From the IMG/VR virus record IMGVR_UViG_3300020411_000263, positions 1 through 42,832 of that record: a stretch of 42,832 nucleotides of DNA. One strand, 5' to 3'. The stretch is from a virus. The notes beneath the pieces are model-generated. The model was not told the DNA's origin. It ran no database searches and saw nothing but the letters and a program-made list of their open reading frames with translations. The position numbers and the translations under genes were made by a program. This document shows, in pieces, positions 1 to 42,832 of the stretch (position 1 is the stretch's first letter; each line of letters begins with the position of its first letter).

Positions 1-3000
1 CCATTAAATCTTTATATTTAGAATGGAATCTAGCTAAACCTGGGGTATGTTGCCAAGTTAAATCTAAAGCATTAAAGCCTGTACGAACAAATGGGAAGAA
101 AAATCTAAAACCTGTGATGTTTCCCATCGACTCTAAAGCTTTTAAATTACCACCTAATGGTTTTGTTAGTGCAGTTTCATCACCCGCAAGAGCTGCGGCT
201 CTATCTGAAACAACCCATTGATCATATGCGTCCTTTGTAAATATCTCTTTTCTAAAGTTTTCTTCTCTTCGTCTAGCTATTTCTACTACATCGTCTAAAT
301 CTACACCGTCATCTATAGCTTTTCTAGCTGCTCTCATACGCATTTCAAATCTACCGATCAAGGTTCTAGCCAATGCGTCACCTGCACCCATCGCATTTTG
401 AGAATAACGTACCCAAGGTGAGTTATTAAAGTCTAACATTGTGTTAGCTACACCATACCACATCTTTTCTGAGTCAGTACCATACATTTCTACAAATCTA
501 CCTATTTGTTTAAATTCTTGTGTACTGGTTTCAAAGTTATATTTAGCAGCATAAGACTGAGCCTTACGGTTTATACCTAGATCCCAGTTATGTTTAAACA
601 TTTTAAGACCTTCTGCGAACATATCACCCATAGCAGCAAATTGTGATGCAGCAATAACCATTTCTTTCTTATTACCATTAAGTGCAGCCCCAACATATGC
701 TTGGAAAGGACGTAATAATGCAATAAAATTAGTACCAAATATAGCTTTGATAGGAGTACGTAAACTACTTAGTACAGAATTATAAAACAAACCTTTAGCT
801 TGTATTCTAATACCAGATCTATAGTTTTGACCTTTAAATCTACCTCCCTTAGTTTGTACTTTCACCCATTGTAAAGCATCATCAAAAGTAGTAACACTAC
901 CTCCAGATAAGGCTTGTATCTCCATAAGGGTTTCTCTCTCTATATTAGTACCTTCTTTAGCTATTCTATCTAATTCTTTATAAAATTCATCATATGCTTT
1001 ATCAATTTCAGCTAATTCACCCTGTATAACCCTTCTAGCATCTTCTGGTAGAAGCTTATTTTTAAACCTTTCCAGAGTTGCTCCTGCCATATAGCTCATT
1101 TTCTTGTACTCTTTTAAGGCTAGTACAAGCGATTTGTTGGCGTGTTCCATTTGACGGACTCCAGCTGCTCCTGGGGGTAGTTCTAACGCCCCTGTAGCGT
1201 ACATAGATGCCCTTTTAGACAATGTTTGAATTAACATCTCTAAAGCAACCTTTTGCTCAGGCGTACCTGTTACAATTTTGTTGCCATTAGTCATGTATTC
1301 AATATAATCTTTCTTTCTTTTAGGGTCAAAATAGGTTAAAAATCGCTCATTTGTACCCGCTGCAATGTCCTCATTTACTCTACTAAATAGTTCTTCTGTT
1401 TTACCTAGAATAGCAGCTTGAACTTTCCTATAGTCAAACGAGTTCATTTTGTTGTCAAAAATTTCGTTCGCAATTTTCTCGGAAAATTCTTTAATGAACT
1501 TATATAATGACTCACTACCATCAGACATCCTTTCTATTTGTCTATGTATAAGTACTTGAGTACTTGTAGTACCGTCATTTAATAGTTCACCTATAAGCTG
1601 TTTAGTTTTACCACCTAAATCCTTCTTATCATCTGGTATAAAGGTTTTATCTTGCTCACCAAACATATTAGGGTTACGATCTGGAGTAGGTTTCTTAGTA
1701 GGATCACTGTTTCTTGCTGAAGTACCAGCCTCCTCAAACCAAGGATCACCAATTTTTTCTCCATTTCTTAGTGCTTGTGCTTCTAACTCTTCTTTAGTGA
1801 AACGTTTGAACCCTCCTTCACCTTCTTGAGCTCTTGCATCAAAGTCTTCCATATCACTGAGAATAAAATCATCATCATCAATGAAAGGTTCCCATCCGTT
1901 GTAGCCCTGATTTTCAAATTCTAGTGTATATTTACGCTGCATAGTATCGTAAAGTTGTCTACGATAGTTAGAAAATATACGTCTAGTCTGACTACCACCA
2001 AAACGAGATGCAATATTGGCATATATATCTTTAACAAATATACTGACTTCTTGTGCTATACGTCTAAACGTACCTACAGGTGCCATCATGTCATAGTCAA
2101 GCATGAATAGTTCAAGCTCGTCTGACATAGTTTCAGCAAAAAACTCGTCTAAATTTTTGTAACGATAATTTGAAGGTGTGTATCTACCTTTTTTAAATAG
2201 TTCTGCATCTTTACCACCTTCAGCTAAGAACTTAGCTTTACGGTTTAAAAATTCTTTATTTAATCTTTCTACATCAGTTTTAGGTAAATATCTAGATAGT
2301 GTATGCCATAATTCATGGATCATAACCCCAGTAAACTCACCTTTCTCCATTATATCTTTTTGGATTTCAATGAGTCTAGTACCAAAATTAAACCTACCTT
2401 GGACTCCTAACTTGTTAGTTATAGATAAAGACACATCGCCAAAGAATCTATCACCCAAAAGTTGTATAACTTCTTCTATAGCTTCAGCTTCTTCTGGATC
2501 TAAACCCTCTGTAGTAAATTTTCTTTGTAATCTTTTTATTAGATATTCAGCTCCTCTACTTCCTTCTAAACCTCTACCAGCTTCTATATTTGTTTGCCAA
2601 GGTTTCCTAGGAGGACGTGCACTAAAACCTCTACTGTCAAAGATTGGTAAATCTGTACTAACGTCAGATCCCGCAGAGTTCTTTAAACGGTATGGATCTA
2701 AGTCTATCTGTGATTCTGGAGTCCAATACACTCTAACTTTATGACTTCTATCACCATGTTTAGCTGTATATTCAATACCGCCATAACCTAATTCTTGTAA
2801 GTCTGCATGTACCTCATCAAGTACCTGTGTGACTTCCTCACGGGGGTATAGCTGTTGCTCTTTAACTTTTTCTATAAAGTCTGAATAACTAATACTACCT
2901 TCTGTAGGCCACGCTGATTCAAAATTATCTGCTATCGACTGAGGAAATAGTACATCTCCATCAGCTGATATCTGATCATTAAGAAGACCCAAACGTTTAA

Positions 3001-4528
3001 ATGATTCAACTTCTGGATCTAAACTATCAAATGGATATTGTTTTTCTGCATCTAAAAATTTAACAGGTTCTTTTTCTATAACTCTGTACATAACTTTTTT
3101 CTTACCACTAGCATCCATACCAATAGCAAGTCCTTCTCCTACTGATCTATCACCAGCTGCAACTGTCAAATCATCTACAGTATAAAAACCATTACCAAAT
3201 AAGTTTTCATCATTCCATCTACGAGCATCTTTTGTATAATAAGGGAAATCACCTGGAAGTCCTTTACCACTACCATGAAAGAAAAGCTCATTACCAGTAA
3301 CATCTTCTAAATTCCCTTTAGAAAAATGCACATATTGTTTACCTAGAGGTTCGTCTAGATTTCCAACGATATGATCTTCCCAAGGATCTGGAGGTATTCC
3401 ACGATTATTAAGAGCATCATCTTTTTGTAAGTCTTTACGCTGTTTATATTCCTCACGTATTTCAGTTGTAAGCCTCTTTTCTAAAGCCTTATTACCATCT
3501 ATATTTGCTTCTTCTATGCTCTTACCAGCCTTACGGGATCTGATAGCAGTCCATCTACCTTTAGCAAATGCCATTAAATAATGAGCTATAATATTTGCAC
3601 CAGCTCCAGCAAAAATAGTTTTAATTCTAGCTGTCCAAGGATTATCTTCATCTGGGTCGACAGACAAAAACTCGGATAATGGTAGCCAAGGAGCATACTC
3701 ATTTAATAAGTTAGCTAAGTTACCATAGTCAGATGATGAAGAAATAAGATCAGCTGTAGCTCCTTCTACTGCAATATTACCTAATTGACCAGCATGTTTT
3801 GGTAAAAATTTAATAAATCTTGCACCTTTTTTAGTTGTTGCAAGTTTGCTTATAATAGGGGTTTTACTCTTTACTACTCCAGAAAGTAATTTGTTACCCA
3901 GATTTCTTTGGATAACTGCTGTCTTTCGTATAGCAGTTTGAGCAGCAACATTAGCCTTAGCAGCTTTACCTATTCCTCCTGTAGTGTACAATAAGAATCC
4001 AAATTCTGATAGACCTCTTAATAAGTCACCATATCCAGATAAAGTATTAGGTTGGAATCTATCTGGTACATTTAAAATTCCAGGTTGTGCTCCACCTATA
4101 CCTAGCTTTTGTGCTTCTCTATACTCCTTAGCATTAAATGGGTTGTTACCATATTCTTGGTTCAGACCCATTATTCTATTAGCAGTAGAGGTAATTGTAT
4201 CTCCCGTAAGATCTAAAAAACTACCTACACTTTCAACAGCATCTGTTGCACCACCGTACAAAGCTTTAGCTGTTTCACTAACAAACTGTACAGGATTATT
4301 TGGTAAGAACCCCTGTGGGTTTTCAGCCTTAGCTTGTTCGTCTGCCTGTTGTTGTTGTAATAATTCTAGTTTTTGGTCGTTTTGGTACGCTTCTAATAGT
4401 CCCAAATCGTCTCTACCCATTGCGTCAATTTCGCTGGGTGTCATATCTCGAAATCTGAGGGGGTCGTTAACCGTAGCTTCCCCCTCTTCCTCAGAATTTT
4501 CAAGACGCATTAATTCATCTTCATTCAT
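1..4528 (-). CDS. Internal virion (ejection) protein, gp16-like, with ART-like and zinc-protease-like domains; 3' end outside window
   Basis: One open frame of 1509 codons runs from ATG 4528 off the left edge; I read it codon by codon over most of its length (about 1-4080) and found no stop there. Its place after the gp14- and gp15-like genes makes it the T7 gp16 counterpart, an inner-core protein ejected into the cell (T7 gp16 is about 1318 residues). I see no lytic transglycosylase signature. Residues about 400-600 look like an H-Y-E type ADP-ribosyltransferase: FFHGSG (His418), GNGFYTVDD (Tyr449), then ELGYGGIEY (Glu586) followed by a basic strand. Around 738-742 is HELWH, with NLDEFFAE (Glu795/Glu799) downstream, the spacing of a gluzincin metallopeptidase. 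The rest is rich in charged helices. The gene starts 3 nt after the gp15-like stop. The gp16 role is firm from order and size; both enzyme domains are motif-level calls. Confidence 0.85.
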   Translation of the reverse strand, partial: MNEDELMRLENSEEEGEATVNDPLRFRDMTPSEIDAMGRDDLGLLEAYQNDQKLELLQQQQADEQAKAENPQGFLPNNPVQFVSETAKALYGGATDAVESVGSFLDLTGDTITSTANRIMGLNQEYGNNPFNAKEYREAQKLGIGGAQPGILNVPDRFQPNTLSGYGDLLRGLSEFGFLLYTTGGIGKAAKANVAAQTAIRKTAVIQRNLGNKLLSGVVKSKTPIISKLATTKKGARFIKFLPKHAGQLGNIAVEGATADLISSSSDYGNLANLLNEYAPWLPLSEFLSVDPDEDNPWTARIKTIFAGAGANIIAHYLMAFAKGRWTAIRSRKAGKSIEEANIDGNKALEKRLTTEIREEYKQRKDLQKDDALNNRGIPPDPWEDHIVGNLDEPLGKQYVHFSKGNLEDVTGNELFFHGSGKGLPGDFPYYTKDARRWNDENLFGNGFYTVDDLTVAAGDRSVGEGLAIGMDASGKKKVMYRVIEKEPVKFLDAEKQYPFDSLDPEVESFKRLGLLNDQISADGDVLFPQSIADNFESAWPTEGSISYSDFIEKVKEQQLYPREEVTQVLDEVHADLQELGYGGIEYTAKHGDRSHKVRVYWTPESQIDLDPYRLKNSAGSDVSTDLPIFDSRGFSARPPRKPWQTNIEAGRGLEGSRGAEYLIKRLQRKFTTEGLDPEEAEAIEEVIQLLGDRFFGDVSLSITNKLGVQGRFNFGTRLIEIQKDIMEKGEFTGVMIHELWHTLSRYLPKTDVERLNKEFLNRKAKFLAEGGKDAELFKKGRYTPSNYRYKNLDEFFAETMSDELELFMLDYDMMAPVGTFRRIAQEVSIFVKDIYANIASRFGGSQTRRIFSNYRRQLYDTMQRKYTLEFENQGYNGWEPFIDDDDFILSDMEDFDARAQEGEGGFKRFTKEELEAQALRNGEKIGDPWFEEAGTSARNSDPTKKPTPDRNPNMFGEQDKTFIPDDKKDLGGKTKQLIGELLNDGTTSTQVLIHRQIERMSDGSESLYKFIKEFSEKIANEIFDNKMNSFDYRKVQAAILGKTEELFSRVNEDIAAGTNERFLTYFDPKRKKDYIEYMTNGNKIVTGTPEQKVALEMLIQTLSKRASMYATGALELPPGAAGVRQMEHANKSLVLALKEYKKMSYMAGATLERFKNKLLPEDARRVIQGELAEIDKAYDEFYKELDRIAKEGTNIERETLMEIQALSGGSVTTFDDALQWVKVQTKGGRFKGQNYRSGIRIQAKGLFYNSVLSSLRTPIKAIFGTNFIALLRPFQAYVGAALNGNKKEMVIAASQFAAMGDMFAEGLKMFKHNWDLGINRKAQSYAAKYNFETSTQEFKQIGRFVEMYGTDSEKMWYGVANTMLDFNNSPWVRYSQNAMGAGDALARTLIGRFEMRMRAARKAIDDGVDLDDVVEIARRREENFRKEIFTKDAYDQWVVSDRAAALAGDETALTKPLGGNLKALESMGNITGFRFFFPFVRTGFNALDLTWQHTPGLARFHSKYKDLM

Positions 4529-4531
4529 GAT

Positions 4532-7500
4532 TTATTTCCGTCCTTCCAGCTTACATGATCCCGTAGGATCCCAACTCCAATGCCATGCTTCGGTTTCTCC
4601 TTTTTTCCATCCGCTGTTCATGTCTGTTGTTGGTGTACCTGTATGTGGACATAAATTGTAATTTGTGTAATTTTCTAATAACCAAGCATAAGCTGCCTCG
4701 CCCTCTTTACCTTGAGCCCAGCTTAAATCTAATGACACACCTGCATTATGATTAGACTTACCAACTTCGGCTACATCTACTTCACTACCTGATTTTTTCT
4801 TTTTCTCTAGTAATTTTCTTTGGTCACTTAAAGTTCTATAACCATCATTTATACCAAAGCTATGACCGTTTGCTTTAGCATCTTTAAAGAACCTAAACCA
4901 ATCTTTAGATGCGTCTTTTCTAATGCGGAATGTATATTGTTTATTACGTATTAATCCTGTATTATCCCAAGCATACCCTCTAATTGGTACTAAATCTTCC
5001 TCTCTTATCTTACCTGTAAGGTCACCACCTACGTCATAGCGGTCTGAAGCAACACTTAACTTATAACTATTTAGATTTAAGTACTTCTGTGCTATCTTAA
5101 CTTTAGCAAACTCTGGTTGCTGTACTAATATACTCATGAGAGCATCATCATGGTTAGTAAATTTACCTCTTCTAAACAGTTCAGATGCCTGTCTCTTAAC
5201 TTCTTTAAACTTTTCTACACCTAAGACATCGCTTAGTGCAATATTGAGTAGACCTACTGGGACATTACCCCTACCTTCTAGTTGTTGGTAAACAATTCTT
5301 AAGTTAGTTAACTTATTTTCTAAATTTTTATGTTCAGTATATGCAGAAGTTTCACCTAAAAACTGTGGTTTACGTGTAACTATACGTTTTATTAGTCCAC
5401 TTATTGGCCCAATACCAGCAATTTCTCCTTCATAATGCTCTGGATTTACTATCCATTGTGAAGGTACTTCTTCTTTTTTAAGCTTTAATAACATATCTTG
5501 TACACCTAAGAAATCTGAAGGTATCTCTTGATTATATATTGAACCTTCTGGGTGTATATAACTTTCGTTGATGCTATAATCTACTTTAAATGAGTTACCA
5601 TTACCAAGATTAAATTTAGTAAGGAACGGTGTAAGAGCACTGGTATCTCCACTTCTATAAGCTGATAAAGCACTTTGGGTAAAATTAACGTAACCATCTT
5701 TATTCCAGTTGTTTACATCTCCTGATGCCATAAATGCAGCAACCATACGTACTCTAATATTATCGTTATTGGTTAGACCTTCTGTTGCCTTAACTGCCTT
5801 TTTAATTTTATAGTGAAGTAAAGTTTCTAATAGTTTAGGATCACCAACTATTTGTTCCCACTCTTTAGATGGTAAGCCCATTTCAGCTAAATACAAATTA
5901 GCTTCCTCTGGTCTAATAGGTAGCTGACCATCTTGAGTTACCAAACTGGATAAAATATTATAAGGAGAAATATAACCTGCTTCTACTATTACTCTATTAT
6001 AACCTTCTGTCTCTCCACTAACTAATGTTTTTCTTTGTTGAAGATCAAGTTCTAACCAGTCATCTATCCTTTTTTGTGTGTCCTTATCCCACTCCTTTAC
6101 CAGACTAGGATCTAGAAGTTTAGCTTGTTGGTTGTAAATTACCTCTGGCGGAGTGGTACCTTCCGAAAGTTGGGACATTCTATAAAAGATGGAGTGAACT
6201 CTCCCATCATTTTTAAGTTCAAAAAAAGCTCGATCATTGTCGTTAAAGAATAGTTTTGATTCAAATAAATTTGGTGATTCAAAGTTGGCATACTCGGTAG
6301 AAACCTCTTTAAGTTTGTTAGTAATTGTACCTTCAATAGTTTTAGGTGATATTAAACCTTTAGATTTGGTAGAATATATTGTGTCATCAAATCCATCACC
6401 ATCTATACTTAAATTTAAAGATGCGTCCTTTACATAACCTTCGGGAAGCTCCTTATTGACAGCGTTTTGACCTAAAAATTGATCTCGTATGTATTTTTTT
6501 GCTTGTCTTAAGCCCTCAGTTAAAGGTACATCATTTGCTTGAGAAAACTGTAAAGCAAAGGAAAATATTTGTGGCCCAATGTAATCTGTGAAAGCATCCA
6601 TTTGGGTATCTTGCTGTTCAGAACTTAACCTATCTTTGGTTGTTTTTTTAAATATACCTTCAACTTCTTCAACAAGATCTGTTGTCAGTTCTGTATGTAA
6701 GGCGTAAGCCCCAGGTGCATCTTTATAAGGATCAGTAACTATACCGTTATCAATATATTCATTAAGTACTTCTGGGTGTATTTTTTGTAAATCAATAGCA
6801 GTAATAGGTATTACAGAAATTCTTTCTTTTCCATCTGGTAAAACTGTTTTAACATTATATTTCTTCATTAAGTATTGCATACGTTGTATGCTAGTTTGTT
6901 TATCAAAAGGTTCTGTACCTTTATAATCTATTAGTTCACCATTATCGTGACTGTTAAGAATAGTTTTAGCCCAAGGTAACCCGTAATGAGTAACGTAGAG
7001 TTGGTTTAATTCTTTAGCTTTACCAATTTCATCACCAATATATTGTCTATCAATTCTTTGTAACGTTTCTTTTAAATTAAGTTTTTTACCTTCTAATTCC
7101 TGACTAGCTCTTGTGTACTGTTCTCGTAACATCCTACCGTGTATTTCATCACGGTCATAAGATGCAGACATTAACTCACTAAAAGAACTTAATTCAAATT
7201 CACCATCTTCCTTCTTACCAGATACACCTTTAATATAAAATCTTTTTTCATCTAAAAAATTCAAAATATCTAACATATCGTCTTGGTTAGATAACTCAGT
7301 ATTTTCTAAGAAAGACCCCTTACCGACTATCATATCTAAGAGTTTTTTCTTAGCATTAGCATTATAACTTCCTTCTACACCAATCATTTTCATGGTAGAT
7401 GGTAGTATATTTAAAGCATGTTGTATAGTCTCAGTTGCTGTTGCTTTACCCTGCTCTGTTTCAAGGTTCTTAAAATCAGTTTTAAACTTAACCTCCAGAT

Positions 7501-8377
7501 CTTCTATCCTTTTGTAACCTAATTCAACCTGTTCCTTTTGAAACTCTTTTTGTTGCCATAAATTTGTTCTTTCAATAACAGGTTTAATAAGATGAGTATT
7601 AACAAGATTCTGTTTAAAACCAGCTCCTTCATTTACTAGATAATAGCTCTGGACTTTAGCAACAATAGCTTTACGAACATCTAGTTTTGTTGATGGGATT
7701 TGATAATATTCACCGACTTTATACTCCTCTCCATCAACCGTAACTGTTTCGTTTTGAATATCATAATCACTACTACCAGTAAGAACACTCTCTCTAAACG
7801 CATCCCAACCAGTGGCAGCTTCCATTAGTAAACCTTTACGGTATCCTCTAGCAAAGTTACCGTTATGTTTCTTAAGGTTTAGTAATCTATATTCAGCTGT
7901 TAGATCTCTTTTTATTTCTTTCTCAAACTTCTTCTTTAAAGCTTCCGTAGTAAACTCAGTTCTTTCAACTAACTCGTTAGATTTTTTTTCTATTTCTAAC
8001 TCTTGTTGTTCATCAAGACGCATTTTATCTAATGCTTCCGAATCTCCTTGAGCTGCTAATATACCTTGATTGATACCATCTTGCATTTGAGCATCAAATA
8101 TAGGTTTAGCAATATTAGTAGCTACAGTATCAAGAAAATTATTAAATTCTTTACTAAACTTCCTGAGTTTATCTAATTCGTAAGTATCAGCTATTTCATC
8201 TAGCTTATCTCCACGCATCATTTCTTGGAGCTGTTGATTAGATGCGTTTTGAAAATTAGATACGTCTTGTCTATTGACTTTCTCTAAATTTGCAGCTAAA
8301 TCTATGTATTGTTTGGATTCATCTCTAGCTTGCCTTCCTCTGAACCCACTAGCGTTGGTGCTTCTTTGATATGCCAT
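4532..8377 (-). CDS. Internal core protein, gp15-like, with C-terminal M15 peptidase domain
   Basis: A 1281-residue protein, much longer than T7 gp15 (about 747). Most of it is charged, helical sequence without a recognisable fold, as expected for an ejected core protein. The last ~135 residues are different and match peptidase family M15 (VanY / phage endolysin type): a GYRT..SDQ segment, SNHNAGVSLDLSW giving zinc ligands His1210 and Asp1217, and ETEAWHWSW giving Glu1263 and His1266. This family cuts peptidoglycan cross-bridges or stem peptides, so the domain could open the wall during DNA entry. I chose ATG 8377, 10 nt after the gp14-like stop; a GTG at 8416 inside the preceding gene is in frame and would add 13 residues. 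The start is uncertain; the core-protein call is solid from order. Confidence 0.85.
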   Translation of the reverse strand: MAYQRSTNASGFRGRQARDESKQYIDLAANLEKVNRQDVSNFQNASNQQLQEMMRGDKLDEIADTYELDKLRKFSKEFNNFLDTVATNIAKPIFDAQMQDGINQGILAAQGDSEALDKMRLDEQQELEIEKKSNELVERTEFTTEALKKKFEKEIKRDLTAEYRLLNLKKHNGNFARGYRKGLLMEAATGWDAFRESVLTGSSDYDIQNETVTVDGEEYKVGEYYQIPSTKLDVRKAIVAKVQSYYLVNEGAGFKQNLVNTHLIKPVIERTNLWQQKEFQKEQVELGYKRIEDLEVKFKTDFKNLETEQGKATATETIQHALNILPSTMKMIGVEGSYNANAKKKLLDMIVGKGSFLENTELSNQDDMLDILNFLDEKRFYIKGVSGKKEDGEFELSSFSELMSASYDRDEIHGRMLREQYTRASQELEGKKLNLKETLQRIDRQYIGDEIGKAKELNQLYVTHYGLPWAKTILNSHDNGELIDYKGTEPFDKQTSIQRMQYLMKKYNVKTVLPDGKERISVIPITAIDLQKIHPEVLNEYIDNGIVTDPYKDAPGAYALHTELTTDLVEEVEGIFKKTTKDRLSSEQQDTQMDAFTDYIGPQIFSFALQFSQANDVPLTEGLRQAKKYIRDQFLGQNAVNKELPEGYVKDASLNLSIDGDGFDDTIYSTKSKGLISPKTIEGTITNKLKEVSTEYANFESPNLFESKLFFNDNDRAFFELKNDGRVHSIFYRMSQLSEGTTPPEVIYNQQAKLLDPSLVKEWDKDTQKRIDDWLELDLQQRKTLVSGETEGYNRVIVEAGYISPYNILSSLVTQDGQLPIRPEEANLYLAEMGLPSKEWEQIVGDPKLLETLLHYKIKKAVKATEGLTNNDNIRVRMVAAFMASGDVNNWNKDGYVNFTQSALSAYRSGDTSALTPFLTKFNLGNGNSFKVDYSINESYIHPEGSIYNQEIPSDFLGVQDMLLKLKKEEVPSQWIVNPEHYEGEIAGIGPISGLIKRIVTRKPQFLGETSAYTEHKNLENKLTNLRIVYQQLEGRGNVPVGLLNIALSDVLGVEKFKEVKRQASELFRRGKFTNHDDALMSILVQQPEFAKVKIAQKYLNLNSYKLSVASDRYDVGGDLTGKIREEDLVPIRGYAWDNTGLIRNKQYTFRIRKDASKDWFRFFKDAKANGHSFGINDGYRTLSDQRKLLEKKKKSGSEVDVAEVGKSNHNAGVSLDLSWAQGKEGEAAYAWLLENYTNYNLCPHTGTPTTDMNSGWKKGETEAWHWSWDPTGSCKLEGRK

Positions 8378-8387
8378 AGTTAATAAT

Positions 8388-9113
8388 TTATAAGTTTTGC
8401 CAGAAATCGTCACCACCTAAAGACGTACCAGTACTTATAGCAGTACTAATTCCACCAAGTAATGGCCCAAGTATAGAAGGTTTGCTTGGAGCTTCTTTCT
8501 TAATAGGTCTAATAGTTTTAAATGATGCAGATGGTGCGACAGACGCAGAGGTCGTAATAGAGTTAAGTGCTGCTGTATCAGCTGAATACTGAGACATATC
8601 TATACCGTATTTCTGTATTCCGTAGTTACGGGTTGCGTCAAAGACAGTAGCATCGAGTTGTGCTTGTTCAAAACCTAGATCACGTTCTGCCTGTTGTAAT
8701 TCCATCAACATAGATTGTCCTGAAGCCATACCACTAGCCATCACTGTACCTTGTGCTTGTATAGCTTTTGCTAAGTTAGTCTGACTGGCAAACATTTGTT
8801 CGTTCAGTTTTTCACGTAATTCTTGGTCAGCTGCAACAGTTGCTCTGTTGGCTTCAGCTTGGTTAAGTTCTTTTTGTTTGTAATATGCTGCCCTAGAAGC
8901 TGCATCGGCTTTAAGTTGAGCCTCAAATACATCTCCTTTACGTTGATCTTCATAAGCAGATATTGTAATGTCGTTTATATATTTTTGCCGAGCCATAGCG
9001 TTGCTACGGTTTACGGCATTAACTTGATTTTGGTGTTGTCTATTTTGTTCTGCAATACCTGTCACCGCCTGAGCAGCACCAAGTCCTATGCTGAAGGCTA
9101 ATACTGTACACAT
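8388..9113 (-). CDS. Internal virion protein, gp14-like
   Basis: A 241-residue protein between the gp13-like and gp15-like genes, where T7 has gp14 (196 residues), the core component that forms the outer-membrane pore at ejection. The N-terminus has a short Gly/Ala-rich hydrophobic stretch (about residues 5-20). Residues 25-150 are a long Ala/Gln/Glu-rich helix with coiled-coil character, and the tail is Ser/Pro/Gly-rich. The start at 9113 overlaps the upstream gene by 16 nt, typical of the tight coupling in this block. The assignment rests on position, size and composition rather than on a catalytic motif. Confidence 0.75.
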   Translation of the reverse strand: MCTVLAFSIGLGAAQAVTGIAEQNRQHQNQVNAVNRSNAMARQKYINDITISAYEDQRKGDVFEAQLKADAASRAAYYKQKELNQAEANRATVAADQELREKLNEQMFASQTNLAKAIQAQGTVMASGMASGQSMLMELQQAERDLGFEQAQLDATVFDATRNYGIQKYGIDMSQYSADTAALNSITTSASVAPSASFKTIRPIKKEAPSKPSILGPLLGGISTAISTGTSLGGDDFWQNL

Positions 9114-9550
9114 GGTTTAATAAATTGTATTAAGGGGACTCCATTGTAGACATGATAATTAATAAAGGTAAAACCTAAGAATTTTAATAGTTTTATGTGT
9201 GCTTCATTTCGCATATCTGCTTGGTTACATAAATAAGGATTCAGTAAACTATCAACCCAGCGTTTTGCATCTCTTGCAAATGAGTGTGGATACTCTGAGC
9301 TGGCATCAGTACACAACATCCATATTACATTGTGCGGGGTTACTCCCGCCACTCCAGCAGCCTTGCCGTTGGGAACCGTAAAATACACGGAAAATGCTGA
9401 ATTATAATAAGATTCTATAATAGCAGCCTCAGCACATAAACCAGAGGTTTCTTCTGCCTCACGTCTATCTTCATAGCGTAGGTTAAGCCCCACACTCAGA
9501 GCTAACTCTGGAGTGCAAGGCTCGATATGACAAGCGTTACCTTCGTACAT
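9098..9550 (-). CDS. T7 gp13-like protein, GNAT-like fold (DUF2833-type)
   Basis: A 150-residue protein directly after tail tubular protein B, the position of T7 gp13, a small protein needed for virion assembly. Its body ([23 protein letters not shown], then [11 protein letters not shown] and a hydrophobic [11 protein letters not shown] strand) has the strand-helix pattern of the acetyltransferase-like DUF2833 family, in which gp13 homologues are usually placed. No substrate can be inferred. It overlaps the gene before it by 14 nt and the gene after it by 16 nt, so the three are probably translated in a coupled way. Confidence 0.75.
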
Positions 9551-12500
9551 GTCGTTTGTTTGAGTAATTACCGTCCCAGCTAGCTGAGAGTAAGGCGATG
9601 GAAAATGGATCGGGTATTTGTATTTGCATAGTATATCTATCGTTCTTCTTTTGTACAGGAACTCTAACTGACTTAGATAATTCAGAAGGAGGTTGGTTAT
9701 AGTTGCTAGCGTTAGTTAACATACCAGACTCATACTGTACATATGAGCTCATATTAGCATATATTGGGTTTTGATGAAACTCCATTGGCCCAGATACACC
9801 TAATTCAAAGTTAAGTCCAGCAATACGTAGCTCTCCATCAAGGTCATAGTTAGTTTGACCCTTGTTATAATAGTATGTAGGTAGCTCTACAATGGTTGTA
9901 TATCGGTAACCAAGTACTATTTTAGCGTTACTAGCTATATTAATACCATTAAAAGTAGCGGTACCCGTACCTACAGCATCGGCTTTCCGTACTACGCCAG
10001 CAATAGAATTACCAGCACTGTCGTTTCCTGAAATACCTACCATATAAAACTCACTAGCTCCCGTAGGAGTGTAAGGTATTGCTACTACAGTTTTCTCAGG
10101 TGCAGTTGTAGTCTGTGCAGTACCAGTAATAGTTGTAGGTTCTACTAAATTATCAAGACATGGTTCAAACCATCTAGCTGTTTTGAGGGGCGAGCCTATA
10201 TTAGCTGGTACACCTCCTACTACATATGCTCTATTAGAGCTAGCATCAGTAACATATTCATATCTGCTAAGAATAAAGTTACTACCTTGAGCTGTAACCG
10301 TGAAGAAACTACCACCAGTATATAACATATGCTGCATAGTGCCTGTTAATGTCCAAGTGTACCACGCAGATTGTTCACGTTTTTGTCCAGTATTATAGTA
10401 TTTATAATGGTATACTTCCTGTTCACCTTTTTGACCATACGTTACAATACCTATAGGTACTGAATTACAAGATTTAGTTATAGTTTTTGGTAAAAATTCT
10501 GGAACAACCCTAGTTTGTTCTAGTACTGCGGGGGGTGTATCATCATCTAAAATTGTAGCTTCAAACGCTCTAGCATGTGATGATACATTAGATGTAAATA
10601 GTACGGATGTACCCATATCAACAGGTTGTATGCTGCTGTCACATTCAAAACTAGATACTTTTTTAAGCCTAGCAGTCTTAGAACTAAATATATCTGATTC
10701 TGTAAATAATAAAAACTGTCCATTATCAGAGAACATTAACAATCCTTTCTGAATAGGTAATGTGTGATTGATAAATGCAGGTTTTATATCCGATACAGTT
10801 ATATCTATAGGGTTATCATCACTAGCAGATATAGCAGATACGACAAAGAAATTAAAATAATTTCCAGGCTGACTTAAAATTATATTCTCACCAGAAATTA
10901 AACCTAATCTATTTCTATGGAAAAATATTTCCTGTATATTATTACCTTCAAATGTAGGGAAAGGGTTAGAAGTGTTATCACCTACAGTTCTATTATCCCA
11001 ATAGTTCTCGTTACCTCTTGCGGTAGCTGTAGCTTCGTCTAACTTAATAAATGAGAATGTACCGTTACGATTGTTAACAAGAGCGTGAGGCATTGTTGCG
11101 GGATCTAGCCCTAATACCATTGCATCAATAGCAGCAGTTCCAGCAAAGTTATGGGGTCTTACACATTCTTCCCAACTACCAGCTCCAGACGTACCATTAT
11201 CAGCTTCAAACTTTACATAATAATCATCTGTTTCTAGATCAGCAGTATTAGATATTTGTGCTACATAACCGTGTTTACACATAGCTGGTAGTTTAGAAAT
11301 ATCCTGTGCTTTCTGACCTATTACACTCATGTTCTCATTAACAGCACCACCAAGAAAGTTAACACTAGAGGCTGCAGAACCATACATAAATAAACCACTA
11401 CCTATAACCTCCGCTGTGACATTTGCTAGACTACTGTTGACAGAAGCCTTTAAACCATTAAGAATAGTAGCCATAGATAGCGTACCATTGTCTGGATTTC
11501 TGGGACTTTTATAATAACCTATACCAGAAATTCCTTTATATGTTTCTACTGGTTCAACAGCTTCAACTGAAAGACGATACTTAATTCCTTCTAGGGTAAC
11601 GTCCACATAAACATTCTCAGCTGTAGTTTTGTTTGTTGTTTTAATTAAACCGCTATCTCTTAACGTAACTGTAGCTGTATAGCGGACATCATAGTTTTGT
11701 GTATATCCTAAAAAGTCACCACCGTCAAAATTTTCTACATTATTTGCAATGAAACTTTGACCGTTTACTTGTAAACTTCCTTCAATATTTTCTGTAATAT
11801 TTGTACCACCTACTTGAGCACCTGTAGTAGTAACAGAAGATCCTCCAGAGAATGACCAAGTTAGAGTACCAGACTTAGCTTGGTTCTCATTACCACTAAT
11901 CCATGTTGGGCCAGAACCTACAACTGCTGTAGCTGCAGCACCACCACTTCCAGAGAAAGTAACGGTAGGAGCAGATGTATAACCGCTTCCAGCATCAGTC
12001 ACTTCAACTCTTGTAACTTTACCATCTTCAACTATTGCTTTAGCTGTGGCTCCAGTACCGCCTCCACCTGATAATGTAACAGTTGGTGGACTGGATGTAC
12101 TATAACCAGAACCTTGGTTAGTGACAGTAAACTCACTAATAACTTCTATAACATCAACTTTTACAGAAGTAGCCCTGTAGTAAGTGTTGGGTGTGGGAGC
12201 TGTACCACTATATAATATATATTCAGTATTGTAAGCAACAGTATCCAACCTAGCATATGAGTAATCTCCACTGTGAATAGGTGAAAAAGTATTACCTGTA
12301 GTACCTATAGTTTTTTGTTTGTTAACTATTATTGTATAATCTTGTATAGTCTGGATAGCATACTCTTCTGTAGCCCCCGAAAGGTAAGCGAATAGAGCGT
12401 CTCCATTACTATTTGTCAGACTTAATTCATTACCATTAGACAAGTCCCATATACGTATGGGCTTTTGTCCAGACCCAGTATTAGCTGGAGTAATTTGAAA

Positions 12501-12725
12501 TAAATATTTTTCATCTCCATCTCTTATGATTTCATACCAATAGCCTGTGCTATTAGCATTTGTAAGTGTCTTTACAAACTCTCCAGATGGACGCTTCTTT
12601 AATCCAAATGTAACATCTGGGACAGCATTATCACATACCCTTAACTGTCCTGGAAATTTTATTTTATCTGGCTGTTGAGATACACCCCCAAGAAAGTTTG
12701 GGATACTTTGATTGACTGCTGCCAT
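9537..12725 (-). CDS. Tail tubular protein B (nozzle), gp12-like
   Basis: A 1062-residue protein whose N-terminus ([19 protein letters not shown], then a cluster LKKRPSGEF) is the hallmark of T7 gp12, the tail nozzle. T7 gp12 has 794 residues; part of the extra length is a Gly/Thr-rich beta insertion at about residues 195-270 with two tandem copies of a GSGY..(S)APTVT.SG repeat, a module common in marine phage structural proteins. The C-terminus returns to nozzle-like sequence ending in a [12 protein letters not shown] strand. It lies just after tail tubular protein A, sharing one base, and before the gp13-like gene. Confidence 0.95.
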
Positions 12726-13363
12726 TACCTTCTTCTTAATACTTTGTATGGGCGATACACGGTGTTTGCATCTTGTTGATATTGGTAATCATTAAATATA
12801 TTATGATCACCTTGGCGGGTATCATATTCTATAGCAAGTGCTCTAGCATATGCTTCATCTGTTTCTAATAATTTAGCGGATTCTGGATTACTAACCATAC
12901 GGCTGCTTGACATTCTACTAGCTCTAACCGTAATATAGTCTTTAAATACTTGAGGTAGGTCTTCAAAATCTACCATCCATATTACGTCAAAATATAATTT
13001 ACTACTATTTTCAAATTTAAATGTGTGATTTTTTTTGTCATAAATTTTTTGGACACCGTTATCCTTACGTCTAATGACATCAAAATCTTTACCATGTTGG
13101 TAGATATTTAAGTCAATTTGTAAGACGTTATTAGGTACTTGAACTTCATCGTTAGTATCGGTGTTAATCGGATACTCTTTCTCTGTATTGAATGACCATC
13201 CCTCAGCTTCTATCTCACGGCACACTTGCCTTAGAGTCTTTTGTGCGATAGCCACTTCGGGGCTTTGCACTGTTAAAGTATTAACTGGGGATTCTCCAAC
13301 GCTCATGAGTATTGAGTTTACAGCATCTAGTTCGGTAGACACTCCGTAAGATATTACTGCCAT
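12725..13363 (-). CDS. Tail tubular protein A (adaptor), gp11-like
   Basis: A 212-residue protein, close to T7 gp11 (196). The [19 protein letters not shown] start, the [14 protein letters not shown] segment and the late YITVRASRM segment are typical of the gp11 family, which joins the portal to the nozzle. I chose ATG 13363 ([10 protein letters not shown]), not the longer frame opening at 13393, because the extra residues would be encoded by the intrinsic terminator that follows the capsid gene. Translation therefore starts right at the T-tract of that terminator. Confidence 0.93.
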
Positions 13364-13391
13364 AATAAAAAAAGGGGGGAAAGAATCCCCC
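13364..13391 (-). terminator. Intrinsic terminator after the major capsid gene (T-phi position)
   Basis: Read on the minus strand, a GGGGGA / TCCCCC hairpin with a 5-nt loop is followed by a run of eight T. It lies between the capsid stop (13406) and the start of the gp11-like gene (13363). T7 has its T-phi terminator at exactly this place, just after gene 10, where partial read-through lowers expression of the tail genes relative to capsid. Confidence 0.85.
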
Positions 13392-13405
13392 ATAAGATGT
13401 ATAAA

Positions 13406-14575
13406 TTAGTTGAAAGCAGCTGGCTTTGTAGTTGTTCCAGCGAACAATTCTACACAAGCTGCTGGGTTCACGTAGTCTGCTCCCATAGCTAGTCTTCCTA
13501 GGATGACATCGCCTTGGTAAACTACAGAAACATCGCCAGAAGTTACTTGAACTTGTGGGCCAATAGTTTCTACAACACCTGCAGCTTCTCTTTGGAAGAT
13601 TAATCCGCATGTGTTTGCAAAGTTAGAGGCAGCACCATAGTTTTGGCGTGGGCCATAGTTGTTACCTGTGACTGCTGTAGCTGTCTCGATTGCCTCAGAT
13701 ACGAATGAACCTGTATTTCCAGGATCTACTGTATCAAGGTCAGTAGCAGCTGAAGCACCAGATGCAGGTGCATACTTAGTACCATACTTGCTGAAGAATG
13801 GAACGTTCATTGACTTGTAGATTTTGATACCTGCAATTTCAATAATTCCGTTTCCAGACTGTAAGGAATCACCTTGTACGTCTCTGTTGATTAGTCCGTT
13901 AGAACTTGCTCCTTGGATAAGTGCATAGTACTGACGAGGGTTTAGGACAGCTACTCTGCCGTCATCAGAAACTCCTTTTTCGTCAAGTGCAGCTGCAGCA
14001 TCATAGAAAGCTGTAACTAACTTCTCATCATCAAGAGCGTCATCAGCGTTAGAACCTGCTCCAACTCTGATTTGTGTTCCACCAGGCTCAACGAAGTTGG
14101 TTAGTGCTACTGGAGATGCCTGTCTAGCACCTTTAGCAATAGCTCTGAAGATTAGTCTATCGTACTTTTGTGCAAGTGCGTAACCGATCTTCTTAGAGAT
14201 TTCTCCTCTCAATTCATAGTGTGCTAGTGTTTCATCTAGCTCATATACAAAAGCCGAGCTTATTAATAGGTCGTCTACTGTAATTGTTTTTTCTGCTACT
14301 GGAGGAGTTTTGTCAGAGTTTCCTAATATGCTATTTCCAGGTGTGTGGTACTCCGCACTGGTGCGTCCAGTGTAGATGAACTGTAAACTCTTTCCATTTT
14401 TGAGTGTACGCTTCATGACTAAGTCACGTGCGATTGTCTCTCTTTGGAAGCCAGTAAACATCTCACCTGAGAAGAGCTTTAAATATAAATCTCTGTTATT
14501 AGTAGCGTTTGTCGCTGTATTAATTCTACCCAGAAAGGTCTGTGACGCTTGATGGGCTGTTGACTGTTGTGCCAT
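13406..14575 (-). CDS. Major capsid protein, gp10-like
   Basis: A 389-residue HK97-fold type capsid protein. The N-terminal SQTFLGRINTATNATNNRDLYLKLFSGEMFTGFQR and following IARDLVMKRTLKNGKSLQF are characteristic of T7-like cyanophage capsid proteins; T7 gp10A is 345 residues. It follows scaffold in the order, separated from it by small proteins, oxygenases, hli and psbA. Intrinsic terminators stand both upstream (14784-14820) and downstream (13364-13391), so it probably has its own transcription start in the intervening 200 nt. It should be the most abundant virion protein. No clear Shine-Dalgarno sequence precedes the ATG. Confidence 0.96.
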   Translation of the reverse strand: MAQQSTAHQASQTFLGRINTATNATNNRDLYLKLFSGEMFTGFQRETIARDLVMKRTLKNGKSLQFIYTGRTSAEYHTPGNSILGNSDKTPPVAEKTITVDDLLISSAFVYELDETLAHYELRGEISKKIGYALAQKYDRLIFRAIAKGARQASPVALTNFVEPGGTQIRVGAGSNADDALDDEKLVTAFYDAAAALDEKGVSDDGRVAVLNPRQYYALIQGASSNGLINRDVQGDSLQSGNGIIEIAGIKIYKSMNVPFFSKYGTKYAPASGASAATDLDTVDPGNTGSFVSEAIETATAVTGNNYGPRQNYGAASNFANTCGLIFQREAAGVVETIGPQVQVTSGDVSVVYQGDVILGRLAMGADYVNPAACVELFAGTTTKPAAFN

Positions 14576-14783
14576 TATTTTGTAAGGTTATATGTATCGT
14601 CTCTAGATCTAGAATTGTAGGAATCTTAATTGTATCAGCTAAGACTCAAACTGATTGTTGTGGTCTATCCCACCGTCATGACGGCAAGAGGTATCTCCGT
14701 AGAGGCTCGTTGCCAATTAAGAAGAGATCCGACTCTGAGGTGTCTCTTCTCTCATATGATATAGAACGTGTGACCATTCTATA
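14576..14783 (-). promoter_or_regulatory. Capsid-gene leader with three perfect inverted repeats
   Basis: This gene-free leader lies between the psbA-side terminator and the capsid start. It holds a 12-bp perfect palindrome TCTAGATCTAGA (14602-14613), a 12-bp perfect palindrome CCGTCATGACGG (14673-14684) and an 8-bp stem AGAAGAGA / TCTCTTCT with a 15-nt loop (14720-14750). Because a terminator lies immediately upstream, a phage RNA polymerase promoter is expected here, but I cannot name its consensus. The repeats may be operators, mRNA-stabilising hairpins or processing sites. Confidence 0.5.
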
Positions 14784-14820
14784 AAAGTAAAAAGAGCCAT
14801 AACCGAAATGGTTACAGCCC
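14784..14820 (-). terminator. Intrinsic terminator downstream of psbA and the 17-residue peptide
   Basis: On the minus strand an 11-bp stem (GGGCTGTAACC with GGTTATGGCTC, including G-T wobbles) closes an ATTTC loop and is followed by TTTTTACTTTT. This is a textbook Rho-independent terminator. It would end transcripts coming through hli-psbA before the capsid gene. Confidence 0.85.
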
Positions 14821-14835
14821 AAAAAGAATTTAGCT

Positions 14836-14889
14836 TCACTTAACTATTTTTGTGTAAGCAACGCCACGATATACGTAAGTTACTGTCAT
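14836..14889 (-). CDS. 17-residue peptide, DUF4278-like
   Basis: An ATG at 14889 is preceded by an ideal ribosome-binding site (GGAGG, 6 nt upstream) and opens a 17-codon frame, MTVTYVYRGVAYTKIVK. The core YRGVAY resembles the LTYRGxxY motif of the small cyanobacterial DUF4278 proteins, whose role is unknown. It sits between psbA and an intrinsic terminator, so it would be made with D1. The strong ribosome-binding site and the motif argue that it is real despite its size. Confidence 0.6.
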   Translation of the reverse strand: MTVTYVYRGVAYTKIVK

Positions 14890-14904
14890 GGTAAACCTCC
14901 ATAT

Positions 14905-14930
14905 ACCTAATCCCCGTTCCATGATTAGGT
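14905..14930 (-). promoter_or_regulatory. Hairpin in the psbA to 17-residue peptide spacer
   Basis: A perfect 8-bp stem ACCTAATC / GATTAGGT with a 10-nt loop lies just upstream of the peptide's ribosome-binding site. A smaller CCCC-TTTT-GGGG hairpin sits between it and the psbA stop. There is no T-tract, so these are not terminators; they could stabilise the psbA mRNA 3' end or guide processing. Confidence 0.5.
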
Positions 14931-14967
14931 GTCATGCGTCCCCAAAAGGGGATGAACGGACGTGACA

Positions 14968-16029
14968 TTATGCGAGTGTTGGTGCTGAAATTACCTCTCC
15001 AGCGAGGTCTAACGGAAAATTATGAGCGTTACGTTCGTGCATAACTTCAAAGCCTAGGTTCTGTCTGTTAACAATGTCAGCCCATGTGGGGATAACTTTA
15101 CCATTACTGTCAACTACAGACTGGTTAAAGTTAAAGCCATTAAGGTTAAAAGCCATTGTGCATATACCCATTGAGGTAAGCCAGATCCCAACCACAGGCC
15201 AAGTGCCAAGAAAGAAATGTAAAGCACGAGAGTTATTAAATGACGCATATTGAAATATTAGTCTTCCAAAATAACCATGTGCAGCTACTATATTATATGT
15301 CTCCTCTTCTTGCCCAAACTTGTAACCATAGTTCTGTGAAACTTCTTCTGTTGTCTCCTTAATAAGTGAGGAGGTAACAAGACTTCCGTGCATAGCAGCA
15401 AACAAAGCACCACCAAATACGCCAGCAACGCCAAGCATATGAAATGGGTGCATAAGAATATTGTGCTCTGCTTGGAAAACAAACATAAAGTTAAATGTTC
15501 CAGAGATACCTAAAGGCATACCATCAGAGAATGAACCTTGTCCAAAAGGGTAGACAAGAAAAACAGCTGCTGCTGCTGACAATGGAGCTGAGTAAGCTAC
15601 GCAGATCCAAGGACGCATACCTAATCTATAACTAAGTTCCCATTGTCGTCCCATGTAAGATGCGACACCGATAAGGAAGTGAAAGATGATAAGCTGGTAT
15701 GGCCCTCCGTTATAGAGCCATTCGTCAAGAGTTGCTGCTTCCCAGATGGGATAGAAATGTAGTCCGATTGCGTTTGAGGAGGGAACGACCGCTCCTGATA
15801 TGATGTTGTTTCCATAGAGTAAAGAGCCAGATACTGGTTCACGTATGCCGTCTATGTCCACAGGAGGTGCAGCAATAAAGGCGAGTATAAAACAGGTTGT
15901 AGCAGTTAATAAGCAAGGTATCATTAACACACCAAACCACCCCAAGTAGAGGCGGTTATCTGTGCTAGTTACCCACTTACAAAAATTCTGCCAATTAGTA
16001 TTTGGTTTTGATAATGTAATTGCAGCCAT
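14968..16029 (-). CDS. psbA: Photosystem II D1 protein
   Basis: A full-length 353-residue D1, the photosystem II reaction-centre subunit that turns over fastest in light. All five membrane helices are present, as are the CVAYSAP segment with the redox Tyr, SFSDG (Asp170 region), the FQAEHN..HPFHM region with His190 and His198, [10 protein letters not shown] with the Fe ligand His215, and the C-terminal [14 protein letters not shown] supplying manganese-cluster ligands, followed by a short tail removed by processing. No frameshift or missing key residue is visible, so it should be functional. Phage D1 keeps photosynthetic energy flowing while the host shuts down. The start abuts the hli stop (TAAATG), so the two are co-translated. 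Confidence 0.99.
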
Positions 16030-16164
16030 TTACCAGATCCCAGGTATAATCTGACCAGTAAATACATATGAACCAACAGCAGCAATGAAGCCTATCATAG
16101 CTAGTCTACCGTTAGTCTCTTCTGCAACGTGCCATTGATCGTTGTCGTGGTTATGATGTGACAT
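16030..16164 (-). CDS. hli: High-light-inducible protein (one-helix chlorophyll-binding)
   Basis: A 44-residue protein. The His/Asp-rich N-terminus is followed by AEETNGRLAMIGFIAAVGSYVFTGQ, the ExxNGRxAMxGF chlorophyll-binding helix that defines Hlips, a single membrane span. Hlips protect photosystem II and newly made chlorophyll proteins under light stress. It lies immediately upstream of psbA with no gap, the arrangement known from T7-like cyanophages in which hli and psbA sit between scaffold and capsid genes. No strong Shine-Dalgarno sequence is seen before the ATG. Confidence 0.95.
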   Translation of the reverse strand: MSHHNHDNDQWHVAEETNGRLAMIGFIAAVGSYVFTGQIIPGIW

Positions 16165-16199
16165 AATAATTGGTTTTGTTTCGTTGGGGAAAATGTTGT

Positions 16200-16808
16200 T
16201 CATTTTGTTGTGGTAAGGTTTTCTTGTTGTGGTGGGAGATCCCTTAAACCCACCTTAGCATCATCTGGTATGCTGTCCACAATTTGGAAAGGTGCCATAT
16301 TATTTTCAGCTAACTCTGCTTGATTTTTAGGTGCGTAGTTTACATTTAATACTAATCTACCTTTAACATCAGTACATGTAGTACCAGTATGTTTAATATT
16401 AGAGGGGAATGTAACTAACCTATTAGCAACACTTTCAACTTTTTCTCCAGTTTCAAATTTAGTGTAACCATTATTTGTATTTAAATAAAAGATTGCAGTC
16501 TTACTGGGAACAGGAATATCTATATGATAACCATGCTCCCTAACTGCAGGTGCTTTAGGATTTAAATTTAACTTAACCCTAAAGTGAACATCCATATCCA
16601 TCTTATCAAACAATGGCATTAAACAATTATAGAATATACAGTCTGGTAGTATCATATATGACAGCTGCCAGTTATCTATTATATCACCTATAAACTCTGT
16701 GTCGTGCACTACCGATTGGAAAGACCAAGGTATAAATTTAGGGTCATATATTAAGTTTATGTTTTTAAACTCTTCTTCAGTTAAAAAGTTGTCGGTGACT
16801 TTAATCAT
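16200..16808 (-). CDS. 2-Oxoglutarate/Fe(II)-dependent oxygenase
   Basis: A 202-residue protein with the 2OG-oxygenase facial triad: HGYHIDIP gives His95 and Asp97, the NRLVTFPSNIKHTG strand gives His140, and KGRLVLNVNY gives Arg151 for 2-oxoglutarate binding. The family hydroxylates amino-acid side chains, nucleobases or small molecules; the substrate cannot be read from the sequence. Its ATG overlaps the stop of a second oxygenase upstream (ATGA), so the two are coupled. Together with hli and psbA it forms a metabolic cassette between scaffold and capsid. Confidence 0.8.
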   Translation of the reverse strand: MIKVTDNFLTEEEFKNINLIYDPKFIPWSFQSVVHDTEFIGDIIDNWQLSYMILPDCIFYNCLMPLFDKMDMDVHFRVKLNLNPKAPAVREHGYHIDIPVPSKTAIFYLNTNNGYTKFETGEKVESVANRLVTFPSNIKHTGTTCTDVKGRLVLNVNYAPKNQAELAENNMAPFQIVDSIPDDAKVGLRDLPPQQENLTTTK

Positions 16809-17482
16809 AGTTGTACATGGTTAGCGGTTGGTTGATTGGTCATAAGATCAAAAGCAATAGTTATCCTTTCCTTATCACCATTATGTACATCTGTAAAGTG
16901 TGGTATATAATTTGGAAACAAAGTTATTTTCCCCACTTTATTTTCACTCTTATGTACAAAAGCTGTGTTATCCGAACCGTCATCTAGTATGGGAATCAAA
17001 GCTGGGTGACAATATCCAGTATAAGTATCATCACATTGGACTGTAATATGTCCTCCGAGATAACAAGTTGGAGTTATGTCATGTAAGTGAGTAGAGATCT
17101 TCTGACCTTTATTCATTACATTATACCAGCATTGAGTATAGAGTTTAATATAAGGTAGAGCATTTTTCATATTCATATTCTCTAGCAACACATTATGCAG
17201 CGTACTAATGTTTGACTTTAATTTATCAATTTCAGGATCTTCAAAATTAAAGATATTAAAATTAGTATGTCTAGCAGTAGTTGAATCTAGACCTAAACCA
17301 GTACAACCATCATGAGTTGCTTCTAATCTAAGAACTTCATCTTGTTTGCTTAGTAAATATTTTGATATGTAACTAAAGTCTACCTCTTCTATTATTCCCT
17401 CTATAATTCTAAAATCCCATTCAGGTGCAAAGGGTGTTAACTTAGGATCGCTTCTGAATCTATGGATTTTGATATCCTTCAT
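16805..17482 (-). CDS. Second 2-oxoglutarate/Fe(II)-dependent oxygenase-like protein
   Basis: A 225-residue protein with a CWYNVMNKGQKISTHLHD segment (His132/His134), a double-stranded beta-helix core (YLGGHITVQ), then GKITLFPNYIPHFTD (His195) and KERITIAFDL (Arg206). This is the layout of the 2OG-Fe(II) oxygenase family common in cyanophages (HxH/HxD then distal H and R). The first metal motif reads HLH, not HxD, so the metal site differs from its neighbour's. Substrate unknown. It starts where the small basic peptide gene stops and is coupled to the next oxygenase. Confidence 0.7.
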   Translation of the reverse strand: MKDIKIHRFRSDPKLTPFAPEWDFRIIEGIIEEVDFSYISKYLLSKQDEVLRLEATHDGCTGLGLDSTTARHTNFNIFNFEDPEIDKLKSNISTLHNVLLENMNMKNALPYIKLYTQCWYNVMNKGQKISTHLHDITPTCYLGGHITVQCDDTYTGYCHPALIPILDDGSDNTAFVHKSENKVGKITLFPNYIPHFTDVHNGDKERITIAFDLMTNQPTANHVQL

Positions 17483-17544
17483 CAGTATTTTTTCTTTGGT
17501 GGTCTTCCTTTCTTGGTACCATAGGTACCCTTACCTTTAGGCAT
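17482..17544 (-). CDS. 20-residue Lys/Gly-rich peptide with AT-hook-like core
   Basis: Twenty codons from ATG 17544 to a TGA that overlaps the next ATG. The product is very basic and ends in KKGRPPKKKY, resembling an AT-hook (GRP flanked by Lys). Similar very short GTYG..GRPPKK peptides occur beside structural genes in other phages. It overlaps the preceding stop (TAATG) and the following start (TGATG), so it lies inside a tight chain of coupled genes, which argues that it is translated. DNA binding is a guess from composition. Confidence 0.6.
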   Translation of the reverse strand: MPKGKGTYGTKKGRPPKKKY

Positions 17545-17720
17545 TATGCTTTAGTTTTATAATAGTTAATAATAGTTTTTTTATCGTTGGTAGTATAACC
17601 TTTACCACTGTACTGTCGCCTTGCAGCGTCCCGTACATGTTCTGGTACTCCAAAATGAGAAGCCATCTGTTGGTTAACTGAGTTTACTTTCTTTTGTTTT
17701 TTGATTCTTAGTCTGCCCAT
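17544..17720 (-). CDS. Small basic protein of unknown function
   Basis: A 58-residue basic protein (a second in-frame ATG at 17726 would add two residues). It has a Lys/Arg-rich N-terminus, then a segment about an HFGVPEHVRDAARRQYSGKG helix, and a Lys/Tyr-rich tail. I do not recognise a family. It follows the scaffold gene by 12 nt and overlaps the 20-residue basic peptide, so both are probably made with the capsid-assembly proteins. Confidence 0.65.
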   Translation of the reverse strand: MGRLRIKKQKKVNSVNQQMASHFGVPEHVRDAARRQYSGKGYTTNDKKTIINYYKTKA

Positions 17721-17732
17721 TAGCATAATCTC

Positions 17733-18584
17733 CTATACTTTTAATTTAGATGCTGCTAGTTTTCTGATAACATCATCTCTAAATGCTTCGTCTTGTTTAT
17801 ATTCTGGTTTGTTCATGTCTCTAACAACCTCTGCCATACTTCTGTATGTTTCTTGAGGTGCTTCTTTACCTGTAACGATCTTAGAATCACGTCCGTTAGC
17901 GTCTTCGTATTGTCCCATAAGTGCTTTTACTGCGAATTTAATAGCTGCTTTATTACCTGTAGCTAAGACTTCATCATAACTTTCGATGTCAGCTCGATTA
18001 AGATTTTTACTAGCCCAATCCATAAGTGAATCATATCCTTCATCACCGTTGGCTAGACCTTTGATTTCATCTACTTCTACTTGAGTTAACTCTGGTTGTG
18101 ATGAAGTCATCCCTACTTCTTTACGCACACCATTTAAATAGTTGTCAACTACTTCTTTACTAAGACCAGCAGTGTTAAGTTTATTGTACATATCTTCCGA
18201 CAATGTACCATTATTTTCTTCAAAATGTCTAGACATCTCCCAAGGATCTATCTCATTTGATTTAAATAACTCACCTAATTGTTCACCATATAGTTCATTA
18301 GCTGTATCATAGTTGACACTACCATCCTCAGTATAAAATTCAGGTCTTGTTTCTGGCTCCGCAGTATCTTCAGATTGCTCTGTTGCGGGGGTTTCACCTA
18401 GTTTCTTTTGCAGTTCAATATAAGCAGCCTCTAAATCTTCAGCGGATTTGTACTTACCAGCAAGCATTGTATCTTGCTTCGCCATAAGTTCTTCGCCTAC
18501 CCTTAGAGACTCAGCTTCTTTCTCTGCAATTTGTTGTGCTGCTACGGGATCATCTGATGTATCGTAGCGTATTGTTTCTGCCAT
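17733..18584 (-). CDS. Capsid scaffolding (assembly) protein, gp9-like
   Basis: A 283-residue, strongly acidic, helix-rich protein with many Glu/Asp and few hydrophobic clusters, directly after the portal (stop and start share bases at 18584). This matches T7 gp9 (307 residues), which templates procapsid assembly and then leaves. The C-terminus (VVRDMNKPEYKQDEAFRDDVIRKLAASKLKV) is a charged helix of the kind that binds capsid protein. The call rests on position, length and composition. Confidence 0.88.
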   Translation of the reverse strand: MAETIRYDTSDDPVAAQQIAEKEAESLRVGEELMAKQDTMLAGKYKSAEDLEAAYIELQKKLGETPATEQSEDTAEPETRPEFYTEDGSVNYDTANELYGEQLGELFKSNEIDPWEMSRHFEENNGTLSEDMYNKLNTAGLSKEVVDNYLNGVRKEVGMTSSQPELTQVEVDEIKGLANGDEGYDSLMDWASKNLNRADIESYDEVLATGNKAAIKFAVKALMGQYEDANGRDSKIVTGKEAPQETYRSMAEVVRDMNKPEYKQDEAFRDDVIRKLAASKLKV

Positions 18585-20176
18585 TATTGTTGTGGTTGTG
18601 GTACATTTCCAGGGGCTACCATTGAATTAACTGCATCAATTACCTCTGGGTTTTTAGATGGATCCATTAAAGGAGTCCCAGCAAGTTGCCCAGCTTGGTC
18701 AGTTAAGGACTGCATTTGCTGTGCTTGCATAGCTTGTTGTTGTTCTGCATTACGCTCATCCACACTCTTAACAAGGTTTAGAATGTCGATACCTTGAGCT
18801 GCTGCAAGACGCTTAATAGCTTCATCAGCATTTAGGTATTGAGCTAAAGCCTCTGGCCCCATAGTCTGTGCTATGGTTGTTATAAATTGTACTAATGATT
18901 CTCTATCTTGTCCTCTACCTAGTGCATTTATACCTGCAACTATGGTAGGCTTGACTAAATTAGGAGGAACACTAGGTATCTTTTTAGATTTAGTAAGTGT
19001 GTGCATCTTACGGTTGAGATATGGTATGAGGAACTCAGTTGTAAGTAGCGAGAATAAGCCTCCAAGCTGTCTCTCTAGCTCCATCTGTGTCATTCTAACC
19101 TCTTCCGCTGTAGTCCTCTCTGACTGCCTTACAGACAGCACTAAGAAGGCTTCAGCTAATCTCTTCTCTAAGACATTAACCAGTTGAAATGCTGTTTGGA
19201 AGTCAGCAGTTTTACCTACTTGAACTACACCAATGTCATCTGGTCTGCCTTGTATGATTGCACCGTTACCTGCGTTGGCTAATGATGCTGGCTTAGTTGT
19301 AGCTGAGGGTGATACAGTAAATACAACTTTAGCTGCTGCTGCACTACCTTCAACGAGAGCTTGCATCAATGCTTCTAAAGATTTCAAGTCCCCAAGGAAC
19401 TCTTCTACTCTAGAACGTCCGTAATCTTCTCCATCAACTGTGACAAAACGTAGTGGTAGCCAAGGGCTTTTGCTTAATGGAGCTTTACCTTCACTATCTG
19501 GTAACAACGTACCATTAGCTTCTTGATACCAATACCATCCTTTGTCAGTTCTCTTAACACATGTATATACATCTACATCTTTACTACCATTGTAGTCACC
19601 TTGGTCATCATCGTTAGGTGTGTTGGGTTGTTTCTCAATTTCAGGAAGGTTTAATAATTTCTTACTAACTCTTTCCTTAGTAACAATCTCCATTACTTCA
19701 CCGTTACCGTCACGTTCTACAACATACCTATTGAGTGGATAGACTTTCATACCATCCTTACCCATATATATCAAAGCATTACCTGCTACAACTAAATGTT
19801 TAAGGGCAGCAAAGATCTGTACTCTATCTGTGGAAGCAGCTATGCTTTCCATTATCATTCGTTCTATCTTAGCAAACGACAAATCCAGTTCACTCTTTGC
19901 GTTTGTTGGTATGTCTACACCAAGCTTAGAATCATCAAGCTGTAACTTAAAGAATGTCGTGCTAGGAGGTAGGAGCCCAAGCATTAATTTAGAACTAAGA
20001 GTAGTTACTCCTTTAGCTCCAACACTTTGCCAAGGGGTTATAAATGATTGATAGTTGGTATTCTCATTACGCATGATAAGTGTGGGAAGGGTTAGTTCCG
20101 CACACTCATATGCTGATTCTAGGAATTGTTCACGGGCTGACGATAACTCGTTATATCTTTGCCGTGCTTTCTTCAT
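18584..20176 (-). CDS. Portal (head-tail connector) protein, gp8-like
   Basis: A 530-residue protein, almost the length of T7 gp8 (536). The N-terminal RQRYNELSSAREQFLESAYECAELTLP, the KGVTTLSSKLMLGLLPPSTTFFKL segment and the EEVRMTQMELERQLGGLFSLLTTEFL helix are characteristic of T7-type portals. The C-terminus is Gln/Met-rich. The portal forms the dodecameric DNA gate and nucleates capsid assembly. It overlaps the Pro-rich gene upstream by 4 nt and is coupled to scaffold downstream. Confidence 0.96.
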   Translation of the reverse strand: MKKARQRYNELSSAREQFLESAYECAELTLPTLIMRNENTNYQSFITPWQSVGAKGVTTLSSKLMLGLLPPSTTFFKLQLDDSKLGVDIPTNAKSELDLSFAKIERMIMESIAASTDRVQIFAALKHLVVAGNALIYMGKDGMKVYPLNRYVVERDGNGEVMEIVTKERVSKKLLNLPEIEKQPNTPNDDDQGDYNGSKDVDVYTCVKRTDKGWYWYQEANGTLLPDSEGKAPLSKSPWLPLRFVTVDGEDYGRSRVEEFLGDLKSLEALMQALVEGSAAAAKVVFTVSPSATTKPASLANAGNGAIIQGRPDDIGVVQVGKTADFQTAFQLVNVLEKRLAEAFLVLSVRQSERTTAEEVRMTQMELERQLGGLFSLLTTEFLIPYLNRKMHTLTKSKKIPSVPPNLVKPTIVAGINALGRGQDRESLVQFITTIAQTMGPEALAQYLNADEAIKRLAAAQGIDILNLVKSVDERNAEQQQAMQAQQMQSLTDQAGQLAGTPLMDPSKNPEVIDAVNSMVAPGNVPQPQQ

Positions 20177-20499
20177 GGCTTGGCTCCGCCTCCGCTACCT
20201 GTAGATGGGTTAACTCCTTGTCCTGTACCGATGGGTTTTAGTCCACCTGTTGCTGGCTTCTGAGGTGAAGCTAGTTGTTGAGTACCCTTAGTACCTTTCT
20301 TAGCTACCTTCTTAGCTGTTACCTTTGCTTTCTTCTTAGTCTCATCCTCTGAAACAGGAGCTGGGGTAGGAGCTTCTGGAGCAGGTGTAGGAGCCTGTTG
20401 CATTGGCTGTGGAGGTGGTGGAGTAGTTGGTGGGGCTGGTGGGGGTGGGGGTGGTGGTGTTCCTCTACCTCCGCCACCGAAAAATCCTGGAAGACACAT
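20173..20499 (-). CDS. Pro/Gly-rich small virion-associated protein (MCxxGFFGGGG type)
   Basis: A 108-residue low-complexity protein: MCLPGFFGGGGRG start, a run of prolines at residues 15-45, then a Lys/Ala-rich stretch (KKKAKVTAKKVAKKG) and a Gly/Ser tail. Short proteins with a Cys-Gly-rich start and Pro/Ala repeats are frequent just before portal genes in marine phages; in T7 the neighbouring gp7.3 is a small tail-assembly protein. There is no signal peptide, so it is not an obvious lipoprotein despite the Cys. Function unproven. Confidence 0.75.
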   Translation of the reverse strand: MCLPGFFGGGGRGTPPPPPPPAPPTTPPPPQPMQQAPTPAPEAPTPAPVSEDETKKKAKVTAKKVAKKGTKGTQQLASPQKPATGGLKPIGTGQGVNPSTGSGGGAKP

Positions 20500-20501
20500 A
20501 A

Positions 20502-20687
20502 TTATTCTCCGTTTTTTAATTTATTTTTAAGTAATCTTATAATAGATAATTGACCAGCCCTATAGGATATTGCTTTCTCTGATAGGTTGTGGTCTGGAAA
20601 CTTATCTGGAAACTGCTGGTCGAGTTCATCAATGATCTTCTCGATACGTCCCCAGTCAAGAGTACTGTGGTAAGTTGGTGTTTGCAT
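20502..20687 (-). CDS. Conserved small cyanophage-type protein, function unknown
   Basis: A 61-residue protein from ATG 20687 (MQTPTYHSTLDWGRIEKI). The frame is open further upstream, but that part is antisense-free overlap with the reductase gene and looks non-coding, so I use the shorter start. Predicted all-helical and acidic with a Lys-rich end. The gene overlaps the reductase small subunit by 32 nt and precedes the Pro-rich gene by 2 nt. I have no functional call. Confidence 0.65.
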   Translation of the reverse strand: MQTPTYHSTLDWGRIEKIIDELDQQFPDKFPDHNLSEKAISYRAGQLSIIRLLKNKLKNGE

Positions 20688-21372
20688 GTTCAAAAAATGC
20701 GGGCATACGGGCTCGCTTAGTCTCAGAAAGTTCGGGGGCTTTACCCTCATACATTAGACGATCACTAGAATCAGTCCAAAATTTTCTGTTCAAATATTTG
20801 TTAGTTGCTGTGGTCTTTAAAGGTTCAAAGATCCAGTTAATAGTGGCCTTCCTAAGTTTATCCAAAGAACCACTAGGGCGTAAGCCCAGATCAGCACAGA
20901 CGAGACTGTTGCAAGCCACGTGGATCTGTTCATCTCTGGATATATCAGCTGATACTGTCCTAAGAGCAGCATCGCCACAGAAGCGATTGAAAGGTAAAAT
21001 AACAAAGAAAATTGCACGTTCGGCTACCAATGCTTTGAGTATAGTGTGGTCAGGGTGTGCTATCCACGCATCACGTAGTAGCTTTGCCTCGTTCTCAGCT
21101 TTGTCATCTAGTCCGTGGACATCAGCAACGTAGCCAAGAGCAAGGTCATGTCTCTCCTCGTCTTTTACATTGTCAACGAGAAGTGCTCTAGCAGTTTCGG
21201 GAATCTCTTTGCTAAGGGTTTCCGTAATAAAGGAACCCACAGGTAGCTCCATATGCCGTATTGCCAAAGCACGGTAGATGGCTTCTTCACTACCGTCAAG
21301 GAGGACTCCCTTGGTCGGTTTAACGGGAGTCCATTTTCTTTTCCTGTGTAATAACTTATCATAAGGGTTCAT
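20656..21372 (-). CDS. nrdB: Class I ribonucleotide reductase small (beta) subunit, minimal
   Basis: A 238-residue ferritin-like protein; typical R2 subunits have about 320-380 residues. Two ExxH diiron motifs are visible, DEERH (Glu72, His75) and RDEQIH (Glu148, His151), with Glu118 in LVAERAIFF as a further ligand and an acidic EEAIYRAL helix upstream. In E. coli the radical Tyr lies four residues after the first His; here that position is Leu79, so the usual tyrosyl radical seems absent. It overlaps the large subunit gene by 4 nt (ATGA), as expected for a partner made in equal amounts. Assignment from motifs and context. Confidence 0.8.
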   Translation of the reverse strand: MNPYDKLLHRKRKWTPVKPTKGVLLDGSEEAIYRALAIRHMELPVGSFITETLSKEIPETARALLVDNVKDEERHDLALGYVADVHGLDDKAENEAKLLRDAWIAHPDHTILKALVAERAIFFVILPFNRFCGDAALRTVSADISRDEQIHVACNSLVCADLGLRPSGSLDKLRKATINWIFEPLKTTATNKYLNRKFWTDSSDRLMYEGKAPELSETKRARMPAFFEHANTNLPQYS

Positions 21373-22760
21373 TCTTCACAACCTATGCACTTGATTTCGG
21401 GTTTGTTTAATATCCCACTCAAGTAATCCTCGACATCACCTTCATCTAATGCTGCATACGCACTGGACTTATCTTGTGTATCACCCATAACTTGAAGGGA
21501 ATAATATAAAGATGTTTGGGGGCTGTCCAGCCACTCTTCAACGAACGCATTGTCGTAGGTTACCACATCACTCCAAGAGTTGAATGAGTATCCGTGAAGA
21601 AGTCCCGTTTTATTGAGCATTGTCATTATGCCGTCTGCTACACGCTTGTATGCGTCCCAGCCAACTTCCGAGGCGATCTCAACTTCGCCATAATCATATG
21701 ATGTAACTCCAAAGGTGCCGCTGTCACGGTCAACACTTCGAGCTATCGGTGGTGCAATCTCAGGGCAAGCAGTAAACCCATCGAGATCTTTAGAGTTGTA
21801 GCTACATGATGCGGTAGGAGCTATCGCAAATGCTCTGTCCATACCATGTTCATGTGCTACATCTGATGCTGCTATGATACCACGCTTTAATCCAAACGCT
21901 ATCTTAGCTGCGTCACCCTCTTGAGGTGTAAGTCCTTGGTTGATTCTATCTAATGCTTCACCTAACTCAGCGTACGTTACTCCGTATCTTCTGAGGAGGT
22001 TGGCAAGACCGAGCATCCCAAGCCCCACTTGTCTGTCAAGTGATGGGGCAAGGTATTCTCCAGATTCTCCAACACCTGTCCGTGCATGGAGATCACACAG
22101 TTCGGACATAGCTGTAACGAAACCCTCTTGTATGTTGCCGAGAGTACAGGCACCGAGATTGACATGCTGTAACAAGCACGTCCCTCGTGAGGGCAAGTAA
22201 ACTTCAAGACAGACGTTGCTGTAGATTCTTTCTCCATGTTGGTGTTTAATTTTGTTTAACCAGATGTCACCAGATTTTATTCCTTCTAGTAACTCTTTTT
22301 TATAAGGTGTATTCTTCCACATTTCAGGGGTAAGATCTACACATCTTTTTACCCAAGGTAGTTCATGTCTTGGGGTAGTGATAAACTCTAGTATGTCATC
22401 ATGATCTAAATCAAGATGCAAAACACAAGCCCCATTTTTATAAATTCCACCACGTCTTATGGTTTCATTGAGGGCAGAATAAACTTTACCAAATGATACA
22501 GGGCCACTAGCTACTAGTCCCTTCTCATTAGTGTGACCATTAGGTCTTAATTTAGAGAGGTGTACTGCTACACCTGCTCCATATCTTAAAGCGTGACTGA
22601 CAAAACGCCAGCTTGCTTCTATTCCATTATCACCCTCGATGCTATCATCGACTACAAATACTGTACAGCTCACAGGTAAACGTCCATCTGGATTCTTGAT
22701 CCAGCTATCTATCCTACCAGTTCTAGCTATCAAAGGGTGTGGAAACAAATCGTTTAACAT
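21369..22760 (-). CDS. nrdA: Ribonucleotide reductase large (alpha) subunit, class I type
   Basis: A 463-residue catalytic subunit that reduces ribonucleotides to supply dNTPs. It is much shorter than E. coli NrdA (761) and lacks the N-terminal ATP cone. Key residues are present: the Cys pair that is reoxidised (Cys32 in LPVSCTVF and Cys205 in HVNLGACTL), the active-site NVCLEV (Asn182, Cys184, Glu186) and a C-terminal CIGC pair (Cys458, Cys461) for shuttling electrons. ATG 22760 lies 2 nt after the exonuclease stop and is preferred over an in-frame TTG at 22775. Absence of the cone suggests loss of dATP overall-activity control. Confidence 0.95.
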   Translation of the reverse strand: MLNDLFPHPLIARTGRIDSWIKNPDGRLPVSCTVFVVDDSIEGDNGIEASWRFVSHALRYGAGVAVHLSKLRPNGHTNEKGLVASGPVSFGKVYSALNETIRRGGIYKNGACVLHLDLDHDDILEFITTPRHELPWVKRCVDLTPEMWKNTPYKKELLEGIKSGDIWLNKIKHQHGERIYSNVCLEVYLPSRGTCLLQHVNLGACTLGNIQEGFVTAMSELCDLHARTGVGESGEYLAPSLDRQVGLGMLGLANLLRRYGVTYAELGEALDRINQGLTPQEGDAAKIAFGLKRGIIAASDVAHEHGMDRAFAIAPTASCSYNSKDLDGFTACPEIAPPIARSVDRDSGTFGVTSYDYGEVEIASEVGWDAYKRVADGIMTMLNKTGLLHGYSFNSWSDVVTYDNAFVEEWLDSPQTSLYYSLQVMGDTQDKSSAYAALDEGDVEDYLSGILNKPEIKCIGCEE

Positions 22761-22762
22761 GT

Positions 22763-23479
22763 TTAAGGATTCCAAAGGATTGGTTGTTCGGTGTTAAAAT
22801 CGTAGTCTTTATGTTGTAAGATCTTGGCTAATCGAGCATTGAGTAAAGCGTCATCGTCTGATAACCCTCTATCTCTAAAAGTTTGACAAACAGCTTCCCA
22901 TTTAAAGTCTTTCTTTTCTATTATTGCAGCAGCTTTCTTGACTCCAATTCCAGGGCAACCAGAGTAACCATCTGTTGGGTCACCTGCCATTGTCTGGATT
23001 AGATGCCAATCATCTCCTTGCTCTTTAGTGATCTCCTCTACATCATTCGTGAGATCCCATAGGACACCTGGAATTTGACGTAGATCTTTGTCTGGACTTA
23101 CGATTATGTTGTCAGTACTGGGGTATCTCGTAGCGTCAATCCCTAGGGAGTCATCAGCTTCGAGCCCTTCACGTAAGACAAACTTGTAATTTTCTTTACA
23201 ATGGTTGACAAGGCGTTTGTAACCTAGGGGTTTCCTACGGTTTCGATGACCCTTGTAATCGGCATAAATTTTCTTCCTAAAATTTTGAGGACTAGAAAAA
23301 TAAAGGATTACATCGTCTTCCATCATAGCGGTCTGAACTTTTTGAAGCTCATTATCAAACACTTTAAGTACTTGACTAAAGTTAGATTGTGCAACGATAA
23401 CATCGTTACCAAAATCTATACCTTCTTCGCATACTTGTGCTGATTTATAAGCAATAAAGTCGCAATCAATTAATAACAT
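22763..23479 (-). CDS. 5'-3' exonuclease, T7 gp6-like (FEN family)
   Basis: A 238-residue flap-endonuclease-family exonuclease (T7 gp6: 300). Acidic metal-site clusters appear in order: LLIDCDF at the N-terminus, GLEADDSLG, IIVSPDKDLRQI, and AGDPTDGYSGCPGIGVKKAAAII, which is the helix-hairpin-helix DNA-binding motif with its preceding Asp. In T7 this enzyme degrades host DNA to nucleotides and removes RNA primers; the nucleotides can then feed the reductase encoded next. It overlaps the polymerase stop (TGATG). Confidence 0.95.
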   Translation of the reverse strand: MLLIDCDFIAYKSAQVCEEGIDFGNDVIVAQSNFSQVLKVFDNELQKVQTAMMEDDVILYFSSPQNFRKKIYADYKGHRNRRKPLGYKRLVNHCKENYKFVLREGLEADDSLGIDATRYPSTDNIIVSPDKDLRQIPGVLWDLTNDVEEITKEQGDDWHLIQTMAGDPTDGYSGCPGIGVKKAAAIIEKKDFKWEAVCQTFRDRGLSDDDALLNARLAKILQHKDYDFNTEQPILWNP

Positions 23480-24747
23480 CAGTGTACTTCAGCCCAATTT
23501 TCGCCAATTTGTGCATCGGCTTCAATGGGTAGTCTAAGGTTGTAATACTCACCTGCTTGTAATGCAGAAATCTTGCACATTTCAGCGATATCATTTGCAT
23601 ATTGAGGCTCCGACCCTAATACTTGTTCGTCATGTACAAAAGCATAACGTTCATACGGCATGTTACTCATGCGTATATTATGGTCAGTTATTAGTAGCCA
23701 ACGCTTTGCGATGACTGCTGCCGATCCTTGCAAAAGACAATTTAACGCTTTATGTTCTTTGTCAACATGGATTTGGCGTTTGTCGATAGCACGTATGCTA
23801 CCTCTTTCAGCAACTCTACGAGTATCTTCGACAAGACTTTCCAGCCCTGGGATAGCATCCATATAAGCTCTCCTAATCTCTGCCCCTTTCTTCTTCGCTT
23901 GTTCGAGGGGGAGCATATTGTCAAAAGATAATCCAAGTTTCTGGTTACCCCCTCCGTACAAGAAACAATAAGTAATTGTCTTGACTTGTCTGCGAGAGAT
24001 TCCAATTTTGTCTGCATTAACTTGGTGAATATCCTGTTCTAGTAAGATCTTTGCATATCGTCCCCCATCGTAACGGGCTAGATAATGAGCAAATAATCTT
24101 AACTCTATCCCAGCTAGATCAGAATCAATAAGTTTCCAGCTTGGGTTAGTAATAAATAATTCACGGCAATCCTTATCCGAACTTACTTGAGCAAGATTCG
24201 GGTGTGAATGTGCCATTCGATGCGTAACCGCACCGATAAAGCAAGAGTGGTGAACCCTGCCATCCTTGACTAGTTTCAACCACGCATTAGTGCCTTGCGA
24301 CAACATTCCGAGCTTCTTTTGTGTAATCAGAATCTCAAGGAATACTAATGCCTCTTCTGTACCTATCTCTTTAAGTACGGTTTCATCAATGACCGCCTTA
24401 CCAGTAGGTGTAAACTTGTTTGGTTTCCAATTTTGAAACGTTCGGAACCACCAAGCTATATGTTCTCTGCTGCTAGGATTAAACTCTTTCAATCGTTGCA
24501 TCTCTGCACCAGCAAAGTAACCTTGTTTTTTATTGTCTCGCCTTGGTGTAAATAAATTTCCAGGTACACACCAACATAACTTCATCGACTTATCCTTTAG
24601 GTATTCGAGTCTAGTTAATAGTGTATTCTCTAGTTGTTGTGCTTTCTTTACATCAAATGGCCAGCCTGTCACTTTTTGTTGTGACATCATCAGTGCGATC
24701 TCGTGTTCGAGAACTACTGCTTGAGGAATTTTTGGAAATGACTCCAT
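23479..24747 (-). CDS. DNA polymerase, family A polymerase domain (separate gene)
   Basis: A 422-residue protein holding only the polymerase part of a T7 gp5-type enzyme. Motif A is DLAGIELR (Asp210, Glu215), motif B RRQVKTITYCFLYG (Lys256, Tyr260, matching T7 Lys522 and Tyr526), and motif C VHDE (His372, Asp373, Glu374). Tyr260 predicts little discrimination against dideoxynucleotides. The exonuclease half is encoded by the preceding gene in another frame. ATG 24747 lies 34 nt inside that gene. Whether the two chains associate or a fused form is made by frameshifting is open. Confidence 0.95.
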   Translation of the reverse strand: MESFPKIPQAVVLEHEIALMMSQQKVTGWPFDVKKAQQLENTLLTRLEYLKDKSMKLCWCVPGNLFTPRRDNKKQGYFAGAEMQRLKEFNPSSREHIAWWFRTFQNWKPNKFTPTGKAVIDETVLKEIGTEEALVFLEILITQKKLGMLSQGTNAWLKLVKDGRVHHSCFIGAVTHRMAHSHPNLAQVSSDKDCRELFITNPSWKLIDSDLAGIELRLFAHYLARYDGGRYAKILLEQDIHQVNADKIGISRRQVKTITYCFLYGGGNQKLGLSFDNMLPLEQAKKKGAEIRRAYMDAIPGLESLVEDTRRVAERGSIRAIDKRQIHVDKEHKALNCLLQGSAAVIAKRWLLITDHNIRMSNMPYERYAFVHDEQVLGSEPQYANDIAEMCKISALQAGEYYNLRLPIEADAQIGENWAEVH

Positions 24748-25265
24748 AGTTTTACTAAAATGGCAACGTCTTGTTTACAATAATCTTGCATTTCCTGTGA
24801 CCACTCTTTCCAATCAGTAGTCTTGCCATATTCTCCTTTGTGACACTTGAACCTATACCCGTAGGCTTCGAGGCTATGTGATCCATACAAACGTGCTGGC
24901 ATCCCAGTCCATTTGCGTCTAAGATCTGTGTCTAATATATTTGGGTGGTAAAATCTACTGAGGATAAGTGTATCCCAGTGTTTTGCTTTCCCTTGAAAAA
25001 AAGGAAAATGTTTTTGGATCTGTGGTATGTCAAACATAATACCATTATGTGAAACGATATTGTCAGCAACCTCAAGATCATTAACTGCGTTAACAACGCT
25101 AGAGTATGGTGATGCTTGATCGTTATACTCAGTCACTAAACCAGTATCTAAGTCTTGTGTAACTACACAATGTATCTGAGTGCAATCAAGTCCATCTGTC
25201 TCTATATCGTATGCTAAGTTAATCGAAGTCCGTTGCGGGGTCGAAGTCTTCGGTCTTAATTTCAT
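24714..25265 (-). CDS. DNA polymerase 3'-5' exonuclease domain (separate gene)
   Basis: A 183-residue protein equal to the proofreading domain of a T7 gp5-type polymerase. The DEDDy exonuclease motifs are intact: YDIETDGL (Asp20, Glu22), NGIMFDIPQI, and YCKQDVA. It ends shortly after motif III with FQKFLKQ, just where the linker to the polymerase domain would begin. The polymerase gene continues in the -1 frame, with an A5 run in the overlap. It overlaps the primase-helicase gene by 47 nt. Confidence 0.92.
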   Translation of the reverse strand: MKLRPKTSTPQRTSINLAYDIETDGLDCTQIHCVVTQDLDTGLVTEYNDQASPYSSVVNAVNDLEVADNIVSHNGIMFDIPQIQKHFPFFQGKAKHWDTLILSRFYHPNILDTDLRRKWTGMPARLYGSHSLEAYGYRFKCHKGEYGKTTDWKEWSQEMQDYCKQDVAILVKLWSHFQKFLKQ

Positions 25266-26820
25266 TTTCGGTGAATGAACAGGTGTCTAAATCGTACGTG
25301 AGTGATGAAGCGATACCACATTCGCCAGAGTATCTATTCTTGAGAACTCTAACTGTTGTAATAGCTTGTTTATTTGAGTCTTGCTGATCTCTTTCGAGTC
25401 CGATAACTCCGTCAGATAGCTGTGCAATCGCTGCACTTCCTCTAAGTTGTCCCAATGTAATACGGGCTCCTTCTTCGTGGTTCTTGTCATTCTGTGTCCT
25501 TCTAAGGTGCGATACAAGGAATAGTGCTATACCAGTACGTTCGACTAATGACCTTAATTTAGTCATAGTCACATCTATCATACGTCTTTCATCTCCGTCT
25601 AATCCACTTAGTAATATACTTAAATGGTCTAGGAATATAGTACGACACTCCAATCCACAGGCAAGGTATTCGATGCGTGAATAGATCGTATCAGGGTCAT
25701 AGCTGCCAAAGCCATCGAAGAGAAAAAGATTCCAATTAGCAATAGTACTGTTGTAGGCGTGTTCGAGTTCATCTTTAGTTTGTTCTCCTAAGTGTAAGGC
25801 TTTGCCAACACTAGCGGACATTAAACCTAGTGCCGTTCTTTGGTTGGACTCTTCAAGTGCAAGATAACCGACTCTCTCCCCTCTATCGAGGAGGTGTACT
25901 GCAAGCTCTCGACAAAACGATGATTTGCCGATACCACTTCCAGCAGTAATCGTGATAAGCTCGCCATATCTAATGCCGTGTAGTCTATCGTTAAGTCCTC
26001 GAAATGGGTACTCATGGTCTGCGGGGGGTGAAGGTGTACAAATTTTTTCTAATAATGATTTGGCATCAACAATTCCATCTGGTCTATAGGTCTTAGCATC
26101 CCAGATAGCTCTCCTGATAGCTTCAGAATCACCTGCTTGACAGGCATCTGACGCATCTTTGTACTTTTCTAGTCTTGCTATTTTAACCTTTCCAGCGGGA
26201 AATAATTGAGCACATTCTTCTGTAGCTTTAATTCCAGCTTCGTCATTATCAAAGAATAAGACTATTTCATCATAGCCTTGAATTAAATCAAGTACTTTTT
26301 GTAAGTCTTTCTTGGCTCCAGCTGCCCCATTTGGTAATGAGACATGAGGCCATGTAGGTAATGCAGCATATCCAGATACTGCATCTAATTCGCCTTCATA
26401 TATAGTAAGGCGTGTACCTTTGTCTGGGAAAAGGTGTTGTCCGAATAACTGGTTATCGGTATTCTTACCGTCCCAGTAGAAATCTTTGTCCTTTGTCTTT
26501 ACTTTAGCAGCACAGACTTGACCACTTTTGGTGAAGTAATGGAACCTTAGTACGTCTCCGTCCTTATGTATCCTATACTTTCGACAATGTTCTTCGGATA
26601 TTTTACGTTTCTTTAGTGAAACGGGTGCACCTTTTATCATAGGTTTGGTGGTGGTTTGATGATAGTGGTTTGGTTCTCCTCCAGATTCATAATGGTTACA
26701 CACAAAACAATAAGTGTGTCCATCAGAGTAAACGCTGTTACCATCGGAAGACCCACATCTGTTACAAGGTGCGTGATAAAGGAACTCTGATTCATCTGAG
26801 CCAGCTTGTTGGGATTGCAT
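25219..26820 (-). CDS. Primase-helicase, gp4-like
   Basis: A 533-residue bifunctional protein (T7 gp4A: 566). A Cys4 zinc finger (Cys19, Cys22, Cys38, Cys41) recognises primer sites; the TOPRIM domain shows IYEGELDAVSG and LFFDNDEAG; the RecA-like helicase has Walker A AGSGIGKSS, Walker B TIFLDHLS and the SHLRR sensor. It lays RNA primers and unwinds DNA ahead of the polymerase. I use ATG 26820; the frame is open to 26865 with two earlier ATGs, so the N-terminus may be longer by up to 15 residues. It overlaps the endonuclease I gene by 29 nt. Confidence 0.95.
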   Translation of the reverse strand: MQSQQAGSDESEFLYHAPCNRCGSSDGNSVYSDGHTYCFVCNHYESGGEPNHYHQTTTKPMIKGAPVSLKKRKISEEHCRKYRIHKDGDVLRFHYFTKSGQVCAAKVKTKDKDFYWDGKNTDNQLFGQHLFPDKGTRLTIYEGELDAVSGYAALPTWPHVSLPNGAAGAKKDLQKVLDLIQGYDEIVLFFDNDEAGIKATEECAQLFPAGKVKIARLEKYKDASDACQAGDSEAIRRAIWDAKTYRPDGIVDAKSLLEKICTPSPPADHEYPFRGLNDRLHGIRYGELITITAGSGIGKSSFCRELAVHLLDRGERVGYLALEESNQRTALGLMSASVGKALHLGEQTKDELEHAYNSTIANWNLFLFDGFGSYDPDTIYSRIEYLACGLECRTIFLDHLSILLSGLDGDERRMIDVTMTKLRSLVERTGIALFLVSHLRRTQNDKNHEEGARITLGQLRGSAAIAQLSDGVIGLERDQQDSNKQAITTVRVLKNRYSGECGIASSLTYDLDTCSFTENEIKTEDFDPATDFD

Positions 26821-27136
26821 AGTATGTACACCAAGGAAATCCATTCTTCTCAGCCCACATCGCATAGGATGTTTTGGAGCGTTTGGATATTTTGTTTAGC
26901 GGATTTTGAAATATAATTCTAATATCGAGATTTGGATTAGCTTTCTTTACAGCTTTCATCTTTCGTCTCTGATCTGATGGGAAATAACCCTTGGCTTCTA
27001 AGTAAACATCCCCAACTTTAAAATCAGGGATGTACTGTGCTTCTATAACATATTTGAGTTTATCACGTTCATAGGTATATTTAATACCAAGCTTATCTAA
27101 CTCATCAGCTATATTTTCTTCTAATTTACTTCTCAT
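26792..27136 (-). CDS. Endonuclease I (Holliday-junction resolvase), gp3-like
   Basis: A 114-residue protein (T7 gp3: 149) with the PD-(D/E)xK core of the family: Glu in the first helix (SKLEENIADEL), YIPDF, and VYLEAKGYF. It resolves branched DNA before packaging and helps break down host DNA. The start overlaps the SSB stop (TAATG), and the end overlaps the primase-helicase start. Confidence 0.93.
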   Translation of the reverse strand: MRSKLEENIADELDKLGIKYTYERDKLKYVIEAQYIPDFKVGDVYLEAKGYFPSDQRRKMKAVKKANPNLDIRIIFQNPLNKISKRSKTSYAMWAEKNGFPWCTYYAIPTSWLR

Positions 27137-27714
27137 TAGAAGTCATCGTCCTCTTCAACACTACAAGGTGCAGAGTCTACGTTAGGTTCGTCTACCTTAA
27201 AGCCTGTGGTTGAACCAAATAACTTGGCTGCATCCTCAGCAGATAGATCTCCGTCATCGACAATACCAGCTCCGCTGTTAAGACTAATAACTTGAATAGC
27301 CTTTAGCTTTAGTGATGTACCGATGTCGCCTGTAGGTAGGACGTATGGTTTTTGGAAGAAAGCTATCTTTACTTTACTTCCATTATATATTGGTGTCTCT
27401 TTGTCTGTTATCTGTGTACCTTCAGTATCGACAACAACTGGGATGAACTTATCTCCATCTCTCCAGCTGAACTTAACTTGGTACATTCCAGGCTGTGTCT
27501 CAACTTCTTCCCAAGGCTCTGGTTTAATAGAGACTCTCTTGGGATTCTTAGCTTTAGACTTAGCCCACTCTAATGCTGATTCTCTTTCTTCCTCTAGCTC
27601 TTTAACGATGTCATCTTTCATGAGGACTGAGAGCTTATAGCCCCACTCCCCAGGCTTAAGGACAGCTTGGAAGCCTTCTAATAGAACGGGTTGTTTGGTG
27701 ACGTGTGTTTGCAT
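27136..27714 (-). CDS. Single-stranded DNA-binding protein, gp2.5-like
   Basis: A 192-residue protein in the T7 gp2.5 place, between RNA polymerase and endonuclease I. Residues 1-140 are beta-rich, as in an OB fold (KVKIAFFQKPYVLPTGDIGTSLKL), and the last residues are acidic (VEEDDDF), the tail that contacts the polymerase and helicase and ends in an aromatic Phe as in gp2.5. It starts directly at the RNA polymerase stop. Confidence 0.92.
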   Translation of the reverse strand: MQTHVTKQPVLLEGFQAVLKPGEWGYKLSVLMKDDIVKELEEERESALEWAKSKAKNPKRVSIKPEPWEEVETQPGMYQVKFSWRDGDKFIPVVVDTEGTQITDKETPIYNGSKVKIAFFQKPYVLPTGDIGTSLKLKAIQVISLNSGAGIVDDGDLSAEDAAKLFGSTTGFKVDEPNVDSAPCSVEEDDDF

Positions 27715-30093
27715 TTAACAGAAAAAATAAGTGGAATTGGATACTACCTCTGGGTCAAGTGTTCCAACAATGGGTGGTGGATCAGAGGCGTTGAGGGTGT
27801 GTGAGAACTTAGTGAGCCAGCAGTCTTCGGTAAAGATATTGGCATAGGTTTCTCGCACGAGTTGATTGAGTGTTGCCATATCCCCTGCTCTGCATAAGAC
27901 AGAATCATGAATAACTGTGAATGGTTCATCGAATTGAGTAAATGATCTGTGAAGAATCGCTGCATCAATAGAATGAATAAAGTTCGGAGCTGTACTAGAA
28001 CGATGGCGTTTAGGACAGGGTGTTTGCTTACCATTAGGGATGCGTACGCTAGTACGACCTAATAGCTGTAACTCCATTCGCTCTGTCTCTATGACATCAC
28101 GTTTCTGATTTACTACAAAACCAGAGGGAGTCTCCCACTCTACATACTTACCACCGTTCCTTATATATTCTCCTACACTTTTCTTAATCCAACGCATAAC
28201 TTGCATAGGCCCAGGGACTATACAGTCCATAGAATCATAGACAGCATTTACTATCTTAGTTAACTCATCTTGGTCAACCTCTATGCTAGCCTCCTTAAGA
28301 GCTTCACGTATATACTTACGGCTACTATCCTTAGTAGCATTGTATGGAATCGTCATCACTGTGCGTTTGCACACGTTACGAGTCATCCAAGGGTGCATGT
28401 AACTCGGTAGGAACTCTTTGGCTTTCTCTGCTACAGCCTTATAAGCATCGCTCGGTTCTTTAGACGGAACGACATTAACTAACTCAGCTGTACTCTGATC
28501 TTTAGCAAGACCAGCGAGGATCTGAAGACCACTACATGTAGCGTCTACAGCTACCATAAGCCCAGTAGTATCCTTGTCTCTCGCAATACAGCAATGATGG
28601 TACTCATGACAGGCAGCCATAAACTGCCAAGGTTCTTCTACATTCTCCCAATCTGAGAGATATTCTATCGGATCTATTGCAATCCTTGTGATTAAGGCTC
28701 TGTTATTATCCACCCATTGTAACCTCTCGATCATCGTGGCTTTATCAAGCCCGAAGGTAGTGGCTACTTGGAAAGCTAACCATGTGTCAGCTGTGTCTGT
28801 AACTGGAGACTCATCAGCAAACCGTAATAATGATTTACCAAAATCTGTGTCTTGCGGAGTAAGAAAAGCTTGAATTGGGTAGGCTCTACCACGATAGTCA
28901 AACGACCAACATAAGTAGAACTCGTCATTCTTAAACTTTTCGGCTGCCTCTAATTGTGTTCGTGTTCTTACTGATCTTTTAAAATTAATACGATCAGCTG
29001 TGTGTGCTTCTGCCATAGCTCTTCGCCATAGTAGGTTTTTCTTCGCATCTTCCTCTGCATCAGGAGGACGAGGAGGTTTGAACGCTGGGGAAATTGGAAT
29101 AAACTTCCCTACTACCCTTTCCTTCTCTCTTAGATACTCGGCAGTTTTTAGAACATGAGAGTTCACACGGTATTTTACCTTCTGTAGCTTGTTTATGAAA
29201 GCTAAAGGCGTTTCTCCGTGTTTAATGGTGGGGTTGCCACGTCTAGTTAATTCGTGACCCTTCATCATGCTATTTGTAAGATATCCCCCATAGATTATGT
29301 TACCTTCTTCATCATATCCCCAGTCGTCTGGTTCAACTAACATAGGCCAAGGTATGCCACTAAATAATTCAGCGGTTTTAATTAGTTCGTTCCGTTTGTT
29401 GTTAAAGTCATCTGTGGCAACAACACGGTATTCGTACTTCTTACGTCTTGACTTACGTTTATCTACTGTAAACCAACCAGTGGACTCCATTACTGCTGTA
29501 AGTCCCCATCTACCTAGTGATATCTTAGTCTTTGTTGACCATGAGTTCCACCTGATATTACGTTCTCCGAACTTTTCACTAGCGATCTTTAACTTTTGTT
29601 GTGTACCTGTAACCTCATGGAAATACACACGTTCGATATATCGCATGATAGTTGGATGTTCACGTTTATACCAACGGAACTTACATTCTGACTCCAATGC
29701 TCCACCAATGGCAGTCATCATAGGTACGATAAGGTCAGCATTACGATCGAAGGTAAAGACCTTGTCGAATACTATCTTGAGTAGGATAGTTGCAATCGCT
29801 AAGGGTTCAAGCTCATTGATATGTTCTGCAATAGGTTTGAAGAACTTACCAGCTTGTCCGTTTTTTAGCTTTCCGAAGGTGATCTCGATATGCTCCATTA
29901 AATAGGGCAACGCCTCTCTTATTGATGCGACCCCGTACACGGAAGCCGAGGCGTATGATTTCTCCTCTAACTTCGTTAACGAGTCTTGTAGTCTTTTCCT
30001 CCCGCAACTTATAGCTTCTTGTTCCAGGAGGAACTGTCGGTGTAGGTTTGAAGGAGTCCCCATAGGCGAGGAAGAGGGCATATTCATAGTCAT
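27715..30093 (-). CDS. Single-subunit (T7-type) RNA polymerase
   Basis: A 792-residue polymerase (T7: 883). Catalytic landmarks are all present: DYRGRAYP at 399-405, VAVDATCSGLQ with the metal-binding Asp517 (T7 Asp537), KRTVMTIPYN with Lys576 and Tyr584 (T7 Lys631, Tyr639), and VIHDSV with His729 and Asp730 (T7 His811, Asp812). It should transcribe replication and late genes. N-terminal RQFLLEQEAISCG is conserved-looking; ATG 30093 gives an odd Met/Ser/Pro start and ATG 30063 is an alternative. A second frame is open over its first 240 nt. Confidence 0.97.
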   Translation of the reverse strand: MTMNMPSSSPMGTPSNLHRQFLLEQEAISCGRKRLQDSLTKLEEKSYASASVYGVASIREALPYLMEHIEITFGKLKNGQAGKFFKPIAEHINELEPLAIATILLKIVFDKVFTFDRNADLIVPMMTAIGGALESECKFRWYKREHPTIMRYIERVYFHEVTGTQQKLKIASEKFGERNIRWNSWSTKTKISLGRWGLTAVMESTGWFTVDKRKSRRKKYEYRVVATDDFNNKRNELIKTAELFSGIPWPMLVEPDDWGYDEEGNIIYGGYLTNSMMKGHELTRRGNPTIKHGETPLAFINKLQKVKYRVNSHVLKTAEYLREKERVVGKFIPISPAFKPPRPPDAEEDAKKNLLWRRAMAEAHTADRINFKRSVRTRTQLEAAEKFKNDEFYLCWSFDYRGRAYPIQAFLTPQDTDFGKSLLRFADESPVTDTADTWLAFQVATTFGLDKATMIERLQWVDNNRALITRIAIDPIEYLSDWENVEEPWQFMAACHEYHHCCIARDKDTTGLMVAVDATCSGLQILAGLAKDQSTAELVNVVPSKEPSDAYKAVAEKAKEFLPSYMHPWMTRNVCKRTVMTIPYNATKDSSRKYIREALKEASIEVDQDELTKIVNAVYDSMDCIVPGPMQVMRWIKKSVGEYIRNGGKYVEWETPSGFVVNQKRDVIETERMELQLLGRTSVRIPNGKQTPCPKRHRSSTAPNFIHSIDAAILHRSFTQFDEPFTVIHDSVLCRAGDMATLNQLVRETYANIFTEDCWLTKFSHTLNASDPPPIVGTLDPEVVSNSTYFFC

Positions 30094-30130
30094 CGAGATG
30101 GTCGATTTGATGTTGTGTTAGATTAGTCAT
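29846..30130 (-). CDS. Possible overlapping early protein across the RNA polymerase start
   Basis: A 94-codon frame starts at ATG 30130, overlapping the preceding stop by 8 nt like its neighbours, and runs about 248 nt into the RNA polymerase gene in a different frame. The first third, TNLTQHQIDHLDDYEYALFLAYGD, looks like genuine acidic helical protein; the remainder is basic and may be shadow of the polymerase. It may be real, or real only at its 5' end. I cannot decide from sequence alone. Confidence 0.4.
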   Translation of the reverse strand: MTNLTQHQIDHLDDYEYALFLAYGDSFKPTPTVPPGTRSYKLREEKTTRLVNEVRGEIIRLGFRVRGRINKRGVALFNGAYRDHLRKAKKRTSW

Positions 30131-30398
30131 ACTCTTTACACTGTTGTTCATAAGGGAATACTTTACAGTACTCCTCCATACTATTGAAACATTGCCAGTT
30201 TGGTAGATAGAAACCTAGCTCATACTCTGCGTTACGTTTCAATATTAGTGAACCTTGAACTGCTAAGTTAGTTAGGAACCTATCAACAATGGGAGGGCCA
30301 CATGGGTCGAGTTCGACCATAACCTCTCCAGTCTCATCATCAACATAATACCCTAACCGATATAGTAATTCGGACAGGTCGTGTGGATTAAGTGTCAT
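30123..30398 (-). CDS. Hypothetical early protein
   Basis: A 91-residue acidic protein with no family I recognise. The N-terminus MTLNPHDLSELLYRLGYYVDDETGEVMVEL looks like a helix followed by a beta hairpin; the C-terminus is Cys/Tyr-rich. It overlaps the upstream gene by 4 nt (ATGA) and sits in the chain of coupled small early genes before RNA polymerase. Such genes in T7-like phages often modify host functions, but nothing here shows which. Confidence 0.75.
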   Translation of the reverse strand: MTLNPHDLSELLYRLGYYVDDETGEVMVELDPCGPPIVDRFLTNLAVQGSLILKRNAEYELGFYLPNWQCFNSMEEYCKVFPYEQQCKEYD

Positions 30399-30679
30399 TT
30401 GAAGTCGGTTGTTTTAAGTGAATCGTGAGTAAGAAGATGGAAGTTAGCCCCATTTGCTATAAGCTGTAACATGTAAGAATTAGCAGCTTTCTGTAAACGA
30501 TAAGCACGTTCTTTAACTGTACCATTTGGTAGTTCAGCTCTTACAATACAAAGGTGACTAGGCGGTAGTTTCCAGTTATCAGCTGCATACATACCATCTT
30601 CAACACTAACCATAGTTAACTGGTCGGTGGCTTTCCATTTGTTAAGCTCACGTATGCGGTTTGGGTAAACTTTTCTCAT
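30395..30679 (-). CDS. Hypothetical early protein
   Basis: A 94-residue protein. The middle, VSVEDGMYAADNWKLPPSHLCIVRAELPNGTVKERAYRLQKAA, reads as a beta-rich core with one helix after it. No known motif. It starts inside the stop of the TTG-initiated membrane peptide (ATGA) and its own stop overlaps the next start. The overlap pattern and codon-like composition support real coding. Confidence 0.75.
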   Translation of the reverse strand: MRKVYPNRIRELNKWKATDQLTMVSVEDGMYAADNWKLPPSHLCIVRAELPNGTVKERAYRLQKAANSYMLQLIANGANFHLLTHDSLKTTDFK

Positions 30680-30822
30680 AATCTGTTAGGGGTTATTCTA
30701 TCTAAAGGACGTGCAGGTTTGTCTCTGCCATCTACTACCATAGCTGTAACAAAGGTTAGTACTAAGGCAGCAGTCCCAATTCCTATTATTGGGTAAACCC
30801 ATTCAGGGTATTGGGGTTTCAA
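30676..30822 (-). CDS. 48-residue single-span membrane protein with TTG start
   Basis: Starting from TTG 30822 this frame encodes a 48-residue protein: short N-terminus, one membrane helix (VYPIIGIGTAALVLTFVTAMVV) and a polar Arg/Pro-rich tail. The start is set by an excellent Shine-Dalgarno GAGGAGG 7 nt upstream; no ATG fits. The TTG overlaps the previous gene's stop and its TGA overlaps the next ATG, so it is part of the coupled early series. Function unknown; it would sit in the inner membrane or thylakoid. Confidence 0.7.
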   Translation of the reverse strand: MKPQYPEWVYPIIGIGTAALVLTFVTAMVVDGRDKPARPLDRITPNRL

Positions 30823-30947
30823 ATAAGTTCCTCCTCAAAACGCTTTTCAGCAATTTGTATTTGCTTGTTTTCATCGTAGTAAGGGAAAGCTTCTTTAACT
30901 TCCTCAAGTAAATCTTCGAGGCGTTCGTCATGATGTAGTGTACTCAT
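30819..30947 (-). CDS. 42-residue acidic early peptide
   Basis: A 42-residue, Glu-rich helical peptide from ATG 30947 with a good ribosome-binding site (GGAGG, 7 nt upstream, inside the preceding gene). Its own last codons (RFEEEL) contain the ribosome-binding site of the next gene. Both ends overlap neighbours by four or so bases. Unknown function; small acidic early proteins can be inhibitors of host enzymes, but that is only an analogy. Confidence 0.7.
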   Translation of the reverse strand: MSTLHHDERLEDLLEEVKEAFPYYDENKQIQIAEKRFEEELI

Positions 30948-31255
30948 ACGTCATCCTCCGCATTTTCTTCGAGTGATAGATCTATCATGTCTTCGTCTTC
31001 GTCTTCATCTTCGCCATAAGCTGCATTTTCAAAGAACTCTCTGATTGTTATGTCAGGGTCATCTGTTAGGGCATCAACGAAGTGAGATCCCCACGTCTTT
31101 GTACAGTACTGGTTGTGGTAGTAGTCAAGTGTACTGTCAACATTTCTTCTAAACACATCATGCTCATTCTGAATGTTGTCCTCGTAGATTTGTTGAAGTG
31201 AACGAGCGTCCTTACATGTATGCTCTGGAGGTAGTGAACTGAAATCTATTGTCAT
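30944..31255 (-). CDS. Hypothetical early protein with acidic tail
   Basis: A 103-residue protein with a strongly acidic C-terminus (GEDEDEDEDMIDLSLEENAEDD). The N-terminal 70 residues have helical segments rich in His, Tyr and Gln. No recognised family. The negative tail could act as a DNA mimic or contact basic proteins; that is inference from composition. It shares one base with the gene before it and 4 with the gene after it. Confidence 0.75.
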   Translation of the reverse strand: MTIDFSSLPPEHTCKDARSLQQIYEDNIQNEHDVFRRNVDSTLDYYHNQYCTKTWGSHFVDALTDDPDITIREFFENAAYGEDEDEDEDMIDLSLEENAEDDV

Positions 31256-31518
31256 TAGTTTAAGTCCTCCTCTCTTGTTAAGTTTCTGAGGGTATGTACC
31301 TCTACTATATACTTCTCACCATCTCTTACTGGAGATTCCAGGAGACGCTTGAGTCGTACCATAACAGCATCGGCAGAGTTGAATACTCCACATATTGTGG
31401 TATCGAATGATAACTCAGAGGTTCGTGAAATAGTGTACACGATAGGGTCATCAAAGGTGTCAAAAGTCTCAATGTACTGTAAGTCTTCCTTTGGTTTAAG
31501 GTCAATAATGTCAGCCAT
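31255..31518 (-). CDS. Hypothetical early protein
   Basis: An 87-residue protein from ATG 31518 (MADIIDLKPKEDLQYIETFD). The frame is open to 31578, but the extra residues lie inside the endonuclease VII gene and look non-coding. The chosen ATG overlaps that gene's stop by 8 nt. Mixed alpha/beta with a charged C-terminal helix; no motif recognised. Confidence 0.7.
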   Translation of the reverse strand: MADIIDLKPKEDLQYIETFDTFDDPIVYTISRTSELSFDTTICGVFNSADAVMVRLKRLLESPVRDGEKYIVEVHTLRNLTREEDLN

Positions 31519-31882
31519 GTGATTGAAGCCAATTAAGTGAACGTTGCATTGTGTAAGGGTCATCACCAAACTTACCAAAGGCTACATTACATGAGTCACA
31601 TATGTAACCTCTGAATTGGTCGGTGTTATGGTCATGGTCTAGAACCCATGCTGTAGTATGTCTACCACATGCAGGGCAATTTCCAGGCGATGATGGTGGA
31701 GGATTCTGCCTTCGTAGTCTACGCCTTATCGTAGCTAGCGTGTTTGAACAATGTTTGCAAGTATTCTTGCGACCTGCTCCCTTAGTACTAAATAGCGGGA
31801 AGTCTTTGAGGAGTTTGATTTCTCCACATTCTTTGCATTGTTTAGCTTTTCCTGATTTGTAGGCTTGGTAAATTTCATTCAT
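31511..31882 (-). CDS. Recombination endonuclease VII-like nuclease
   Basis: A 123-residue protein. Two zinc-binding Cys pairs (CKECGEIK and CKHC) are followed by CPACGR, then the endonuclease VII core WVLDHDHNTDQFRGYICDSCN, and GDDPYTMQRSLNWL. The family (T4 gp49 type) uses a beta-beta-alpha metal fold to cut branched DNA; phage relatives also include homing-type nucleases. A T7-like phage already has endonuclease I, so this one may act on host DNA or be a selfish nuclease. The N-terminal Cys-rich zinc ribbon is typical. Confidence 0.88.
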   Translation of the reverse strand: MNEIYQAYKSGKAKQCKECGEIKLLKDFPLFSTKGAGRKNTCKHCSNTLATIRRRLRRQNPPPSSPGNCPACGRHTTAWVLDHDHNTDQFRGYICDSCNVAFGKFGDDPYTMQRSLNWLQSHG

Positions 31883-32087
31883 TATAATAATCAGTATAGA
31901 TTACTGAATCAGTTAAATGTCCCAGCCCAGATTCTTCCAAGATATCATAGATATCCCTGTCTTGGTCATATCCAAAATAAACTTGGATGGTGTTGTTGCC
32001 AGATGGTGTGTAGTTGTAACCACCCTCTAAAAGAGAGGGGGCTACAGACTTATCGAAAGTAACAGTCATTGGATTAGTTGGAGGCAT
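31875..32087 (-). CDS. Hypothetical early protein
   Basis: A 70-residue acidic protein rich in Tyr and Asp (TIQVYFGYDQDRDIYDILEESG). Starts possible at ATG 32087 or 32069; both are in frame. It overlaps the KTSC-like gene before it by about 14 nt and the endonuclease gene after it by 8 nt. I recognise no family. Confidence 0.65.
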   Translation of the reverse strand: MPPTNPMTVTFDKSVAPSLLEGGYNYTPSGNNTIQVYFGYDQDRDIYDILEESGLGHLTDSVIYTDYYNE

Positions 32088-32349
32088 AAGTACGTTTGAA
32101 CTCTGACCATTTGGTAGAGAGATTTACATCTTTAAGCTGCTTACACTTAACACCATTAGCTTTGCAGTTCTTATTGAACCAAAAACCTAGTGACATATTA
32201 GGTTGTGTAAGCAAGTTGACACATGCACTACGAGAGACATTATGATACTCATAAACTGCCCCAGATAATAGCTCGACCTTAGCATAGCCAGTTAAAGCAT
32301 TGACATCTATGCTGCGAACTATAGTGGAAGTGCGTTCTTGTGGTTTCAT
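32074..32349 (-). CDS. KTSC-domain-like protein
   Basis: A 91-residue protein. Residues 14-60, YAKVELLSGAVYEYHNVS followed by LLTQPNMSLGFWFNKN, match the KTSC domain pattern (a strand, xGxVYxYxxV, then a helix, xSxGxxFN). The domain is common in phage and bacterial proteins, sometimes beside nucleases or lysyl-tRNA synthetase; its activity is not known. Start uncertain: ATG 32424 or 32397 would add 25 or 16 residues overlapping or abutting the methyltransferase gene; 32349 is the start that begins the conserved part. Confidence 0.65.
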   Translation of the reverse strand: MKPQERTSTIVRSIDVNALTGYAKVELLSGAVYEYHNVSRSACVNLLTQPNMSLGFWFNKNCKANGVKCKQLKDVNLSTKWSEFKRTYASN

Positions 32350-32398
32350 AGCGATTAAAGTAAGTGAACAGTAGAGGGAGAGTCCCTCATCCAACATA

Positions 32399-33295
32399 TT
32401 AGCTATGCTGGAGGAGAGAGTCAAGCTGTTTTATACGATTCAGGGGAATGGTTGCTGCTTGAGGACATATTGTATTGCCTAGGCATTTAAGTCTGTCCAC
32501 CCTACGGGAAAGCCCATCATCTCCTCTACGAAGCATGGGTTGAGATGCGTAGGTTCGCCATTCGGGACTAAGTCTGATTCTTGTATCACTCCAGTTAAGT
32601 AGCCCTGCTTCGCCCACCTTAAGCTGCTTGGTGACCCCTTGGTTCCTATCCCCTTCCACTCGCTCGCTCTCGGTGTCGGTAATAGCGTTAACTTGTCTTG
32701 TATGTTGAGGCTGTGACTCGTACCATTTGACGATAGTCTCCTCCCCGTATCCGTGATGGTGGCATTTGGATGTGCGATAGTATCTTGGGTCGTTGGCGTA
32801 GGCAATAATCCAGATACGTTTACGGAGGTGTGAGGCTCCCATATCTGCTGCTGATATAATGCTCCACTCAGCATTGTACCCTGCTTTGGCAATTTCATAG
32901 AGGATTTGCTGGAAAGTCTCCCCTTTGGCGTGACTGATTGTATTTGCAACGTTTTCAAAGAGGATGAATTTAGGTCGAGTACGCCTAGCAATCTGCATAA
33001 CCCTATAGAACAAGCTACTGCGTGTGCCTTCTCGAAGTCCAGCTTGTTTGCCCGCTGAGGATAAGTCTTGGCATGGGAATCCAGCGGTGATGAGATCGAA
33101 CTCACCGAATTTGTAAGATGTGTCAAATGTCGTGATGTCATCGTGAATAGGTACATGTGGAAAGTTCTTGCGGAGAACTTGTTGACAGTATGCGTTGTTC
33201 TCAACGAACTGTGTTGTAACAAAACCTCCGAGTAGATGACCAGCATAGGCAAAGCCACCTATCCCAGAGAATAAGTCTAAGACTCTCATGCCCAT
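32399..33295 (-). CDS. DNA (cytosine-5) methyltransferase
   Basis: A 298-residue C5 methyltransferase. Motif I DLFSGIGG, motif IV GFPCQDLS with catalytic Cys75, motif VI FENV, motif VIII RKRIW, and a final LKCLGNTICPQAATIP strand (motif X) are all present. The enzyme methylates cytosine in a specific site, likely to shield phage DNA from host restriction. ATG 33295 has a GAGGAG ribosome-binding site 5 nt upstream; ATG 33289 overlaps the preceding stop. No restriction partner is seen. Uniquely, the target-recognition part also reads as methyltransferase-like sequence in the +1 frame. Confidence 0.95.
   Translation of the reverse strand: MGMRVLDLFSGIGGFAYAGHLLGGFVTTQFVENNAYCQQVLRKNFPHVPIHDDITTFDTSYKFGEFDLITAGFPCQDLSSAGKQAGLREGTRSSLFYRVMQIARRTRPKFILFENVANTISHAKGETFQQILYEIAKAGYNAEWSIISAADMGASHLRKRIWIIAYANDPRYYRTSKCHHHGYGEETIVKWYESQPQHTRQVNAITDTESERVEGDRNQGVTKQLKVGEAGLLNWSDTRIRLSPEWRTYASQPMLRRGDDGLSRRVDRLKCLGNTICPQAATIPLNRIKQLDSLLQHS
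32479..32814 (-). other. Second methyltransferase-like reading frame inside the methyltransferase gene
   Basis: In the +1 frame relative to the main gene, 111 codons to a stop at 32479 encode SGLLPTPTTQD near the start, LTLLPTPRASEWKG in the middle and THLNPCFVEEMMGFPVGW at the end. Repeated LLPTPxAS and the LNPxFVExMMGFPxGW ending are typical of the C-terminal half of a different set of phage C5 methyltransferases. No good start codon belongs to this frame alone, so it would be reached by frameshifting or is a relic of a frame change. Confidence 0.55.
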
Positions 33296-33423
33296 CCGTA
33301 CTCCTCTCTGAATTTCTTATCTTCTAATTCTTGGCGTTCCTTCCATGAGATCGGTGGCTCGCCATTTGTATCATCATACAAGTAGTAAGGAGTAGGATCG
33401 TAGTCATCATTGTGATTAGTCAT
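33286..33423 (-). CDS. 45-residue acidic early peptide
   Basis: A 45-residue peptide from ATG 33423, rich in Asp, Pro and Tyr (DDYDPTPYYLYDD), ending in a charged helix KERQELEDKKFREEYGWA. Its last codons supply the ribosome-binding site for the methyltransferase. The frame is open to 33474, but the extra 17 residues are Pro/Thr-rich without support. Function unknown. Confidence 0.6.
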   Translation of the reverse strand: MTNHNDDYDPTPYYLYDDTNGEPPISWKERQELEDKKFREEYGWA

Positions 33424-33521
33424 GATTTTCAGGTGTGGTGAAGTTGGCGGTAAGGCGGTTGTGGTAGGACACATTACTTACGCTTTAATGATAACAATAT
33501 CACCTAGTCAACCAACGGTAA

Positions 33522-34145
33522 TTATACATTGTGTATTCGTTTATGGGTAACCCATGTAATAGCTTGGATGTCAGCTGGTTTGTAGCTTTCATTTAGCTCT
33601 TCATTAATGAAGCTGGTAGCGTCACGATAATCAGTCTTGATTGTCTGACGTAGCTTCTTGCCTATTGGTGGAACTTCTTTCATGGTTAGGCGTTTCCCAA
33701 ACCATACGCTGTAAGCATGTCCATCAATACATACATCGTTCAACATTGGGTTAGTGATGCAGTTGAAGAACTCAATAAGCTTCTTGCCATTAAGTATCTC
33801 AATAATAGGTATGTCACGTGTAAGGATATCAACTGCCTTGGCTTTCATTTTACCATAGGTGCAACAGCTTACAGCGAGCATATCGGTACGAGTACCACCA
33901 GCAGCCCAGCATTTAATAATAGCTTCAGCATCAATAATGTTACGCTCCCAGCGGTTGTTTGGTGATAAGGCAGCGATGACACCCGCTACAGTCTCAGCGG
34001 ATAGTCCGTACTTCTCGCCAATGCGAGCGGCAATCTTGAGAGCTGAGGGATACCAGTCACAGCCTAGCTGCACTTCTTGAGTGGTGGCGAGCGTGAATCT
34101 CGCAACAATCTCACGTGCATTGTGTGATAATTGTGAATAAGTCAT
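33522..34145 (-). CDS. Conserved phage protein, possibly of the HhH-GPD DNA glycosylase superfamily
   Basis: A 207-residue protein, the first gene after the early leader. The order of segments, VAGVIAALSPNNRWERNIIDAE then YGKMKAKAVDIL, an ILNGKKLIEFFNCI helix and DVCIDGHAYSVWFGK, resembles the HhH-GPD glycosylase layout (SxQ helix, G-x-x-x-KA, and the D-x-H segment). The usual hairpin GxG is not obvious and the catalytic Asp is uncertain, so enzyme activity is unproven. Related phage proteins exist as an uncharacterised family. As the first early gene it may act on host or phage DNA right after entry. Confidence 0.6.
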   Translation of the reverse strand: MTYSQLSHNAREIVARFTLATTQEVQLGCDWYPSALKIAARIGEKYGLSAETVAGVIAALSPNNRWERNIIDAEAIIKCWAAGGTRTDMLAVSCCTYGKMKAKAVDILTRDIPIIEILNGKKLIEFFNCITNPMLNDVCIDGHAYSVWFGKRLTMKEVPPIGKKLRQTIKTDYRDATSFINEELNESYKPADIQAITWVTHKRIHNV

Positions 34146-34179
34146 GGTGCAATGTGGTTGGTAGGCGTGGTAATTGCAA

Positions 34180-34720
34180 GCTTTCTTCTCACCAAATTAG
34201 AGACAGTCCGAGCATCTTTAGACCCACGCCAATTGCAGTTTAGCGGAATCGAACCGCACCCGTTAATGGTAGCCAGTAACCGCATGAAAGTCAGAGTCTA
34301 GCAGCTCATTCTGAAGTGTTCCCACTTAGAAGGCAAGTTGGCTTGCATCGTGCTAGCCTACTGACGTTAATTAATTAATTGCGTGTTTTGGAAACATTTT
34401 GCGGACTCGATGATTGTGGATAGGCACACGAATCCCTTGGTTTCCAGGTATATGCCAGCCTTTAGTGCTATCTGGCTCGAAGCTGTCGGTTATCGCTCCC
34501 CTCCGTTCACGTGCATCCTATCATACACTTCGCTACAGTCCCTCATTGATGCTGTCGCCCCTTCAGTCTCACCCTACTAGTTGCCGTTCGGTGCTGCGGT
34601 TTGGGTCGCATTAGAGGTAACGCACATTGTTAAGTGGTGCTGTTTCTATCTTCTAAGGATAGATCCCCGTAGCTCGTTTTGTTTGTGGTTCTTCTCTTTA
34701 TATTAGAGGGCTGTTTTTGG
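34180..34720 (-). ncRNA. Structured non-coding leader (candidate RNA element)
   Basis: No sustained reading frame exists here on the minus strand, but hairpins are dense: TCTATC/GATAGA (34645-34663), a 7-pair stem with one mismatch (34532-34558), GTGTAT/ATGCAC (34511-34528), GCCAG/CTGGC (34454-34476), GCAAG-CCAA-CTTGC (34333-34346), a 9-bp stem with a GGAA tetraloop and one bulge (34309-34331), and GCGG-TTCGATT-CCGC (34243-34257), which is identical in form to a tRNA T-arm. It lies between an early promoter (34756) and the first early gene. It could be a leader with processing sites or a discrete RNA. Confidence 0.5.
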
Positions 34721-34755
34721 ATTCATAAAAAATTTAAAAATTCATTTGTATATAT

Positions 34756-34782
34756 CTATATTAGCACGAAATAGAGGAAATC
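34756..34782 (-). promoter_or_regulatory. Host-type early promoter with extended -10
   Basis: Minus-strand -35 TTGATT (34782-34777) and -10 TAATAT (34761-34756) with a TGC just before the -10, an extended -10 element that compensates for the short 15-nt spacer. It points toward the early genes. It fits the job of the T7 A promoters, used by host RNA polymerase before the phage polymerase exists. Confidence 0.6.
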
Positions 34783-34920
34783 AACCCCAAACCTGGAAAA
34801 TTGTTGAAACCCAGACATTTGTTGTAATCCGTTACATAACCATTGACAGAATGAGCCGCAAGCCTATGATGATGGTGGTAGTACATATGTACTAGTACAG
34901 GAATAATTTTCAGGGGGGTG

Positions 34921-34949
34921 TATATATCATATTTTGAGATTAAAGTCAA
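34921..34949 (-). promoter_or_regulatory. Strong host-type (sigma-70) early promoter
   Basis: Minus-strand TTGACT (34949-34944) and TATATA (34926-34921) are separated by exactly 17 nt, close to the sigma-70 optimum, in an A/T-rich setting. It lies upstream of the 34756 promoter and in the same direction, giving a tandem pair as in T7 A1-A3. Confidence 0.7.
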
Positions 34950-34989
34950 GAAATCGTTACATTGAGTCACAATTAATAATTCTATATAT

Positions 34990-35503
34990 ATCTAATTCAT
35001 TAAATCTTATATGACATATAAGTAAAGCTTATGTTATGAGACAAAAACAGATCTCATGAGACTCAGGTAAGAATGTGTCAAGGTTTGTTAAGTTTTGTTA
35101 CATTCCAGGGCGTCTCGCTGAGACTCAAGTTATACCAGTCAATCCCCGCTGGGCTATTTTGTAACATATTGAAATAATCTTGTGGGGGTTCCGTGATAGT
35201 GAGACAAGGTGCGGATAACCGAACAAAGAACCCCCCACAGGGGTCGTGCCCATCATCGACTCTTGAGAATAGGCTTCGGAAAATTATGCCAAAATTTAGC
35301 ATCCCGCAATGCTACCCACGTTATATACGAGATAGGAGCAGCTACCCTTAGTATTAGTAAGAGTAAGAGTAATTTTTTAATCATATATCGTGCAACTTAC
35401 CACGATTTGTAGTAGAGGGGGAGTGTCGAAGACATCTTCCCCTCATGACCGCTGTTTCCACCCACGAGGAGCACCACTTCCCCGTGTGTTATGGTGGGGT
35501 TGA
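34990..35503. other. Gene-free interval expected to hold the genome termini
   Basis: In T7-like genomes the large terminase is near the right end and the early promoters near the left end, both next to the terminal direct repeat. Here the two are joined, so the collapsed repeat should lie in this interval. I see no convincing gene. Local features are a TCTCATGAGA palindrome (35052-35061), a GTCTC-GCT-GAGAC hairpin (35112-35124), an ATCGTG/CACGAT hairpin (35387-35406), and short tandem TAAGAG units near 35358-35370. The exact cut sites cannot be read from one copy. Confidence 0.5.
35415..35444 (-). promoter_or_regulatory. Strong hairpin downstream of the large terminase gene
   Basis: A stem of GAGGGG with CCCCTC enclosing an internal loop and a second TGTC-TTC-GACA stem, located about 60 nt after the terminase stop. 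No T-tract follows on the minus strand, so it is not a canonical intrinsic terminator. It may stabilise the 3' end of late mRNA or mark the region near the packaging end. Confidence 0.45.
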
Positions 35504-37234
35504 CTAAACCCATGTGTGTGTATGGCTTTTAGTAGCCCCTCTGGCCTCTCTTCTTTGGTCTAAGTCCATTCCTAGTACCATGTGATTTGCCTCTGCTTCA
35601 GGGTCATCCATCCAAGCTTCTAGATGGTCGATCCACTCTTCATGTCTCCTGTCCCTAATTTGTTGCTGGGCTGAGATGGCGAGGGCATCGGTGAACCATT
35701 TAACTCCTTGGGCAAGGGAGTCAATTCTGTCGTCATGTCTAACGGCACCTTTTTCCCTACACATTCGGGAGATTTGATATCCAAGCATATATTGGAATCT
35801 ATTTTCAGTTGCTTCATCAGCATTTGACGCATAATCCCATTCAATAACTTTGGGATCAATAACCAACCTGTGCTGATTAAAAACAGGCTCAAGGCTATCA
35901 ATGATACGGTCTTCTTTCCTGACATTTGCTCTAGTTTCCTCTATGTTAATGTTTGTCTTTGTCGTCTGACAATGCTTTCTAAATAGCTCTGATACAATAC
36001 CATCGCCAAAGTTGCTCTCGATGAGCAGCGTACTCGCACCATACTTACGGCATCTCCTTAATATTTCTAATAGTGTCTTATCTGAGTATCCGTCTTTAGA
36101 TGCAAACATTTCGTGTACATATATAAGTCCGTTTAACTGAGACAAGAATGTTGCTACCGTTTCATCGGCTCCACGCCCAGATGGGTCAACACTACAAATA
36201 GTTTCACTATATTCTATCCATTCTCCTTGAATAGCCATAGGTCTGTAGTAATAATCCCCTGGGAGTCCCACACAAGGTAGATCTTTGACTATATTGTCTG
36301 GATCAGAGCACCATATTATGTTTTCTGGTGCATGTGTTGGGTTAACTGAGTTGACAATTAGGTCAGCAAACTTTAATGGGAACTTCTCTGCGTCAGATAG
36401 GCTAGTATCTAGCATAAACTGTAGCATGAAGTTGGATCTACCCATAGATGACTCTCTTTCAAGTAAGTCTTCTTCTTTAAAGCGAGTATCAGTAGGTTTC
36501 CATGTTAAATCAGTTTCATTGTCTAAATCTTCGACTAATTGCGGGGCTAATAAGCCATCATACATGGCTATTTTGCGGGGATACCGTGCTGGCCACACAA
36601 ATGGTCTATAGCTACGTTCTCTTAGCTTATTATAGACAGTGAATGTTGTTTGAGGAGTACCAAGAAACATAATACGAGACTGACGTTTAGGAGTAAGAAT
36701 AGACTCACATTCAGTAACAAGTTGTAAGAGTTTTTCACGTTGTAGCTCCGTCATACTGTTATTAGGTACTTCGACATCATCGAGTACCATAAGGTCTGCT
36801 CTAGACCCCGTTAGCTGCCCTGTGATACCCACAGACTTAACTGAGGGTGCTTGGTGTGGTGCAGCTGGCCCAACATCGAAAGAGATACGACTCCACCGTT
36901 GGTCATCATTCTTAGGTTTAAGATGAGACAACCAAGGTACTTCTAGTATTAATCTTTGACAAAAGATACTAAATGAGTCAGCTCTGTCTTTTGATGCAGA
37001 TACAACCATAATTTTTTCGTTTGGGTCATTAAATAACGTCCAAAGTACGAAGGCAGCAGTAATCCAAGATTTTCCTACTCCCCGAAACGCTTGTATCTGT
37101 AGTCTTTTTGGCCCATGTTGTAGATATTCAGCTATACATAATTGTGCCCTTGTGGGGACAGGTAAGTTAAGGTGTGTCCATATAGCTGTTAAAAATATCC
37201 TAAAATCTTTATGTAGTTCTTCTTCTAAGCTCAT
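35504..37234 (-). CDS. terL: Terminase large subunit (DNA maturase B, gp19-like)
   Basis: A 576-residue packaging motor (T7 gp19: 586). The ATPase has Walker A-like FRGVGKSW near residue 51 and Walker B LMVLDDVEV; the nuclease half begins at CSVDPSGRGADETV, holds LLIESNFGDG and ends with an acidic RHDDRIDSLAQGV motif, the third metal-binding Asp of the RNase H-like fold. It cuts concatemers and pumps DNA into the procapsid through the portal. It is the last gene before the genome end and overlaps the small gene upstream by 4 nt. Confidence 0.96.
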   Translation of the reverse strand: MSLEEELHKDFRIFLTAIWTHLNLPVPTRAQLCIAEYLQHGPKRLQIQAFRGVGKSWITAAFVLWTLFNDPNEKIMVVSASKDRADSFSIFCQRLILEVPWLSHLKPKNDDQRWSRISFDVGPAAPHQAPSVKSVGITGQLTGSRADLMVLDDVEVPNNSMTELQREKLLQLVTECESILTPKRQSRIMFLGTPQTTFTVYNKLRERSYRPFVWPARYPRKIAMYDGLLAPQLVEDLDNETDLTWKPTDTRFKEEDLLERESSMGRSNFMLQFMLDTSLSDAEKFPLKFADLIVNSVNPTHAPENIIWCSDPDNIVKDLPCVGLPGDYYYRPMAIQGEWIEYSETICSVDPSGRGADETVATFLSQLNGLIYVHEMFASKDGYSDKTLLEILRRCRKYGASTLLIESNFGDGIVSELFRKHCQTTKTNINIEETRANVRKEDRIIDSLEPVFNQHRLVIDPKVIEWDYASNADEATENRFQYMLGYQISRMCREKGAVRHDDRIDSLAQGVKWFTDALAISAQQQIRDRRHEEWIDHLEAWMDDPEAEANHMVLGMDLDQRREARGATKSHTHTWV

Positions 37235-37515
37235 ACATCACCTATAGACATATCATCTAAACCTACCACTTCAGATGGTGAAGTTTTTATCGGTTTTGTA
37301 TTATCTATAACTACATTTACATCAGTACCAAATACTTTATTATATTGCTTTAGAGCTCTGTCTACAGCTTGCTTAGATTTATAATCTATATACTTAGGTT
37401 CAAACCATAACAGGAACCACACCACTGCCCAGCGAATGGGCTTTGGCGTAGCTCTAGCTATGTCTTTCAGTTCACCTAATTTTAGTTTTGATACACTTAA
37501 AAATTGGTTAATCAT
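37231..37515 (-). CDS. Hypothetical protein upstream of terminase
   Basis: A 94-residue protein with a basic N-terminal helix, a hydrophobic stretch PIRWAVVWFLLWF (about residues 26-38, short for a membrane span) and an acidic end (DDMSIGDV). I recognise no family. It is coupled by 4-nt overlaps to the HNH gene before it and the terminase after it, so it may help packaging or lysis. Confidence 0.7.
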   Translation of the reverse strand: MINQFLSVSKLKLGELKDIARATPKPIRWAVVWFLLWFEPKYIDYKSKQAVDRALKQYNKVFGTDVNVVIDNTKPIKTSPSEVVGLDDMSIGDV

Positions 37516-37841
37516 TTAATCCAGTTTAGTATATGTTGTTCTCTAAATGGGTTAGGTGGAAACGTAGTACGAAACCACGTTAGCCAGTCCATACTTCCTT
37601 TTTCTTGATTACATCTTCTACAGGCTGGAACACAGTTCTTAGCCATGTGGCTACCTCCAGCACATCTGGGGCGTACATGGTCAATGGTAAGATCAAATTC
37701 ATGATGTCGCTCTCCGCAATAAATACATTCATAATTGTTTGCCTCCTTAATAGCTTTTCTCCAGAGTTTTTTAGCATCCGTTGATGTCATAACTATTAAG
37801 TTTTGTGTGTAATCTTTATAAGTAGGAAGTACTGGTATCAT
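37512..37841 (-). CDS. HNH endonuclease
   Basis: A 109-residue protein with the complete HNH signature: CIYC..HHEFDLTIDHVRPRCAGGSHMAKNCVPACRRCNQEKG, with two zinc Cys pairs (CIYC and CRRC), the His of DHVRP and the Asn/His of the last helix. HNH nucleases next to terminase genes often assist packaging-end cleavage in other phages; free-standing ones can be homing nucleases. The adjacency to TerL and TerS favours the first, but this is inference. ATG 37790 is an alternative shorter start. Confidence 0.85.
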   Translation of the reverse strand: MIPVLPTYKDYTQNLIVMTSTDAKKLWRKAIKEANNYECIYCGERHHEFDLTIDHVRPRCAGGSHMAKNCVPACRRCNQEKGSMDWLTWFRTTFPPNPFREQHILNWIK

Positions 37842-38107
37842 TTTCTACCACGATTTCTTGCTCTATTTGTTGAAGGATCCTCACGTACTAGTCTTCCTGA
37901 TTTAGTGTGTGAAAAATCCTTACCGCCCTTGCCGTATTCCCCAGCCTTCCGCCTGGCACCGTTAAGTTCGGCTCTATATCTTTTGTTTGCCGTGGTTTTG
38001 TTTCGTTTTCTTTGGGCAGCATTTTTCTTTTGTCTAGACTCTGGATTGAGTCTATAATTTCTTGCACTTCTCCGTAGTTGAGAAAGTGGTTTACGTTTAG
38101 GAGCCAT
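37838..38107 (-). CDS. Highly basic small protein
   Basis: An 89-residue protein with about a third Lys and Arg (RKRNKTTANKRYRAEL) and a Gly-rich turn YGKGGKDFSHTKSGRLV. Small proteins of this kind sit near HNH or terminase genes in several marine phages and have no assigned role. The charge suggests nucleic-acid binding. Both ends overlap the neighbouring genes (TAATG and ATGA), so it belongs to the packaging operon. Confidence 0.75.
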   Translation of the reverse strand: MAPKRKPLSQLRRSARNYRLNPESRQKKNAAQRKRNKTTANKRYRAELNGARRKAGEYGKGGKDFSHTKSGRLVREDPSTNRARNRGRK

Positions 38108-38340
38108 TAGCTTTTAACTGCTTTTTGTACTGCATCGAAGTCTATCTTTGGCATAACACTAGCCAATTTACTAAGGGGTGACGTATCAAACGCAACCCCA
38201 GTAATGTCATTTTTATATAGCCAATCAGATGCAGCTTTCAAATCAGCAGTTGTTGCTTCACCAGCTTTTATTCTTTTTAAGAACTCTTCGGTGACAAGTG
38301 CATGTAACTCGTTAAACTGCGATTCTCCAGCTCTGTTCAT
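38107..38340 (-). CDS. Terminase small subunit-like (DNA maturase A, gp18-like)
   Basis: A 77-residue helical protein (T7 gp18: 89). The segment FNELHALVTEEFLKRIKAGEATTADLKAASDWLYKNDI is the pattern of small terminase subunits in T7-like marine phages: a helical pair with a Gly-Glu-Ala-Thr turn leading into a recognition helix. It would bind the concatemer junction and guide TerL. Two small genes lie between it and TerL, unlike T7 where only the lysis gene gp18.5 intervenes. Confidence 0.75.
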   Translation of the reverse strand: MNRAGESQFNELHALVTEEFLKRIKAGEATTADLKAASDWLYKNDITGVAFDTSPLSKLASVMPKIDFDAVQKAVKS

Positions 38341-38495
38341 TTAATATCTAGTCCTTTTTTAACTATTTGTAATGCTTTGTCATCCAACTCGTTGTCAGTT
38401 GATTCTACTAGTTTCTCTAATAAATCTACGACAAACTGTTTAAACTTTGGACTTTTTAAAGCAGTAAGGACGAGTGGTTTGATTAGTGCTAACAT
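38337..38495 (-). CDS. 52-residue conserved-type small protein
   Basis: A 52-residue protein from ATG 38495 to a TGA overlapping the TerS start. The N-terminus LALIKPLVLTALKSPKFKQFVVDLLEKLVE is an amphipathic helical pair, and the tail is acidic then basic. Similar small proteins occur near lysis and packaging genes of cyanophages. It is a possible membrane-associated partner of the holin-like proteins upstream, without proof. The start is 1 nt after the previous stop. Confidence 0.65.
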   Translation of the reverse strand: MLALIKPLVLTALKSPKFKQFVVDLLEKLVESTDNELDDKALQIVKKGLDIK

Positions 38496-38496
38496 T

Positions 38497-38988
38497 TTAC
38501 TTTTTTAATAGTGATTGAATTGGTACGATATCTGAACACACGTGATAAATACGAGTATTCGGGCGTATCGTAAAGCCCTTTTGTTGTAATTCCGCACATT
38601 TTAAAGCACGGACAAGCTCGTAGTCGAGCCTCATTTTCTCTTCTTGCCGTTTAGCAATTTCTTTACACTGTTTGTAACCTGATTTGTCTAAGGGAACCAT
38701 AAAGTTAACTTGGAACCCCCAGTTCTCTGCTATAGTATAACTAGACTGATTACCAAACTCATCCCTAGGGGTTGTGTGATTACCCATATAGAAAGGTTGG
38801 AATGTCATTGTACTTCCATTACAACTTATATTTGGCCCAAAGAACTGTCTACTTTGAGCTCCATTGTTCTGGAATTGTACAGCCTGATTTGTGACGTTTC
38901 CCGTAGCAGCTGCCACAGGGTTACTATTGTTAACAGTCTCTCCTTCCGCAAAAGCGGGTGAAGTTATTGAGAGAAGATAGAGTAGGAT
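38497..38988 (-). CDS. Secreted protein with no canonical start codon
   Basis: The frame encodes ILLYLLSITSPAFA, a clear signal peptide ending in AFA, followed by about 150 residues of mature protein with several Cys, a beta-rich core and a Lys/Glu-rich coiled segment (KQCKEIAKRQEEKMRLDYELVRALKCAELQQ). Yet no ATG, GTG or TTG precedes the signal peptide closely in frame; the nearest ATG is far upstream inside the previous gene where the frame is clearly shadow. I set the start at an ATC (38988). The stop of the preceding secreted protein overlaps. Likely periplasmic, perhaps spanin-like in role. Confidence 0.6.
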   Translation of the reverse strand: MLLYLLSITSPAFAEGETVNNSNPVAAATGNVTNQAVQFQNNGAQSRQFFGPNISCNGSTMTFQPFYMGNHTTPRDEFGNQSSYTIAENWGFQVNFMVPLDKSGYKQCKEIAKRQEEKMRLDYELVRALKCAELQQKGFTIRPNTRIYHVCSDIVPIQSLLKK

Positions 38989-39326
38989 GTAGTGGTACTG
39001 TCTGTTTCGATTTCTCTTTCTATTGTGATTGTTTCTATAGTCCCAGCTTCTCTGGTTGTGATCTGTAGATCCCAGTCCACTGCGTTGGTTGTTGGTGTAT
39101 AGGTTGCGTTGTCTGAACCTATCCCACCAGTTCCGCCAACGGTGATGTTTGTACCACTGTAAGTTGTCACGGCTGCACCTTTGATGTCGTGCTCTATAGT
39201 CTCGGTTATTACTTGGTTTGTTGTCGTTGTCGACTGCATCGACCCTGTTGTAAACTGAGGCGTGACAGTGTTTGCTCTCGCTACTGCGGGGGACAACAAA
39301 GTCAAGAGTATTATCCATTTAGTCAT
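38964..39326 (-). CDS. Secreted Thr-rich protein
   Basis: A 120-residue protein with a good signal peptide (MTKWIILLTLLSPAVARA) and a mature domain full of Thr and Gly in beta-strand patterns (TTYSGTNITVGGTGGIG). Such proteins fold outside the cytoplasm. It begins 4 nt inside the two-span protein gene and its end overlaps the signal peptide of the next secreted protein. Function unknown; position after holin-like genes suggests a part in lysis or in modifying the envelope. Confidence 0.75.
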   Translation of the reverse strand: MTKWIILLTLLSPAVARANTVTPQFTTGSMQSTTTTNQVITETIEHDIKGAAVTTYSGTNITVGGTGGIGSDNATYTPTTNAVDWDLQITTREAGTIETITIEREIETDSTTTSYSIFSQ

Positions 39327-39628
39327 GTCTTTGGAGTTTCTTGTTTCTTTGCCATTGGGCAGTTTGGTGCTTTGTTGTTACCGTGTGATTTACCAGTAGT
39401 CAAGCCAAATGTGGCAAGAGCTCCCGTAAAAACGCTGGCCACAAACGTGATATCTGAGTTACCAGACTTCTTTACCATAGGTATATCTACATAGTTCATG
39501 GTAATAATAAAACCAGACCAAACAACAACACCTAATCGGACAAAAGTACCTAGTATTTCTATTTGATGTTCTTTGTCCTCAGCAATGTCTTTTAGTTTAG
39601 TGACTAATCCTTTTTTCTTTTCTTCCAT
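39323..39628 (-). CDS. Holin-like two-span membrane protein
   Basis: A 101-residue protein with a charged N-terminus (MEEKKKGLVTKLKDIAEDKEHQ), two likely membrane helices (TFVRLGVVVWSGFIITMNYV and ITFVASVFTGALATFGLTTG) and a polar, Lys-rich C-terminus. Size and topology match class II holins, the timers that open the inner membrane. No endolysin gene adjoins, but a holin can also release an enzyme encoded elsewhere. It overlaps the upstream gene by 25 nt. Confidence 0.65.
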   Translation of the reverse strand: MEEKKKGLVTKLKDIAEDKEHQIEILGTFVRLGVVVWSGFIITMNYVDIPMVKKSGNSDITFVASVFTGALATFGLTTGKSHGNNKAPNCPMAKKQETPKT

Positions 39629-39984
39629 TTATCTATCTTACCTTGTATGAACTTTTGTATTTGTTTTTTAATAGTATCGAAAAACGGTTGGGCAAACGTA
39701 GTTACCGCTACAGCAGATACCGCTGCATAACTTGCAGCCACCACTACTTCGCCAGTAGGTAATGGTATATCTACATTGAATTTTGGTATAGTTAACTTTG
39801 GCGGGGGTGGCTGTTCCTTAGTTTCTGTCTTAATGGGTTGTGTACCTTCAGGCTCTTTAAGATCACTTGGAGGTACTACCATAGGGACATAACTAGGAAC
39901 GTCAGCTGTAGGAAGCGGTATTGAGATTGTTTCTATTTCTTGTACATTTGGCAATACTATATTTTGCCACTGTGGTGTTGTCAT
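39604..39984 (-). CDS. Pro-rich protein with one membrane segment
   Basis: A 126-residue protein: a Pro/Thr/Glu-rich N-terminal half (QPPPPKLTIPKFNVDIPLP), a hydrophobic helix (VVVAASYAAVSAVAVTTFA) at about 85-103 and a very basic end (KFIQGKIDKWKKRKKD). The layout is like a periplasmic or tail-associated protein anchored near its C-terminus. It follows the tail fibre region and precedes the holin-like gene. No family is recognised with certainty. Confidence 0.7.
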   Translation of the reverse strand: MTTPQWQNIVLPNVQEIETISIPLPTADVPSYVPMVVPPSDLKEPEGTQPIKTETKEQPPPPKLTIPKFNVDIPLPTGEVVVAASYAAVSAVAVTTFAQPFFDTIKKQIQKFIQGKIDKWKKRKKD

Positions 39985-40123
39985 ATGTGTACCTATAAAT
40001 AGGTCTAGCTTTGGGTTTCCAATGATGTATAACCCCAGAAATAATAAAACAATTTGTAATTACCGTAAGCAAAGTAAAGGCTTTATTTAAGTCTTTCTTG
40101 AATAACTCACGATTAAACTTCAT
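39902..40123 (-). CDS. Small membrane protein overlapping the next gene
   Basis: A 73-residue frame whose ATG overlaps the tail fibre stop (TAATG). Residues 12-35 form a hydrophobic span (LNKAFTLLTVITNCFIISGVI) followed by basic residues, consistent with an inner-membrane protein. The last 28 residues overlap the Pro-rich gene in another frame and look like shadow, but no earlier stop exists. A holin partner or antiholin role is possible, not shown. Confidence 0.6.
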   Translation of the reverse strand: MKFNRELFKKDLNKAFTLLTVITNCFIISGVIHHWKPKARPIYRYTYDNTTVAKYSIAKCTRNRNNLNTASYS

Positions 40124-42832
40124 TATGGATTATTTTGGTTATAAGTTTTAATTAATGTAATTTCTTGATATTGTACACCGTTTTGTCCACCAAATACGAA
40201 CATCTGGAAATATCTAGTTACACCTTGATGGGTTGATGGAACATCATAAGTTTGTAGTCCACTTCCATGAGATCCCATGTTTCTTGCACCAAACGCTCCA
40301 GAACCGTGTGAGTTACCACTTGGTTGTGATGTTGTCCAGGAACTACCTTGGTTATAACGATAACCGTTAACGTTAGTATATATACTAGAAACATAGATTT
40401 GGCATTTATCATGCCCTGTTGGTATAGTAATAGCATTACTGTATAAGAAGTGATGGAATCCAGCGTATGTACTGCCAGTACCATTACCATATACACGTAA
40501 TCTATTGTTGTTAGCATTACCACCACCAGAAGCGTTAGGGTTATATCCTGTATGACTCCAAGTTGTACCCGATCTAGTACCAGTAGCACCGTAGTTAGTA
40601 CCAGCAAACCAGAATATAGGGTTTGGTGCAGCAAGAACTACAATATTAAAGTTTCTGTCTACTGTGTTACCAGCAGTATCAGTTGCTCTAAGTGTAAAGT
40701 TGTAAGTCGTATCAGATGTAACGTTTGGAGCTGTACCTGTAATAGCACCTGTAGAACTGTTTAACGACAAGTTCATAGTTGCAGCAGGGGTGTTAGCGTT
40801 AGATGTTAACACACTTGTTGTTTCAGAATATGTGATAGCTTGACCATCAGCATCCGAAGCAGCTACACTTAATCCACTTACGGCTGTGTTCTTAACTTGG
40901 TTACTACCAATTTGTCCAGAAGCAGTAGTCCACGTTGGAGCGTTACCAGCACTAACTTCTACTTCGGGTGCAGCTACAGCTTCACCGCCATCAGGGTTAG
41001 TTACCTTAATAGAATAAGGAGCACCAGCTACAAGTAATGCAGGGCTGACAGCTGTTAGCTGGGTAGAACTGTTAAATGAAACAGAACCAGCAGCAACAGA
41101 AGTACCATCGCCACCCATGTAGTGTACAGTTGCACCACTTACAAAATCTTCTCCAGTAATAACCATACTTGTACCAGCAGCACCAGTAGTTGTAGTGTTT
41201 GTTACTTTATAGATCTGTGGTGAGCTTGCCCCAACTCCAGACCATGCACTTCCGTTATACACTTCTAGTTGACTAGTTGTAGTGTTATAACGTAGGGCAC
41301 CAGTTGAAGCTGAACCTCTTTGAGCTGTAGTTCCAGAAGGTATAACAAAGTTACCAGTACCTAAAACCTTGGCTCCATCAGTTGTAGTCTGAAGTTTTGC
41401 TGTACCATTGAATGATAACTTAACGTCAGCATCAGAATCTGATATAAGTTGTGAGTGGTTAGCTCCAGCATTTTGTACATAGAAGTCATCTGCTTTTACA
41501 ACTAGACTTCCACTTCCAGCTTCTTCTATATAAGAGTTGTTGTCACTACTAGAGTGTCGGATTACTAAATCAGTACCATCTCCAAATGTAGCTTTTACAT
41601 CATCATTAAATTCTAAAGCCTGATCGCTTGCATCAAATAATATATTTTTATTTGTTGTACCAGAATTAATCTGAACATCTCCATCAGTATCTAAACCAGC
41701 TTGACAATGTAATTTACCTTGTGAAACAACTTCTCCACTAGTATTAATTTTAAATTTACTTGCACTGTTAGTAGAATCTCTTATATCAAATTCTCCGCCA
41801 TTTACTTTTATTTCGTAGTCTGGGTTTGCATCAGAATCTACAAAACTAACAGTAGGTGCTGTTGAGTTAATAATAATATTACCAGCATTAGTAGTTAAAC
41901 TGTTGCCAGATACGTTACCATTTATACTGAAGTTTCCAGTACCACTTATATCGTTACCATTTAGGTCAAGGTTACCACCTAGCTGTGGTGATGTGTCACC
42001 AACTAAGTCTGTATTAACAGTTTCAAATGTAGGGTCTGCTCCGTTGTTTGCACGTAAGAACTTACCATCGTTAGATGATGTACCATGTTCTAGTTTAGCT
42101 AGTGTTACAGCTTCATTTAAAATTTTAGATGTCTCAACTGCATCAGTTTGTAGGTTTATAGCTGCAACTGTGTTGTGACCTATTTTTGCTCCAGTTACTG
42201 CATCGTCTGCAATCTTAGCTGTAGTTACTGCATCGTCATCTAATTCAAAATCTAGAGTCCCATCAGAGTCCTGATATGTAACTGTAAGACCTGTCTCAGT
42301 ATTTCCAGTAACCATGTTACCGACAATGTCTTGTACATTCTCAGTTGTTCTAGGTGTTGACCAAGATAATCCACCAGATCCGTCAGTTGTTAATACGTTA
42401 CCAGAAGCACCACCTGCTGTATTAGGAAATGTAAGTGTGTAATTTGCACCAGCACTGTGAGGTGGTGACTTTAATTTTATACCATGACTGTTTTGTGAAC
42501 AGTTAAGTTGTAGTGTACCATCAGCTCCACCAGCACCTCTAACTTCAGCAACACCAGTTCCGTTAGGAGTTAGTTTTACGTTTCCGTTAGTTACGTTAGT
42601 TCCAATGTTACCTTGCTCAATACTGTCTAAGCTAGTACCATCAGCAGCTATGTCTCTACCATCTACAGTTCCAGATACAGTTATGTTACCTGTAACCGAA
42701 GCTCCTGATGAAGTAACTTCTACTTTTGTATTACCACCAGACTGTATTTTTAAATTGCCTTGTCCAGCATCATTAATAATAGAGTCGTTAGCATTATGGA
42801 ATATTTCTAAGTCTGAACCTGTACCAAGTTTT
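40123..42832 (-). CDS. Tail fibre protein, 5' end outside window
   Basis: The visible 902 residues have no start; the frame runs off the right edge. The N-terminal visible part has DIVGNMVTGNTETGLTV and repeats of DDAVTTAKIADDAVTGAKIG type, typical of marine phage fibres. A region of LGTGSDLEIFHNAND and DLVIRHSSSDNN repeats follows the pattern of trimeric beta-helical shafts. About 41220-40970 encodes an IPT/TIG-like Ig domain (GTSMVITGEDF..), about 40950-40630 a cadherin-like He_PIG domain (SLNSSTGAITGTAP). The tip (last ~160 residues) is Gly/Asn/Tyr-rich and likely binds the receptor. The fibre selects the host strain. Confidence 0.9.
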   Translation of the reverse strand, partial: KLGTGSDLEIFHNANDSIINDAGQGNLKIQSGGNTKVEVTSSGASVTGNITVSGTVDGRDIAADGTSLDSIEQGNIGTNVTNGNVKLTPNGTGVAEVRGAGGADGTLQLNCSQNSHGIKLKSPPHSAGANYTLTFPNTAGGASGNVLTTDGSGGLSWSTPRTTENVQDIVGNMVTGNTETGLTVTYQDSDGTLDFELDDDAVTTAKIADDAVTGAKIGHNTVAAINLQTDAVETSKILNEAVTLAKLEHGTSSNDGKFLRANNGADPTFETVNTDLVGDTSPQLGGNLDLNGNDISGTGNFSINGNVSGNSLTTNAGNIIINSTAPTVSFVDSDANPDYEIKVNGGEFDIRDSTNSASKFKINTSGEVVSQGKLHCQAGLDTDGDVQINSGTTNKNILFDASDQALEFNDDVKATFGDGTDLVIRHSSSDNNSYIEEAGSGSLVVKADDFYVQNAGANHSQLISDSDADVKLSFNGTAKLQTTTDGAKVLGTGNFVIPSGTTAQRGSASTGALRYNTTTSQLEVYNGSAWSGVGASSPQIYKVTNTTTTGAAGTSMVITGEDFVSGATVHYMGGDGTSVAAGSVSFNSSTQLTAVSPALLVAGAPYSIKVTNPDGGEAVAAPEVEVSAGNAPTWTTASGQIGSNQVKNTAVSGLSVAASDADGQAITYSETTSVLTSNANTPAATMNLSLNSSTGAITGTAPNVTSDTTYNFTLRATDTAGNTVDRNFNIVVLAAPNPIFWFAGTNYGATGTRSGTTWSHTGYNPNASGGGNANNNRLRVYGNGTGSTYAGFHHFLYSNAITIPTGHDKCQIYVSSIYTNVNGYRYNQGSSWTTSQPSGNSHGSGAFGARNMGSHGSGLQTYDVPSTHQGVTRYFQMFVFGGQNGVQYQEITLIKTYNQNNP

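Follow-up and report, generated by a model that had tools for sequence, protein, structure and literature searches.

A T7-type gp16-like ejection protein of an uncultured virus with a putative slot for ART-like and zincin-like domains

In the DNA of a marine virus of photosynthetic bacteria (IMG/VR record IMGVR_UViG_3300020411_000263; 42,832 nucleotides, hereafter the window), we detected an internal virion protein that we take, with fair but far from full confidence, to be an ejection protein of the T7 type in which one slot holds varying cargo, and hence a polyvalent protein. This slot would lie between the N- and C-terminal gp16 cores and hold a domain with a likely ADP-ribosyltransferase (ART)-type fold followed by a predicted zincin metallopeptidase. 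It is this pair of domains that makes the window gp16 a candidate polyvalent virion protein, one that would be packaged in the head and delivered into the host.

The gp16-like gene lies at 2..4528 on the minus strand and encodes residues 1-1509; its open reading frame (ORF) is open at the window edge and the C-terminus is missing, full-length relatives having 1,863-1,890 amino acids. The family phrog_6651 (internal virion protein) matches residues 47-1509 with an E value of 6e-146, and whole-protein searches against Pfam, NCBIfam, and PDB gave no match. Comparison with NATL2A-133 gave 36% (tblastn). The N-terminal core (residues ~80-385; 3374..4291, minus strand) aligns with the cargo-free isolates NATL2A-133, S-TIP28, and P-SSP7, and the C-terminal core (residues ~916-1509; 2..1783, minus strand) is common to all cyanopodovirus gp16 proteins. 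According to the window ORFs and Pfam, the late genes run in the order nozzle, gp14, gp15, gp16, and fibre, and in the relatives, too, gp16 comes third after gp14 and gp15, ahead of the tail fibre. The phrog match and the gene order bear out the original prediction of a T7 gp16 counterpart, and by its sequence the window protein is an internal virion protein of this type, resembling the gp16 of T7 and of the three cyanopodoviruses in core sequence, gene order, size class, and late-gene position. Unlike the window gp16, those of the three isolates lack both the ART-like and the zincin insert in the alignment, a comparison that the original prediction had proposed as a check. An assembly artefact or chimera was ruled out by the identical architecture on several independent contigs.

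T7 gp16 carries a wall hydrolase, a lytic transglycosylase domain that is missing from the window gp16; as had been predicted, no Pfam match to such a domain was found in the window protein or its full-length relatives, nor in NATL2A-133 gp16. The adjacent gp15 (ORF 4532-8416) has a C-terminal VanY D-Ala-D-Ala carboxypeptidase domain (PF02557, E 3.7e-11; 4568..4927, minus strand) with intact SxHxxGxxxD and WHW motifs and with homologues, and is likely to be the cell-wall opener.

The zincin-like domain (residues ~640-885; 1874..2611, minus strand) was found at 72 homologous loci on uncultured viral contigs, from which an alignment of 39 rows was drawn; the rows come from diverse contigs and take in HE[IMF]WH loci, which escape a HELW search pattern. 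The H, E, W, and H of the zinc-binding and catalytic HELWH motif (residues 738-742, with H738, E739, and H742; 2303..2317, minus strand) are the same in all 39 rows, as are E795 and E799 in the DEFFAE helix (residues 794-799; 2132..2149, minus strand), either of which is a candidate third zinc ligand downstream of HEXXH. This invariance ruled out a chance occurrence of HELWH and DEFFAE. The AF2 model (pLDDT 79.5 overall, ~95 in the core) has its strands and helices in the order seen in zincins, and its best-supported PDB matches in Foldseek are zincin metallopeptidases, with probabilities up to 1.00 and E values of only ~0.05. No solved structure related to the domain by sequence was found, and Pfam matches stayed below the cut-off, the M34-type ATLF profile showing a weak likeness to 10 of the 39 rows (best 0.0023). 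We regard the predicted zincin assignment as solid, and the domain is probably a working zinc protease. The gluzincin-like site with Glu795 and Glu799 had been foreseen, and every residue quoted for it and for the ART-like domain is in place.

The ART-like domain (residues ~398-612; 2693..3337, minus strand) was compared with 13-16 homologues. His418 of the HG motif (3275..3277, minus strand), Gly419, the G445-x-G447-F448-Y449 motif with Tyr449 (3182..3184, minus strand), and GYGG at 581-584 are invariant in 13/13 rows, and His596 (2741..2743, minus strand), which lies around the strand of the third ART motif, is also invariant in the alignment. Glu586 (2771..2773, minus strand) had been proposed as the catalytic residue of an H-Y-E triad, but since it varies among E, Q, T, K, and A in relatives, that triad is absent and only its His and Tyr hold. 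The GxDG Asp in the third motif of ART-PolyVal and Tox-ART-HYD2, invariant across the ART-PolyVal rows, is an invariant Gly in the window family (GYGG). The ART reading survives only as an ART-type fold with H and Y and without an acidic third residue, a pattern that suits an H-Y-x mono-ADP-ribosyltransferase or a non-catalytic ART-like module.

An ART-type fold is likely because DUF3990, a family of the ART clan, matches 5 of 16 family members (best 8e-4, in relatives), because PARP16 is the only PDB sequence match of the H...Y segment (E 0.54, with H and Y in register), and because a true ART-PolyVal domain occupies the same slot in the sister proteins L043 and L045. The predicted succession of strands and helices also points toward ART. 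The model itself is weak (pLDDT 58.7); searched against PDB it matched no ART and no other fold, and its viral Foldseek matches are large phage proteins (probability up to 1.00). Profile comparison with ART-PolyVal (hhalign) reached significance neither with thin nor with deeper alignments, and a search for ART-PolyVal in 299 genomes was uninformative and gave no match. ART matches from a Helicobacter prophage and from plasmids served only for building and seeking comparisons. The checks named in the original prediction divided: structure prediction agreed for the zincin and gave a weak model with no PDB match for the ART region, profile searches yielded DUF3990 in relatives and nothing significant for ART-PolyVal or above cut-off for ATLF, and conservation, whose failure was to count as refutation, was found for HELWH and not for Glu586.

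The gp16 core and the zincin lie within one ORF in 85 loci records (repeat fetches of some contigs included), and some relatives have a different module upstream of the zincin. L043 combines a zincin with ART-PolyVal (PF18760, 6e-10). In the gp16 tree, the window lineage passes from no insert to ART-like and then to ART-like plus zincin, the last step at 100, and the window group's zincins make up a single clade (99); the comparison indicates that gp16 gained its modules independently. Across the ART-like and zincin domains dN/dS is 0.09-0.37, and both are under purifying selection.

Polyvalent proteins of phages and conjugative elements (Iyer et al. 2017, PMC5512222) resemble the window gp16 in that a single virion protein, encoded close to late genes, combines enzymatic domains that are not related to each other, and both the window gp16 and L043 join at least two predicted enzymatic domains of unrelated type in a single polypeptide whose gene lies among those for virion proteins. 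The connection with "polyvalent" entry proteins drawn in the original prediction is strengthened by the ART-PolyVal domain of the sister proteins. The N4-like vRNAP of Roseovarius Plymouth podovirus 1 has, like the window gp16, an ART followed by a zincin (PF18760 at 1023-1096, then M90/SprT-like matches at ~1252-1387). The carrier in the window is a T7-type gp16 and neither an N4 vRNAP nor a MuF protein, and the window ART-like domain lacks the GxDG Asp. The minigluzincins selecase, jannalysin, and abylysin share with the window zincin HEXXH with a downstream Glu, a three-stranded sheet, and two active-site helices (Foldseek probability up to 1.00), but the TM-scores to the target are only 0.4-0.5 with E ~0.05, and a long and variable insert separates its two zinc helices, setting the window domain apart from known zincins. 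PARP16 (triad H-Y-Y), DUF3990, and ART-PolyVal have an HG...GxG(F/Y)Y..DD motif in register with the window domain, a statistically weak likeness, and the third residue of the window domain fits neither H-Y-E nor H-Y-D. T4 Alt embodies the same idea of an ADP-ribosyltransferase delivered from the head; it is an R-S-E ART (PMC5512222) and, because the window motif is H-Y-x, only an analogue.

By analogy with T7, gp16 would come out of the head along with the DNA and pass the envelope during infection while the VanY domain of gp15 opens the wall, and the cargo may reach the periplasm or cytoplasm ahead of phage gene expression. The zincin could act on gp16 itself, in release or rearrangement, or on host proteins, and the ART-like domain would probably bind NAD or ADP-ribosylate a target as an H-Y-x mono-transferase, or could be inactive. 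A zincin without host target, cutting gp16 either before it leaves the head or once it has been ejected and thereby freeing the N-terminal cargo or reshaping the channel, is equally live as action on host targets, and we give it a little under an even chance. Such a role was proposed for the zincins of DdrB (phage P1) and of the N4 vRNAP (Iyer et al. 2017, PMC5512222). A substrate that travels along would explain why the zincin stays with gp16 in podoviruses both with and without psbA, and its location in most loci, after the variable N-terminal modules and before the C-terminal core, agrees with this. However, seven contigs carry ART-like cargo without any zincin, so release of the cargo would not depend on it, and many contigs have a zincin without recognised cargo. 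In two pairs, moreover, dN/dS is higher in the zincin (0.31-0.37) than in the core (0.06-0.14); such faster evolution would suit a host-facing domain, but two other pairs lack this difference.

The variable Glu586 and the Gly in place of the GxDG Asp would also fit a catalytically dead ART-like domain that serves in binding or structure, whether or not the zincin is active. This is a serious possibility, if one short of even, and it must be set against the invariant H418 and Y449, a dN/dS of 0.09-0.33, an invariant His596 close to the expected third-motif strand, and the existence of active mono-ARTs with H-Y-I, H-Y-L, or H-Y-Y triads (table in PMC7955679). That residues 398-612 adopt some other phage fold, unrelated to ART, whose HG...GFY motif only resembles that of ARTs we consider improbable: the insignificant ART-PolyVal comparison and the missing PDB fold match speak for it, but DUF3990, the PARP16 match, the predicted secondary structure, and the viral Foldseek matches speak against it. 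Both domains might instead act in the envelope and not in the cytoplasm, for instance on wall or membrane proteins while the tunnel forms. In T7, a periplasmic tunnel is built from gp15 and gp16 (PMC8954989), and the wall hydrolase of T7 gp16 is a precedent for an envelope task. Against this, a wall enzyme with intact motifs, VanY, is already present in gp15, and an ART requires NAD+, a cytoplasmic substrate; we judge action in the envelope unlikely.

The gp16 with a cargo slot, our preferred reading, can be extended to uncultured T7-like podoviruses of the ocean in general, with gp16 serving as a vehicle whose slot can take different cargo and through which cyanophages would inject an H-Y-x mono-ADP-ribosyltransferase and a zinc protease that modify or cut host proteins ahead of all phage transcription. 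This extension, near to the action on host targets within minutes that the original prediction had envisaged, is tentative and more doubtful than not. To our knowledge, no T7-like phage is known to inject effector enzymes in the manner of T4 Alt, and none is present in the gp16 proteins of the cultured cyanopodoviruses compared here. Should wild relatives carry enzymes in their gp16, take-over of Prochlorococcus and Synechococcus or evasion of their defences may start before transcription, and the natural occurrence of gp16 with neither domain, with the ART-like domain alone, with the zincin alone, or with both lets the roles be separated experimentally. A limited search of the literature on cyanopodoviruses and ejection proteins found no mention of a zincin or ART in a T7-type gp16, and neither domain had a tblastn match in 50,697 phage records. 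Judged by these sequence searches, the ART-like and zincin combination is absent from the cultured phages searched and widespread in uncultured ocean viruses. A genome scan for the domains returned a single distant match, on a MAG contig labelled Legionella.

The window is a T7-like cyanopodovirus record of 42.8 kb from IMG/VR, with genes for T7-type RNA polymerase, DNA polymerase A, primase-helicase, portal, capsid, nozzle, terminase, D1 (psbA) and ribonucleotide reductase. Its gp16-like ORF (2-4528, minus strand; 1509 residues, open at the window edge, full-length relatives having 1,863-1,890 aa) matches PHROG 6651 'internal virion protein' (6e-146) and is about 500 residues longer than the profile. 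This surplus is an insert: residues about 385-916 are unmatched in the gp16 proteins of the cultured isolates NATL2A-133, S-TIP28 and P-SSP7. The observation on this ejection protein is real and unusual, and we filed the protein as a polyvalent-type T7 gp16.

The metallopeptidase (zincin) part of the original prediction is correct. All 39 aligned rows keep H738, E739, W741, H742, E795 and E799; the rows share 28-76% identity with the window, and their loci were chosen by a match to one or other of two peptide patterns. HEXXH is also kept at loci with HEIWH, HEMWH or HEFWH, which lie outside the HELW search pattern, so its conservation is not merely a product of search selection. The AlphaFold model (pLDDT 79.5 overall, about 95 in the core) predicts a helix, three strands, the HEXXH helix and a Glu-bearing helix, the order described for polyvalent-protein metallopeptidases (PMC5512222). 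In a PDB fold search with this model, zincins were best supported, with minigluzincins at probability up to 1.00 but weak E-values (0.05), followed by BlaR1, IrrE, Wss1, leukotriene A4 hydrolase and ArdC. Pfam ATLF matched zincin members at only 0.0023 at best.

The H-Y-E triad proposed for the ART-like domain was overstated. All 13 rows keep H418, G419, G447-F448-Y449, GYGG (581-584) and H596 unchanged, but the claimed catalytic Glu586 is not conserved, since relatives have E, Q, T, K or A there. The Asp of GxDG is kept in true ART-PolyVal rows, and the window family has Gly at that place. The structural model was poor (pLDDT 58.7) and a PDB fold search with it gave no match; against a viral structure library it matched large phage proteins (probability up to 1.00). 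Direct profile comparison with ART-PolyVal was not significant. Compact relatives at three viral contig loci (L142, L143 and L146) match Pfam DUF3990 (8e-4 to 2e-3), as does the ART-PolyVal prototype from Roseovarius Plymouth podovirus 1; PMC7955679 places DUF3990 in the ART clan. With E up to 10 allowed, a search of the whole PDB with a profile of the H...Y segment alone retrieved just two sequences; each is PARP16 (E 0.54), with His and Tyr in register; PARP16 is classed as H-Y-Y in the table of PMC7955679. An ART-type fold is likely, and enzymatic activity of the putative domain is possible, at somewhat short of an even chance. Loci L139 (2631-10445) and L145 encode a 2605-aa phage protein with an ART-like domain and another motif, HEAVH, about 250 residues downstream.

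As tblastn queries, neither the zincin nor the ART-like region found a match among 50,697 phage records; the zincin is present in 72 IMG/VR contigs. Of 102 loci records with the zincin, a count in which some contigs recur because they were refetched, 85 have it in one ORF with the gp16 core; the remainder are mostly contig fragments or divergent proteins. Even the divergent L071 matches the gp16 PHROG, likewise L043, L073 and L144. The ART-like domain occurs without the zincin in seven contigs. At L043 and L045, an ART-PolyVal domain (L043 against PF18760: 6e-10, above the curated cut-off) precedes the same kind of zincin in the same place, a layout shared by L115-L119, which were found by their ART-PolyVal domain. 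L022 (1-570) has a weak SAM methyltransferase match immediately upstream of the zincin, within one protein, and the slot between the gp16 cores in L048 holds a ParB/sulfiredoxin-like stretch, judged by eye only. Tandem helix-turn-helix repeats lie in this slot of the gp16-like protein, upstream of the zincin, in L047, L049 and L050.

In the gp16 core tree, cargo-free isolates branch first, then ART-only lineages, then an ART-plus-zincin clade (support 100) that includes the window; zincin-only proteins form a separate part. Of the 12 contigs in the ART-bearing group, 5 yielded psbA, against 0 of 17 others; all these contigs are fragments. The zincins belonging to the window's group fall into a single clade (99). 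Taken together, these sequence comparisons suggest a single gain of the zincin in the cyanophage lineage. dN/dS was 0.09-0.33 for the ART-like domain and 0.15-0.37 for the zincin, indicating purifying selection on both, and 0.04-0.15 for the gp16 C-terminal core.

T7 gp16 exits the head and takes part in forming the route by which DNA crosses the envelope (PMC8954989), and by homology the window protein would be expected to do the same. Unlike T7 gp16, it has no transglycosylase, as originally predicted. At its C-terminus the gp15-like protein carries a fused VanY D-Ala-D-Ala carboxypeptidase domain with intact motifs (4568-4927, minus strand); homologous tails occur in L001, L004, L014, L105 and L106. 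This domain is probably what opens the wall. Together with the DNA, the insert would then enter the periplasm or cytoplasm. The earlier inference of host targets went too far. The zincin may cleave host proteins or gp16 itself. That ART occurs without the zincin suggests that the ART cargo can be released in its absence, and the presence of the zincin in phages with and without psbA points to a substrate that is co-travelling or very conserved.

Elsewhere in the window, the DNA polymerase A match lies on a 422-aa ORF (23479-24747, minus strand) preceded by an overlapping 183-aa ORF (24714-25265, minus strand), possibly a polymerase divided between two genes. This T7-like cyanophage also carries a C5 cytosine DNA methylase gene (32399-33295, minus strand; PF00145, 2e-50). 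The nozzle protein (9537-12725, minus strand) has an additional N-terminal segment (residues about 190-330) that matches baseplate, head-closure and virion structural PHROGs, not the nozzle family.
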